From positions 616,501 to 680,500 of the forward strand of contig JAHRHY010000016.1 in the NCBI GenBank assembly GCA_019671135.1: a stretch of DNA of 64,000 bases, in the 5' to 3' direction. Below are positions 1 through 64,000 of this stretch, one piece after another (within the stretch, counting starts at the first letter, position 1; each line of letters begins with the position of its first letter). Below the pieces are notes generated by a model. It had not been told where the DNA came from. It made no database searches and saw only the letters and a program-made list of their open reading frames with translations. This DNA comes from Linnemannia hyalina. Lineage: Eukaryota > Mortierellomycota > Mortierellomycetes > Mortierellales > Mortierellaceae. Position numbers and translations under genes: made by a program.

Positions 1-2346
1 GATGATCGAGCTCAAGCCGCGAACCATCTTTGCGATCCAGGTGACCAACTCTATCGAGATTCTTCTGGCAAGGATTGAGCTGGAAATGGAGCTGGAGCTG
101 GGCCAGACCATGAGACGGAAAGTATGGTCTGAGGAGGAGATGAGAGCCATCATCATCCTCCTTATGGTGAGTGTCCTTTGACCACATACATGCCAATGTG
201 CCCATCAATGTAAATTGTTATATTTGTCGATTAACACTGAGATGTTTCTCATATTATGTGCCACGTAGAATCCCTTCCTTTTTGAGCAACCTTATCAGGA
301 GTCCCTTTTACGGCGGATCTTGCTGATTTTCATCGCCTTCCCTGACAAAGCCAAGTTGATCCAATGGCTTTCATGCATGGACGACGAAGGAATGGCCCAG
401 ATGGTCACACTGTTCAAGACATATCTCTCGGCCCATTTCACGCCACGACCGGTGGGCGATTCCCACCCAGCCATCTGTGCAGTCATGGGCTTGAACATCC
501 TCTACCAGGCCAACAACATTGGAACAAAACGGGAGCAGGAGAGGCGTAGGCGCTCAGTGATCCAGAGTGCCAAGGAGGGGAAGGCGCAAATCGCCAGCAT
601 GGAGACCAACTCTACCATTTCATTCAAGTACTTTTACTCAGGCGTGATGGAAGCATTGAAGTTCAAAGACGAGTACCAAATCTGGCGCGACGGATGGGGT
701 AAAAGGTACCACTGCCCGACTTTTAGAAATAATGTATCTCTGATGAAAAGATGGTACGTTGGCGCTAACAAACCCTTTTTGTCTTTGTCGTTTGGAAAAT
801 TAGCCCGCATGAGAAGCAATTCTCGTACTTTGACTATCCGTTTTTGCTCTCACCAACTTCTAAATCGCACATTATGAACTTGGATGCGCTGACACAGATG
901 AGTGCGCATTACGAGGATGCTTGTGTGCGACATGCCCTAGCAGACCACGCGCAGCGACTTCTCCCCGATTCCATGACGGCCTCGGCACACGAGTTCCAAA
1001 AGGGCATCCGAGCTGCGTCTTCGCCTTATCTTGTTTTGGAATTGACTCGTGGTCACTTGGTGGAGGAAGCGTTTGAGCAGATCACCAAGAAGCATGCGGA
1101 TCTGAAGAAGCCACTCAAGGTTGCATTTGTCGACGTTGGAGAGGAGGGCATGGACCAAGGAGGCGTGACCAAGGAGTTTTTCCAGATCATGGTGGAAAAG
1201 GTCTTTGATTCCAAATTTGGGCTCTTCAAGGAGCTGGAAGAAGGTCGCTCCTGGTGGTTTGAAGGGACGATGGACGGATCGAGCCACGTGGAGATGTCGT
1301 CTAAGGATGCTCGGGTTCGTCTGGTGGAATATGAACTTGTCGGTATTCTTGTCGGGCTGGCACTGTACAACGGTGTCATCCTTGGAGTCAGATTCCCTTC
1401 AGTTGTCTATCGCAAGTTGCTTGGATGGGAGGTCGAGCTGGATTCATTCATTGAGTCATTCCCTGTAAGTTGTTCGTCCGATATGTTGTTCTCATTCGTG
1501 TATGTCTTTGGATTATAACTATAGGAGGTACTAACTCGCGCACCGTTTTTTCATGTTGCATTGGTAGGCGCTGGGCAATGGATTGGAGCAGATGTTGACA
1601 TGGACCGATGGCGACGTGTACGACGTGTTTATGAGAGAGTTCGAGATATCTTACGAACACCTGGGCCAAGTCACGACTATACCCTTGATACCCGGCGGCC
1701 AGGATATCCCAGTGACCAACGAGAACCGCGAGCAGTATGTAAATGCCTACGTGGATCATTACCTCCACGAACATATTCGACAAGAGTTTGCTGCCTTCCA
1801 GCGAGGATTTGAGAAGATCTGCGGAGGCGAAGCGCTAAAGGTAAAAAAACAAAAACATTTGTGTTCTTGTGGTTTCTGTAGTTATTATGTATGTCATTGA
1901 AGGAAACTATTTATTAACTACTACTACTACTATTATTATTTTTTTGCTTATATCGATAGCTCCTACGACCAGAGGAATTGGAGTTGATGCTCTGTGGAAA
2001 CGCAGATCTGGACATGCACGACCTTGAGACGAGCTGTCTCTACGACGACGGCTACAGTCCCAACCACACGCTGATCAAGGAGTTTTGGGAGATTGTGCAT
2101 GAGGATTTGAGCACAGAACAACACAAACAACTGCTGGTGTTTGTCACGGGCAGCGATCGTGTCCCTATCCGGGGATTGAAGGACCTGATGTTTGTGATTC
2201 AGCGAAACGGGCCTGACTCTGACCGACTGCCGACTGCGTTGACGTGTTTTTCCAGGCTTCTGTTGCCAGAATATTCCAACAAGGGCAAGATGAAGGAGCG
2301 ACTGGTCACCGCCATCGAGAACTCCAACGGCTTTGGACTTGTCTAA
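1..2346 (+). CDS. HECT-type E3 ubiquitin ligase, C-terminal part (UBE3A/HECTD2/Hul4-like)
   Basis: Transfers ubiquitin from an E2 to substrates through a thioester on its own cysteine. The gene runs in from the left edge, so the 5' end is missing. Exons are 1-166, 269-705, 804-1464, 1568-1840 and 1960-2346, joined at GT-AG introns of 98-119 nt, with TAA at 2344-2346. The HECT domain fills most of the visible protein: the N-lobe carries DQGGVTKEFFQ, and the C-lobe ends in the active-site motif LPTALTCF, whose cysteine codon is 2245-2247, followed by LLLPEYS and the usual FG-containing C-terminus. The alpha-helical region before the HECT domain resembles UBE3A and HECTD2 more than the WW-domain Nedd4 group, and no WW repeats are visible. 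It converges on fibrillarin, with 135 bp between stop codons. Family assignment is firm; the subfamily is inferred. Confidence 0.93.
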
Positions 2347-2481
2347 CATCAGTCACGCTCAAAAGTCACCCTGATGGACAGATAATGATAATTAAACATA
2401 TTTCGCACAGACCCCCTATTTGATAAAGAGAGAGTTTATGAAGACAATTATGGTACAATAGAACTAGGGAAAAGCTTCTTT

Positions 2482-3791
2482 TTACTTGCGGACGTACTTT
2501 CCAACAACCAGGGCGCGGTCTCTCTCGAAGGGCTCAAGGGTCAACTGCTCCTGGGGGTTAATGCGCTGCTCCTGAAGTTTGGGGATTTCTCCGGCAAAGA
2601 CCGTGGCGGCATCGACGGTCGAGTCGATACAGTTTGCCCTTGTGGAGATGACAGTGTGTCCGTTGTTCTTCAAGAAGTGGTGAGCGCTGATTCTAATGAT
2701 ACGGGACTGATCGGGCTGGGCAACATCGGCAAAGATGACATCGACCATACCGACCAACATGCGGTACTTGTGGGGGTGACGAGCATCCTCGATGATGGGG
2801 GATGACATTGGTGCGCTTCTTGGCCATGTTGATGAGGTCGCGTCCAGAGCGATGAGAGAACTCGACAGTGTAGACGAGACCATCGGGTCCGACAATATCA
2901 GCAACGTGGGAGACGGTGGTTCCAGAGGCAGCTCCAAGGTAGAGGACCTTCTTGCCGGGGTGGGGGGGGCAATGTGGATGTTGTCGACACCTCCGAGAAC
3001 ACCGGCAGCAACCTTTTGAGCGGAAAGGGTTCCACACGCGGTACTCGACCTTGGCACCATCAGCGCCCTCGATGGAGATGCGCTTCTCGCCGTAGACTGA
3101 CTCGCCAGGAACCAAGTTCCTGGTCAAGAGGTAAGTCCTCCTTTCCATGAGCAACAAAAATACCCTCGTGTCTGTGAGGCTCAACAGTGACCTTGGCACC
3201 ACCGCGGGCACCACGTCCACCGGGACCACCGCGCTTGGCAACACCTAAACATGATCAAGTTACAAGGAGAGGATGCCAGTGCTATTGGTAATAAAGAGAG
3301 CTAAAAACACTGGCCTCGTTCCCAGTCGTCAAGTGTTCGCAAAACGCACTGAGTGGCGCGACCGGGAAATAAGAAAGGGAGCAAAAAGTCTTTTTTTTTT
3401 TCAACCACCCCAGGCGACAAAAAAGAGATCCTTGGAGGTGTTTTGGAAGAGAACACTCTGAGCTTCGTCACAACGCAAATGGTCGAGAATAAAAAAACTT
3501 ACCACCACGTCCACCACGGTCACCACCGAATCCACCGCGGCCACTGCCACGTCCGCCACGACCACCACGATTACCTAATAGGGGTTGTGCGAGAGATAAA
3601 GATATGACTGGTGTTAAGTGGATGCTGCATTGATGATTTATTCATGGTTGTAGCTAGAGGTTGTGTGCTTTCTTTCGATGTCCCTTGTTGAGGATATTAT
3701 TGTCGGTGGCAGGGTGGACGTTTGCTAATGAGCAAAAAGTTAATTGAGTTGGTGGAGAGGCTGTGTTGTAGTTATTATTACCGAGACCCAT
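2482..3791 (-). CDS. FBL: Fibrillarin (box C/D snoRNP 2'-O-methyltransferase), frame broken by four insertions
   Basis: Nucleolar enzyme that methylates rRNA riboses, guided by box C/D snoRNAs. Exons on the minus strand are 3782-3791 (start ATG 3789-3791), 3503-3574 and 2482-3244. Exon 2 encodes the Gly-Arg-rich (RGG) N-terminus; exon 3 encodes the methyltransferase domain, with the SAM-binding [10 protein letters not shown] and the conserved [16 protein letters not shown] and [10 protein letters not shown]. The reading frame is interrupted four times: an extra base near 3130, an extra base in the T-run 3014-3017, about 8 extra bases within 2955-2969 (a G-run), and an extra base in the G-run 2797-2801. 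Allowing for these 11 bases, the CDS is 834 nt (277 residues), a normal fungal fibrillarin length, and conservation is otherwise excellent. It is either a young pseudogene or a badly assembled locus. Family identity is certain; functionality is not. Confidence 0.85.
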
Positions 3792-4297
3792 GATGTATAC
3801 TTGTTGCTGGATAGGGAGTACGGAAGTTGAAGTAAAGGAAGAAAAAGAAAAAAAGACAAACGAAGGGGAGGGTTCGGTGTCTGTGCTGTAAAGATGGAAG
3901 GAAGATGAAAGGGAGGTGTGGAGAAGGAAGAAAGGAAGAAAGGAAGCAAACAGAAGGCGGGAAGCAGGGGAGGGGAGGGGATGGGCAAAGCTTCGTCTTT
4001 GTGGATCAAAGGGCAGTCACGAGAGAGGAGAAATAACCACAGGCTCGCATGATCTAATTTTCAATCTGACGTTGTTCTTGCCACAAGAACAAATCCCGCG
4101 CTTTACACCTTTTCTCTCACCTTTCACACTCCCTTCCCACCCACTTTCCACGCTCCACCACTATCTCATCTACTCGCTCTCTTTTCCCACTCCATTGACT
4201 CTCAGTCCTCAACAAGTCTACAAGTGTTAAAAACATACAAGACTCTACAAGTCTACAGCTATCAAGAACATACAACAAGAAGGAACTACTACCAACA
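3792..4297. other. Intergenic region between divergent fibrillarin and NAXE
   Basis: No convincing gene. It serves as the shared upstream region of the two divergent genes. The part before the NAXE start (about 4080-4290) is strongly CT-rich on the plus strand, and about 3830-3980 is purine-rich on the plus strand, so CT-rich on the fibrillarin coding strand. Open frames here are low-complexity reads of these tracts. Confidence 0.6.
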
Positions 4298-5919
4298 ATG
4301 ACCACCAAGGTACAACAGCGAGTTGGTCATTGTTTCCCCTCAGTTGAATATACGGCACAATAATCCTGGTATTCCCTGCCAACACTCCTCACCTCCTTCC
4401 TCTATTACCAAAACACGCCTGTAGTATCTATCGCAGCGCGCCGCGCAGGCTATCGACGTTGAGCTCATGTCTCCCACGGGCGGAGGATTCAGCTTTGAGC
4501 AACTGGTCGAATTAGGCACGTGTCTTTCCACTGCGCTTGATGATTCAAGATGCTTTAGCTGTAACATTCAAGACAAAGAATTAACAAATGTTTACGCAAC
4601 GGTATAGCTGGATTTAGCGTTGCCCAAGCAATCACAAAGGAGTACAGCAAGGAATCGCACTCTCGGGTTGTCGTCTTTTCTGGACCAGGCAACAACGGAC
4701 TCGATGGTAAAAATAATATTATCTAGACGTATCGTAGATACCCCAGGAGCATATTGACGCGTCCCCAACTCCGATACAAAACGGGAACTCTAAATAATTA
4801 CCTGCCTACATTGTGGCAACCCCTTTGTTTTTCTGTAGGCCTCGTCGCTGCACGGCATCTCTCACACTTTGGATATCAGCCCAAAGTGTATTATCCCAAG
4901 AGACCAGACAAGCCAGTCAACCAGGTGTGTAGTTGTTTCACAGTCATGGCGCATAGAGGGGGTGTCAAGAGACCGCACGCCCTAACCTCTTCTCGTCTCG
5001 TATATGTCACTCTAGGGTCTGGTGAGGCAATGTATGGAACTGGATATCCCATTCGTTGATAGTCCCGAGAGCGGGCTTCACGACTCTGACCTGATTGTGG
5101 ACGCCATCTTTGGTAAGTTTCTAGCCTTCTCTGTCCACGGCCTTCGTCGCGTTTACTTATTTTACTTTGTATCAACCTATGACACCGTGGGTAAGTGCTC
5201 ACAATCCCTTCTCTCCATTTACAGGGTTCAGCTTTACGGGAGATGTTCGCCAACCGTTCGTCTCTGCCATTCAGGCCCTCAAGAACACCGCCATTCCGAT
5301 CGTCTCTGGTAATTTAAATTAGTAATTCTTGCTACATCACACACCCAGGCACATGCGTCAGTGCTAATCAATGCTCATTTGACATCTGCTTATGATAGTG
5401 GATATTCCTTCGGCGTGGGACGTTGAGAAAGGTAGGCGCTTGATCAACAGAACGGCTGAACGATGCTTACCTTCCAATAGAGAACTAGGACTCACTTGCT
5501 ATATCGATGCATAGGAAACATTCGCGGGGAGGGATTCCAGCCCTCGATGCTTGTGTCACTGACAGCTCCCAAGGAAGGTGCAAAGGACTTTAATGGCAAA
5601 TACCACTATCTTGGAGGTCGTTTCATATCGAGGTATATGTTGCACTAGGCCTTCGTGGTTATTTTGTGTTGTCCATTCATTCATCTTTCCACAAATTAGC
5701 ATTTCTCATATTTTCTTTCATTCTTTCTTGATTAGGAAAATGGAGGAAAAATGGGGCCTCAACCTGCCACGGTTCCCAGGCACTGACCAATGCGTGAGAT
5801 TGAACACTCGGTTGGAGAAGGACGCGAAACCAGGAAAGACCAGACGCGAACTTGATGAAGGAAATGAGCGAGTGGACCGATACTTCATGGACAATGTTCT
5901 TTCCCAGGCATTTTCATAA
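4298..5919 (+). CDS. NAXE: NAD(P)H-hydrate epimerase (YjeF_N domain)
   Basis: Epimerises R-NAD(P)HX to the S form, so that NAXD dehydratase can repair the damaged cofactor. Nine exons: 4298-4309, 4437-4515, 4608-4706, 4839-4924, 5016-5112, 5225-5308, 5399-5431, 5515-5632 and 5736-5919, totalling 792 nt (263 residues), close to yeast and animal homologues. Conserved elements are FEQLVELAGFS near the N-terminus, the nucleotide-binding GPGNNGLDG (family consensus GNNGGDG, so one Gly is Leu here), VDAIFGFSFTGD, and [12 protein letters not shown]. The second intron starts with GC (AG/GCACGT at 4516) instead of GT; no nearby GT donor keeps the conserved ELAGFS in frame. The first coding exon is only four codons. 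No mitochondrial targeting sequence is obvious. Confidence 0.95.
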
Positions 5920-6663
5920 ATAACAGCTCCTTGATGATGTATATATCGCTAGGCAAAATAGTCTCTGTTAGTCACTATCCCAAATGCATATTGACTCGAA
6001 GACCTCCCTTCCTTTAATTAATCACAGTCATGCGGTGACCTGGCAGTTGCCTCTTCTTCTGCTCGGGGACGCGTTGCTCTTTGCGAGAGGCGTCGGATGT
6101 GCCAGGGAGTTGCTATAATAGTTTTGCTTGGTTGAGTGAGGGGTCTACAGTAATGCATACAGAGTGACGTGCCATTTTCAGGCACCAATTGCGACTTTAA
6201 AGCAGACAAGCTGAAAATACACGCCGTGCTCATTGCGCTCACTCACTCACTCACGTCTCCGCCCCCAATCCTCAACACAAACAGACATATACACACACCA
6301 CACACCACACACCACACACCACACACCACACACCACACACATGCGCCCGCTTCTCCCTCTTCCATTTTTTTTTCTTTTCTCACTTTTCTCTTGCATCTTA
6401 TTCTTTCTTTCTTTCTTTCTTTTTTCCTTGTTTCCCTTTCTTCCACACTCTTTTTTTGTCATCCTCCTTCTCACTCCCCCATCCTCCTTCATTCTCCCAT
6501 CTTCCTTCAATCTCCCATCTTCCTTCATTTCCAACAACACCAATCCTCTACTCTCAACAACACTCCGCTCTTTCCCTCAACTCGACCCCCCTCGAACGTT
6601 CCTTGGCGGACAAGGCCGACCCTTTCATTCTCATCCTCGGCCCTGCAAACAACCTGACTCAAA
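5920..6663. other. Intergenic region and CT-rich leader of the arrestin-like gene
   Basis: No gene is supported. It holds a 7-bp-unit CACACCA-type tandem repeat at 6291-6340, followed by a polypyrimidine stretch (6350-6600) directly upstream of the arrestin-like start codon. Frames that stay open here translate only these low-complexity tracts. Confidence 0.6.
6291..6340. repeat. Minisatellite, 7-bp unit (CACACCA)n
   Basis: About seven near-perfect tandem copies of a CACACCA-like unit lie in the intergenic region upstream of the arrestin-like gene. Confidence 0.85.
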
Positions 6664-9377
6664 ATGTCAAAGACGATGGAGATCCGCCTCGATGGCGCAT
6701 TCCTCGGCAAGTGAACACCTCTCCGCTCTCTCTGTTTCTTCGGAACAAAAAAAATGGACAGAGACAACCCTTGTCCTCCTTTTTCTTTGTCAGTTCACCT
6801 ATTAACACAATAACAACCCTTGGCCCTTTGTTATTCCCACAGGACAGAACAACGACCCGAAGCTACAGCGGCTGATGTTCCCCTGGACTGGAACCCAGGG
6901 CCCAATCATTAACGGAAAGCTCATCATCAGCAACCGCGAGGATGTCACTCTCAAAGCCCTCACCCTCACCTTCAAAGCAAAGATATCCTGCAGCTGGTCC
7001 GAGAGTACGCTCTTCTTTTTTTGCCATATTGTCCGTATAAACAGCAGGAAGGAATGCACGTTTTTGATATGAGAATGATACTAACATTCTTTTCTTCAAT
7101 ATCTTAGACAAGGGAAACAAGTCACACTTTTACAACGCAAAGAAGCCTTTGCTGGAAAAGCAATGGGTTTTCCTCGAAGGGTCGCAAGGGAAGCTTCATA
7201 TGCTCCGCGCCAACCAGACCTACACTTACGACTTTCAATTGGCACTGCCCGTCAACCTCCCCAACTCTCTCGCCATGAGCAGCGGAAAGATTGAATACAT
7301 GTTCTCTGCCAACGGCAAACGCTCGACCTTCCAACTGGACCTCAACAAGGAACGCCTCGTCGAGATCTATCAGTCGCTGCCGCCTTCTCATCCGCACTGT
7401 GTCTATCCGATCCAGCAGACAGCCGACTTTGAGCAGGCCCTCAACTACCTCGTCCAGCTCCCACACAAGGCCTTCCACCACGGGTCCACCATCCCCGTCA
7501 CCATTCGACTTAATCCCTTGCCAGGCTCTGGCGCTCAGTGGCACGTCACTGAAGTGACCATGAAGGTCAAGGAGTACTTTTGGTTCATTGTTCCCGGAAA
7601 GGCTATGCGCCACGAAAAGCGCTCGTTGGTGGATACAAAGCTCGGCAGTGGAAGCTGGCCCCTCCAAACTGGAGCATTGGAACGGACGCTGTCCATCAAT
7701 ATACCAGCCGTCAACATCATGAGCACCATCGACACTGAGCTCGTCAAGTGTACCCACAAATTCAAGATGGTCATCCATATCAACATTAATGGCAACAACA
7801 AGAAGCTGCCCGCCGACTGTAAGTTGAGCACGTTTGCTTTGTATTGTTGTGTCGTTGATATTTTCATATATTCATATACTTACCATACAACAAACAGTTG
7901 ATATTTATATCCCAGGACCCTTCCCACCAGGACAAGGACCATCTTTGGCCGCACCCCTCCAACATCAACAACAACTTGTGCAGCAACAACAACAACTCAT
8001 GCAGCAACAACAACAACCGCCGCAACCACAGCAACAGCAACAACCTCCTCCTGCTGCAGCACAGGCTCAAATGCCCTTCCAGCAACCTTACACACCAATG
8101 CCACACCAACAGGCGCCCTATACCCCTAATGGCCAATATCCCTTGCCAGCCCAGCAGCCTACTGGAATGCCATTGCCGACTCCTTTAACGTCCACCACAA
8201 GCTATCCCCCTCCTATCCAGCCTTTGTCCTCGGCCTATTCTCATCCTATGTCTCAGCCTTTTTCTCCTCCAGCTCCCTCAATGCCCACACCAGGAGACCA
8301 GCCTAATCCCTACAGTCAAGGTTACGGAACCCCTACCACTTCCAACAGCTATCCTATGGTTTCATCACAGGGATACCCCACACCAGGAATGCCTCCCATG
8401 CCATCACCCACCTTTACCAACTATCCAATGCCGCCCTCGCCTATCCCAGCGCCGACATATTCTGCTAGTCCAAACATGACTTCTCCTGCGGCACAACATG
8501 TTCCTATGTCGATGCAGATGCCTATATCTACTCCTACGATGCCTCTGGCCCATAATGGAGCAAACCATGTTGTCAATGCATCGCCCACCATGTCATCCAG
8601 TCGTCAGACGCCGGTGATACCTCATAATTACCTTCAGCAGCAGCAGCAGTTTTCAGCCTCACCCAAGGTCGAATCGCCTAGAGCACCTGTCCCTGCGCTC
8701 CCCTCCGGTGACCGTTTTGACGACACTATCAAGGTCAATTTGGACGATATCAAGTTGCCTTCTACACCTTCTACACCAGCCACCGGGGCAGCGACAGTGG
8801 CGGCGGCGACGACAATGGCATCTCCAGGATCGGCTATAATGGCTGCAGCGCCAGCTGCAACACATTCAAAGAACCCGCAGCTTCGTGAGACGATGGACGA
8901 CTATACTCGGGAGATCAACGGCCAACTACCAATGCAGTCCAGCTCTCATTACTCGAGCTCGGCTAACATCCAGGTGCCACTCGTACCGACGCAACCTCAG
9001 GGTCCACATGCTGTCAAGGAATCGAACGCGGATCAGGGTTTATATTCGTACCAGCCTCCACCTCCCTCGGCCTCGAGTGCATCTTTGTCGAATGCGATCA
9101 AACCCAAAGAGAATAACGACCTCACGAATCGATTCAGTCAAATGGGACTCCATAGCAGCACGGTCTCGCAGCCTTCCCCTGTAGCTACAATGTCCTCAGC
9201 GGCTCCCAGCAATGGAATTCTACCAGGATTTGTGTCCCCGACGCCATCTGCATACACGCAACCGCCTCCAATGGTATCGCCAGCCGTCAACCCTGCAGCT
9301 CTTCGTCAAAACAGCGGGATACACAACCCAATGTCTCCAGTTTCTGCGGCTGCCACGGGAGCCGTTGTAGCAAGTCT

Positions 9378-9419
<42 letters not shown>

Positions 9420-9651
9420 GCAACAGCAGCAGCAACAGCAACATCAACAACAATTACAATATCAACAACAGCAACAACAACAACAACAACAACAACAACA
9501 GCAGCAGCAGCATTTCCAGTTACAGCAGCAACAACATTTTCAAGTGCAACCTATGCAACCTGTCCAGCAAGTCCGGAGGCAGCAAGTGTGGATCCCTATG
9601 TACCACACGCTCTCTGGCAAGACATATGTCCAATATGTTCTCGCACCTTAG
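6664..9651 (+). CDS. Arrestin-like protein with long Pro/Gln-rich tail ending in polyglutamine
   Basis: Probable alpha-arrestin-type adaptor; such proteins often link membrane cargo to ubiquitin ligases (family knowledge, not shown here). Exons are 6664-6706, 6843-7004, 7108-7818 and 7898-9651, 2,670 nt (889 residues). Residues 1 to about 310 form the arrestin-like beta-sandwich part: an N-terminal strand with INGKLIISNREDVTLKALTL, then an ATYTYDF-like segment, and later a strand pair around KCTHKFKMVIHI. The remaining roughly 580 residues are low complexity, rich in Pro, Gln, Ser and Met, with a long polyGln block near the C-terminus encoded by mixed CAA and CAG codons (9379-9530). I see no PPxY motif. 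Intron 1 is a GC-AG intron (G/GCAAGT at 6707). The assignment rests on fold-like sequence features, so the subfamily is uncertain. Confidence 0.78.
9379..9532 (+). repeat. Coding CAR trinucleotide repeat (polyglutamine)
   Basis: A run of CAA and CAG codons near the 3' end of the arrestin-like gene encodes more than 40 glutamines with a few His, Leu and Tyr interruptions. The mix of CAA and CAG suggests an old, slowly mutating tract or selection on the protein. Confidence 0.9.
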
Positions 9652-10133
9652 GATCTCTCCTTTTTCTCTTTCTCCTTTCCTTAGTGATAGTAATAATAAA
9701 AAAATAAAAAAATAAAATAAAAAAAGAAAGAAAGAGAAAGTACTTTTCCTTCGTGGGAATATTATTCCCGTACATTAACGATCAATAAAGAGAAAGAGAA
9801 AAAGAAAAACAAGGGAGAGAGAGAGAGGAGTGAGATAGAAGAGAAAAGAGGAGTGAGAATGACTCGCGAAGGGTCAGGCAGAGAGCCAAGGAGGGGAAGT
9901 GATCAAAGTTGCCACTAAGTTGAGTTTAGTGACTGCGAATCAGATCGACTCATCGGATGTCAGTGGAACAAGGTTTATCGGAGAGAAAAAAAGGGCAGAA
10001 GAGCAAAGGGCGAATCCGATCTAGTCCTCCACCACTCGTATAAATACCCCTCCTTCGTCGTCTCTATCTTCTTCTTATTCTTCTGTCTCTTCTCAACACT
10101 CCCTTTCCCTTCCTTCTTCATATACCTCACACC
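9652..10133 (+). promoter_or_regulatory. Upstream region of argininosuccinate synthase with TATA box and Gcn4-type cores
   Basis: No gene here. A clear TATAAATA box lies at 10039-10046, about 90 bp before the ATG, and is followed by a CT-rich leader. A TGACTC hexamer at 9860-9865 and a GACTCAT at 9947-9953 resemble the core of the Gcn4/CPC1 site (TGACTCA), which controls amino-acid biosynthesis genes in fungi. The TATA box is well supported; the Gcn4 link is inference. AT-rich and GA-rich simple sequence occupies 9690-9850. Confidence 0.5.
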
Positions 10134-11860
10134 ATGTCTGCTGTTCCCACCACTTCATCCAAGGGCCGCGTCCTTCTCGCCTACTCAGGCGGACTCGACA
10201 CTTCCTGCATCCTCGCCTGGTTAATCGAGCAGGGCTACGAAGTCATGTGCTACATGGCTAACGTCGGACAGGAAGAGGACTTTGACGCTGCCGTCGTCAA
10301 GGCCAAGGGTTGCGGAGCCACCAAGATCTTTGTCGAGGTAAGCCATTGTTCATTCTTCATCTTTTCTTCATCTCTCTCTACCACTCATACAATTACAATT
10401 TGTCAATAACCCGACTAACAAACAAACATATCTCTCTTCCCTCCAAAAAAAAAAAAAGGACTTGCAACGCGAATTCGTCGAGGAGTTGATCTACCCCGCT
10501 GTCCAGGCCAACACCATCTACGAAGGAGTCTACCTCCTCGGTACCTCCCTTGCCCGCCCCGTCATTGCTCGTCGCCAGGTTGGTTCCCCCCTCCCCTTTT
10601 TTTTTTCCTAATTGATTGACAGCAGGGACAATTGGAGCAAGATCAAATGCAATGCACACAAAAATTCTCACACGCTTAATATGTATGTGAAAAAAAATTA
10701 GATGGAGATTGCAGCTCGTGAGAACTGCCAGTATGTGTCGCATGGATGCACTGGAAAGGGTAACGACCAGGTCCGCTTCGAGCTTGCCTACTATGCTCTC
10801 AAGCCAGACATCAAGGTCATCGCTCCTTGGCGTGTTCCAGGTAAGATTCAAGATAGAGAGATGATGTTCAATGACTCCGCCTGGACTGCTTTCTTGAGTC
10901 TTCAACCTCTTCCCTTTTCCCACACTCTCTCCCCCCATCTTTTCTACCATTGGTTCGCCTCGCCTTTCTTTTGTTTCTCTGCATGTGATGTGGCCGACCA
11001 ATCCCCACCACTCAACACTGACATCCAATCCTCTTTTACCCTCTCTCTCCTATCTCTCTCCTACAGCGTTCTACGAGCGCTTCCAGGGTCGCAAGGACTT
11101 GCTTGCCTATGCCGCTGAAAAGAACATCCCCGTCGTCCAGACCGCCGCCAAGCCTTGGTCGACCGATGAGAACCTCTTCCACATCTCCTACGAGGCTGGT
11201 ATCCTTGAGGACCCCGATGTCACCCCTCCCAAGGACATGTGGAAGCTCACCGTCGACCCCGAGGATGCCCCCAACACTCCCGAGCGCATCACCATCGAGT
11301 TTGCCGAGGGCAAGCCCACAAAGGTCATCAACACCACCAACGGCAACAAGGAGGTCACCGGAGGACTCGAGATCTTCCTCTACTTGAACCAGCTGGCCCG
11401 CCAGAACGGAATCGGTCGTTTGGACATTGTCGAGAACCGTTTCATCGGTATCAAGTCCCGCGGGTGCTACGAGACCCCCGCCGGCACGATCTTGCGTGTC
11501 GCCCACATGGATCTTGAGGGTCTGACGCTGGATCGTCAGGTCCGCAACTTGCGCGACCAGTTTGTGACCCCCCAGTACTCCAACGTCCTCTACAACGGCC
11601 AGTACTTTTCGCCCGAGGCCGATTTCTTGTTGGCGTCAATTGCTGCTTCGCAGAAGACTGTCAACGGTGAGGTCCGTCTGAAGTTGTACAAGGGCAATGT
11701 GATCGTCGAGGGTCGCTCGTCCAAGACCAACAACCTGTACGATATGGAGGAGTCGTCGATGGATGTTCATGGAGGATTCTCTCCCATTGACTCTGAGGGC
11801 TTTATCAAGATTCAGTCGATCCGCCTCAAGAAGTGGGGCCTCAGCCAGAAGCTTGTCTAA
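10134..11860 (+). CDS. ARG1: Argininosuccinate synthase
   Basis: Condenses citrulline and aspartate with ATP to give argininosuccinate, the penultimate step of arginine synthesis. Four exons, 10134-10337, 10459-10578, 10702-10840 and 11067-11860, give 1,257 nt (418 residues), the normal length for the family. The N-terminal PP-loop AYSGGLDTS binds [16 protein letters not shown] and [13 protein letters not shown] are substrate-binding signatures. The C-terminus ends in a short oligomerisation helix with KWGLSQ. Intron 1 has an A-run immediately before its AG acceptor, and intron 2 uses the less common GTTGGT donor. A TATA box lies upstream and an AATAAA signal follows about 50 bp after the stop. 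This is one of the surest calls in the window. Confidence 0.98.
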
Positions 11861-12044
11861 AAACTCTCGCCCACTACCCAACAAAACACTACCACATGCA
11901 TCTTCGAATAAAGAAAACCCACTTTTGTACAGTTTAATAACGATGGGCAGTCACGTTGGATGAGACTCTTCCTTCGCAACCTTTCTTTTTCTTGTCTCGC
12001 TTCCTGTTCCCCTTTCACCTCTTGCACGACGCACACCAAGGACA

Positions 12045-15028
12045 ATGGATGCATCGGCAAGGACACTTACCGCCTCGCTCATCCTCATCACGACCGCAGC
12101 CCTGCTCGCGCGCTCATTCTCTCCTTCCTCCTCTTCGTCTTCGGACGGAAACCCAACCACCGCCACTCGAACAAAGACCCAACGTGTCAAACGCAACAAC
12201 AAAAGGTGGAATCAGTCGAGTAAGGAACAACAACTCTGCATGTAGGACACTACAACAGACATGCTTGCATTCAACCAGCAGTGCATCTGTGTGCATCAAC
12301 GAGAAAAAAAAAGAACGTCAGTAACGGGAAACAAGGACTTTTTGTTCGCGCTCCGATATTCACGCCTCCTTTATTGTTTCTTGTTTCCTGCTCGTTCCAC
12401 TCGTACCTGTAGGCATCGATGAACCTCAATATGTCGCAGGACTGGTTAACGTCGGCAACACCTGCTTCATGAACGCTGTTCTTCAGGTAACCAACACCAA
12501 CAATCCATAAACTATCAAAACAAAGGGGGGTCTTTTCTTCGTCAACTCAGAACCCAACGACGCGGACACTGACGAGTCAGTACTCCAATTCCCTTGATTC
12601 ACTTTTAGGCCCTGGCCTCATTGCCGTCGCTGAAAGAGTATCTTCAGGATCGGAACGACATTGGCCACGACCCGGACTCCATCACGCAGGCTCTCTACGA
12701 AACAATTGAGAGTAAGCCTTCTCGCTGGAATTCCTAAGGAAACCAAATTGCCGCGTAGTTATCTCACGGCCTGCTATGACTTTTGGACACTGTATTTTCA
12801 TTTAACCCCCATGAATTCTCTTGCTGTCTTCAACTCCTTTCTCTAGTGCTTAATGTCATTTATCGACGCCCGACTTCGAAACGACTGGTGAAGATGGTCA
12901 ACACTGTCAAAGCCAAGGCAGCACACGTATTGACCAGCCAGCAACAGGTACGAGAACAATCCCCAACCTAATGCATTTGTCTATCTAGTCCGCCCAGAAC
13001 AAAGGCGATTATCGCTTCCCTATCACTTAATAATGTCTATATCCTCGACATTCAACTGCATTAGGACGCCCAAGAGCTCTTTCAGATCCTTTCATCGCAA
13101 CTATCAGAGGAACGGGAAAAGGTCGACCATGCTACCACGTTATCTCTCAGTGAAATTCTCGAGCCTTTCTCACAACTTCCACACTCGCCATCTTCAACAG
13201 AAAGAGGTGCAAGGAGTACCAGGCAGCCATCTGTCTCTGCAGTGATGGCTTCGTCACTATCGTCATCTACAGTTTTCACACTGGCGAGTCGGAATAACCA
13301 ACAACTCCAGGGATCGCCATCAGCAACCACTCCAACCATTAGAGTCGAGATTGAGCCACAGGAGAGGGTTAGCAACAATGGCGATGATGGAAGGGAAGCA
13401 GATATCTCGGCGTTGATGACTGCAAGCGTAATGCTGGATAGGACTGAGCAGGAGAAATACAGGCGGGCTAAAAGTCCGTTTATGGGTCTCCTTGCTAGCC
13501 GTGTCTCGTGTGTCGACTGCGGATATACAGTGAGTGAAAATAATATATGATATGAAACGCTTGAACCTCGTCGTCGAGACATGTCATGCGTAGAGGGACA
13601 CAAAGGCGATGTTAACAGTCAGTCGCTCTCTCGGCGTAAACTAGGCTGCCATCCGACACTCTACATTTGATAATCTATCGCTGACGGTGCCACTTCAGGT
13701 AGGCAAGGATACACAAAGTTGACTGAACGAACTTACATTCTAAAAGCGCCAGTTCAATTCGTGTTTCCTTTACTTATACATCTGCCTTTGCAACTATAGT
13801 ACACTTGCAGCTTGGAGTACTGCCTGGATTCGTTTATTCACCTGGATACAATCAGCGATTTCAACTGCAGGAAATGTACACTCCTTGGAGCGAGCAAGGA
13901 TTTAGGACGCAAGATCGAGCAGGGCAAAAGGCTTCAAAGACAGCGAGAAGAGAAGGAGCAGGGACAGCATCAAACGGACTCGGCCACGACGACAATACTC
14001 CCACTGGAGGGCCAACAGCAAGGCAATTGTGTCGAAGACTCGGTGGCGGAGGCCGAGCAAGTATCAACACAAACTCCTAGTCCAGCCAAACGACGAAGAT
14101 CGTCAAGGTTGCTGAGCTCTCTTGACGAGCCTTCATCCGAAGACAAGGAGACGAGCTCTAAGCCTGGGAAGATTAGTATGGTAGAGATGGAGCAGCTGAA
14201 AGCGAGAGTAGACTACTGCCTTGCCAGTGATATCGAAATGGATTTGGTAAGATATATTGTCTTTTTCGCTCCTGGTGTCTTTCTTTGCAATATTTCAGGC
14301 CATCTAACTTCTTTATGACAAATGCGTTGTTTTTCTAGACACCGATAGAGTTGACACCAGTTCGGTCGAAAAGCACAACAAAGCACTCGATGATCGCCAA
14401 ACCTCCACAAGCATTGTGTCTGCACCTCAATCGATCGATGTTCACGTCTTCGGGACAGATGGCCAAGAACCCCTGCAAGGTCGTGTTTGAATCGCAGCTG
14501 GATTTCACTCGGTTTACGACTTCGGGACATTTGACGACCGTGCCGACCAAGAGTATGTCGCGGAGAGGATCGCTCTCGGAGGCTGTTTCGAGCAGCAAGT
14601 CGACGTTGTCAATCAACGGACGAATTCCTCTGTCAATCTCGGGAGGTTTCTCTGGAACATTTTCATCTGCATCGATGCTGCCAACATCGTCTTTGTCATC
14701 ATCACCAATGGCTTTGCCGAGTCATGTACCGAGGACAGCTGGTTCCACGGCCTCCAACTTGATAGGAGGGGATGGTGGTGAAGAAGATGAGGATGGAGAA
14801 CGGGTGGTGTATCGGCTTTGGTCGGTTGTTGTTCATCTGGGGAGTCACAACTCTGGCCACTTTGTCACCTATCGGAGGATTCCCAGCTCTAACGGCGAGC
14901 AGCCAAGCAAGGATGCCAGTAATGATGGCAAGTGGTGGAGGATCTCGGACGAGGATGTGCAGATTGTCGAGTGGACGTTGGTCAAGAATGCAGAGGCGTA
15001 CATGTTATACTACGAGAAGGAATCATGA
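12045..15028 (+). CDS. Ubiquitin carboxyl-terminal hydrolase with N-terminal membrane anchor (USP30/Ubp16-like)
   Basis: Cysteine protease that removes ubiquitin; USP30 and yeast Ubp16 sit in the mitochondrial outer membrane. Exons are 12045-12219, 12413-12486, 12609-12711, 12847-12947, 13065-13529, 13645-13698, 13800-14246 and 14339-15028 (2,109 nt, 702 residues). Residues 7-26 form one hydrophobic segment followed by a Ser-rich and basic stretch, consistent with a tail-out signal anchor. The Cys box reads GLVNVGNTCFMNAVLQ; the His box reads LGSHNSGHFVTYRR, the pattern of USP30. A CVDCGYT and a CRKC pair may form the usual zinc finger. Low-complexity inserts rich in Ser, Glu and Gln split the catalytic domain at about residues 185-280 and 400-450. 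The gene converges on the minus-strand gene ending at 15203. Confidence 0.92.
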
Positions 15029-15202
15029 GTTCCAGTTGGTTCATTTCTCTCCATTGTGCTTTTACTAAAACTTATATAGAATTTACTAGGCGGCGCTTCA
15101 ATTGAAGTGCGCCTGTATATAAAATTTGCCAGCTTACTCTGGTCTAGAACAAACGAGAAGGACAAAAAAAAAAAAAGGTATGTAGGTTTGTTTTGGGAGA
15201 GG

Positions 15203-16166
15203 CTAGGACCAAGTGCGTCCGACACGGCGAAAGACCCAGGATTCTGTCTCTCGCTTCTCGTCATGGCCATGGCTGATGTCGACAGATGTGTAGAGTTTAA
15301 AGCCCTGTGCCCGGATATTTGCCAGTAGCTGTGAAAGGAACATGCGTGAGTAGACTGTCTCTGCGCCATGAGGCCGCCATGGGTTCCCTCGCAACTTGAT
15401 CTCGTGCGCTCGTAGAAGGGTGCATTCTTGCTGGATCCTGGGGGGCAAGTTGGGGGCAAAGAAAATAAATAAATAAATAAAGGGTAGGGGGAGGGGCAAC
15501 TGTCGGTTATGCACCATTGAGAAAGACAAAAGATGCTTTTTTTTTTCAGACTTACCCGCTTGGCCACTGGGTCTGGACGGCCTGCTTGACGGCGGTAACG
15601 ATGGAGACAGGTACATTACCGATAATGCGCAGTTTATCCGAGGAATTAAAGCTCAATGCAAACATATCGACTTCGTCTGGCATGACTTGTCCCAATGAAG
15701 GATCGATGGTTTCAAAGAACAAGGCGTCCTTTCCATGCTCTTTCTTGGAGACGTCGGCTGCTTGGAGCATGTTCCAGCCATTGACGGCCATTGTCCTCAG
15801 GACAGAAACGATCAAAGTCCGGGAAGTAACAGAGTCTGTTCCTTGACCACGCCAAGGTGTTCCCAACAGTTTGAATTCATGTGCGCCAAAGTAGGTTTGT
15901 TCGGACTGGATCTGGCCCCAACTGGAGGTGATTGCATTTCGAATGGGATCGACCAAGGGTGGAGGGACGCCCAAGAGTCGGATCTTGTCGGTTTCGTTGA
16001 GGGTGATGCAGCAGACGTGAGGGAGGACGGTTTCAAAGAGGTAGTCTGGAGGTGCTGAGGGGACTGGTTGGGGAGGTTGCTGTGGTGCTGAAAGGAAGAA
16101 GGGGGATGGTTGTTCGTTATTGACATCGAGCTTTGCGAGCTGTTGTTTTTCGTCGTCTTTTGTCAT
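15203..16166 (-). CDS. Uncharacterised protein with two copies of a ~110-residue domain
   Basis: I do not recognise a named family. Exons on the minus strand are 15556-16166 (ATG at 16164-16166) and 15203-15437, giving 846 nt (281 residues). After a Pro/Gln-rich N-terminus, the same module appears twice. Each copy has a hydrophobic start followed by a DK(I/L)R(L/I) strand, an IxxAxxxxW helix, an AHE(F/I)KLxGxPWR block, a V(T/Y)SR helix, a G(W/F)xL strand, a DxS strand and a closing hydrophobic pair before an acidic or basic tail. Copy 1 covers about residues 40-150 and copy 2 about 165-275. The intron falls inside copy 2 between the IxxAxxxxW helix and the AHEIKL block. Conservation between copies argues that both are folded domains. 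Function unknown. Confidence 0.8.
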
Positions 16167-16500
16167 GATTTTGGTTTGCAAAGAGGGGAGAGGGGGGGAA
16201 AGATGTCAAGAGGTGGTGGAGGGGAGGAAAGAACGACGAAAAAAGGGGAAGTTGTGCCAAGAGTCGAAAATGGACACGAACAAATATTTAGGGTAAACTA
16301 ACTTTGCCACATCGTCGCTCTCGGTCTTGGGCTCAGTCCTTTATTGGAGGGGGGGAGAGAGGAGGGGAAAAAAGGCGGCGAGGGGAAACAAAACATCTGT
16401 ACCGGACTGGATAAATCACAAATAAAAGGCGAAGACATAAAATAGGGAGCCAATGCACCTTCGTCTCTTTTAACACTTCTTGCATCCCCCTAAAAGACCT
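16167..16500. other. Upstream region of the duplicated-domain gene
   Basis: Purine-rich on the plus strand, so CT-rich upstream of the minus-strand gene, like other leaders in this window. No gene or RNA is visible. Confidence 0.5.
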
Positions 16501-16509
16501 TTTTCTTTA

Positions 16510-18174
16510 TTTTATGATTTTATTTTATGAAACTGGTAGTATTGAGAGATGAACAGCGTTTAACGTAGGAACGGCAGAGTATGCACTTTAACAAAAACAC
16601 AAACATATGCCCGCAGTCGGTGAGCATTCAATTGTTCCTGGAATTCAACAACGTGCGTTTTTTGTTCGTACAATCCAACGGAGTGCAACGGTATTCCTCA
16701 GGCGCGAAATACACGTCCCATCTCAATCCTTCTTACTCTAGTAAGGAAAAAGTATCTGACCTCCTGTTTTCTGAGAGTAACACGAGGTCTTTACACCGAA
16801 CTCTTCCTAGCACCTTCCGCCAGTTGCAGTCTGGTCCAGAGCCTGGCTCTGCACAACAATTGTCGCTACCCTTTACAGCTTAAACAGAAAAACAAATAAA
16901 ACTAAATACGAATAAAAGGGATTCATCCCATCCTCTCGGTCATTGACAACCTCCTCCTTCCTAACAAACTCTTTAACAGCCGCTCATCAGCAGCACGTGG
17001 GTCCTTGGTCGCCCCAGGGCACGTTCCATTCTCGTGTGGCGCTTTGCTAGCCACACGGGCAAAAAGACCACTATGGGTGATGAAACCGTATCCTTGACTC
17101 CAATGGGCCTGTGTATTTGAATGTCTTGTTCTTGGCAAAGATGCCCTGGGTCTGCTCCCACGCGATCGACGCGAAGCACCGAAGTTTCCAGATCAGCTCC
17201 GAGGCCTGCATTTCCAGGTAGCCAACAAGCTTGTGCAGGACCGCCTTGGCGATGGTCATTGAGGTCCGGAAGAACGCAGACCATTAAGTCAACATGCTCC
17301 TGGGAGCGACGCCGCGAAGAAGATCCGACATGTTCCACTTGGGGTTCTCGTCGTGATCGGGAGTAGGACTACCGCTGTGTACGGCTCGAGCTCCATCGAT
17401 GGAGGAGAATCCTCGTACATGATTCACATCCGAAGGAGCCCGCCAGCATATGGGTACTGGTCTCGGCACTGGACGACCATTGCCAGCCGCGCGTTTGTGT
17501 TCCCGTTTCCTGGCTGCATTGTAGCTGTTTGTTGCCTGCGCACCCCACTCGTTAATCTTGACCGTGACCTCCCTTTCAGATCGCAGTGGTAGTGCCAAGG
17601 AACAGTTCCAGACATATTCGTTATCCTCCTTCTCGAGCTCGCATCGTCGGCACAGACATGTTGGTACAGGTTAGGTTTGCGAGCCAGCATGTAATTCAGA
17701 GTGAGCAGTATTCCATGCAGCCTTTTGATGTGATGTGTGCATTGATGGGAGTCCTTGCTGTTGCTGTAAAAGGTGAAGACTGCGTGCCTGTCGTGGACAT
17801 AAGCCAAGGCCGAGTTCCATTCCACGTCATCGATGTCAGGGATCGCCCTCTTGACCCCTCTCTGTGATGTCCAGGCTTGATGGTGACGGATTGTCGATTG
17901 TTGTTTGAGGAGCTGACGTAGATCGACTTCAACGAGCCCGCCGTAACAATGTGCAGAGGTCGTGATATCCGTCTGTTGAGTGAGATCCACCATCAAGGGG
18001 CACCGAGCCACTCTGTGCTGCCATCTTCGCCGCCTGATCCGCAAGCTCATTTCCATGGACGTTGCTGTGTCCTTTGACCCACACCACGTCGACCCTGCCT
18101 GGCCGAGATTCCACAACCTGCCAAAGCACCGCCCAGGTACCCGCATATGTACTCCTGAATCGCTTCCTCGTTAA
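16510..18174 (-). mobile_element. LINE-like element copy A, 3' part (RNase H C-terminal half, zinc knuckle, 3' end)
   Basis: Minus-strand remains of a non-LTR retrotransposon. About 17930-18174 encodes the C-terminal half of an RNase H domain, with VWVKGHSNVHGNELAD carrying the last catalytic acid. Further along, around 17590-17670, a CRRCELEKEDNEYVWNC pattern matches the Cys-rich motif that often follows RNase H in LINE polyproteins. About 16790-17190 is repeated, diverged, at 24735-25115 (copy B), which fixes this as the 3' portion. Frames are broken by shifts. The 3' boundary near 16510 is approximate; an AT-rich stretch there may be a worn A-tail. The N-terminal half of the same RNase H lies at 24289-24636, beyond the inserted chromovirus. 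Confidence 0.75.
18170..18174. repeat. Target-site duplication GTTAA (left copy)
   Basis: GTTAA immediately precedes the 5' LTR and is repeated at 24289-24293 immediately after the 3' LTR, as expected for the 5-bp staggered cut of a Ty3/gypsy integrase. Confidence 0.9.
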
Positions 18175-18371
18175 TGTCACGAGACAAGAGCTTGCTCTTG
18201 TGACTTCGCCCTAACGAGTATAAAAGGGCCTTAGATAGCAAATCTATAGCTCTTTACTTGGTATCGCCAATACAACATACTCTTTAACCTATTCCTTATA
18301 CTCATTTCTTAGTCCTTGATCAAGGTTCTCTTTATCTACTTCATTCTATTGCTTGGTCTGCTTTCTTGACA
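18175..18371 (+). repeat. 5' LTR (197 bp)
   Basis: Begins TGTCACGAG and ends CTTGACA, with TG...CA termini. A TATAAAAG box at 18219-18226 probably drives transcription starting near 18250. The sequence matches the 3' LTR at 24092-24288 with no difference that I can find. Confidence 0.96.
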
Positions 18372-18382
18372 ATACCAAGTCA
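18372..18382 (+). promoter_or_regulatory. Primer-binding site, probably self-primed
   Basis: The sequence right after the 5' LTR, ATACCAAGT, is exactly complementary to ACTTGGTAT at 18256-18264 in the LTR, about 37 bp after the TATA box and so near the expected RNA 5' end. It does not begin with TGG, as tRNA-primed sites do. This matches the self-priming scheme known for Tf1/Tf2 of fission yeast. Confidence 0.6.
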
Positions 18383-18442
18383 TACACCTAAAGAACCTTG
18401 GATCAAACTTTGTCTGTTTTCTATTGATATACTTCAGCGCTC

Positions 18443-18466
18443 AAAAAAAAAAAAAAAAAAAAAAAA
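18443..18466 (+). repeat. A24 tract in the retrotransposon leader
   Basis: Uninterrupted run of 24 adenines between the primer-binding site and the gag start codon. Role unknown; it could also be a hotspot for length errors. Confidence 0.85.
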
Positions 18467-18591
18467 GCCTTTTCCACAACAAAACCAAACCCTATCTTCT
18501 TCAAGTTCTTTCCTCTTTTACTACCATCTTCCGTACACAACCCACAACCCTCAGAAACTACAACAACTCTTCACTTTCCGTATCAACTACA

Positions 18592-20386
18592 ATGCTACCC
18601 GATAGTGAGATCCTTACAGCCAACGCGCGCTTCCAAGCACTGATGGACCGAGTAGCCACACTTGAACAAATAGTTCAGACGGTCACTCCCTTGCAAGCCA
18701 AAGTCACCGAACTCGAGGAGACTGTTCAGAAGTACCGTGATATGCTGGACTTCATTCTTTCGAACGAAGATTTCTTCACAAGCCTGACCGTCAACCTCAA
18801 CCCTCGATTACTCAGCCTCGAATCCAACGTCCAGAAGATGACGTCACAATTACCACCCATCACTCGCGCAGAACTAGGCAAACTATTTTATGATCACAAG
18901 ACCGATGTCACCAACACAGTGAGTGCCATCTTCCAATCAACTACACCTCACTCCAGCAATAGCTCCCCTTCGAGGCCAAAAGTAGCACCCCCCGCAGTCT
19001 TCTCCGGCAAGCGTGAAGATTGGAAAGGGTTTCAGGCTCAGCTGGAACTCTTCTTCGTTGCAAACGAGACCCTCTATCCGAACGACCACGACCGCATTGT
19101 GCTGGCTATCTCGCGCCTCGGTGATACTGCAGCGTTCAAGTACATGCAGAGATACGTTCCGTCCTTCAAGTTGCCTGTCGAGGAGAGACCCGCATGTATT
19201 TCTAACCTGGATCAGTTCTTTGCTCTTATGAGTAAGAACTTTGCGGCCCCTTCATGTGCAGAGGATATAAAAAAGCATATAAAAAATATCCAAAGCCCAA
19301 GGAACGGAGTGTTGACTTCCATAGCTGATATATCTCTTCACAGTCGGCAACAGAACATAGGATAAAATAGCAACATATAGCACAATTTTTTTTTAAAATG
19401 TAATCTCTCCCCTGTATTTCACGACAAAGATACAGTTGAGAGTGCAAGTGCTTTAGATGATCACATACAAGAACTACTCAGGCGAATCTTGCAGTGATGG
19501 GTACAGTTTAATAGTAGATGAACACATTCAAGATATTGGTGAGCGAAAAATAAGAAGACTTTGTTGTTTGGAGAATGTAGTTGTGTTTAGTAGGATAATC
19601 GCGCAAGGAATGTTACAGTGGTTGTTTTAAATGGTTGATATCATACATACACTCTCCTCTAATGGACGCGGTGGATATCGTCAAGATCTGCAGAGATGTA
19701 ACAAACACCATATGATAATTTGGACTTGAAAGGCCTCCTTTGGAGTCTCCAATGCTCACGTCCTAGCAGAAACCCAACTCCGTCAACTTAGACAGCGCGG
19801 TTCTGCCATCGACTATACAAACCGTTTCGTCAACCTTGCAGCGGATACAGCATGGAATGATAGCGCAATGATTTCACAGTTCCGCCTCGGCCTGAAGGAG
19901 TCTGTTCAAGAAGCCATGGCAAACTACCCCGAGCCACCTACCTTTGCCGAGTTTTCACAATTGGCTATCGACATCGACAACCGACAGTACGGCTATGCAG
20001 TGACCCGTTCCGGCAACAAATCTTCCAGCACTCCGTCCCGTTCCACCACTGCCCACACTTCTACTACCACTCAAGCCTCATCCACCCCAACTACCGCGTC
20101 CACCCCTGCTACCTCAGCTCCCGCGACCACTTCGATGGACATGGATCTCTCGCATGCTCGCCATGGTCCTTTGCCACCGTCTGAGCGTCTTCGTCGTCAA
20201 AAGGAAGGACTGTGCACCTACTGTGGTTCAGCAGATCATTGGCTTGACGACTGCCCCAAGAAACCTGCAAAGCCCTCGTTCAAGAACGCCCCAAAGGCAA
20301 CAGCCTCGATCTCGGCCCTTCAGCCTACACAGACTAGCGACCAGCCCGATGCAATCTCTTTCCAATTGGAAAAAGATTCAGCCTAG
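18592..20386 (+). pseudogene. gag: Retrotransposon gag, interrupted by a 487-bp insertion
   Basis: Starts at ATG 18592 with a coiled-coil-like N-terminus (residues about 10-45), followed by the Ty3-type capsid region with an FSGKREDWKGF motif. It ends with a CCHC zinc knuckle, CTYCGSADHWLDDC, near 20214-20255, and TAG at 20384-20386. Between 19249 and 19735 foreign sequence breaks the frame and adds stop codons. Removing it joins codons 19246-19248 and 19736-19738 in phase and gives 1,308 nt (435 residues), a typical gag length. Upstream of the zinc knuckle lies a long Ser/Thr/Ala-rich linker. Pol continues in the -1 frame and is already open across the end of gag. Confidence 0.88.
19249..19735. 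mobile_element. 487-bp unclassified insertion within gag
   Basis: AT-richer than the surrounding gag and without a coding frame of its own. GGCC is present at both edges (19245-19248 and 19732-19735). The wider flanks GGCCCCTT and GGCCTCCTT could instead be an 8-9 bp duplication with one base lost, the size made by hAT-type transposases. Terminal inverted repeats are not convincing, since only the outer bases (CCTTCATGT against CCTTTCAAGT, reverse complemented) are alike. It may be a small non-autonomous element; family unknown. Confidence 0.6.
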
Positions 20387-20400
20387 ACAGTAAAGTTGGA

Positions 20401-23400
20401 GTGTGTCTGGGCGAGCTGTATAACAAATCTCCAAATGATCCTCTGCTATCCCCTATTACTATTCCAATTACTCTTCACTTCCAAAACTCCTCACTACCAG
20501 TCCATGCAATGATCGACTCAGGAGCAACCATCTCATTCATTCATCAAAATCTAGCACAACAGCACAATCTTCCACTAGCACAACACTTATTACAAATCTC
20601 TCTTGCCAATGGTTCAACACATACCTCTCATCACGCCACCACATTGGTTATGCAATCCCACTCACAACACTTTTCCACACACACTTTTCAACTCATTGCA
20701 CTTGGCAATTATGCCATTATTCTTGGCATGGACTGGCTCCGCTCACACAACCCATATATCGACTGGGAGAAACGAACCATTACTATGCCATGCCTCCATC
20801 AGCACACACTCGACAAGCTTTCCCCCCTTGCACAATCAACAATGCCTCGATCCATCCCTTCCTTCCAGGAACAAGACCGAATCCTTCTGCCACCTTCCAA
20901 ACCCAAATCCACTTTGGTTCCCACCAAGTACACCTCAGGATCCAACCAACTATCCAAATCCGCCAAGAACCGATCAGCAACCAACATCTCCATTATTAGC
21001 AATACACAACTCCGTCAGATCCTCAAGACCAATCAAGGAGTCGGATACATGCTCGACGTCTCCCGAATCGAAGAACTCGCCAGCGCAACCACCAACGACA
21101 ACTCTATCCCTGAATCAAAACCCACAGTCCAACTGCCCGAGAAATATGCCGAATATGCTCAGGTATTCTCCAAGATGCAAGCCGACAAGCTACCGCCACA
21201 TCGACCCTATGATCACAATATCCCTGTGGTCGAAGGAGCCACCGTGCCATTTGGACCAGTGTACAACCTATCACAAACGGAACTGCAAGTTCTACGCGAA
21301 TATATTCAAGAAAACCTTGCAAAAGGGTTCATCCGTCGATCCGAGTCTCCAGCTGGCGCCCCCGTCCTTTTTGTTAAAAAGAAAGACGGTTCTCTCCGCC
21401 TCTGTGTCGACTATCGAGGCCTCAACAAGGTGACTGTCCCCAATCGATGCCCTCTGCCACTGATCTCCGAAACTTTCGACCGACTAGGCAAAGCCAAGTA
21501 TTTCACCAAGCTCGACATGCGAGGAGCATACAATCTTCTCCGCATCAAGGAGGGCGACGAATGGAAGACTGCATTCCGCTGCCGCTATGGCCACTTCGAG
21601 TATACAGTCATGCCCTTCGGACTAATGAACGCTCCCGGAACTTTCCAAGCTTTCGCCAACGACGTCCTCCGCGATTACCTAGATGACTTTGTCGTGCTAT
21701 ACATTGACGACATTCTCATCTACTCCGACACCCTTGAGGAACATACCGCGCATGTCCGCAAAGTTCTCAGCAAGCTCCAAGACGCTGGTCTATGCTTAAA
21801 ACTCGAGAAATGCTCGTTTGACAAGGACAAAGTCGAATTCCTCGGCTTTGTGATCGGAACTGACGGTATTTCTATGGACCCCGCCAAGGTTGCCGCCATT
21901 CGCGATTGGCCCACTCCCTCTTCCGTTTCGGATGTCCAGTGCTTTCTGGGTTTCTCCAACTTCTACCGTCGTTTTGTACGGAAATACTCCCATATCGCCG
22001 CGCCTCTCACCGCGTTACTCAAGAAAAATACTAACTTTGTCTGGACCGCTATCGCACAAGCCGCTTTCACGGAGCTCAAGTCACGCTTCATGTCTGGCCC
22101 CGTCCTTCGGCATTTCCAACCAGATCGCCCCTGCATCATTGAAACTGACGCTTCTGACAAGGCCCTCGGCGCTGTCTGCAGTCAGCGTGACCAAGATGGA
22201 CGCCTACATCCTATCGCTTACTACTCCCGAAAACTATTGCCTGCTGAACTCAACTATCAGATCTACGACAAAGAACTCCTTGCCATTGTGTCTGCCTTTA
22301 AACATTGGCGACACTACCTGGAATTCTCGCCCGCTACCACGGAAGTCATCACCGACCACAGAAATCTTGAGTACTTTACCACCACGCGCCAATTGAGCCG
22401 CCGTCAAGTCCGCTGGTCTGAAATCTTGTCTGACTACAACTTTACCATCCATTACCGCCCTGGCTCCCAGAATGCCGCTGCCGATGCTTTGTCCCGGCGG
22501 GACAACCCTGGAGAGGGAGGTGCGGCCCGGCACGGCAAGACCGAGATGACCCTCCTACCGCCGATCCAGATTCTGAACACCATCCAGGCCCGGTCACTGC
22601 AACCAGAGACGCCAGCGATCCAGGAAAAAATCAAGACACTAATCCCCGATGATCTATACTTTGGTCCAATACTCGCCAAGACCGCAAAGTCGAACTCGGA
22701 CAATGCCCAGTACTCAATTCAAGATGGGCTACTCCTGCGGGATGGCCTTGTCTGCGTCCCCGACGATCCCGAACTCAAGAAACAAATCCTTCAAGAATGT
22801 CACGACGCCCCAACCGCCGGTCATTTTGGAATTACCAAGACCTCAGACCTTGTCAGTCGAACCTTTTACTGGCCTTCCATGTGGCGTTACATCAAGGATT
22901 ACATCAACGGTTGTGACACCTGCCAACGGACAAAGTCATCCACTCACAAGCCTTATGGACTTTTACAACCCCTGCCTGTACCCGATCGCCCCTGGACCTC
23001 AGTATCGATGGATTTCATCACCCAACTCCCCCCCTCAAACGGCTATACGGCAATCTGTGTTTTTGTGGACCGATTCACCAAGATGGCACACTTTGTCCCC
23101 ACCTACGACAACATCAATGCACAGGATACGGTCTGTTTGTTCCTAGAACGCGTATTTTCAGCCCACGGTCTCCCGGATGACATTGTTTCTGACAGAGGCG
23201 CCACCTTCACTTCAGCCTTCGTTTCCACCATGTTCAAGTCTCTGGGGATCAATCAGAAGCTTTCTACCGCCTACCACCAACGCACCGATGGACAGACCGA
23301 GAGAGTAAATTCAATACTGGAACAGTACCTACGAGGGTATATCGACTATCAGCAAACGGACTGGAGCACCCTTCTACCGATAGCAGAATTTGCATACAAC

Positions 23401-24081
23401 AACGCAACACACTCAACAACAAAAACAACACCATTCTTTGCCAACCTCGGCTACCATCCGAAATTCACCATCACCATCCCAAGAGTCTCGAAGGACAATG
23501 TCCCAGCCCAGGAACGCGTCCAGGCCCTAAAGAACCTCTATGCGGAGATGCAACTCAATATCCACACCGCCATTGAACAGCATGCCAGGAACTTCGACAC
23601 CAAGGCCCAACCACAACCCAATCTGCAAGTAGGAGATCTTGTATGGCTAGACGCCCGGAACCTCCAAACGAACAGACCATGCAAGAAGCTCGACCATAAG
23701 CGCATGGGCCCTTACCGTATTCTCGAAAAAATCGGCACTCGATCCTTCCGTCTCGATTTACCACCAACGACCAAGCTACATCCTGTCTTTCATGTAAACT
23801 TACTTGAGCGTGCGCATCCAGATACGATCCCCGGTCGAGCCTCAAAACGACCTCCTCCGCTTGTCGTCTCCGGCGATGAGGAGTACGAGGTTGAGGCCAT
23901 TTTGGATTCACGGATCAGGCGCAACCACCTTGAATACTATATACATTGGAGAGGCTACCCCGTATCCGAACGAACCTGGGAACCGGCCGCCTGTGTCAAG
24001 AATTCCCCGGACCTTGTTCGCGAGTTCCATCTGCAACACCCTCACAAACCCAGCCAAAGGCCTCTTGGAACTCGGCCCTAG
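20401..24081 (+). CDS. pol: Retrotransposon pol polyprotein (PR-RT-RH-INT-chromodomain)
   Basis: Intact frame of about 1,226 residues, counted from a non-ATG codon; the frame is also open upstream over the end of gag in the -1 frame, so expression as a gag-pol fusion is likely. Protease active site DSGA is near residue 39. RT has LDMRGAYN and the catalytic YIDD near residue 434. RNase H begins at ETDASDKALGA near 580. Integrase has its HHCC zinc site (H...H and CDTC) near 801-845 and the D,D,E triad at MDF, SDRG and TDGQTERVN near 870, 930 and 967. The C-terminus has a chromodomain (about 1160-1215) with YEVEAILDSR and YYIHWRGYP, which in chromoviruses guides integration to marked chromatin. 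Confidence 0.97.
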   Translation: MCLGELYNKSPNDPLLSPITIPITLHFQNSSLPVHAMIDSGATISFIHQNLAQQHNLPLAQHLLQISLANGSTHTSHHATTLVMQSHSQHFSTHTFQLIALGNYAIILGMDWLRSHNPYIDWEKRTITMPCLHQHTLDKLSPLAQSTMPRSIPSFQEQDRILLPPSKPKSTLVPTKYTSGSNQLSKSAKNRSATNISIISNTQLRQILKTNQGVGYMLDVSRIEELASATTNDNSIPESKPTVQLPEKYAEYAQVFSKMQADKLPPHRPYDHNIPVVEGATVPFGPVYNLSQTELQVLREYIQENLAKGFIRRSESPAGAPVLFVKKKDGSLRLCVDYRGLNKVTVPNRCPLPLISETFDRLGKAKYFTKLDMRGAYNLLRIKEGDEWKTAFRCRYGHFEYTVMPFGLMNAPGTFQAFANDVLRDYLDDFVVLYIDDILIYSDTLEEHTAHVRKVLSKLQDAGLCLKLEKCSFDKDKVEFLGFVIGTDGISMDPAKVAAIRDWPTPSSVSDVQCFLGFSNFYRRFVRKYSHIAAPLTALLKKNTNFVWTAIAQAAFTELKSRFMSGPVLRHFQPDRPCIIETDASDKALGAVCSQRDQDGRLHPIAYYSRKLLPAELNYQIYDKELLAIVSAFKHWRHYLEFSPATTEVITDHRNLEYFTTTRQLSRRQVRWSEILSDYNFTIHYRPGSQNAAADALSRRDNPGEGGAARHGKTEMTLLPPIQILNTIQARSLQPETPAIQEKIKTLIPDDLYFGPILAKTAKSNSDNAQYSIQDGLLLRDGLVCVPDDPELKKQILQECHDAPTAGHFGITKTSDLVSRTFYWPSMWRYIKDYINGCDTCQRTKSSTHKPYGLLQPLPVPDRPWTSVSMDFITQLPPSNGYTAICVFVDRFTKMAHFVPTYDNINAQDTVCLFLERVFSAHGLPDDIVSDRGATFTSAFVSTMFKSLGINQKLSTAYHQRTDGQTERVNSILEQYLRGYIDYQQTDWSTLLPIAEFAYNNATHSTTKTTPFFANLGYHPKFTITIPRVSKDNVPAQERVQALKNLYAEMQLNIHTAIEQHARNFDTKAQPQPNLQVGDLVWLDARNLQTNRPCKKLDHKRMGPYRILEKIGTRSFRLDLPPTTKLHPVFHVNLLERAHPDTIPGRASKRPPPLVVSGDEEYEVEAILDSRIRRNHLEYYIHWRGYPVSERTWEPAACVKNSPDLVREFHLQHPHKPSQRPLGTRP

Positions 24082-24091
24082 AGGGGGAGGT
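24080..24091 (+). promoter_or_regulatory. Polypurine tract
   Basis: AGAGGGGGAGG lies directly before the 3' LTR and would prime plus-strand DNA synthesis. The pol stop codon overlaps its start. Confidence 0.85.
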
Positions 24092-24288
24092 TGTCACGAG
24101 ACAAGAGCTTGCTCTTGTGACTTCGCCCTAACGAGTATAAAAGGGCCTTAGATAGCAAATCTATAGCTCTTTACTTGGTATCGCCAATACAACATACTCT
24201 TTAACCTATTCCTTATACTCATTTCTTAGTCCTTGATCAAGGTTCTCTTTATCTACTTCATTCTATTGCTTGGTCTGCTTTCTTGACA
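24092..24288 (+). repeat. 3' LTR (197 bp)
   Basis: Same length and, by eye, the same sequence as the 5' LTR, from TGTCACGAG to CTTGACA. Followed at once by the right copy of the GTTAA target-site duplication (24289-24293). Confidence 0.96.
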
Positions 24289-24636
24289 GTTAAGGTGTCC
24301 CGACGATTCTTCACCAGGTGACTGTACTGTTCCACCACTGACTGATTGTCCAGTTTAACCACAATGTCCTGTTCCGGAGGTGCTGACAAGACTGCGGCTA
24401 ATAAACCCATGAGCTCGGCCTTGGCCGAGGACGCGTGACCATCCGTTCGTCCTTGTACCGTCAGAGGGTTGTCCTGAGTGAGATCCACCACTCCAAAGGC
24501 ATGTGATACTTCCGGTGTTCTTGAGTTCAGAAGAGATCCGTCAGAGTACAGAACGCGAGGGTTGGAGTTGTCGACGTGTGTGTCCTGAACCACGCGCATG
24601 GACGCCGCCTCTGCATAATAAGATAAACAACCTTTC
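24289..24636 (-). mobile_element. LINE-like element copy A, RNase H N-terminal half
   Basis: Minus-strand coding for the first half of an RNase H fold: LYSDGSLLNS with the first catalytic Asp, KAELMGLLAAVL with the Glu, and KLDNQSVVEQY with the second Asp. The frame continues, once the chromovirus is discounted, straight into the C-terminal half that ends at 17930. The upstream reverse transcriptase part is absent; the segment stops at a T24 tract (24637-24660), where the A-tail of copy B begins. Confidence 0.8.
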
Positions 24637-25112
24637 TTTTTTTTTTTTTTTTTTTTTTTTGTACACAATTTTATTTCTCTAACAAACAGCATAGATAAGT
24701 TATTTGAAAGTAAAAGGGGACAGCAGACCAAACTCTTCAGTGCACCATCCACCAGTCGCAGTCCGGTCCGGAACCTGGCTCTGCGCAACAATTGTCGCTG
24801 ATCTTCACAGCTTAAACGGAAGAAAATAAAACTAGATACGAATGAAGGGGATTCTTCCCATCCTCACCATCATTGACAACCTCCTCCTTCCTAATAAACT
24901 CTCCAACAACCGCTCGTCAGCAGCGCGTGGGTCCTTGGTCGCTCCGGGGCACCTTCCTTCATCATGTGTGGCTAGCGAAGCGCCACACGGGCAGAAACCA
25001 TCATGCGTGATGTAACCGTATCCTTGACTCCAGTCACCTCGGGGGCCTGTGTACTTGGATGTCTTGTTCTTGGCAGAGATACCCTGGGTCTGCTCCCACG
25101 CAATCGTCGCGG

Positions 25113-25115
<3 letters not shown>
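24637..25115 (-). mobile_element. LINE-like element copy B, 3'-end fragment with A24 tail
   Basis: Minus-strand 3' fragment matching copy A over about 24735-25115 against 16790-17190, at visibly diverged but alignable identity (shared blocks such as CCTTGACTCCA and TGTCTTGTTCTTGGCA). It ends in the A-tail seen as T24 at 24637-24660. The 5' end is truncated, as usual for LINE insertions. Confidence 0.72.
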
Positions 25116-25151
<36 letters not shown>

Positions 25152-25262
25152 ATACGCGATTTTGTTTCTCTAAAAACTGAGTTGGACAACCTCTGGTTTC
25201 GAAGCGCGTTCGTGTTATCGGGCGATCGGCGCGTGTAACGAGAGGATTGGCGGCTCTCGGGC
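25116..25262 (-). mobile_element. LINE-like element copy C, 3' end with A35 tail
   Basis: A T35 tract (25116-25150) is the A-tail of a third minus-strand insertion. The bases next to it (ATTTTGTTTCTCTA) resemble those next to copy B's tail (ATTTTATTTCTCTA), so the two share a 3' untranslated end. The 5' limit near 25262 is a guess. Confidence 0.5.
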
Positions 25263-25336
25263 GCCAAATATGACTTCTCGAGAATTTGTGGAGAAGTTAA
25301 ATAGAGCTTAGTTATTACACAGATATATCCTCAGTA

Positions 25337-25408
25337 AGCAAAGTCGCCCAGAGGAAGAGCGCTGGGCTCATAACCCAGAGGTCGGTGGATCGAAACCACC
25401 CTTTGCTA
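25337..25408 (+). tRNA. Initiator tRNA-Met (CAT)
   Basis: 72-nt tRNA without intron. The acceptor stem AGCAAAG pairs with CTTTGCT and is followed by discriminator A. The anticodon stem-loop GCTGGGCTCATAACCCAG shows anticodon CAT. The T-arm GGATCGAAACC has the ATCGAAA loop typical of eukaryotic initiator tRNAs rather than TTC, and the first pair is A-U, also an initiator mark. A T-run at 25413-25417 is a Pol III terminator. CCA is not encoded. Confidence 0.95.
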
Positions 25409-25674
25409 CAAATTTTTATCCTTTTATTTTTATTTTTTGTTTTCTCTTCTTCCTTCGTTCTTCTTTGTTCTTCCTGTACTCACTCTTTCCGTCCTTCATC
25501 CATCCATCATACCATTCCTTCATCGTATTCATCAACTGCACCTTTCTTTTGCACACACACACATATATATAGCATATTCCTTCTTCACTCTTTTTACTCA
25601 TACCCTCACCACACACACCCTCTCTCGCTTGTCCTTTTCGTCCTTGAGCCTTCGACCTCCACCAACAATACATC

Positions 25675-26484
25675 ATGTCCCAAGGGCCTCCCAGGTAAAA
25701 ACAACAACTGTAGCATCACCAACAAACACCGGTCAGCCTCGATCGCTATCACCACCTGGCTGCTCAACAGCGACGGCACTCCTTTTCCGTCCTTCCTTCC
25801 ATCCAGGTTACCATAATTCAGGCCAAATCACTCACCCGCCCGCCTCCGCTCACCTTGTGCCCCGCATAACCCTGTTGCCCCCTGCAACACACACACACTC
25901 TCGCTCTCTCTCTCTCTCTTATTGACATGCATTACGTCAAAACAACAACCATCATGGCGAAAAGAGGTGTACTTGCACAAGTACCAGGAGCATGTGTATA
26001 TGTACACAACAACACCATCAAAAGCCTCTATTTTCAGTCAACGGATAGACACGAGAGAACATAATCACAACAGGGCGTCTCTATGTTGGTGGGTGAGGGG
26101 GGATAAAGAAAGAGGAACATGTTGACCAAAAGAAAACAGGGAACGAGCACCTTGGCAGAGGATACCGCAACCATTTAGCGACAAACGGGACAGGACAGCA
26201 TAGAGCAGAATATGGAATTAATAAGTGATGTTGTTTCTCTATCAGTCTCAACACTCCCCAACCTTCCTTCCTTCCTTCCTTCCTTCCTTCAGCAGGCACC
26301 AACTGTGCTTTCGACAAAAGTCGTTAACAAAGTAGAAAAATAGGCAGACAAACAGGAGTATGGATGATACGCAAAGAATGGTCGAGAAGTCAGAGGCTGA
26401 GAGTGAAAGTTGTAGGGATTTTGTTGTCGAAGACCGAACGAGATACAGCATGAATCATGGAATTGCTGCATGCTTGTTTGAGAA

Positions 26485-26519
<35 letters not shown>

Positions 26520-28458
26520 CTCTTCCGCCATGCATTATCTTTTTTCTACCAACAAGGAGACAGAGCGGTAGAGAGAGTGGGAGGCTATCTTTGTCCTCAA
26601 TGATTACGAATGGAGATTGCCCTCTTGTTTCTTACGTAGAGCTCACTCACGCTCGACCCTTCTTCTAACCTCTCTTCTCTGCGCTTTTAATCCAATGCTA
26701 ACCTCTCTCTTTCTCGTTTCTTTCTCCTTTTATGGTACCATCATCACTTGCGCTCTCAATCCACCCAACCACGACCTTAATAACAACAACAAAACAAAAC
26801 CGACTAAAACTCGGACGATACCGCTTTCTCGACATACAGATTCACCAATATCAATGACGAGCTCGATTATTACAAGAGCCATACAGAGTCGATCGAGCTT
26901 GAGCTCGCAGAAACCAAATTCGCCTTGGAAGAGTTTCAATTCTCGTCAAAGGAACTGGAAGAAGAGCTAGAGAAAGAGATTGACTCTACAGAGCGCCGAT
27001 ACAACGAAATCAAGATACGCAACGAAGCTATGCGGCAGGAGGTCGAAGAATGGAAGGTATGCTGCCGAACCATAGTGTCGTCTGCATATATGTATTCTCA
27101 CTTGAACAACTAGAAAAGGGATAGGGATGAAAGAGAGAAAAGAGGGAGTGCATACGCAGTCAATGGATCATCCAATCCACATGCCCTTCGCCTCGAACCT
27201 CACCTGGACCTATTCACCGATATTCTTCAAATGGACATGAACCAGCGACTCATACAAGATTCTTTTTTTCTGTAAATAGGAAAAATACCACCTGTCAGTG
27301 AAGGAGTCGAATGTCAACATCAATCAATTGACACGCCAACTGGAGCAACTGCGGCAACAAACAGAGAATTTCATCAAAAAGGAGCGGGAACTTGAACAGG
27401 ACAACGACGATCTCGAACGCACAGGAAGGTAACGATCGAAAGGACAAGCCTCGTTTACATTTATTACTTTTTGATCATGGGCACCTATCAACAGCAGATG
27501 TGTATTTATCAGATTCCTTATGCTTAATGACAATTTTTTATTATGCTTCGTGATCACAATATTGTCTAGGGCTGCACAGTGGTCGCTTCAGGAGCTGGAG
27601 AGAAAGTACAATGTTGCACTGGAAAAGGAGGCCATGTTGGAGAACGAAGTGGTGGCCAAGGCTGCACTAGCAGAAGAAGTTCAAAGGCTGAAAGATGAAC
27701 TTCGAGGTAAAAACACACAAGAATACCGATTGATGCATTTGTTTTGCTGTGGTTCGTTTCAGGCAACGATTGTCGTATCTATGAAAATAGGTAGGACAGA
27801 CACTCACCCAGGTTCGTTATTTGTTTTTATAGATACAAACGTGGAGCTGGCAGTGATGAAGTCGAATCAGGCAACATTGAATACCTCGACAGCTAGCCTT
27901 AGCTCATATAGCGGAAGCACATCTTCTCTGGCGGACCGCAAACCAACTGCGGCAGGAAGCAACGAAGCTATGCCTGCGATCCGGGCCAGACTTGCCAAGA
28001 GTGGAGCCACACTTCGTGCCTCGGGTGCAACAAGGCCTTCAGGATCTGGTCCAAGATCCACGCCTGGGCATGGAACTCCTCATCAAAACCCTGTTCTCAT
28101 GGTTCAAGAGATGGTCGGCCGCGTCAAGGTAGCCCGCTTATACGTTTTGTGTGCTTTTTTTTCCATCGTATTCCAGCATCTTGCACTGTGTCTGACATTT
28201 ACTAATATCGCTCCACCGCTTTCGTATCGTTCTCATATTTTACTGTGTTAGTCTTTGGAGGCGCGTTTGGTATCCTGCCGTTCTTTGGTGACGCCTCTTT
28301 TGCAGCCGCCCCCATCGTACTCGACCTCCATCCCTGTTTCATCACGGTCCTCGGAGCATGGAAGTCGGTCGGGATCGCGACCAGGATCGCCTAGCAAATC
28401 GACTCTGACGAGTCCACGAGTTAGCAGGAGAACTTCCCTGATTCAACACCAGCACTGA
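25675..28458 (+). CDS. NudE/NDEL1-type dynein regulator
   Basis: Coiled-coil protein that binds LIS1 and dynein for nuclear migration and spindle work. Exons are 25675-25694, 26840-27056, 27280-27428, 27570-27706, 27833-28128 and 28252-28458, 1,026 nt (341 residues). The N-terminal half is one long coiled coil with a FQxSSKELEEELEKE stretch and the family block LEQDNDDLER. The C-terminal half is Ser/Pro-rich, with a short NPVLMVQEMVGRVKSLE helix. Exon 1 is only 20 nt (MSQGPP plus two bases of the next codon) and would be followed by a 1,145-nt intron, far longer than others here. It is chosen because it gives a clean GT-AG join in phase and follows a CT-rich leader. Family confidence is high; the first exon is less sure. 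Confidence 0.85.
26261..26290. repeat. (CTTC)n microsatellite
   Basis: About seven tandem CTTC units inside the proposed first intron of the NudE-like gene. Confidence 0.85.
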
Positions 28459-28736
28459 GCTTACGGCAACGAAACCAACAGCAGCAGTGAGACTTGCATT
28501 TTTTTTCAGGCCTCGCCTTAAGGTCGAATTTAGAGCCATTGGAAGACAGACATCACTCAGAGACGCCATTTCCTCCTTGTAGATATCTTTGTTCCTTTTG
28601 TTCTCGCTTCAAGCGTGATTTAATGTTCTACAATAGCGTCTCATGTATTAGTAACCACACCCAAAATATAAATAATAATGATCATTTTATTTTTGTGCTT
28701 GCAAAAGATGAAGGACAGAGCAGTAGAGGCTCATAG

Positions 28737-29232
28737 TTAGTCCTTCTCGAGGTTGATGGCATTGCCGAATCGTGCATAGAGGACCTTCTTGAGTCCGTCC
28801 ATTTTCTCGACAGCCTCGTCCATCTGCGACTTCAGGCCTTCGATCTCCTGGTCGAGCTCTTCCTGTGATTTGGTGATACGCTCCTGTGCAGCCTCCAATG
28901 ACAGCGACACGAATGCCTCTCCAATGCGGTACCTGGTTGAGTTTTTCATTTCAGAGGGAGAAGGATAGTGGAGTAAGCACAGGTATGTCATTCCTAATTG
29001 TCTAGTATTATACTTTATCATCTAGAAAATGAATATCATTTACGTGCATGACTAGTAGTTACTTACTTGACGGGCTCGTCTTCGTCCGCGAGTTCGAGCT
29101 CCATAGCAAGATCATCGAGATATTCCTTTTCAGTCTATTTGTAGCCCCCCCCCGAAAAAAAAGAAAAAAAATATGGAAAATATGGTATTGTTTTCCAGAG
29201 TTAACAGCTGCATGACTTTGGTGGGTGGGAGG

Positions 29233-29279
<47 letters not shown>

Positions 29280-29625
29280 CTTTCCACGGATTGTATTTGT
29301 TATTTTTTTGCTAACCTTTTTGCTCTCGTAGGCTTCCTCGAAGTCCTGCAGTTTTGCATTGTATTTGCTGAAGGTGTTGATATTCTCCTGGTCCTGCCAT
29401 GAGACTTGGATATCGCCCTCCTCGTCTTCCTTTTCGAGCTATGTTTTTTTTTTTTTTGCAAAAAAAAAAGATGAGAACGAAATTTGAAATCGTTTTTTAG
29501 CCGAGAGAGAAAAGATTCAATGTTCAGGAACGGCGATGCCCCTCTCCATCGTCCTCCTTTCTATTGCAAGTGTCACTTGATGTTGGTTGTTCGCCTTCCT
29601 GTGGGTTCGTATGTACCATGCGCAT
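28737..29625 (-). CDS. PFD4: Prefoldin subunit 4
   Basis: Beta-type subunit of the hexameric prefoldin chaperone that hands actin and tubulin to the CCT chaperonin. Minus-strand exons are 29617-29625, 29316-29438, 29067-29134 and 28737-28932; total 396 nt (131 residues), typical length. The MRM start, the DQENINTFSKYN helix, the LADEDEP turn and YRIGEAF hairpin, and the C-terminal coiled coil ending near LYARFGNAINLE are family hallmarks. The first coding exon is just nine bases (three codons), chosen because fungal prefoldin 4 proteins start MRM and the join is in phase. Intron 2 carries a long GT repeat. Confidence 0.92.
29237..29277. repeat. (GT)n microsatellite
   Basis: About 20 GT units in an intron of the prefoldin subunit 4 gene. 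Confidence 0.95.
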
Positions 29626-29929
29626 TGTGATTTGAGTGGAGTTGTAGGGTAGGTGGGGGAACGGATGTAAAGATTGAATAAAAAAAGCCTGAATATTAGA
29701 CATAGTCAAAACTGCCTCCCTTACCCCTTAATCGAGCTTCAGATCAAAAGGGGACAAAAAAACAAGAGAGCATAAACCCTGTGTGGGAACTATAAGAGCA
29801 ACAAACTCTGTGCGGGGGGGACCCTTACTGGCCCCCGATCCGATCAAGAAGCTTTAGGCATTTGTCCGTTCTGAAGATGATTTATGGTATATTTACTAGG
29901 AAGAGACAGAAAAGAAACATTGATGCGGG

Positions 29930-30685
29930 CTATGTCAGTGCCTGAGGCGCTTGGGGTTGCCGCGGCGTGGCAGCCGTGCCGGCTGTGCTTCCGTCTCCAA
30001 CGGGATAGGGCGAGGGTTGCCAAGACTTGGGGTCGACCGTGATAGCGTCCGAAGGTGTCATTCCTCCCTTATTGACTGCGTTTGACGTGCCCGTCGACCC
30101 AATGGCGAATGCGACCGGAGGAGCAGGCTGAAGGGCAGGGTAGGTCGCATCCGGGGCTGAGGTTGCTGCCGAATACATGGGGGGTGGAGACATTATGCTT
30201 GGGGAGAAGGGAGCTGCCTGCAAATTGGTCTGCAACGGCTGAGCTTGTTGTTGTTGTTGTTGTTGCTGCTGCTGCTGCTGCTGGGCAAAAGGCATTTGTT
30301 GGGGATAGGGTGCCTGTTGTAGTTGAATATAAGGCGATTGTTGCTGTGGGATATAGGGCGATTGCTGTGGCTGGGTATAGGGGTTTTGCTGTCCAAGGGG
30401 AGGGTAGAACTGCTGCTGTTGTTGTTGTTGTTGCTGTTGCTGGAACTGCATAGGGTTAGGGGCAAATCCTTGAGGATGAGCCTGGTAGTGGTTAAACTGT
30501 GCAGGTACTGGGGCTTGATAAGCGTGCATAGGGATAGAGGCTGGCTCGATGACGACCACGGACGAGTGGGGTTTGCTTGCAGCGGCTGAGGCGATGGCGG
30601 CGGCGCGCCTCGCCCGGATGATGAAGACGATGACGGAGAAGAAGATAACGAATCCGATCCAGATCAGATGGCTGTAGAAATACAT
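29930..30685 (-). CDS. Small single-pass membrane protein with Gln-rich tail and PPxY motif
   Basis: 251 residues from ATG 30683-30685; no intron needed. Residues about 4-24 form one transmembrane segment (IWIGFVIFFSVIVFII) followed by basic RARR, so the N-terminus should be outside or lumenal and the tail cytosolic. The tail is Pro/Gln-rich with several polyGln runs and contains PPMY, a PPxY motif that binds WW domains of Nedd4/Rsp5 ligases. The layout recalls yeast Rcr1/Rcr2 adaptors, but sequence similarity cannot be claimed. Unknown function. A more upstream start would need a non-ATG codon. Confidence 0.7.
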   Translation of the reverse strand: MYFYSHLIWIGFVIFFSVIVFIIRARRAAAIASAAASKPHSSVVVIEPASIPMHAYQAPVPAQFNHYQAHPQGFAPNPMQFQQQQQQQQQQQFYPPLGQQNPYTQPQQSPYIPQQQSPYIQLQQAPYPQQMPFAQQQQQQQQQQQQQAQPLQTNLQAAPFSPSIMSPPPMYSAATSAPDATYPALQPAPPVAFAIGSTGTSNAVNKGGMTPSDAITVDPKSWQPSPYPVGDGSTAGTAATPRQPQAPQALT

Positions 30686-30982
30686 TGTTGGCAAGGAGGA
30701 TGAAGGAAGGAATAAGGGAAAGTGAACAAGGCTGGAGCGAGAGAAAAGGAACAAAAAAAAAAGGGTGTCAGCCTCTCAAAAGGACAAAAGGCATAGAGTC
30801 AACCAACCCCCAAGAGTCGAAAACACGAATGCGCAGTTGAACCTTGTTCCTAGCCTAAAAGGTCAGGTCGAGGCCCCTCCTCCCTCCTACAAGAGACAGC
30901 ACGTTGTGTTGTGCTTGTCCCCCCTTCTTAGCCAATCGTGCTTAAAGTTGTCAATTAATATTATTATTGAGTAAGAAAATGG

Positions 30983-33907
30983 CTACATGCATCCGTGCGA
31001 CGAGAGAGCCGCCGTATGGCCGGCGATCGCCTCCTCAACAGGCTTGACCACAAGCTCCGGGTAGTGCTGGCTCCGCATCATCCCCAGCGTGCCATACGCC
31101 CGCTCCACCATATCATTCTCCAGATACGCCGACACCATGCTCTGAAACGTCGATGGCTCCTTGACAATCGCGCCTCCATTCTTCGGTCCGTAGGGATCCT
31201 TCATCGACCGGAATATCTCCTCGGCAGAATCAATGTCATTCGCCTGTCCAAAGCCTCGGATCAGCGTGTTCTCAATGTATGTGCTCGACGGCTGCCCAGA
31301 CGCCAGCAGCTCGTTCCGAACCTCCACAGCTCGTCTCACATCTCCGTTCGCAATGTAACTCTCAATCAGCGACTGGTACGCCGGTCCCTTGGGCACAATT
31401 CCGCTCTGGCGCATGTGGCCGAAAACCGAAATCGCCGTGCTCACATCTCGATGCTCGACGCCATATGCATGAATCAGAGCACTAAAATGCGCCTCACTCG
31501 CCCTCACTGGTCCGCGTCTTAACGATTGGATGAGTCGGTTTGCCTCGCTCAAGTCGTATGGTTGAATGCACGCAAACGCCTCGATCAGCAACGTATACGT
31601 GTGCTCTGTCGGCGAGAGCTTGCGTCGCAGCATGTCGTCGTAATAGTCCAGTGCCGCTTCCCGATCCTTCTTTTGACGGACATAAAACTGGATCATGGCG
31701 TTGTGGGGCCCTTGCCGGGGCTTGTACTTGGGACTGGCGGTCATCTCCTTGAAGAGGTTGCGGGCCATTTCCTCGCTCCCAACTCGTGTGCAGGCGCTAA
31801 TCAGCGTTCCATAGGTGATGGCGTTGGGGCGGATGTCGTGCTTGATCATGTCATCGTAGACCTCCAAAACTCGCTCTATCTTGCGGCCACGAGACAATTT
31901 CCCGATAACGACGTTGTAAAAAAAGATGTTGGGCTTGATGTTGTGACGCTTAACCTCCTCCAGTATCTTAAGCGCATCCAAAGCCTCGTCCACTGCTCCT
32001 GTAGTCGTAGCTATCAAAAGAGTCGCATATCCAGTCGCATCTGGGAACTGTCCCAGCTGAACAATGTCGTCGTAGTTCTTCTTGGCACTCGTCATATCGC
32101 CCAAGGTAGCATTGGCGACAAGCATGGCGTTGTATACCTCGTACTCGGCAGCGCGGCGGTGGGTCCTGTCCCTGATCGCATCAATGGATCGCAAGGCGAT
32201 GTGGTAGAGTTTGTTGTAGTTGGTGGCTCGTTCCTTCTCTCTCTTGGCGCAGACTTGGATGGTGTCCGCCAGAGCTTGAGGACTAGGGAGTTGATCCTGC
32301 TTCATCATCTTGTCGATTTCCTCCAACGCCACTGCCGCGTAGCCGGCCTTGCATGCTCGTATAATATGTTCCGAAGGATCCCCATTGCGAAGGAGAACTG
32401 GCGCACTTGGGTTCGGTGCGACTTTGCGGCGATTCCGACTGCCATTGTTGTGCTCGCTCTGACAACCACAAAGGCCTTGCTGTTGGCAAGGTTGGTGCTG
32501 ATGCTGATGCTGCTGCTGGGGCTGGGACTGGGACTGGTGCTGAGGCTGATGCTGCGACTTGGGCTGCTGAGACAATGACTGTTGTTGTTGATATTGTTGA
32601 GATTTGGAGGATTGAGGCACTGGATGGTGTTGCTGATGCGTGTGTGGATCAGGGCTCTGACCCTGATGATAAGAACTTTGTTGACGGGGAGTAGTAGACT
32701 GCAGAGTTGTCTCCTGTCCAGGTGTAAAATCCTCCGGGATAACAAGTTGGAATCCTGGATAAATCTCCTGCACTGCGGTGTCCCATGCTAGCTGTCCCGA
32801 ATAGTCGCCGAGCTGAACAAAGGAGAGCGAAATTTTGGAGCAGGACTCCCAGCTCGGGATAATGTTCATCTCCTTGGCATCCAGTAAGATCTCGATGAGT
32901 TTCTTGTAGCGAGAGTAGGTCTTCGTGAGTGTTGCCTGTAGGGTAAGTAGAGTCTCGATATCCGTACTACTGAGCATGGCCCTGACGACAGAAAGACCGG
33001 ACGTCACCTTGAGCTCGCGGTAGCTCCTGAGCGCCCCATCTGCAAAACCAGCTGACGCCAACAACCCATGTCTAGATAATATATTTGATGGACGGTGAGA
33101 AGTCAGTTGGTATTCGATAAAGAGAGGCATTGCTGGAACAGGGTTGAGTCCCGCTGTGAATCTAAGCAGGAAAATAATTCTTTCCTTTTCTTACCTGTCG
33201 AGTAGTTTAGCAAGCGACAGTGTTTGGAGGAAATCGCTGCTGTGATTGGCAATGTCCTTGGCCAGTGAGGTATAGATGTTTTTTTGGTTGACTGATAGAG
33301 AGCGACCTTGGGTATGGTGGCAGTCGACAAGCATAACGAGAGCGCGTTCGGCGTCCTGGGGGTTATTCATATCGAGGAACTGCGCAACGATCCGGGTTGA
33401 AAGAGCAGCGTCAGCGTAGACGCCTTGGTGCTGCATCTCTTGCAGGCAAGTGAAAATGGCACGGGCATCCTGGCCATTGATGGCTTCCCAAGCGATCTTG
33501 GAGAGTTCGTCGTGCTTTGGCGGTTTGGTAGAGTTGCTGGTTGGGGTATGGGGTTGGCCGTGCTTTGAGTGTTGTTGACTCTGGTGAAATTTGAGGCTTG
33601 GGTTGAGAGATGCTTGTATCTTGTGGTGGATGATAGTGTTTTGAGCATTAGTGCCGGTGCCGTTGGTGTTGTAGAAGGGGTGGTTGTTAACGGTGGAGTT
33701 GTGGTTGTTGCTGCTGTTCTCTCGGCTGGCCTGGGTGGAAGAGAAGGAGCGAACTGGGTTGGAGGGAGCGTTTGCGGAGACAGGCTGGGTGGAGCGGTGG
33801 GTGAGGGAAATGACCTGGTTCTTGGGGCTCGAGAGGGGTAAGAGTTGTTTGGAGACGGACTGGCGGGTCAGGGCTCCAAGGAGCGCACCCGACTTGAGGT
33901 TTAACAT
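30983..33907 (-). CDS. Pentatricopeptide repeat (PPR) protein, probably mitochondrial
   Basis: PPR proteins bind organellar RNA and act in its processing or translation. Two coding blocks, 33195-33907 and 30983-33161, together encode 963 residues. The N-terminus (about 30 residues, basic, no acids) looks like a mitochondrial presequence. At least eight 35-residue PPR units lie in the C-terminal half, for example NIKPNIFFYNVVIGKL, DIRPNAITYGTLISAC and LSPTEHTYTLLIEAF. A Gln/His/Ser-rich linker separates the first helical part from the repeats. The two blocks are separated by only 33 nt starting GTAAGA and ending TTAG, in the same frame and with an in-frame TAA. This is an extremely short intron, a nonsense codon, or readthrough. 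The family is certain; the exact role is not. Confidence 0.88.
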
Positions 33908-34245
33908 TGTCGCAAGCAGGTGATGCGATTAATTCACTTTAAGCTGTGTTAGGAAGAGGGACGATGCGCAGACAGGTCCCCATCGGCTGGTTCCTGGCTG
34001 ACTGGTAGTTCCTTGGTTTTATTTTCGTCCCCTTGTTGGGTTGTTGTGTTGAAGGTATGTGTGTATCTGTGTGTTGTTTCGACGCAGATGAGAGGCTGAG
34101 TGGGGAGGAGAGATGATCCTGGCTTGCTGGTGCTGTGAGGAGGGTTTGATGGAGGGGTTGATGAAGATGTTTGTTTGTTGAAACAGAAGAAATAAAAAAA
34201 AAAAAAAAAAAAAAAAAGGACCACGTGATTTTTATGTCGTTGGAT

Positions 34246-35208
34246 CTAAGACTCATAGTCGCGCTTGTAGATCTCGTCGAACTTTGCCCGGTACTTTTCT
34301 GGGCAAAATCCACGGACCATCTCCGCCTCCATAACGTGCATCCTCCTTCCAATAAGAACCAGCGAGTGCAGGGGCTCGCCAAAGTCCTCCTCCACCAGCT
34401 GCTCCATCGTCCCCGACACAAACAACTGCGTCGCCGTCCCCAGACGAACACATCCAATCGCAAGTGTCTCCGGTCCGTACGCGTTCTCACCTCGCTTCTC
34501 CTCGATCTCGAGCATCTGTTCCAGGCAGGTGTTGACCGTCATAAACCTTGGAGGTTCATAGATCAAACGACCGCGAGCCATGTTCTCCATCGACTGCTCC
34601 TTGACCTTGATGTCAAGCAGACAAAGCGTGTGCAGTCCAATGTCCCTGTTCTCCTTGACCCTAGGGTACCACGAGTCCGGTCTCCATGTGTCTGTGAACC
34701 AGACCATTGAGATTGTCTGGCCAAAGTTGTAGAGCTGCAAACCACAAGCGCCGATGGCGTTCATGATGGAGGCGTTGTGGATGGTCTCGACGGGGATATC
34801 GAGTTCCTTTGCGCGGATGACGAGGTCGGTGTGGGTGGTAGCGCCAAAGGGATCGCCAACGACGAGGAAGGCGACGTTGACATTTTGGGCGTTTGCGAGG
34901 ATGGTGTCCGACTCAGACTCGACCATCTCGCGGTCTGCCACTGTGACCGGCTTGCCGTAGAATGCTTCCTAGAATTATAATGGATAAATAATTAGAAGTT
35001 CGAGTGAGTGAGGTGTTGTTGTTGTAGCAAAAGAGAGGTAGCGAGTGAGGAAGTGGGAAGAGGAAAGACATACGAGCTTCTCCTTGTCGACCATGAGGAT
35101 GGAGGTGTATGCCTCGAGGTAGATGCGTTCGCATGACCTGACGGCATCGAGGCCCTTGACGGTGATGTCGCGTTCGTCCGAGAGTCCGAGTCCGATAACG
35201 TAGAGCAT
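34246..35208 (-). CDS. DPH5: Diphthine methyl ester synthase
   Basis: SAM-dependent tetramethylation of the modified histidine of elongation factor 2, the second stage of diphthamide synthesis. Minus-strand exons are 35074-35208 and 34246-34968, 858 nt (285 residues), near the 300 of yeast Dph5. Conserved blocks are [16 protein letters not shown] at the start, [41 protein letters not shown] and [14 protein letters not shown]. The single intron, 105 nt, has a GTATGT donor. An A/T tract (34193-34216) follows the stop. It shares its upstream region with the divergent BICRA-like gene. Confidence 0.97.
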
Positions 35209-35819
35209 GTTTGCAGGGTGTCGTGAAAAGGTAGAAGTAAGTAACAGAGCCAACAAGAAAAAAAAAAGAAACAAAATAACGATCATAAGACTGTCACAGT
35301 AAGCAACTATGATCGCCTGTACTGTGCACCTTCATGTTGTCTGCTTTGTCTCTTCTCTTCCCTCCCTCTCCTCTCCCTCTGCTCTCCAAAGTCGCTTCTT
35401 CCCTCCCTCGACAAACACTCTTCATTACTCATCTAAACATCTCCTACCTGCACCCCACAGTCACCTTCAGCTGAAGTAAAAACAACAATAGCAACAACAA
35501 TAAACCCACAGGAATCTACAATTCACATCGTCCTAGACGAAGGTACATCCAAATCAACTCTCCTTTGTTTAGTCTCTTGTTTTACCCTTTTTTTTGTGCC
35601 GGAGCACAACAGATACCACAAATGAAGCCATGTGTTGTTGCCACCGCATATTAACTCTGCGTCTGTTGCTCTTACCACTACTTGCCCATAGAAGTATTCG
35701 CCTCTAACGACAGACTCTCTCGTTCGCTGGACAAGAAATATTCATACGCGACTGAGGAGTGCTTTCCCCAACGCCAATAATCTATTTTTCTGCCAGAACA
35801 CACTTCATTCTCACCCAAC
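35209..35819. other. Shared upstream region of DPH5 and the BICRA-like gene
   Basis: Divergent promoter region. It contains a CT-rich stretch at about 35340-35420 and A-rich sequence near 35480-35510. No gene or RNA is recognisable. Confidence 0.55.
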
Positions 35820-38411
35820 ATGGCCTCAACATCTGTAAGTGAATATCAACCTCAACATGGACTTGTACCCGTGTTTAGAAAAAATAACGTCGTTCTCAAA
35901 GTATGATGTCTTCTCTTTCTCCGTCCGCTAGACATCTGCAGGAACCAGCTCAACGGGACAGGATGTCGAAAGTGTCACCCATATCCAAATGGCGGGACTG
36001 ACCGTGCTGATGATTAAAAAAAAGGACCAGGTCATTTACAAACTACCCGACAACATGTCTGTCACCTCATTGACCCAAGATCAGCGGGAACGCCTGTTGG
36101 CAGAGATCAACCTCCTTCACCACCAACAAACAACGGCTCAGGCAATAGCAGTGACGAATGCACAGACACATCAGGTTCAACTGGCACAGGCAGCAGCACA
36201 GGCAGCAGCACAGGCGCAAGCAGCAGCACAAGGTGGCGTTCGGCCGATTGCTCCAGTCATTCCGCTCGCAGTCAGTCAGGTCCCTGTGACACCCATCGTA
36301 ACATCTGCATCAAGGCTCTCGGCACTCAGCACACGTTTGAACCAAAACGCAGCATCAGCAGACAATCAACACAAGACAACGAGGCGGTACAACAAGACCG
36401 GGAAATACTCCAAAAAGAAACTGGTGCAGCAACAACAGAGTTCAGAGCGGCCTACAGACTTGACTGGAGTTCGGACAGGCGCAGGAGCCAGTGGACAAGT
36501 ACATACACCGGATCAACTGACGCAGTCCCTCGTTTTCAACAATGCGCATCAACAAGCGTATCAGACAACTGCAGGAGCTGCAGTGGCAGGAGCTCCACAA
36601 GCAGCAACCGCTGCGTCGGTAGCAGGGACTCCTTCCTCAATGACCGCAGCATCTCCGTCTGCCACCAGAATCACTTCCGCGGCATTAGGCGGCTCAACAA
36701 CATCCAAAGCCAAGCCGATACTGCTACAGCCATCATCGTTGGCGACATTATCTCCCACACAAACACCATCCGGCACTCCGCCACTCACGCCCGCTCAGAG
36801 GCAGGCCCAGCAATCGCCTTCCTTGGCGCTGGCAACACCGGATCAAATGAAGCAGCTTAGGTTACTCCAGGAGATTCACCTCATTCAGCAACAGGTCGAG
36901 GCTCAGCGACTTCGGGCAGATGCATTCCGGGAACATGAGCTTGCGGTTCGCCGCCTTTTGGCGAACCAACGACCGGTGGATGAAAAGACGGTGCAGTTAG
37001 CAAAGGAGAAATTGGCGGACGCGGAAGGATCGTTGGAGAGATTCTGGAACCTGCTACGAGAGAAGGAAGCTACTTTTCGCGAGCAATTTCCTGTGGCGAG
37101 CCAGCAGCTCTTGCTACTCCAACAGCAGCAGCAACTAGCACGGGCAGCTGCCAACACAGGAGCGACAGGACAATCTACTCCGCCTACACGCGCACCAGCA
37201 CTCACGACGACGCCATACTTGGGCATTACACCATTGCCGGGAAGTCTAACAAAACGACTACCCGGTGCCCAGGCAGAGGATGAAAAGTTCAAGCAGGAGA
37301 TGAGGCAATACCATGAAAGCGTCAGCAATGGGATGAGCCGGGAGGTGGAAACAGTACACAACAGTATGAAGAAACCGGACTGGCGAACTCCTTTTACGTC
37401 TCTCGAGGATGCCATCGAACGCCTTTTACCCTTTCACGTTTATCAATATCCAACTCGCGACATGGACTCCCACGCTAAAGCATTCACCGATCGATCCGAA
37501 GGTATTTTTAACTTGGTCAACGCCATTTTTTTTTTTAATTTCAACCTGTTGTCCTGTTATACGGACACAGATGGTTGTATTTAATATTGAGGATTGCTAT
37601 TATTTTCTCGTATCGCTGGCATTGTTGAAATGGCTCACTCGTAACTTACCGATAGTATTGTGATTGCACATTGGACAATACGACTTTTTTAGAAGAGCTG
37701 AATGCCAGGTCGCTGGGGATTCATCGACGAAAGCATCAGTTGGTTGAAAAGTACAAGGAGCTGGTCAAGACGCATGCAGCAAAACGGACAAGGATAAACC
37801 CGTCGTTGGCGCTGGAGATTGTCGCTCTTCGATGTGATGTGGTAGATGAGAAGGAGAGCCACCGGAAGGTGTTTGAGGAAAATGAAGGTGTTCAGGCAGA
37901 GGGCAGGGTGTTGAGGGAGGAGCTGGAGCGGAGGCAGGCGAATCTTGTTCAACAGAGAAAGGCGGAAGCGGTGATGATTGAGCAGCAGCAGAGGTTGATG
38001 TTGGAGCGTCAGAGGGAGGAGGAGGAGGAGCTTGAGGCGGCAAAGCAAAGGTTGATGGCACAGCAGGGTCAGCGACTGGATGAGACGCAGAGGGAGCAGC
38101 AGGTGGGATTATTGCATTTGCAGCAGGCACCAAAGGTTTTGACGGAGGAAGAGAAGGCGCAGAAGAAGAAGGATGCAGACCGGAAGGAGTTTGAGAGACG
38201 GCACCAACTTGAACTTGAGCGGCAGATGGGGATTCATCAGGAGCAAGCAGAGCGAGTGTTATCGTCGTTGTCATCCATGTCGTCTCTGTCGGCTCTGTCG
38301 TCGTTGGTATCGTCGTCTTCTTTGGCTCAGGACAGTAGCGGTAATGGTCCGAAAGGTGTAGAGAATATTAATAATAATAAGGAGGAGGAGGAGGAGGCGA
38401 GGGGAGCCTGA
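35820..38411 (+). CDS. GLTSCR1/BICRA-domain protein, likely chromatin remodelling subunit
   Basis: Exons are 35820-35834, 35932-37501 and 37693-38411, 2,304 nt (767 residues). A Gln/Ala/Thr-rich N-terminal two-thirds leads to the diagnostic GLTSCR1 region, which starts DWRTPFTSLEDAIERLLPFHV and continues past the last intron into a helix with INPSLALEIVALRCDVVDEKE. In animals this domain defines BICRA/BICRAL, subunits of the non-canonical SWI/SNF (ncBAF) complex; a matching role here is inference. The C-terminus is a Glu/Gln-rich coiled coil. An ILTIDEN-type acidic patch was not seen. The first exon has five codons, followed by GTAAGT. Confidence 0.83.
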
Positions 38412-38943
38412 ATGAATGAATTTTACTTTCCCACGGGGGTTCAATTTTTGGTTGGGTGTTGGTTTTGGTTGGGTGGCTGGGTGGGTTGAGTTGTGAGAAA
38501 AATAGGAAAGGTGAAGAGGAGAGAAGAGAGAAGAAAGAACAGAAAAGGGGATGGCAGGGAAGAGTACCGGTTAGAGTGGAGTACTGTACTTTCTACAGCT
38601 ACAGTGAAGTGACTGACTGACTGAGGCTCTGCCCCAGCATTTTGAAGCGGGGAGCAAAGAGGGTGGAAAGTAAGTAGCCAAACCAGGTCGCCATTGCATA
38701 CCAGTTCTCTCATTCTTATCACACTGCTCTTTTCTCTCTCTTCCCTTCTCTTCTTTCTTTCTTTTGTCTTTATCTCCTCTCTTCCCCTCCTTTCTCTTCA
38801 CATCATCCTTCCTCTACCCTCCTCTCTTCCCCCTCCCCTCTCCACTCCACTCCACCTACTTTTACTACACTCAATCTCTCTCTGATCATAACGAACACAA
38901 ACATACTCCCTTACTTTCGAATTCACACATCCAGTCCATCTCG
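38412..38943 (+). promoter_or_regulatory. Upstream region and CT-rich leader of acetoacetyl-CoA synthetase
   Basis: A strong polypyrimidine tract (38705-38890) runs up to about 50 bp before the AACS start codon. No gene is supported; the open frames translate this tract. Confidence 0.5.
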
Positions 38944-41691
38944 ATGACCGCAGAAACCCTCAACCAGGGCATGGACCCCAATCCACTCCTCATGTGGCAG
39001 CCAACCGATCCCGAAACCACAGAGATGAGCAAGTTCAGGGTCCACGTCAACAACAAGCACTCTCTTGCCCTCCGTAAGCCAACACACTTGTCTACAACAA
39101 AATCATTTTTTATTGGCACGCACCCCTTTTTTCATGCCCTAACTTATCTATTATACATCATACATGCCTTTGTTGACTCACTTCTTGTAGAGAACTACAA
39201 CGATCTCTGGCAGTGGTCCGTCGATGAGATCGAACTCTTCTGGTCCGCCGTCTGGGAGTACACCAACGTCGTTTCTTCCACCCCTCCCTCTGGACCCGTA
39301 AGTCAACCTCAACCTGCAGACGTCGATTGGATTCTGGATCGGGATGACTACATACCAACAGACCGGACCAGTTACACAATACAACCAACGTCAAAAAAAG
39401 CTGACATTTTTTTTCATTTGCCCCAACCAAAATGAATGGTAGGTGGTTGATGGATCCCTCCCCATGGATCATTTCCCTGCCTGGTTCCCCTCCGCGCGCC
39501 TCAACTTTGCCGAAAATGCCCTCTGGTGCAAGGACCCAACCAAGACCGCCATCATCGCCACCGGTGAGCTCCAGTCCAAACCCCAGCGCATCTCTTACGC
39601 CGATCTCTACAGCCGTGTCCGTCAGTGCTCCAAGGCCATGCGCAAGGCTGGTGTGGTCAAAGGAGACCGTGTTGCTGGCTACATCGCCAATTGCCCCGAG
39701 GCTATTGTCGCTATGCTGGCTGCCTCGTCCATCGGAGCCATCTGGAGCTCCACCTCTCCTGATTTTGGAACTATCGTAAGTGAAGGAAATACATGGAGTG
39801 TGTTGTGTGAAAACGATAGGGAGAAAAAGAGCTCCATGCATATATGTCCATTGTTCTCTATCTACCTTTGTCCAGCCAGGTTTTCAGCTTTGCTTCCGTC
39901 CTTCTTTCCTTTTGCTCCTCCTCCCATTCCTTCCGGCCATTATCGTCCCTCTCACCCTCAAGTTATTATTACCTTTCTTTTTTTTTTTTTTTTTTAAACC
40001 AAGCACGGAATCGTTTTAAAGTTGGGACAGTGGACTGACAAAAATCAGCCCATTCGACATCCCCTTGCGCAAAATTGCCGTGACATATGAAATATGACTA
40101 ACCGCCCTGGCAACACCATCTTTTGTTTTGTACATAGGGCGTGCTCGACAGATTCTCCCAGATCAGGCCCAAGCTTCTCTTCTCCGTCAATGCCGTCGTC
40201 TACAACGGTCGTCCTCACGATCATATCCAAAAGCTCAACAAGGTCCTCGAGGGCCTCGACATGGTCGAGAAAGTCATCCTCATCCCATTCGTTCCTTCCC
40301 AACCCTGTGAAGCTGCCTCTGTCAACAAGGGCTCCACCTGGTCCGAATTCCTTGCTACCTCCGGAGAGCCACTCTCTACCACCGCCTCTTCTAACCTTCA
40401 ACCACAGGACCAGGAACTCATCGACTTTGAACCTCTTCCCTTCAATCACCCCCTCTACATCCTCTTCTCCTCCGGAACAACAGGAAAGCCAAAGTGCATC
40501 GTTCACTCTGCAGGAGGCATGCTTCTCCAACACAAAAAGGAACACATCCTTCATGGAAACCTTTCCTCCTCCGACATCCTCTTCCAGTACACTACCACTG
40601 GATGGATGATGTGGAACTGGCTCGTCTCTGGCCTTACCCTCGGAGCCACCATCGTCCTCTTTGATGGATCCCCCTTCAAGCCTGGTCCAGCGGCCCTCTG
40701 GGACTTGGTCGAGCAGGAGAACGTCACCGCCTTTGGAACCAGCGCCAAATACATCCAGGCCATTCAGGATGCTGATTACAAGCCCAACCAGAACCATAAC
40801 CTCAAGCACCTTCATTCCATCTACTCGACCGGTTCGCCCCTCAAGCCTGAGAGCTTTGACTTTGTCTACGAGCACATCAAGAAGGACCTTCTTCTGGGTT
40901 CCATCACCGGAGGCACGGATATCTGCTCCCTCTTTGCCTCCCATAATGCAGCTCTCCCTGTCTACCGCGGTGAGATTCAGTGCCGATCCCTTGGAATGAA
41001 GATTGAAGCCTGGACTGCTCCATTCAAGCCAGTCTTTGGCGACTCTGGCGACTTGGTCTGTTCCCGTCTCTTCCCTTGCATGCCAGTCTACTTTTGGGAT
41101 GACCCCGAAAACAAAAAATACAAGTCGGCCTACTTTGACAACTACCAGGGAGTCTGGTACCACGGAGACTTTGTCTGGATCAACCCCAACACCGGCGGCA
41201 TTGTCATGCTCGGACGAAGCGACGGTACCCTGAACCCCAACGGCGTTCGATTCGGTTCTGCCGAAATTTACAACATTGTTGACACCTACCCCGAGGTCGA
41301 GGACTCTCTCTGTGTGGGCCAGACGTTCAAGGATGGCACGGATGAGCGCGTTGTTCTTTTCCTTAAGGTCGCAGGAACCGACAAGGCGTCCTTGGCTGCC
41401 GCCGCAAAGACCAATGGCGATGAGACAGAAGCTGACAAACAACTGTTGGACGCCCCCTTGGATGCCACTTTGGTGAACCGGATCAAGACCCATATCCGCA
41501 ACCAGCTCAGTCCACGCCACGTACCTGCCTTTATTCTCAAAACCAAGGATATCCCCTATACAATTAACGGCAAGAAGGTGGAGATCGCCGTGAAAAAGAT
41601 TATTTCTGGTCAGACGATTGTTCCTTCGGGCACACTTGTCAACCCAGAGTCCTTGGATCTTTATTACAACATCCCTGAGCTCCAACAATAA
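38944..41691 (+). CDS. AACS: Acetoacetyl-CoA synthetase
   Basis: Activates acetoacetate with ATP and CoA in the cytosol, feeding sterol and lipid synthesis and leucine catabolism. Exons are 38944-39073, 39191-39297, 39443-39775 and 40138-41691, 2,124 nt (707 residues), the expected length. The N-terminal ACAS domain has RLNFAENAL; the AMP-binding motif is ILFSSGTTGKPKCIVHSAGG; GGTDICSLF and the hinge GRSDGTLNPNGVRFG follow; the C-terminal lysine lies in NGKKVEIAVKK. The TGWMMWNW block separates acyl-CoA synthetases of this group from luciferase types. A long frame on the opposite strand is only its shadow. The gene converges with the pseudokinase, 92 bp between stops. Confidence 0.97.
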
Positions 41692-41783
41692 GCATTTTTT
41701 TTTTTTTTACATAGAAACAAACAAGCATTACTCTAATAGAAATAAAACCCCCAACAACGACAATCCCCCCGCATTTTATTATA

Positions 41784-44700
41784 TTATTGCAGCCAACTCT
41801 CATGGATCTCGTACAGAACCACCAGACGTGAGGATGCACCATGAAAGTCATACTCGACAATGCTTCGCAACCCAGAGTTGGGCTCAATCGCAATTCTGTC
41901 CATGTACGCGCCGTTGGCAACGTGGGAAGATGCATGACCAAACGCCTCTATACCTCCCTTGTCGTGCTCTGGGGTCCAAGGTTGTTGTTGTTGTTGTTGT
42001 TGGCTTTGACTCTGGCTCTCCTGGAAAAACGTGTAAATGCACTGTTGGTTATATTGTTGTGACAAATATGTGCTAATAGCATTGTCATTGTCGTGGCCGT
42101 CGTTGTTGCTATCATCGTCATCATCACTGTCGCCTTCATCGTCGGACCAGAAGAGGGCGTCTTCTTCCATTTGGTCTTCCACAATGGTTGCAAGAGAAGG
42201 CGAGCGCGAGTGCCGGAAGGTGAGATATCTCGGTTGGTCGCGCATCAATGCCTGCATGACCTTGGGGTGACTCACCCTCTGATGTTTCCAGTCCATGCCT
42301 AATTTTTTTTGTTGTTGTGTTTGTTTGTTTTGTTTTGTCGAGAAGATAAAATGTAGCCCATTATTAATGCAAAGCAAAAAAAGACGCCATGTCAATGTCC
42401 AAGAACAAAAAAAAAAAAGTCGGCATATATTATCATGCATACATACCTGAAAGCATTGACTCAACAGAGCCAGCAGATTCGAGAGGGCCAATAGGACGTT
42501 GTACTCCAGCCTCATCAAAGAAACTGGACTCGTCATAGACTGAATCCACGCGGGGACGAACCCGGGGAATAAACCAGTCCGCCTCATCCGTCTTGAAGTC
42601 GATCATATGCGAGGCCTTGGATGGTGATAGAGTGACAGAAGATGTTGGAGTGGGTAATTGAATGGCTGCAATGTCGTAGAAGTCATTGTCGCTCCGTGTA
42701 CTGCCCAAGGTGCGTCCTTCCGAGATGGATGCACATTGGCCGACAAAGTCGACCATATTCCCTATTCTCAGTAGGAGCTCCTGGCTCACTTCACCGTGAT
42801 ACTGCAAAATAAACGGATCCTAATTAAATGTTCCACAAGACAATAAGCAAAAAAAAAGGACGGCAATGTAAGCATGAAAGATACAATGTTACATGCTAAA
42901 GTACTTCGTCCACAAGCGCCGAGACCTACCTGCAGCAGATCCTGGACAGTTGGTCGTGCTTCAGGGTCCGGAGTCAGACACTTTCGAATGAACATCCACA
43001 TCCCCTCTGACATTCCCATGCCTACAGCCTCCGAGGCCTCACTTGGAAGACACCCACCACTCGGCTTGCTTGTGGTTGGCGACATCTCATCGGCTGTCGA
43101 GGAAATATTGCCAAGGGCTGTTGTATACCTCCAATCGCCATATGAAACCAAAATAGGTGTCTCTGGTCGAGGAGGGCGTCCTTGCGACATCTCAATGCAT
43201 GCTACACCTAGGGCCCAGACATCGACCTCTGTGCTGGCACCAGGCATTGCCTGCGACAGTCTATAGTGTTGCACATCATTCATTTCGTCTCCACCAAGCA
43301 AAAGCGTCGAATCTGGGTGGGTGTCTGAGGGATGGGTAGGCGTGGGCAAAGTCGAAAGATCTGACTCTGGCGCCATCCAACTGGCTGGGAACTCGGACAT
43401 TGTCAATGATCGGCGCCGACGCTTCCGTTCTCCAGCGCCTTCCTTGTGTGACATTATAGCACCGGATCCTCCCAATTTGACATGTCCATCCAACGTCAAC
43501 AAGATATTACTATGAGTTTAGAAGTATGGTAGAAACACGAGATTGTAAGGAAACGTGGGTGGTATTGTTTTCCATTGCGATTTACTCCAGATATGATTTG
43601 ATGCGTCATTGTATACCTTGCTTTAATGTCACCATGGACATGGTCTTTGCTATGAAGGTACGCAAGCCCAAGGAGAATCTGGCTCATGATCCATCCAATC
43701 TCTGATTCCGTCATCGGTCCGTCCGACAGACGAATGAGGTCTGCCACCGAACCTCCGGCACAAAGCTCGAGAGCTATCTGCATGCGGATAGTGTTTCAAA
43801 GTAATGCATTAGTGGGGACGAGTTGTGAGTATCCACTACATTAATCTGGTAAAAACGACTGCACAAAACCAAAGGCCGAGTAATAATAGAGGTTGTTTTT
43901 TTTTTGCTCACCCATAGTTCAGCATCGTTTCGATGGAATCCTAGACTCTTGACCACTTGATTCAATCCACTTGGATTCTCCTTGGTAAATGATGACCGTC
44001 GTTGTTGGACATGCGGATTTTCATTGGGTCCATAATTGACACTTAGGCGGGCGTTGTCGTTGTTGTCGTCGCTGCCGTTGCCGTTGCTGTTGCCGTTGCT
44101 GCCGTGGTCGTTGTTATTGAAAGCGATGGTATATTCTTCGTGGATGGGGTTGGCGAACGACGTATTGCGATCTCCATAGTGATCCACAATCCAGCTGACG
44201 AAATAGTCGATTTCTTCTTGTGGTACCTCGTTGTCCTTGCTGAGTGAAAAAGAGTCCGTTAAGGCTGTAAGGGGTATTTTCTTAATGGCCACGGCGCGGA
44301 AGTTGTCCCAACGATCTATCGCCTTGAATACCGACGAGCCGCTTGAGCTACCATCCAAAGAGGAAGCAGGTAAGCAAAACTTGAAAAAAAAGAGACAAAG
44401 TTTTGCAATGCCATCAGGGAAAGGACAGGTCATACTACCTGCCCCTGCCTTTGCAACAGATATGTAACGGAAAGCAGTGGGATACGAACAGTTGGTTGGT
44501 CACAGGGCATGCACACGCAAAAGTGAGAAGAGGATGCACGAGTAGGCCGTGTTTCTATCTTTTCTGAGTTGACATATGCATATCATGCATGCGTGTTGGA
44601 AGTTGACAAACAAAAGAGAAAAACAACCCCCGCGTGTGGGATGAAAAAGGACGCTGGTATGAAAAAGGAGCTGTAGGAGTCATGAAAAGGCTTACCCATA

Positions 44701-45270
44701 TCCAAGCCGTTCAAGCACCTCAAATCGACCAAAAGGACTATCGATCGCGCATGTTTGTTTGAAGGACGTAGGTGTGGTCGTCGGAGAGGAATTTGTGGTT
44801 GAGTCCGAACAATGGTGGCTAAGAATTGCAATGTTGTCGATAAGCGGCCTGGTTCTTTCCTTTGCGCCTCTGTTCTCAAACACGCCGCCGTTTTCCTGTA
44901 GGTGTTGCTTGTCGTGATCAAACTCGTCTTCCTGCTCCTCCTCCTTGCAGCGCATGCTCGTCATAATAGTCATGGAGCATTCAAGGTGTTCTCCTTTTGT
45001 CTTGCTACTGTTGATGGTTTTATTATCCTCTTTCTGCTTCGCCTTTGGGTGGCCCTGGTTCTGTCGACGAAGAGGTAGGTCCAGGTGACGCGGTCGCAAT
45101 AATATCCGACGGGAGGAGACGTATGATGGTAGTTGAAGTCGCCACCGTCGGACCTGCCGCTGTTGCCGTCTGGGTGGGTATTGTTGTCTCTGAGAGCACC
45201 CGGAGTAAAGGCGATGTTGTGGTTGTAGCAGTTGTTCCTGGATGTCTTCCTCTGGTGTCTGTGGGGCCAT
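41784..45270 (-). CDS. STE20-type protein kinase homologue, probable pseudokinase
   Basis: Minus-strand exons are 44696-45270, 43912-44347, 43617-43777, 42930-43509, 42447-42801 and 41784-42298; total 2,622 nt (873 residues). The kinase domain has an intact glycine loop (LGYGSSGSSVF) and the VAIKK lysine, then a long Asn/Ser-rich insert before ELWIALELCAGGSV. The catalytic loop is HGDIKASN instead of HRDIKxxN, and the DFG motif is replaced by GSG (KLGGSG at 43461-43472), so the magnesium-binding Asp is missing. SWMAPE and DVWALG are present. A Gln/Asp/Ser-rich C-terminal tail of about 300 residues follows. The GDIK/SNIL and CAGGS signatures place it near the STE20/GCK group. Loss of DFG suggests weak or no phosphotransfer and a scaffold or regulatory role (inference). 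Confidence 0.85.
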
Positions 45271-46000
45271 TTCTCGTTCCTGATTGAGTGATACCGATAT
45301 GAGTGGACAGGAAAGGATGACGAGGTTGCAAAGGTGTAGAAGGTTAGACCGGGTCAAGGATGGAGGATGTGAGGGAGCGAGGAAAACGCACCGAGCATAT
45401 AAAAATAAATTGAGCGGGGAGTGGGAGAGAAAAGAATGCAGAAGCTAACGATTGTGCGCGGCCCTTTTACTCGTTTGAATAACGTTTTTGTGAGGGAGTG
45501 GGAGAGAGGCAAGTAGGAGTCTTGAAGTCTTGAGGAGCGGTCGTGCTTAGAGGATGGCAGTGGGGTAAATGGGGAGAGTACATAGAGTGAAGGGAGGGAG
45601 ACGGGAAGAGGGAGAAGGCAAGGAACAGCGAAAGGAAGGAAGGAAGGAAAGAAAGAAGGAAGGGAGAAAGGGATGAAGGACGAGGGGGAGGGAAAGAACT
45701 TCGAAGGAAGGGAGTTGGGGGTTGAGGGATGCGAAGGAAGGAGTGGGTGGGAAGATGAGGAAGAAACAGAGGGAACAGGGTTTAATTCGACAGGGGGCAT
45801 TTGCGCATGTGGGAGTGTAGGGGTATGTGCGAGGCAAACTAAACAAGCACACACACACAAAAGTGATCCCTTTCTTCTCCTTTTGTCCCGTCTCGTCGCC
45901 TCCATGTGGCAAAGGCAAGGGTGTAGGGGTCTCATTTGTTTTAAACCCGGGCCCCAGTGTCCCCCCCTACCCCCTGCCCCCAAACACATGCTTCTGTTAC
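45271..46000. other. Upstream region of the pseudokinase gene
   Basis: Purine-rich on the plus strand at about 45550-45770, so CT-rich on the kinase coding strand. In-frame codons continue upstream of the chosen ATG without another ATG. No independent gene is convincing. Confidence 0.5.
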
Positions 46001-46537
46001 TCAGTTTAATTCAGGGACGCGAGATGGATTGTCTACAACTTCGACGGGTGCTGAGCGAAATGGGGCTCGTCTTGGAACGGCAGGAGGGGTCGTCGACAAC
46101 GGTTGTGATGATGTCACCTTATCTTCAGTTTCTGCAGGTGCAGGTGCAGGTGCGTGGGTTGTTGACGTTGCAGTCTTGTCCACATCTTCCTCCAGCCTTT
46201 CCTGATGGTAGGCAATATTCCGAGAGGAAAACCAGTAACCATGGTCGGGTCGATGCATTTTTACGAAATATGATTCGAGAGATGGGTAGTTTCGATGCCA
46301 AGATATCGTTCGCAGAAGGTTGGATGTGCGTGGTGTGCTGTTGGTATTGGTGATGCCACTTAGAGCCGTGTGACGAAAATCCTCGTCCACCTTTGACACA
46401 CGTAGATCGGACTCTTGGGTGTATTGACTGAACCGAGGCAATGGTGGAAGTGTCGACGTGCGGTGCTGGTGGTAGTGAAGTTGTTGTTGCTGCCGCTGGT
46501 GTTGCTGATGAAAGAGTTCGGACTCCAGTCGCTTCAT
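46001..46537 (-). CDS. Hypothetical protein, partly Gln/His-rich
   Basis: Open minus-strand frame of 178 residues from ATG 46535-46537. The frame is open further upstream, and a CTAG acceptor at 46599-46600 suggests that a first exon may lie beyond, overlapping the leader of the divergent gene starting at 46788. A Gln/His-rich block near the start is followed by a more complex segment with SLESYFVKMHRPDHGYWF and then an Ala/Pro/Thr-rich tail. I recognise no family. It is kept because the middle segment looks like real protein and the frame lacks stops, but it could be spurious. Confidence 0.35.
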   Translation of the reverse strand: MKRLESELFHQQHQRQQQQLHYHQHRTSTLPPLPRFSQYTQESDLRVSKVDEDFRHTALSGITNTNSTPRTSNLLRTISWHRNYPSLESYFVKMHRPDHGYWFSSRNIAYHQERLEEDVDKTATSTTHAPAPAPAETEDKVTSSQPLSTTPPAVPRRAPFRSAPVEVVDNPSRVPELN

Positions 46538-46787
46538 CGATACGGTAAGTGAGCTGGGGGATCCATTGCGGTGACGAGCGACGACCTTGGTCGAATTCCT
46601 AGAAGGCAGGTCTCGAGTTTTCTTTTTCTTATTCCAAGTTGCCCCAACTTTCAATCCAAAGACGACCCAACAAGGAATAGGAATGCTTCGTTCATTTTTT
46701 GTACACTTGCACAAGAGTTCGTCATCATCCTCTCTTCTTTACCGGCGACATTTTTTCCAAATCACCAGCTCACAACGCATAGGAACA

Positions 46788-48005
46788 ATGATCCGATTGT
46801 CAATTCGATGGAAACGATCGCTCACCTTGGCTGTGCTGGCAGCGTGTTTAATATTCGCCCACACAACCGACGCTTTAGGTCAACAGCAACAACAGCAACA
46901 ACAACAGCAACCACCACCACCACCACCACCACCACCACCACAACAACAAGAACAAGGACAGCAACTGCAGCAGCGGAGACACGAGGTCAACACCACAATA
47001 AACGATGTTGAAAAGCGCAAGGAACACAATGACATACCTACTTTTCAAGGGCAAAGTCAGCAACTTTCCCAGATGTGTGTTACCACTTTATCTCGGATCG
47101 GGAGAGACACGACATTAAATAAACGACAATCCGAAGGACAGAGATGGCTTTGCAATGATCGCCCCCAAAGCCAGAGCCCCCACTATCGCCACCCAAGTCT
47201 CCGCCAACACCAATACCAACGAATCACTGCAGCGAGACAACAGAGGCAGCAACAAACACTTGCACATCAGCCTCCCAATCATTTGAACCGGCACTCAAAG
47301 AGGCACTCAACAAAGCCAGAGCACCACAAATGCGCCTCCAACCACGACAAACATAGCACTCATGACAGGCACAGCATTCACAAAGAGCAGAGTAGAAGTG
47401 CAAAAGGGCACCGGGAGAGCATTAAAAAAACCGGACGGCGATCGTTCCTAAAGTCGACATTCCACAAAAAAGGCAGGATATATATGTTGGCTCATCAGGA
47501 TTGGTATACGCAGTACCGTCGGCAGCGTGGACCCGGAGGTGTGATGCGCAAATTAACACTAGATAATACACGGCGGCGGAAAGCAATAATCACCCTCCTG
47601 CCGTCGCCTTATTCTGGCGTAAACAGTCGATTGAATAGCGGCAGTGGCGGTGGCAACAACAATAGGCATGATCTCAGCAATGGATATGGTTCAATCGAGG
47701 ATGGTTCCGGCAGCAATGCGAAGGATATCGGTCCAAAAGGCGACAGAGGTGGAAAAGGAAAAGAGGCGGACGACGATGGCGGCGACATTGATCTGGCAGG
47801 AGCAAAGGAGGATTTTCCGGATGGAGCGATGGGGACGATTCAGGCGGTGAAGCGACCAACCTTCGTGGGTATAGCAGAGCCAGTATCGCGTCAACACCGT
47901 GGCCTCATTCCCAAAGCGAGGTCGCCGGGCTCTCGGCTGTCGCCTTGGCTGCTGCAGCTGGCCATATCAACAATTGTCACGCCTCTTTTTCTCACATATA
48001 TGTAG
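46788..48005 (+). CDS. Candidate secreted, GPI-anchored Gln/His-rich protein
   Basis: 405 residues with no intron needed. Residues 1-31 form a classical signal peptide: a basic start (IRLSIRWKR), a hydrophobic core (LTLAVLAACLIFA), and a likely cleavage after DALG. Mature sequence begins with polyGln and polyPro runs (encoded by CAA and CCA repeats), then long His/Lys/Arg/Ser-rich stretches. The last 20 residues are hydrophobic (WLLQLAISTIVTPLF) after a small-residue segment, as in GPI-attachment signals. A cell-wall or surface role is inferred. An upstream in-frame ATG at 46683 would give a mitochondrial-like N-terminus; I prefer 46788 because of the signal peptide. Confidence 0.6.
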   Translation: MIRLSIRWKRSLTLAVLAACLIFAHTTDALGQQQQQQQQQQPPPPPPPPPPQQQEQGQQLQQRRHEVNTTINDVEKRKEHNDIPTFQGQSQQLSQMCVTTLSRIGRDTTLNKRQSEGQRWLCNDRPQSQSPHYRHPSLRQHQYQRITAARQQRQQQTLAHQPPNHLNRHSKRHSTKPEHHKCASNHDKHSTHDRHSIHKEQSRSAKGHRESIKKTGRRSFLKSTFHKKGRIYMLAHQDWYTQYRRQRGPGGVMRKLTLDNTRRRKAIITLLPSPYSGVNSRLNSGSGGGNNNRHDLSNGYGSIEDGSGSNAKDIGPKGDRGGKGKEADDDGGDIDLAGAKEDFPDGAMGTIQAVKRPTFVGIAEPVSRQHRGLIPKARSPGSRLSPWLLQLAISTIVTPLFLTYM

Positions 48006-48492
48006 ACTCCTATACCCTCAATTATTACCAATCCAGTTGTCTAGTTGTTAAAGTAAAAGTCGCGCCTGTCATGGGTGTGGATCCATCACGAGGGTGTTGT
48101 TGTTTGCTGGTCTTGGATTGATAGGGTGAGACTCCAGTCCGAAGTGGAATCCAAGAAAAAATATTCGCCGTCAAAAATGGTGACAAGGACAAAGCCGTGC
48201 TAGCCAACGAAGTGTTGGAGGTGTCACAGGTGGGTCTCTTGGCACAGGGCCTTTTGGCCGTTTTACGCCTACTTGCTTGTCTCCTTGTCTCCTTGTCTCC
48301 TTTTCTATGTTTTATTCTTTCCTTGTTTCCTATTTTCCTTCTTCGTTTTCAACCCCTTGCATATTTTCCTTCACGACCAACCCTTGCTTTCCACTTTTCA
48401 CTCTCATCGCACTCAACAAACCGCTGCACAGACAAACGCAACAACGGACCGACGCCCAATAGCATCGTCGTTGCAAGAACAGAGCCAGAGAG
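48006..48492. other. Intergenic region and leader of the CNT transporter gene
   Basis: Contains a CT-rich tract (48245-48400) before the transporter start. No gene recognised. Confidence 0.5.
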
Positions 48493-50426
48493 ATGTCTCA
48501 ACAGTACCCATTTACGGTTGATGATGAAAAGCTCGATTACATAGAGTCTCAACCTCCAAGCGATGTAGAAGACTTTGCTGAAGAACAGTGCTCGGATGAC
48601 AACCACAGCGATCTTGCCTATTACAACAACGACGGCAGCAACCATGGCAGCACCAACTCACCCACGAATAAAATCAACGACGAAAAACGCCACAGTAACA
48701 GCGCTAACAGCGGATATCATCACAACAGAGATTCGTCCATTGCAGAGTCATATCATGGTCGCTTCCCATTCTATCACCGCAACAAAACGAACTTTCATCA
48801 CCTGTTGGCTTTTTTGGTCTGTACTGGTCTCTTCATCCCTGCTGTTGTGATCCACAAGGAAGGAAACGTGCTCGTCCTTTCCCTTCTCTATGGCGCTATT
48901 GTCTGGTGGCTGTTTGTGCAACACCTACCCAAAGGAACTATTGCAAGACCCGTTGGAGCTGTTTGGAACGCCGGAGCCGATTTGCTGAGCAGGTTGCCTG
49001 TCTGGCTAGTACGAGCTGTTGGATATGGCGTTCCTCCCTTGGCCTTGATACTTACAGCCGCCTTGCGTCCTGACGACTCTCACGGAACTCGAGTCCAGCG
49101 CTTGATTAGTTGTCTTGGACTCGTCGTCCTTCTCAGCATCACAATCTTGTGCTCCAAGGTATTTTTTAGTCAATGCGTTTTGAGTTTGCATTAACAAGCA
49201 ACTAATTTTGTTGTTGCACAAAAAAAAGGTAACTAACACCAATAACACAATGCGTTCGCTAGAATCGCAGTGCCATCTCGTGGAAAATTGTGTGGACGGG
49301 GATCTTTATGCAGTACATCCTTGGTCTGCTCATTATCCGCTGGTCAGTCGGCTACAATGTCTTCCAGTTTATTTCCCAACAAGCAGAAAACTTTCTCGGA
49401 TATGCCGGCCAGGGCCGTGAGTTCATCTTTGGCCCCAACTATCTCACCTTTGAAGGCGCACAAATCCCATTTGAGAGCTCCTTTGCGGTCTCGGTCCTGC
49501 CAGCCATCATCCTCTTTGCCGCCGTGATCCAGTGCCTTTATTTCTACAACATTGTCCAGTCTGTCGTTGCCGGTATGGCCAAGCTCGTTATTCACATTAT
49601 CGATATCTCGGGAGTTGAGTGTGTTGCCGCCTGTGCCGCTCCCTTTGTCGGAATGTCGGAGGCTGCGATGCTGGTCGGCCCGTTTGTCTCTCAAATGACT
49701 GAGGCCGAGTTGCACCAGGTCTTGACTTCTGGTTTCGCAACCATCTCAGGATCGGTGTTCCTGGGCCTTTTGACGTTTGGTGCCGATGCCACGGCATTAT
49801 TGACGTGCTGTATGATGTCTGTTCCCTGTGCCATTGTGATATCCAAGATCCGTTTCCCTGAGGAGGAGGTTCCTTTGACAAAGGGAACCGCCGTCGCCCC
49901 AGCCTACAAGGATCGCGAGTCGAACGCCATTCACGCCATCTCGAACGGCGCCATCTTTGGTATCAAGTTGTGTATTGTTATTATTGCTGTATTGTTGGCA
50001 GTCATCTCGTTGCTGGGTCTTGCCAATGGTTTCCTGGGCTGGATCTTTCACTTTTACGGGGTGGAGATTTCGATCCAAAAGATTGCATCCTGGGTGCTCT
50101 ATCCCCTGGCTTGGTTGATCGGGATCCCCTCTCAAGATCTGATGGTGTCTGCCGAAGCCATGGGCATCAAGTTCATCCTGAACGAATTTGCAGCTTTTGC
50201 ATCGTTTACCCAGATTCAGGACACGGTGCACCCTCGAACAAAGCTGCTGACAACCTATGCGATGGCGTCCTTTGCCAACATCGGAAGTATCGGAACCCAG
50301 ATCTCGTTATTCTTGACCCTGGCCCCAGACCGTGCCGATGCCATCGCCAGATTGTCGTTCTCTGCCTGTATGTCCGGTGCAGTGTCAACTCTTATCTCTG
50401 CCTGCATTGCCGGCATTGTCTCTTGA
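48493..50426 (+). CDS. Concentrative nucleoside transporter (SLC28/CNT family)
   Basis: Proton- or sodium-coupled uptake of nucleosides across the plasma membrane. Exons are 48493-49158 and 49263-50426, 1,830 nt (609 residues), like animal CNTs and longer than bacterial NupC. The first ~100 residues are cytosolic, Asp/Asn/Ser-rich. They are followed by about a dozen hydrophobic segments. Family marks include the Nucleos_tra2 core with EAAMLVGPFVSQMTEAELHQVLTSGFATISGSV, and the substrate-binding segment ILNEFAAFASF (NEFVAY in many homologues). The gene converges with the DUF1294-like gene, 84 bp between stop codons. Confidence 0.95.
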
Positions 50427-50510
50427 ACACTTTATTCAATTTTTTTTTTTTTAATTCCTTTTTGTAAATATCCATTCTGAGTGATAATGAAAGCGATCTT
50501 TATTAATTAC

Positions 50511-51246
50511 TTACAGATAAAACTGCACGATAACCGCCAGCCAAAAGATGTTGACAAACGACGCTGCGACAAGATTCCGAAAGAACTTGGGATCGCTTCC
50601 ACCAAACCCATACCCTAAAAAAAAAAAAAAAAAAAAAAGGAGGATTGTTCGTTTTGTCAGTTTGAACTATTGTTGAAGTAGGAAAATAGCGGGGCCAAAA
50701 AAATAAATCATTGGCAGACAGAAAATACTTACAAAATGTGGCAAACCACGCTCCAAATACTCCAGAGAGGATCGTGAAGCGAAGGATATCGCCATCGGCG
50801 ATTCTAAGAAAGGCAACGGAGCTTTGGCGGCGAGAGCGGATCATGACGAGAAAGGAAGTGAAGAAGTTTATGAGTGCGATCGAGGCAAAGACAACTACGC
50901 TCCAGAATCCAACTGCGCCTTAAAAAATGGGAAAAGGGTATAGGTGAGTGACTATAACACGAAGTTCAAATTGTTGCAAAATCTGGAGAAAAAAAATGAC
51001 GCTAGGTAGAGATGGATGTATACCTTTGGGGTCGCTAGTTTTGGCGACAAAGAGACGCCAAATGAAGATGGCAAGGAGGGCAAGGAGGACGAAAAACATA
51101 TCCTGGAAGGGTTTGGCGTCCTTGTTTTCCTTGAGGAGTTGCTCTGACTTTTGGAAGACCTCGGAGTTGAGAAAGGAGCTCCCGGGGCCTCGCTTCTGTT
51201 TGGGACCTTTGGGGGCCTTTTGTGGTTTCGGGGCCTTGTTCACCAT
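50511..51246 (-). CDS. Small multi-pass membrane protein, DUF1294-like
   Basis: Minus-strand exons are 51024-51246, 50733-50918 and 50511-50614, 513 nt (170 residues). The N-terminus is very Lys/Pro-rich (KAPKPQKAPKGPKQKRG), followed by about five hydrophobic segments: FFVLLALLAIFIW, VVVFASIALINFFTSFLVM, a segment around FTILSGVFGAWFATF, and a C-terminal one. The order of a helix, a short basic turn, an R(I/L)A.G..LR stretch, a Gly-rich helix and a final helix resembles DUF1294. That match is from memory and moderate at best. Function unknown. Its start lies 406 bp from the stop of the KH gene, same strand. Confidence 0.7.
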
Positions 51247-51651
51247 TTTATCCTTATATTTGTAGTGTTGTGTAGTGTTGTGATTGTCTGTTGGTTGTTG
51301 GCAAGAAGCGAGACAGAAGAACGGAAGAAAGACAGAAACGGAGATGATGTTGCTTCTTTTCTTTTTGATGATGAAGCAGAAAGAAATGGCAAACCCCGAG
51401 AGAAGACGAATAAAAAAAATCCTCCACGTGACACGAAATGAATCGGCAGGCAACCAACCATCCATCGACACCTCACTCACTCTCGCACAGGCAAGAATAA
51501 AGAAATATTGAGCACTAGACAAACCCTCTTCGCTATCTTTTGTTTATTTGGTTATTGTCTTTTTTTCATTGAACACTGCTTTGGGCTTCAGGGTAGAAAA
51601 CACGACATGAAGTTAAGAGAAAACTATGTATGCGTGTGCGTGTGGGGTCTC

Positions 51652-53025
51652 TTAGATTTGCTGACGGTCCTTCTCGCTCTCAAGACGCGAATACAACAAA
51701 TAAATGGCCATCTGGTTCGACTCTGGAGTGCCAGTGATAGTGACCAAACGCTCGTCACCGGACTTGTTGGGTTGGTCGGCAATGGAGATCTGTGATCCGG
51801 ACGTCTTGCGGATTTCGTTAATCTTGGATCCACCCTTGCCGATAACGCTTCCAACCATGTCGTTGGGAATAAAGATCTGCTGAGCTTGTGTGTGCGCGGC
51901 AGAACCTGAAGAGGCACCATATTCCTGAGTGTAAGGGGCCATCGGACCTGCGTGAAGGTGTGATCCAAAACCTCCTGAGCCACTGCCACTGTAGAAAGAT
52001 GAGTGAGCACTGCCGCCACCGTGACGAGATGATCCGTGTCCTCCCATGGCTCCACCAGCTCCGTAGGCGTCGCGGGAGACAGGTTTGTAATGTACAGTGT
52101 TTGCGCTGCCGTAGCGATCCCGCTCCGTCTTCTCCTCCAGAATCAGTCCAATATGGTAAACAGCAATGTGGATCGCATCAGGGACTCCGATGACGGAAAC
52201 AACGCGTTCGGTGGAGTTGGGTAGTAATTCCTCCAAGGCCGTGATTCGAGCTCCCGAAGCCTCCTGCACCTCCTTGATCTTGGATCCGCCCTTGCCAATC
52301 ACCGATCCCATCTTGTGGTTACCGGCCAAGATGCGTATGGTTGTTGACTCTGACTCTGGTTCTACATCTGCTCCAGCTTGCTCGGCAATTGTTGTTTTAG
52401 CAATCAAAGAAAACGCCTAATAAGTTCGATTAAAGACGAGATGACGTTATTACTATCGATATCCAGAAAATGATTGGAGACAAAGTATCAATGTAAAAAC
52501 AGTAGAGGGAAAGTGAAGTAAAAGGACGAACCTTGGCAACGGCATCCAATGGTCCGACAACAGTCAAGACACGCTCAGTAGCTCCGGGGATCATTTCCGA
52601 AATATTAACCCTAGCCCCAGAGAGTTCGCGAATCTCTTTGACATTCTTGCCTGACTTGCCAATAATCACGCCAGCTTCCTTGGTCGACACAAGGGCGCGG
52701 ATCGTCGTTGCAGGAGGCGTTTCATCATCATCAATTTCGCTCATCTTGACTATGAAAATATGTTGAAATTAGTGTGAGAAGGCAAGGTGAGTTCAGCCAT
52801 GGATATTAGAGCAAAGAATAGGCAAGTACAAAGGCAAAGAACACAGTGGCACTTACTATCGTCGGATGTCTCGCGACGATGCAGCGGCCTCTGGGGGGCA
52901 TCAGGATTGGCGTCATTCATGGCGTGGCGTTTGTGCCGGCGACTTTCCAAGTCCAAGTCTTGAGCGTCTGGTTCATCGGAGGACAGAGCGCGCTTTCTCT
53001 CTTGTTGAGTGGTACTTTCTGACAT
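51652..53025 (-). CDS. Triple KH-domain RNA-binding protein (Pbp2/Hek2/Rnc1, PCBP-like)
   Basis: Binds pyrimidine-rich single-stranded RNA and acts in mRNA localisation or stability in related fungi. Minus-strand exons are 52857-53025, 52532-52749 and 51652-52416, 1,152 nt (383 residues). KH1 has the GxxG loop IIGKSGKNVKEI, KH2 VIGKGGSKIKEV and KH3 VIGKGGSKINEI, in the 1-2-long linker-3 spacing of PCBP proteins. The linker between KH2 and KH3 is Gly/Ser/His-rich. The N-terminus is charged with a KRALSSDEPD-type stretch that may hold a nuclear signal. Introns lie just before KH1 and between KH1 and KH2. Confidence 0.95.
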
Positions 53026-54245
53026 TCTTGGTAGGGGCTTCGTTCACGACGAGGTTGGGGTGAGAGGGATAGCTGAAATGGGATGGTTGTGTTTACCAAA
53101 GGAGACAAAGGTGTAGTGGGCGATCAATGAAACTGATTGTGGCTGGGAGAGTCAGTAGAGTGCTGGCTGAATCACGGTGGTCAGGGATATTAAGGGGTGA
53201 AGAGATAGGCTAAAGAAAACCAAGGGTTTATGATAAAAGGCGAGGAGCCAGTGAGTGAAAGAGCAACGCTCGCCAAGAGCGACAAAAGAAATGGCGTCCT
53301 CTTGAAGGTGAATATGGGATAGATCAGGCTGAAGGATGAGTGGGAGGGAGTGGCGATGGAATGAAACAAAGATAGATAGGACAAGGTGGCATTGGGGGGT
53401 GAGGATCAAAAACATTGATCGGTCGTGTCACAACGCGTGTTATGATAACATTAGTAAGGGAGAGTGGCGAAGAGAATCATGAAGGGGCAATAGAAGGTAG
53501 CTCAGAGAGAGAAAGAGAGAGAGAGAGGCAGGTGGAGCGTTGGGAGCGTTCTTGTACGTCGTGCTCCACTGCGTCCGGTGTCGCTACTGTTGCTGGCGTA
53601 TTGTGGCGGGGTGGCGAAAGAAAGGGTGCCTATGTCAAGAGCTGGCATCTCATCCATGCGTTTGGTCGGTCGCGACATTCCTGCCTACTGACGGACAAGA
53701 TCCTTGCTTTGGCTGCAGACCAAAAGATAAAGAGCAAGAGCGTGAAGGATGCTGTGGATAGTCGATCGGACGACGATCGATGTAGATGAAGCCGCGTTCA
53801 AGAAAAAGAGGGGGGATCATCGTTTTGGGTGTGTGTCTCTCACTTTCTCATCTCTCTTTTTGCATCTCGGTAAGTATTCGCTCGCTGGTGACATTTCTAT
53901 CTCTCCTGTTTTCTGCTGACGCCGGATGTTGCGTTTGGCGGATGAGAGACAAAAGGAGACGGTACGTGGATGCATACAATGGCGTTATTTACCGTGGAGG
54001 TTGTCTTGTGTGGTAGGTGGAGCGCCGTGAAGAAGGAAGGAGGTGTGTGTGTACGTTGCAATCCCTTCGGTCAAGAAGACAACACTGGCATAATGGTGAC
54101 TGCATTTTCGTCTACACTTCTTTTTTGCAAATGGCACACATTTCATAGGAAGCAAGATCCGTAAATCCAAGCATGAATAACACCCCTTTATTTCAATTTA
54201 GAGCCAAGGGCACAAACATAAAGCAATCTTCATTTCTTTTCTTTT
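53026..54245. other. Region between the KH gene and the XPG-Fanzor pseudogene
   Basis: The part next to the KH gene is its upstream region. A (GA)n tract lies at 53505-53527. A plus-strand frame (53415-53789) remains open but has no recognisable domain, is partly low complexity, and is followed by disrupted sequence. It may be worn accessory DNA belonging to the neighbouring pseudogene. Nothing firmer can be said. Confidence 0.4.
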
Positions 54246-55330
54246 GCCATCCCATTAACGGACTGGTTCCCATTCTAAGAAGGAAGGGCTACCACCCTGT
54301 CGCCTTGTACCATTACAGCATCAGGACAGTTGCCACAGGGAGACGTTGGTGGCTGCTTGTTTAACATGCTACAGAGTGATTTGTGACGCCTACTCGAACC
54401 ACACCCCGGATATGGCCCATTGGGTGCTCGAGAAGAACATTATGCCATTTGGAACAGTGTTGGATATGACGATCTATATCGATGGATTCCAGACAGTGAA
54501 GAGCTCGGTGAAGTGGCGCTTTTGACTCGCTGGTCGGTGTTTAAACGAGATTCAAAGGTGTCGAGTACTGTCGATGTGCGCTCAAGAGCCCTCTGTCGTG
54601 TTTGGTCGCGAACCGCCGATGTATCGACATCCGTGCCGGTCTTAGGAGAGTCGACTACTATTTGTGCGCTTTGTACGCTACATGGAGTCAAGAGGCTGGA
54701 CGGTCAAGTTTGTCAAGACTGAGGCTGATGTAGCAGCCATTGCCAAGGACGCTACGCCTCAAGACATGATTATCTCTGCAGACTCCGACATGCTGGGCTA
54801 CACGACGATCCACGCCCTTTGGCGACCAGTGACTGGTGGTCTCATTCTTGAGTATTCCCTGGCTGTATTTCTTCCAACTCTTGGACTCAGTCGCGCGCAG
54901 TTGACAGCTCAGACGGTCGTAAGTTGTAACGACTACAATCGTAATATTGACTCACTCGGCCCGGCAACCAACAGGTCAGTTGTGAAGTTGATTGAGAATG
55001 CAGATCATAACCGAAGGGATCATTTTTGGATAGTCTTGGTATCTTTTTCATGTCAAGTTCTGACTGTGCTTATTATCTTGCGTGACGCAATAGATTCACG
55101 GGTCATTGTTGGACGGTACTTGTCGGACAAACGAGTCATTTCCAAAAACACAACCAGTGAAGACTTTGCCCTTTCGACCAGAGTCTTTGTAGACATGACG
55201 CAGACTAAGACTGGATTCCAAGCAGATTCGCAAGTCGTGTACCAGCAATTACAAATCTGCTTTAAGGAGCTCTGCAGCCGACATGAACGCGGCAAGCGGA
55301 TCAGGAAGGGGGGGCGGCTGGCTGGGTAAA
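54246..55330 (+). pseudogene. XPG/FEN-like PIN nuclease, decayed (N-terminal module of composite gene)
   Basis: Remains of a FEN1/XPG-type structure-specific nuclease. The XPG_N start reads INGLVPILRRKGYHPV at about 54250-54300, but no ATG precedes it. After a frame change, VICDAYSNHTPDMAHWVLEK and IYIDGFQTV appear, then TGA at 54523-54525. A later frame, open to 55329, holds the XPG_I core: EADVA (54721-54735), ISADSDMLGY with the paired acids (54775-54804), and the H3TH-like NDYNRNIDSLG (from 54928), then RVFVDMTQ. At least one stop and two frameshifts make it non-coding today. The acids of the active site are still present, so decay is not ancient. The sequence runs on, in the same orientation, into the Fanzor segment. 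Confidence 0.8.
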
Positions 55331-55429
55331 TATTTCTTGTTGGGTTTCTGTGGATGAAGTCGTGTATAGGAGTTGTATCTAACCATGTCTATTATTATTT
55401 ATTCATGAAATTAATAGGATGCCCTTGTC

Positions 55430-58241
55430 CGGTTCTGAGTGCCAAAGTTATTTAACCGATATCGCACTGTGGAATATCTTGTACACATCCCCGAGGACAC
55501 TGGCGCTCCTACTCAGCAAATACCCCAAGCCAGCTACGATGGCACAAGTTCGATCTCCTCGGAATCCAAAGACCCAAGCCACCTTGCGTTGGCGTGTACA
55601 AAAATCCCCGTCACCGTCCCCGGCTTTCGTTCAAGCGACGAAATGGCAACATGGATCATACCCCCTCCCACTCAAGGCGAAGCAGTTGCAGTGGAAGCCC
55701 CTAAAAGAGCCTGGCCAGCCCACCAACTACCCCTCCGCTAGCATAGCAGAAGCCAGAAGGACACCGCGGCTGAGAGGAGGATGCCCCATTGCCCGACGAT
55801 CCAGCTAGATCGTATGCGGAGACGGATAAGCGCAGCCTGTCGAGGTCGCTTGGATGGCACCATCCCACGTCGTCGTTGGAGATAGGAATATTGGAGACCA
55901 ACGTCAAAAGAGTTCTATCGGAGGATCCCTGCATGCAGGAGGTGGTGGTCAAATGTATTAGAGAAGCTTCCGAGATTGCCGTTGACGTCAAGGGGATAGC
56001 CCAGCGACTCATTACGAGGTTCTTGGAGGCTGTAATTTCGAATGAGATCAGCGGAGGAATTGAGGCGGCGAGATCTGGCGAGGAACGGAATGGAGATGAC
56101 GGAGGCTGATCGTCAGAAAGCTCGGCACGACGCCATTACGGAGGATGAGCGTGAGAGTCTGGACTTTCTTTGCGACAGGATTGCGCCCAAGGCAGATGAA
56201 ATCGATCAAGATGATGGTAGTTGCCATGGCGGTTCGGGCGATGCAGTGCCTCTGGATGCAGAAGACAAAGGGGACAGACATGTTTGATTTTTTCAGTGAC
56301 TTCTCACCTCCCTTTACCCCAAGAACCTCCCCGACAGGACCTCCAAGTCAGGAAAGTCATTTGAAACTTTCACCCACGTCTTGGTTCGTCTCGAGCTATT
56401 TGACATCATCCGGGATCGAAGCGAGGTCAATGAAAGGCATGTCTTTACACCGAGAACAATCTGGCGCGATCGGTCGCTGGTCAGCTTACAGCCGAGCTTT
56501 CAAGGAACGAATTGATGCCAAACAAGCGATGCATTGCACTCTCACCTCTTCACAACAGACGTTTGTCGCATTCTCGGAGAAGGAGCTATCCTTTCTCTTT
56601 TGGAAAGGGGTGTCTTGGGACAACGACTGGTTGACTTGGCTTAGGCGGATGAAGACAGCACCACGGTCACCTCTACGCCGGACCTCGAGGGATGGATGCG
56701 ATTAAAGGAACCTGGATTTATCATCAAACACTTTGTCGGCGATATCGACTCTATGAGTATCTCTAACCTGAAGAGACGCAGGGCAGGCCATCGAGGTGCG
56801 ATCAAGCTGTACTCATTGGACTGGATCAGATGTCATCTTCAATAAGTCGAGGATACCAAACCCAAGGATTACCGGAGCAGTGGCTATATTCCAACAGGAT
56901 CTGTTGTGACCGATGTTTTCCGAGTCAAAGTGCAAACCTTCGAGTTGAAAGAGAGACAGGATGCGAGGTCCAAAAGGGTTCCGGAGGAGGACATGCCTTT
57001 CAGACTGACAACAACCGTCGCTGGAGTGGACTATTATCTTCAAGAAATCCGTCACGTCATCAGGACCAAAGAGGACGTCCACAGACTATGGCCAGGCAAG
57101 GATATGGAGAGGATCAAGATCTTGACGATTGATGTTGGACAAGCATGTGTTGTGGGGGCTTTCGCCCATCTTCCTCAAGACCCAGGCGGATCTAACAAGA
57201 ACAACAGAAGGCTAAGGCAGGATCAGGCACGGAGGACACTATCCTGATAGATCAACTTCCAGCTTCGTCCTTGGTTCTCACTTCGACGCCAACCTTCTTG
57301 GTGCCAGCCCCTCGACGCCACCCTCCTCGACGCCAGCTCCCTCGACGCCGGTGTACTACAGTCTAGCTGTGAAGGCTAAGGCTGTATACCAGCCTCAGTT
57401 TCGGTTTAGAAGGTGACTTGAGGCAGAGAAGATGTCGAGACCGAAGGCGAGGAGTCGGCTTCGGATATTGAGACTCGCCTTCGGCCTCTACGAGGAGAGT
57501 CTGCAAGCGTCATCGACTACATCGACGAATTGAAGCGCGTTGAGGCTCGACTGAAGACCTTCTATACTAGCGATGGGGGTCAGTACCGTCGTCATAAATG
57601 GAACATGGAGAGAGCTCGCCAAGAGGAATTCAAGGCTAAAGCTGAGAGACTTTTGAACTTAGTCGGAGGAAGCTAAGGTCGGAGAGTTGATGATGGTCCT
57701 GACGCAGACCCGATCCTGATAGGAATTGGTTTGTGCAAGTTTTCTTGCAAGATTGGTCTTTCTTCCTCGGGCTCATGTTCTTAACCTACTTTGTTCGAAC
57801 GGTAAGCCTCATGCAATTAGAATATTAAACGATGTTGTTGATGCAATCCAACAAACATAAAGCGAACACAGCTATTGATATACAATTTGTAGGCTCGCGC
57901 TTTGGGCTATGTGGTGGTCGGGCTAAACGAATATCATAGTCGAAAAAGTGCCCGAGGTGCGAGCAGATCGTAGCCCAGGTGAATTTCCGGAGCCTTCACT
58001 GCTTTTACCTTGCAAGCGGAACTATCTCAAGGAAACGGTGACGGTTGAACACATGTCAAGGATCGTCTTGGAGCGTCTGCAGAACCAGGAGAGACCAACA
58101 TATCTTCAACCCATCAACGAAGACGGCTCACACCCCTGGAAGACAGTATCTGCCGCTTCTCTCAACACGACGGCCAGTACCTGCTCCGCCTCTGCGATGG
58201 GCAGTATCAGCTCCACGCGTTTAACCTTGAAGCGAGCCTAG
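55430..58241 (+). pseudogene. Fanzor (eukaryotic TnpB-like RNA-guided nuclease), decayed, with linker to XPG module
   Basis: Fanzors are eukaryotic relatives of TnpB that cut DNA guided by an RNA. Pieces in order: a Pro/Ser-rich linker (55439-55741); a helical N-region with LGWHHPTSSLEIG and EASEIAVDVKGIAQ (55825-56020); SGKSFETFTHVLVRLELFD (from 56348); FVAFSEKELSFLFWKG (near 56570); TVAGVDYYLQEIRHVI; and RuvC-I ILTIDVGQACVVGA with Asp codon 57131-57133. Then follow LAVKAKAVYQPQF (57363-57401), YRRHKWNMERARQEEF, GYVVVGLNEYHS with Glu codon 57929-57931, a zinc ribbon CPRC (57949-57960) plus LHC and CKR, and RPTYLQPINEDGSHPW. An intron (57802-57892, GTAAGC to TTTGTAG) fits between the RuvC parts. 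Several frameshifts and stops occur, and the final HRD-type Asp motif is gone (KETVTVEHM). Confidence 0.8.
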
Positions 58242-60674
58242 TAGCTTGTTAGACAAGACCCTACTGCTGGATAGGGGATATTGGGTTCGCGATCATATCG
58301 CCTCGGTGACGCAATTTGTGCGCCCAATATTGTCCATCCCCCCCCTTTTTTTCTCTCCGATCCAACAGCCCAAAAAAAAAAATTCGCCTAACAGATAGGA
58401 CAATTGTTTTTCTCTATTCAATATCAATCGGAGCGGATGAAGAAAACCAAAAAAATGAAGGGCAGAGGGATGGGAAGGAGGAAAAAATGGTATGTGATAC
58501 TCCAGAAGCGAAAAGGAAAGAGAGGGAAGAAAGCCAAGACTACAGCCCCCAGGAATGCAGGCTTATCACAGCCAGAGAAAAATAAAATCCACACATGGGC
58601 CCTATGGAAGCAGGCAGGGGGGCGCTGGGAAAGGGGCAAGAGGAGAAGAAAGCGAGGGATTGTAAAGAACCGTGGGTTCGGACCACGGTAGTGTTTCTTG
58701 GCAGTTCTGTGGGAAGCAGGAGGAGGAACGATCGTGCCGAAATGAAAGAGTAAAGCATGCGTTGTTCTGTATTCTGGGAGGGAGAGAAAAAGCTAAAGAG
58801 ATGGATGAAGCAGGCTGTGTTGGTTGGCAAAGGGCGGAACCAAACTGCTTACAGAGAAAAGGCCACCAATGAGAGCGGAATAAATGAAGGGAAGAGCAAA
58901 AACAGACAGCATTGGAGCTTCAGATCGGTGCGGACCCTTGTTGGGTCTGAGGGTTATGTTACATGTGGAGCACAGCCCTAGCACTCTACATGCAAAAATT
59001 CTATTAGAGGGCTTGAAAAAAAAGGAGGCTGGACGTACTCAACAAGAGCAAAAAGAGCAGAGATGTGGCAGGGACAAGGTCAGGGATTGTGAGAAAGGGA
59101 TAAAGAAAAAACAACAGCCCATATTCGTGGATTGGAGGGGAATGGTGCTCTTCGTCCCGCGGAACAGTATTGCACTTTATTATACATGAACAATGTACAC
59201 CATAGCAACAACAAAAAGCCCTGGATGGCAGACACTGATGGCGGGAAGAGGTTAGAGAAGAATATGGAGAGCGGGATATGGAGGACAGTGAGGGGACGGT
59301 AGGAAGCATAACGAAAAGTGGTGGCAGAGAAAGGGCGGCATGGATGCGCTGTGGTATATTCAACGCAATAGCCCAGACAACACGACAACACACAGATAAA
59401 GGAGAGAATGGACAAAGAACAGGCACACATACTGACACACTGACTGCACTTGGATATTTTTGGTGGGCAATTGAGCACAAACAATGCAGGTTCGATACAT
59501 TCATTTTTTGCAGACGAAAACCCTACTCTCTTGTTGGTCATTTATGGTACCGATCACCTCCCTGCCATTCCGTTTGCTCACTTTCTATATCCTCGGCGAA
59601 ATTGTTTGGACTGTCATCGCAGCACTCACTTACTTCTTTCCTTATTTACTTGCTTGCTTAGTTACTTTGTTGCTCGCTTGACCTTCTTCCTTTCCCTCCT
59701 ACTCCTTGTCTCTTCAGCTAACAATAAAGTTGCTGCACTCCCTCCCGTTCACTTCACTTCACTTCACATCCGTCCAGATCCATCTTGACTTGCTTGCTAG
59801 CCCAGCCACAACATTGAAATGCATAAAAGGGTCTTGCTGAACTTGACTGGCAGTATCTCTTTCTCTTATTCTTCACTTTTATTTTCACTCCTCACCTCTA
59901 CTGCTCCTTGCCATTGGCTTTTGAAAAACGCCTTTGTTCCTAATCATTTTCATCCTTTCATTCTTTCAGTTTCATTCATTCATTCATTCATTCATTCATT
60001 TTCTCTTCTTTGTTCAGTATACCTTTACTCAGCGCATACACGCATCATTGTTCCACTATTTCCTTACCTTATTCAATCGACTACCGTTCTCACATCCCGT
60101 TTTGATACCATTCAACTAAGCAAGTCAGGGGGCCGCCACACCACATCAGCTCCAGAAACATTCTATTCTTCATAAGTAAGTCTGTCAACTTAGATGCCGA
60201 TCGTGCTTATCTTTTTGTTTTTGTACAACCATGACAGTGTTGCTAACTCTAATTTGCCTATCCCTTTAGTTTTTTCTCTCTTTCTTGCATATCCACTCAA
60301 TCGTCAAACGTCAGTTCTCCACATTCAGTGTGTCAATCACTCACTTTCCTGGTGCCTTTTGCTCCACGACTTGTAGTACCTTCCGAGCTTCCTCTTACTC
60401 CATTCATCAGCGTAGGGTCTGTTAATACCCGAGCATCTGTTGACATTGCAAAAAAAAACAGCCCAACAGCCCGCCTACAAGTATCAACTCAGCCCCTCAA
60501 CAAAACATCTCCATTCAACCAACCTTACCTCGACCAGCTGGCTTGTAGATACCTGTTAAGCCCTCTCTCTATTTCCTCCAACAATCTGCTCCTTTTAATA
60601 TTACCACTGGCCCCATTTATTCGGCAAGCATCTTCCACCTATCCTACTTGTGGCCGAAAATCACACTCAGCAGG
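58242..60674. other. Intergenic region, probably including the leader of the Crz1-like gene
   Basis: About 2.4 kb without a convincing gene. Part of 59600-60670 is CT-rich and probably belongs to the promoter and 5' leader of the zinc-finger gene. An ATTC tandem repeat lies at about 59975-60000. Several frames of 60-170 codons overlap on both strands here but look like composition effects. I looked for tRNA or snRNA folds and saw none. Confidence 0.5.
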
Positions 60675-62708
60675 ATGCATCCTCAGTTTTCCTATGGTGC
60701 TGGCAACACCTACACTAACGACATTCAGGCAACCGCAACTCCTTCGATCATTCCACCAATCCCCAACCAAATGGATTCACCAAGAGCTTCGTCAAGTTCT
60801 ATATCGTCACCACACTCATCCACTACAACCATTCCATCATCGCTTCGGTCCAATACTTCTGTTTCCCATCCACCAAACGGTCTTTCACCCAACCACCTTT
60901 TTTTATCGCCAATGAGCTACCAGCCCCACAATCATTATCAACACCAGGGTCTCCAACAACAACCCGATTTACCCCAGTCTGGCTTCCCATCATATCCGAT
61001 GCCCTTGGAGCAGTCAGCATATCCTCACCAGCTCTCCGCAGCCGAACCTTCCAACAAGGATTTTCTTGGGCATTTCAATCCGGTCTCGTTTGAAACCATT
61101 TCTCTGGCCCAGGACCACTCGATGGCATCCTCCTTTGATTCTGAGGAGGTCCCGCAAGGTTGGCTCTGGGATGCCTATCAGCGAGCCGCAATGGACTCGA
61201 TGCTACTGGATCGAACCCGTCAAGAGCAAGAGCAGCAACATTGCTTGCCCCTGGTCCATACGCCTGGCCTCTCCTCTTCTCACTCAACAGCGCTTCCCTC
61301 CGGTCTCTATGCCGGTGATACATTCTGGCATTCCAACGCTCTCGAGCTGGCCTCGCGAGCCGCAGCACTAGCTTCAGCTCCCCTCATGAGTATTGCCTCG
61401 GCCGCTCCTGTCTTTTCCACCACCACCCCAGCCTTTCTTACAAACGACATCGCCGAAAGCTCTTCATCTTACCATACAATGGAGTCCTCCAGCTCATCCG
61501 TGACAGTGCCCAGCTCCTCAAGCCAGTCAAGCATATCTGCCACTCCTGGGCTTTTACGGCCGAGCCGAAGTGATGGGGTAGGAAGAAAGAGTCGTCGGTC
61601 ATCCTCTAAAACGTCGAGTTCGCTCACCTCGAGCAGAAGATCTGGCAGATCACGATCGCTGGTTTCTTCCCCAAGATCACCATTTCTCTCGGACCCAAAT
61701 GAAACGTTTGACCTGAGCCTGTCAAGCACCATTCCATCATATTCACCGCACTCTTTACAGCTGTATCACAACCTTCACCATTGTCTGGCCCACAATTGTC
61801 AAGGCGGTAGCAACTTCTCACCATCGTCTTCTCCTTCGCCCTCGACTTCACCACAACCCTCGCCTATATCCTCGTTCGCCCACCCATCTTCGCGCTTGTC
61901 AACGGCCGTAGCGGCAAAGCAGGATGCAGGCATCACTGCCCCAACACCGCCAGCGCCAACATTTGTCCGGCTACCTCCGTCCATGTTCCAGTGTCCAATG
62001 GAAAAGTGCCCAAAGTCATTCGCAAGGGCCTACAACTTGCACGTTCATCTCAAGACTCAGCACCATCTTGCCTCGAAGGAGCTTGCTGCCGTGTCTCCAC
62101 TGCGAGCTCCTCCGTCTGCCCCTCCGTTCCAAATCATTACCCCTGAGGAGGTCGCTGCTGGAACGGCAATGTCAGACAAGGAACAGCCATCTGCTGTGCA
62201 GTCAGGATCAAAGGCAACAAATACTACCACGTCATTAACGCAGTCGAACCTTCTTTCGACAAGTGCCGACAACACCACCAACAACAATGATGGTGACAAT
62301 ATCAACCACATCAACAACAACAACAACAACAACAACGGTGGCAATGGTATGATCAGCGGCTGTTGTGATGCGAGTAATGGCGATGGCGGCGATAATGGGT
62401 CTTTGGATTGCGATTCATCCTGTGCGTCGCCAGCACTAAGCGGAACGGCGGCTTTTGGACAAGGGCGATCGTTTGCATGCCATTTGTGTCCTCGAATCTT
62501 TTCGAGGAAGCATGATCTGCATCGTCATATCCGCGTGCACACAGGATCCAAGCCGTATTTGTGCACGAATTGCCACAAGGCCTTTGCGAGAACGGATGCC
62601 CTCTGTCGACATTACAAGGTGGAAGACGATTGCCGGCAGGTTCTCATGGAGGTTGAAACTGCATCGACTGTGGCTGTTACTGAGAGCAAAGAGCGGGTAG
62701 CGCACTAG
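60675..62708 (+). CDS. C2H2 zinc-finger transcription factor, Crz1-like
   Basis: 677 residues from ATG 60675-60677, no intron needed. The N-terminal 450 residues are Ser/Pro/Thr-rich and disordered, as in calcineurin-regulated factors. Finger 1 is FQCPMEKCPKSFARAYNLHVHLKTQH. After an unusual linker of about 130 residues with an Asn8 run come finger 2 (FACHLCPRIFSRKHDLHRHIRVH) and an atypical finger 3 (YLCTNCHKAFARTDALCRHYKVEDDC) ending in Cys instead of His. RAYNL in finger 1, RKHDLHRH in finger 2 and ARTDALCRHY in finger 3 match the Crz1 series (RxYNL, RQHDRKRH, ARADALGRHF). PFQIIT in the linker is one residue off the calcineurin PxIxIT docking motif. Family inferred from finger order. Confidence 0.8.
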   Translation: MHPQFSYGAGNTYTNDIQATATPSIIPPIPNQMDSPRASSSSISSPHSSTTTIPSSLRSNTSVSHPPNGLSPNHLFLSPMSYQPHNHYQHQGLQQQPDLPQSGFPSYPMPLEQSAYPHQLSAAEPSNKDFLGHFNPVSFETISLAQDHSMASSFDSEEVPQGWLWDAYQRAAMDSMLLDRTRQEQEQQHCLPLVHTPGLSSSHSTALPSGLYAGDTFWHSNALELASRAAALASAPLMSIASAAPVFSTTTPAFLTNDIAESSSSYHTMESSSSSVTVPSSSSQSSISATPGLLRPSRSDGVGRKSRRSSSKTSSSLTSSRRSGRSRSLVSSPRSPFLSDPNETFDLSLSSTIPSYSPHSLQLYHNLHHCLAHNCQGGSNFSPSSSPSPSTSPQPSPISSFAHPSSRLSTAVAAKQDAGITAPTPPAPTFVRLPPSMFQCPMEKCPKSFARAYNLHVHLKTQHHLASKELAAVSPLRAPPSAPPFQIITPEEVAAGTAMSDKEQPSAVQSGSKATNTTTSLTQSNLLSTSADNTTNNNDGDNINHINNNNNNNNGGNGMISGCCDASNGDGGDNGSLDCDSSCASPALSGTAAFGQGRSFACHLCPRIFSRKHDLHRHIRVHTGSKPYLCTNCHKAFARTDALCRHYKVEDDCRQVLMEVETASTVAVTESKERVAH

Positions 62709-64000
62709 CAACTCCTTCAGCACAACCACCTGCAGCGTTAAAAGTAATAAAATTACAGCGACTTTCAGTCATGGAGGGCCTTTCATTTTGATTTTTTTTT
62801 CAACTAGCCGTCTCGCGGGTTTTCTCGCCTGGCATGGCCAGGCAAGCAAGAAGGACTGAAGTTGGAAGAGGAAGCGATGGATGATAGATTCCTTCTAATG
62901 AATGTTTCGCAAGATTGGCAGTTCATTAAAATGTCGATCACTTCCAGGCACTAACCCTTTACCCTGTGTTTTGGTTTTTGATCCCAGGCACCATCACTGA
63001 TCACTTTGTCTGTCTCTCTGAGGGATTATATTACACTAGAATGGTGCCTGCGGCTTCGCTCGCGGAGGTGTGGAGCGCGTGTGAGGTGATAAAAAATCGG
63101 TGGTGGTTGAATATTACAAAGATATTTGTGTTTGTTAGTTCCTCCTTCTCGCTTTATTTTTGCTCTGCTTTCTCTTTTTGGGGGTTTTTTTATTGACGTC
63201 AGATCTCTCACAAATCGTGACGGCGTGCCAGGCCTGACTAATCCAAACCACTGCATACAGGGAAGGAGGTGTCAGCGGCTGACAGCTTCGAAGTAAACTG
63301 AGCTGTCAAACGGGCCCCCACGGGGAGCCGAATGCCTATAGTTGCACAAATTGGGTCGCATGAATGCCCTGGAGTGGCCAGCACCGAGCCAGCCCGCCAC
63401 ATCCCCTACGCGACCTATCGAGCCCGATGGGTCCTCTGTTAGTCGAGATCTCGCGTCAAAGGGTTTAGACAGCAGTCTCCTTTCTTTTCCATCAAGCACA
63501 ACACCGTCTTGCCATGAACGCGCTGTACAACTCTCTCGTCCGCCTCACTCAGACCTTGTTTTGACAAACCGACTCGTCGCCTTGGCGGGCCAAATCCTGT
63601 CAGTTTTCCTGTCAGTTTTCCTCCCTTGCTCACACCCGCCTTCTTCTCTCGAGCTGTTATTCCTTGGGTCTTCTCCCATTCGACCGTCGCCTTGCGACAT
63701 ACGTGCCATATCTCCGTCTACTCAAAGTCCTCAATCGCACCCATAAACTGTCCTTTTTTCTTTTTGTGTCACTGCACTTTGTACTGGTACGAAAGGCGTG
63801 GAGAGAATTGTATCGCTTCAGGACAGGTCTTGTAACTCAGCAGGCGGAGCTACGAAGGCGGCATTTGAAAGCAACATATACAAACACGTGGATTGGCGAC
63901 TGTACGTCCGACACGCTCCCGCGTATTCGTACTCAAAGGAAATAGTTAAGTCGGTATCAATGTAAGGAATAGTTGTAGGTGGTACCGTAACTGAGATCAT
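62709..64000. other. Downstream region to the window edge
   Basis: No supported gene. A short plus-strand frame (MNALYNSLVRLTQ, 63513-63564) and a minus-strand frame touching the right edge (63818-64000, residues ISVTVPPTTIPYIDTDL) could be first or internal exons of genes lying beyond the window. A short direct repeat, CCTGTCAGTTTT, occurs twice at 63597-63620. Nothing else stands out. Confidence 0.4.

Follow-up and report, generated by a model that had tools for sequence, protein, structure and literature searches.

The soil fungus Linnemannia hyalina (Mortierellaceae) carries, on the plus strand of the 64,000-nucleotide stretch of DNA that was analysed (the window), a decayed copy of the gene type that we call XPG-Fanzor. 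The parts of this copy are collected in Table 1, together with the target duplications found at related elements.

Table 1. Parts of the decayed XPG-Fanzor copy (window positions) and target duplications of related elements
Feature	Position	Strand	Remark
Tentative left element end (GACAACACTGG...)	54078..54110	+	in reverse, similar to the sequence directly 3' of the gene of another copy family
XPG/FEN1/EXO1-like nuclease domain, decayed	54248..55314	+	two frames; remnant of intron 1 inside; start extrapolated from residue 8 at 54269
Linker and N-terminal (REC/WED-like) Fanzor part, decayed	55418..56505	+	tblastn to P0080, P0087, P0082, P0075
WED/RuvC-I part with LTIDVGQ and LAVKAKAVYQPQF	56541..57751	+	tblastn; stops, frame changes
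RuvC-I motif LTIDVGQ	57122..57142	+	catalytic Asp codon 57131..57133
Motif LAVKAKAVYQPQF	57363..57401	+	
Last-intron remnant	57802..57892	+	GTAAGC...TTGTAG retained; read from sequence
RuvC-II glutamate (GLNEY), CPRC in second frame, YLQP...PW tail in third	57893..58235	+	tblastn to P0080
GLNEY motif	57920..57934	+	
Zinc-ribbon piece CPRC (SKKCPRCEQIVAQVNFRSLHC...)	57940..58008	+	frame differs from GLNEY
YLQPINEDGSHPW tail	inside 58011..58235	+	third frame
Decayed right element end GCCTCGGTGACGCAATTTGTGCGCCCAATATTGTCC	58300..58335	+	loose right-end pattern
Target duplication, C1 element: GACATTGGG			
Target duplication, L033: ATTTGCATG			
Target duplication, L042: AGGCATCC			
Target duplication, C8 element: ATCGCGTGGGTT			part may be terminal repeat
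Target duplication, L023: CATTCTACT			doubtful

The hallmark motifs named in a sequence-only reading of this DNA (RuvC-I, LAVKAKAVYQPQF, YRRHKW, GLNEY, CPRC and YLQP...PW) were all found on the plus strand where it had placed them, and its view of the locus as a decayed Fanzor is supported by collinear tblastn pieces with frame shifts and stops. Its interval began too late, at 55430: the homology starts at about 54.25-54.27 kb, some 1.2 kb earlier, with the XPG-like domain. Tblastn with the retrieved relatives follows one collinear gene across 54,269-58,238, the pieces matching protein P0072 at 54367-58238 (E = 2.6e-158) and P0075 at 54269-58217 (E = 1.05e-152), and the window DNA is 83% identical over about 1.26 kb to the copy on contig C17. 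Judged by these alignments, the homology to P0072, P0075 and the C17 copy is not a product of chance. The XPG part aligns with P0075 (tblastn) in frame 2 at 54269-54346 and in frame 1, with two stops, at 54364-55314, and it is matched in a protein search of the genome at C8:670861-671577 (E = 5.5e-40). Further downstream, tblastn gives 60.6% identity to copy L025 at 56591-57199, and to P0080 65% at 57940-58008 and 43% over 58011-58235.

Against P0080 the reading frame changes in the order 1, 2, 1, 3, 2, 1, 3, some of the shifts lying at intron sites, and the stop counts of four tblastn pieces are 2, 1, 4 and 16, where intron remnants or out-of-frame read-through account for some of the stops. 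The RD of the Fanzor motif is lost with the frame broken, and LKE is read at the HRD position of the relatives. The last-intron remnant lies at the same position relative to ARSLGY as the last intron of copies L032 and L023. The profile check proposed for the copy itself came back silent: Pfam found nothing relevant in 10 stop-to-stop pieces of the window (weak unrelated rows, IFT57 at 0.042 being the best and DUF5997 at 0.071), and none of the 91 genomic matches of the zinc-ribbon profile PF07282 falls inside the window. Therefore, it is the better-preserved relatives that identify this copy. At its left end, blastn aligns the area 54061-54110 with the opposite strand of L021/L022/L041 (84% in 55 columns). 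Even when up to 6 mismatches were allowed, the usual 20-bp end motif was not recovered there, and we found no convincing target duplication. The right end is the sole match of the loose right-end pattern on both strands of the 64-kb window, and 58272-58326 is 87% identical over 55 bp (blastn) to the corresponding site of L026, the C17 copy. A second Fanzor relic, L035, lies on the opposite strand of contig C8 about 1.8-4.7 kb past the right end of the window, with recognisable linker, RuvC and zinc ribbon and no XPG part in tblastn. Apart from a tRNA-Met gene (25337-25409, plus strand), Rfam has no match in the window that passes the gathering threshold.

Intact relatives had been expected elsewhere in the genome, and the search for host paralogues bears this out. 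Beside the 91 zinc-ribbon matches, copy L032 on contig C4 has four GT-AG introns (108, 101, 88 and 109 bp), splicing of which yields one 1335-aa frame free of stops, and the product matches KI688_002751 of Linnemannia hyalina from end to end without a difference. Thus the earlier interpretation holds for the decayed Fanzor and its intact relatives; it missed the XPG/FEN1-type first quarter, the MULE-type (Mutator-like) carriers and the true gene length. Three protein searches (71, 22 and 46 hits, overlapping, some rows unnamed) returned a genus of the Mortierellaceae or close kin in every row that names an organism. A search of viral contigs gave 29 pattern matches and no relatives. Among recent copies, dN/dS gave no clear sign of selection, the differences being too few.

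Several copies show peculiarities of their own. The sites C1:941863, C1:3811927, C1:1878270 and similar ones form three copy groups with equal scores and spacings of about 3135, 3101 and 3015-3025 bp, a pattern that points to recent multiplication of these families. In L024, positions 1571-2971 hold a shortened copy of another XPG-Fanzor family that stops exactly where the homology of the next element starts, and this junction suggests a nested insertion or recombination. On the minus strand of L025 (2547-3368) a frame resembling, by eye, a Ty3/Gypsy integrase tail with a chromodomain lies shortly before the cut-off of the XPG part.

The 95 genome-wide XPG matches merge into 80 places, and for 59 of the 91 ribbons such a place lies upstream on the same strand within 6 kb (median gap 3119 bp; chance expectation 0.42), with 5 ribbons having an XPG place in another arrangement. 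The unpaired remainder comprises 32 of the 91 ribbons without a detected XPG partner and 21 XPG places, the window XPG part being counted as unpaired because the window ribbon was not called. Either the fusion is not universal, or the XPG partner of these ribbons is too decayed to detect. One could argue that the element instead holds two adjacent genes, for separate XPG-like and Fanzor proteins, which gene predictors have joined: many deposited models are split or marked partial, and P0092 and P0093 end at or before RuvC. However, the exons of the XPG part and the linker join in the same phase both in L032 and in P0080, the public model of the L023 copy, and single-protein models are found in several species, P0075 from Podila verticillata and P0076 from Linnemannia gamsii each carrying XPG_I and the TnpB zinc ribbon (PF07282) in one database entry. 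The very diverged family represented by L047 (C23:1074000-1078300) has no intron between the nuclease parts; its uninterrupted frame of at least 1319 aa includes the XPG-like part (E = 4e-9 to P0072) and, by eye, the RuvC-I motif with no stop between them, and its zinc ribbon (1.2e-10) lies in the next piece. The long frame itself matched no Pfam family and nothing in the PDB. Thus we regard two joined genes as rather improbable; at the level of gene sequence the two parts form one fusion, in which both predicted active sites are conserved.

For the XPG half, the I-region profile PF00867 reaches E<=0.01 in 9 of the 12 aligned proteins (2.7e-6 at best), with P0072 (20.1 bits), P0096 (21.7) and P0094 (19.5) below the Pfam cut-off of 24.9 bits. 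The metal-binding carboxylates are present at positions 81, 166, 168, 187 and 235 in 11/11 proteins, at 185 in 10/11 and at 36 in 9/11, the two exceptions being a gap and a Lys; at residue 168 the proteins have Asp in place of the Glu of FEN1. The predicted fold is that of EXO1/FEN1. A PDB search with the XPG frame as a single sequence found RAD2 at no better than 0.027, and a 12-protein profile found RAD2 at 6.8e-5; a 50-protein profile, containing many fragments, found nothing at 0.01. The alignment A2 comprises 28 of the 71 XPG hits, picked by hand from the list. The matches to the NCBIfam models FEN-1 and guided_TnpB were far below the cut-offs.

The Fanzor half was compared with the motif D-X(125,275)-[TS][TS]XX-C4 zinc finger-X(5,50)-RD as given by Bao and Jurka (PMC3627910). 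Searched unanchored, it occurs in 11 of the 52 retrieved proteins, and TSxxCP follows the RuvC-I Asp by 193-267 residues in 10 of the 52 (246 in P0072), many of which are partial. The PF07282 ribbon gives 2.1e-14 for P0072 and E<=0.01 in 8 of 12 aligned proteins, some of the 12 being truncated, and the catalytic D, E and D of RuvC are all in place in 11/11 long proteins. Of the two Fanzor motifs described in PMC10711439, TDG in the WED domain of Fanzor1 was followed across 12 proteins (T895 and D896 at >=90%, G897 invariant), and DPG at RuvC-I is read in L047, with DGGQ, DAGQ, DLGQ or DVGQ in the other copies examined. The best structural match of the predicted fold is SpuFz, with other RuvC nucleases close in score and a weak C-terminal model (mean pLDDT 57.7); a PDB search with the RuvC frame as a single sequence gave nothing useful.

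The carriers of these genes are transposons whose ends share GGACAATGGNCGCCATAATT. The 20-bp end motif (<=2 mismatches) has 68 genome sites versus 1 for the reversed control, and the longer right end 117 versus 0. Among the 100 right ends listed of these 117, 26 lie downstream of a same-strand zinc ribbon, at most 1.5 kb away (median 328.5 bp), and none is otherwise arranged; the other 74 have no ribbon nearby. The latter are possibly 'ghost' copies that keep only the guide RNA, and recall the ghost elements of Spizellomyces described in PMC10432273. Of 9 elements examined for target duplications, 5 have one of at least 8 bp (one case is doubtful), and none was seen in L031, L032, L043 and L044. 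A transposase-like gene with a SWIM finger and MULE-like motifs (by eye) lies on the opposite strand of the C8 and C1 elements, whose homology extends for some 8 kb (94.9 and 98.6% identity), and L044, linked to both by blastn, has a gene of the same type between such ends. These transposase-like frames contain HINTNNLVESWH-type motifs, again by eye; the SWIM match in L044 reaches 19.3 bits versus a cut-off of 19.6, the frames of L027 and L028 match no Pfam family, and none of the 23 genomic matches of PF10551 lies at an XPG-Fanzor locus. We thus observe element ends with target duplications, and a MULE-like gene in the two long elements.

The right-end motif is also found in other settings. 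L043 (C1:239060-240670) is a near-perfect foldback (palindromic) element of about 1.5 kb with the XPG-Fanzor right end at both ends, and C8:434558-436097 is a second foldback-like pair. L023 (3092-3125) and L024 (3014-3047) each have an extra right-end motif, in the same orientation, close to the left end; it precedes the XPG start codon by about 75 bp and is possibly regulatory. In the last 90 bp before the right end, L027 and L028 carry the block CACTTCGGTGACGTAGTT twice in tandem; its TGACGT resembles a bZIP-type binding site.

Between the stop codon and the right end we observe a 5-bp stem, kept in 13 of 15 rows (L027 and L039 are gapped there) with three pair types at one position. The structure alignment excludes L026, L035 and the window, which were removed from the first alignment as decayed or dissimilar, and includes the added L024, L032 and L042. 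All 60 of 60 cells are paired, and the covariation of 0.277 versus 0.112 in shuffled alignments was reached by 0/500 shuffles; the number of pairs changed on both sides was reached by 29/500 and that of pair types by 324/500. As the stem is short and rich in GT, two slid versions of it still pair in 80-87% of cells. The terminal UUCG-type hairpin showed no covariation. We treat the stem as a lead, and only as a lead, to a candidate part of a guide RNA.

Compared with known systems, SpuFz1 is about 640 aa long, and the long XPG-Fanzor models are unlike Fanzor1 in reaching about 1,170-1,360 aa with an extra XPG/EXO1-like N-terminal nuclease. They resemble Fanzor1 (SpuFz1 of Spizellomyces punctatus, PpFz1 of Parasitella parasitica) in the C-terminal D-X-[TS][TS]XX-C4-RD, the RuvC D/E/D, the GLNEY glutamate, TDG in the WED region and the best structural match, and they are likewise carried by elements that have inverted ends and target duplications of the 9-bp type. 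Unlike in XPG/RAD2, FEN1 and EXO1, the XPG-Fanzor domain has Asp for the second Glu of the pair, shows 14-18% identity in structural rows, and is transposon-borne and fused to a Fanzor. The carriers are like MULEs in their inverted ends, 8-9 bp duplications and transposase-like frames with a SWIM finger (by eye), and unlike them in the missing PF10551 match at these loci and in the cargo, a two-nuclease Fanzor-type protein. XPG-like nucleases are also among the products of some other transposons. From Rhizopus, Phycomyces and Mucor, Bao and Jurka (2013, PMC3627910) report MuDr-type Fanzor1 elements (ROr-4, PBl-3 and MCi-4) that lack a transposase. The available portions of PMC3627910, PMC10711439 and PMC10432273 mention neither XPG nor FEN1, and in the searchable literature we found no earlier description of a Fanzor-XPG fusion, an earlier mention elsewhere being possible. 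XPG-Fanzor is a Fanzor variant for which no earlier description was found. The window copy is dead, and it is the family that is of interest.

Fanzors are eukaryotic RNA-guided nucleases. According to PMC10432273, these endonucleases take their guide RNA from the transposon right end, and XPG cleaves the 3' flank of R-loops in vitro, as stated in PMC7286691, which cites earlier work. We infer the following division of labour. RNA from the element right end, between the stop codon and the terminal repeat, would guide the Fanzor part, which would open an R-loop at a matching site, e.g. the empty donor site, for RuvC to cut. The fused XPG-type domain would then act on the resulting structure, by cutting the R-loop flank or by trimming 5' ends as EXO1 does, and so favour repair that copies the element back in; the movement itself would be left to a MULE-type transposase that the same element or a related one encodes. 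Our best explanation of the window, which we hold to be reasonably probable as a whole, is a dead XPG-Fanzor gene working in this manner when intact, with a product of about 1,300 aa, encoded on a transposon, that starts with an XPG/FEN1/EXO1-family nuclease (the first quarter) in front of a TnpB-type RuvC Fanzor.

The role of the XPG domain could also be different. It may serve transposition, by processing flaps or hairpin ends in MULE-type excision or insertion, with the Fanzor as a passenger or with a job of its own; the inverted ends, the MULE-type features and the foldback copy that shares the ends are consistent with this. However, MULE elements elsewhere move without an XPG domain, and here the domain is fused to the Fanzor and not to the transposase, so that we consider this role unlikely. 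Members of the XPG family also act on RNA-containing flaps, and the domain might trim RNA, in guide-RNA maturation or in cutting RNA-DNA hybrids, and not target DNA. The use of a right-end RNA by Fanzors (PMC10432273) would fit such a function, but canonical Fanzors, e.g. SpuFz1, work without such a domain according to the same source, and trimming of RNA appears very improbable to us. The simplest reading would make the R-loop, or the ends that RuvC leaves, the substrate of the XPG/EXO1-like domain.

XPG-Fanzor could be a natural two-nuclease RNA-guided enzyme, a proposal that we make tentatively and with some doubt: the Fanzor half would form a programmed R-loop and make the RuvC cut, the XPG/EXO1 half would cut the flank or resect 5' ends, and one protein would both break DNA and steer the repair to element copying. 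XPG-Fanzor makes testable the hypothesis that Fanzors help their elements via breaks whose repair restores or copies them, its partner being a repair nuclease of a type whose substrates are R-loop flanks, flaps and 5' ends. It also provides a natural model for a cutter with control over the ends that it produces.
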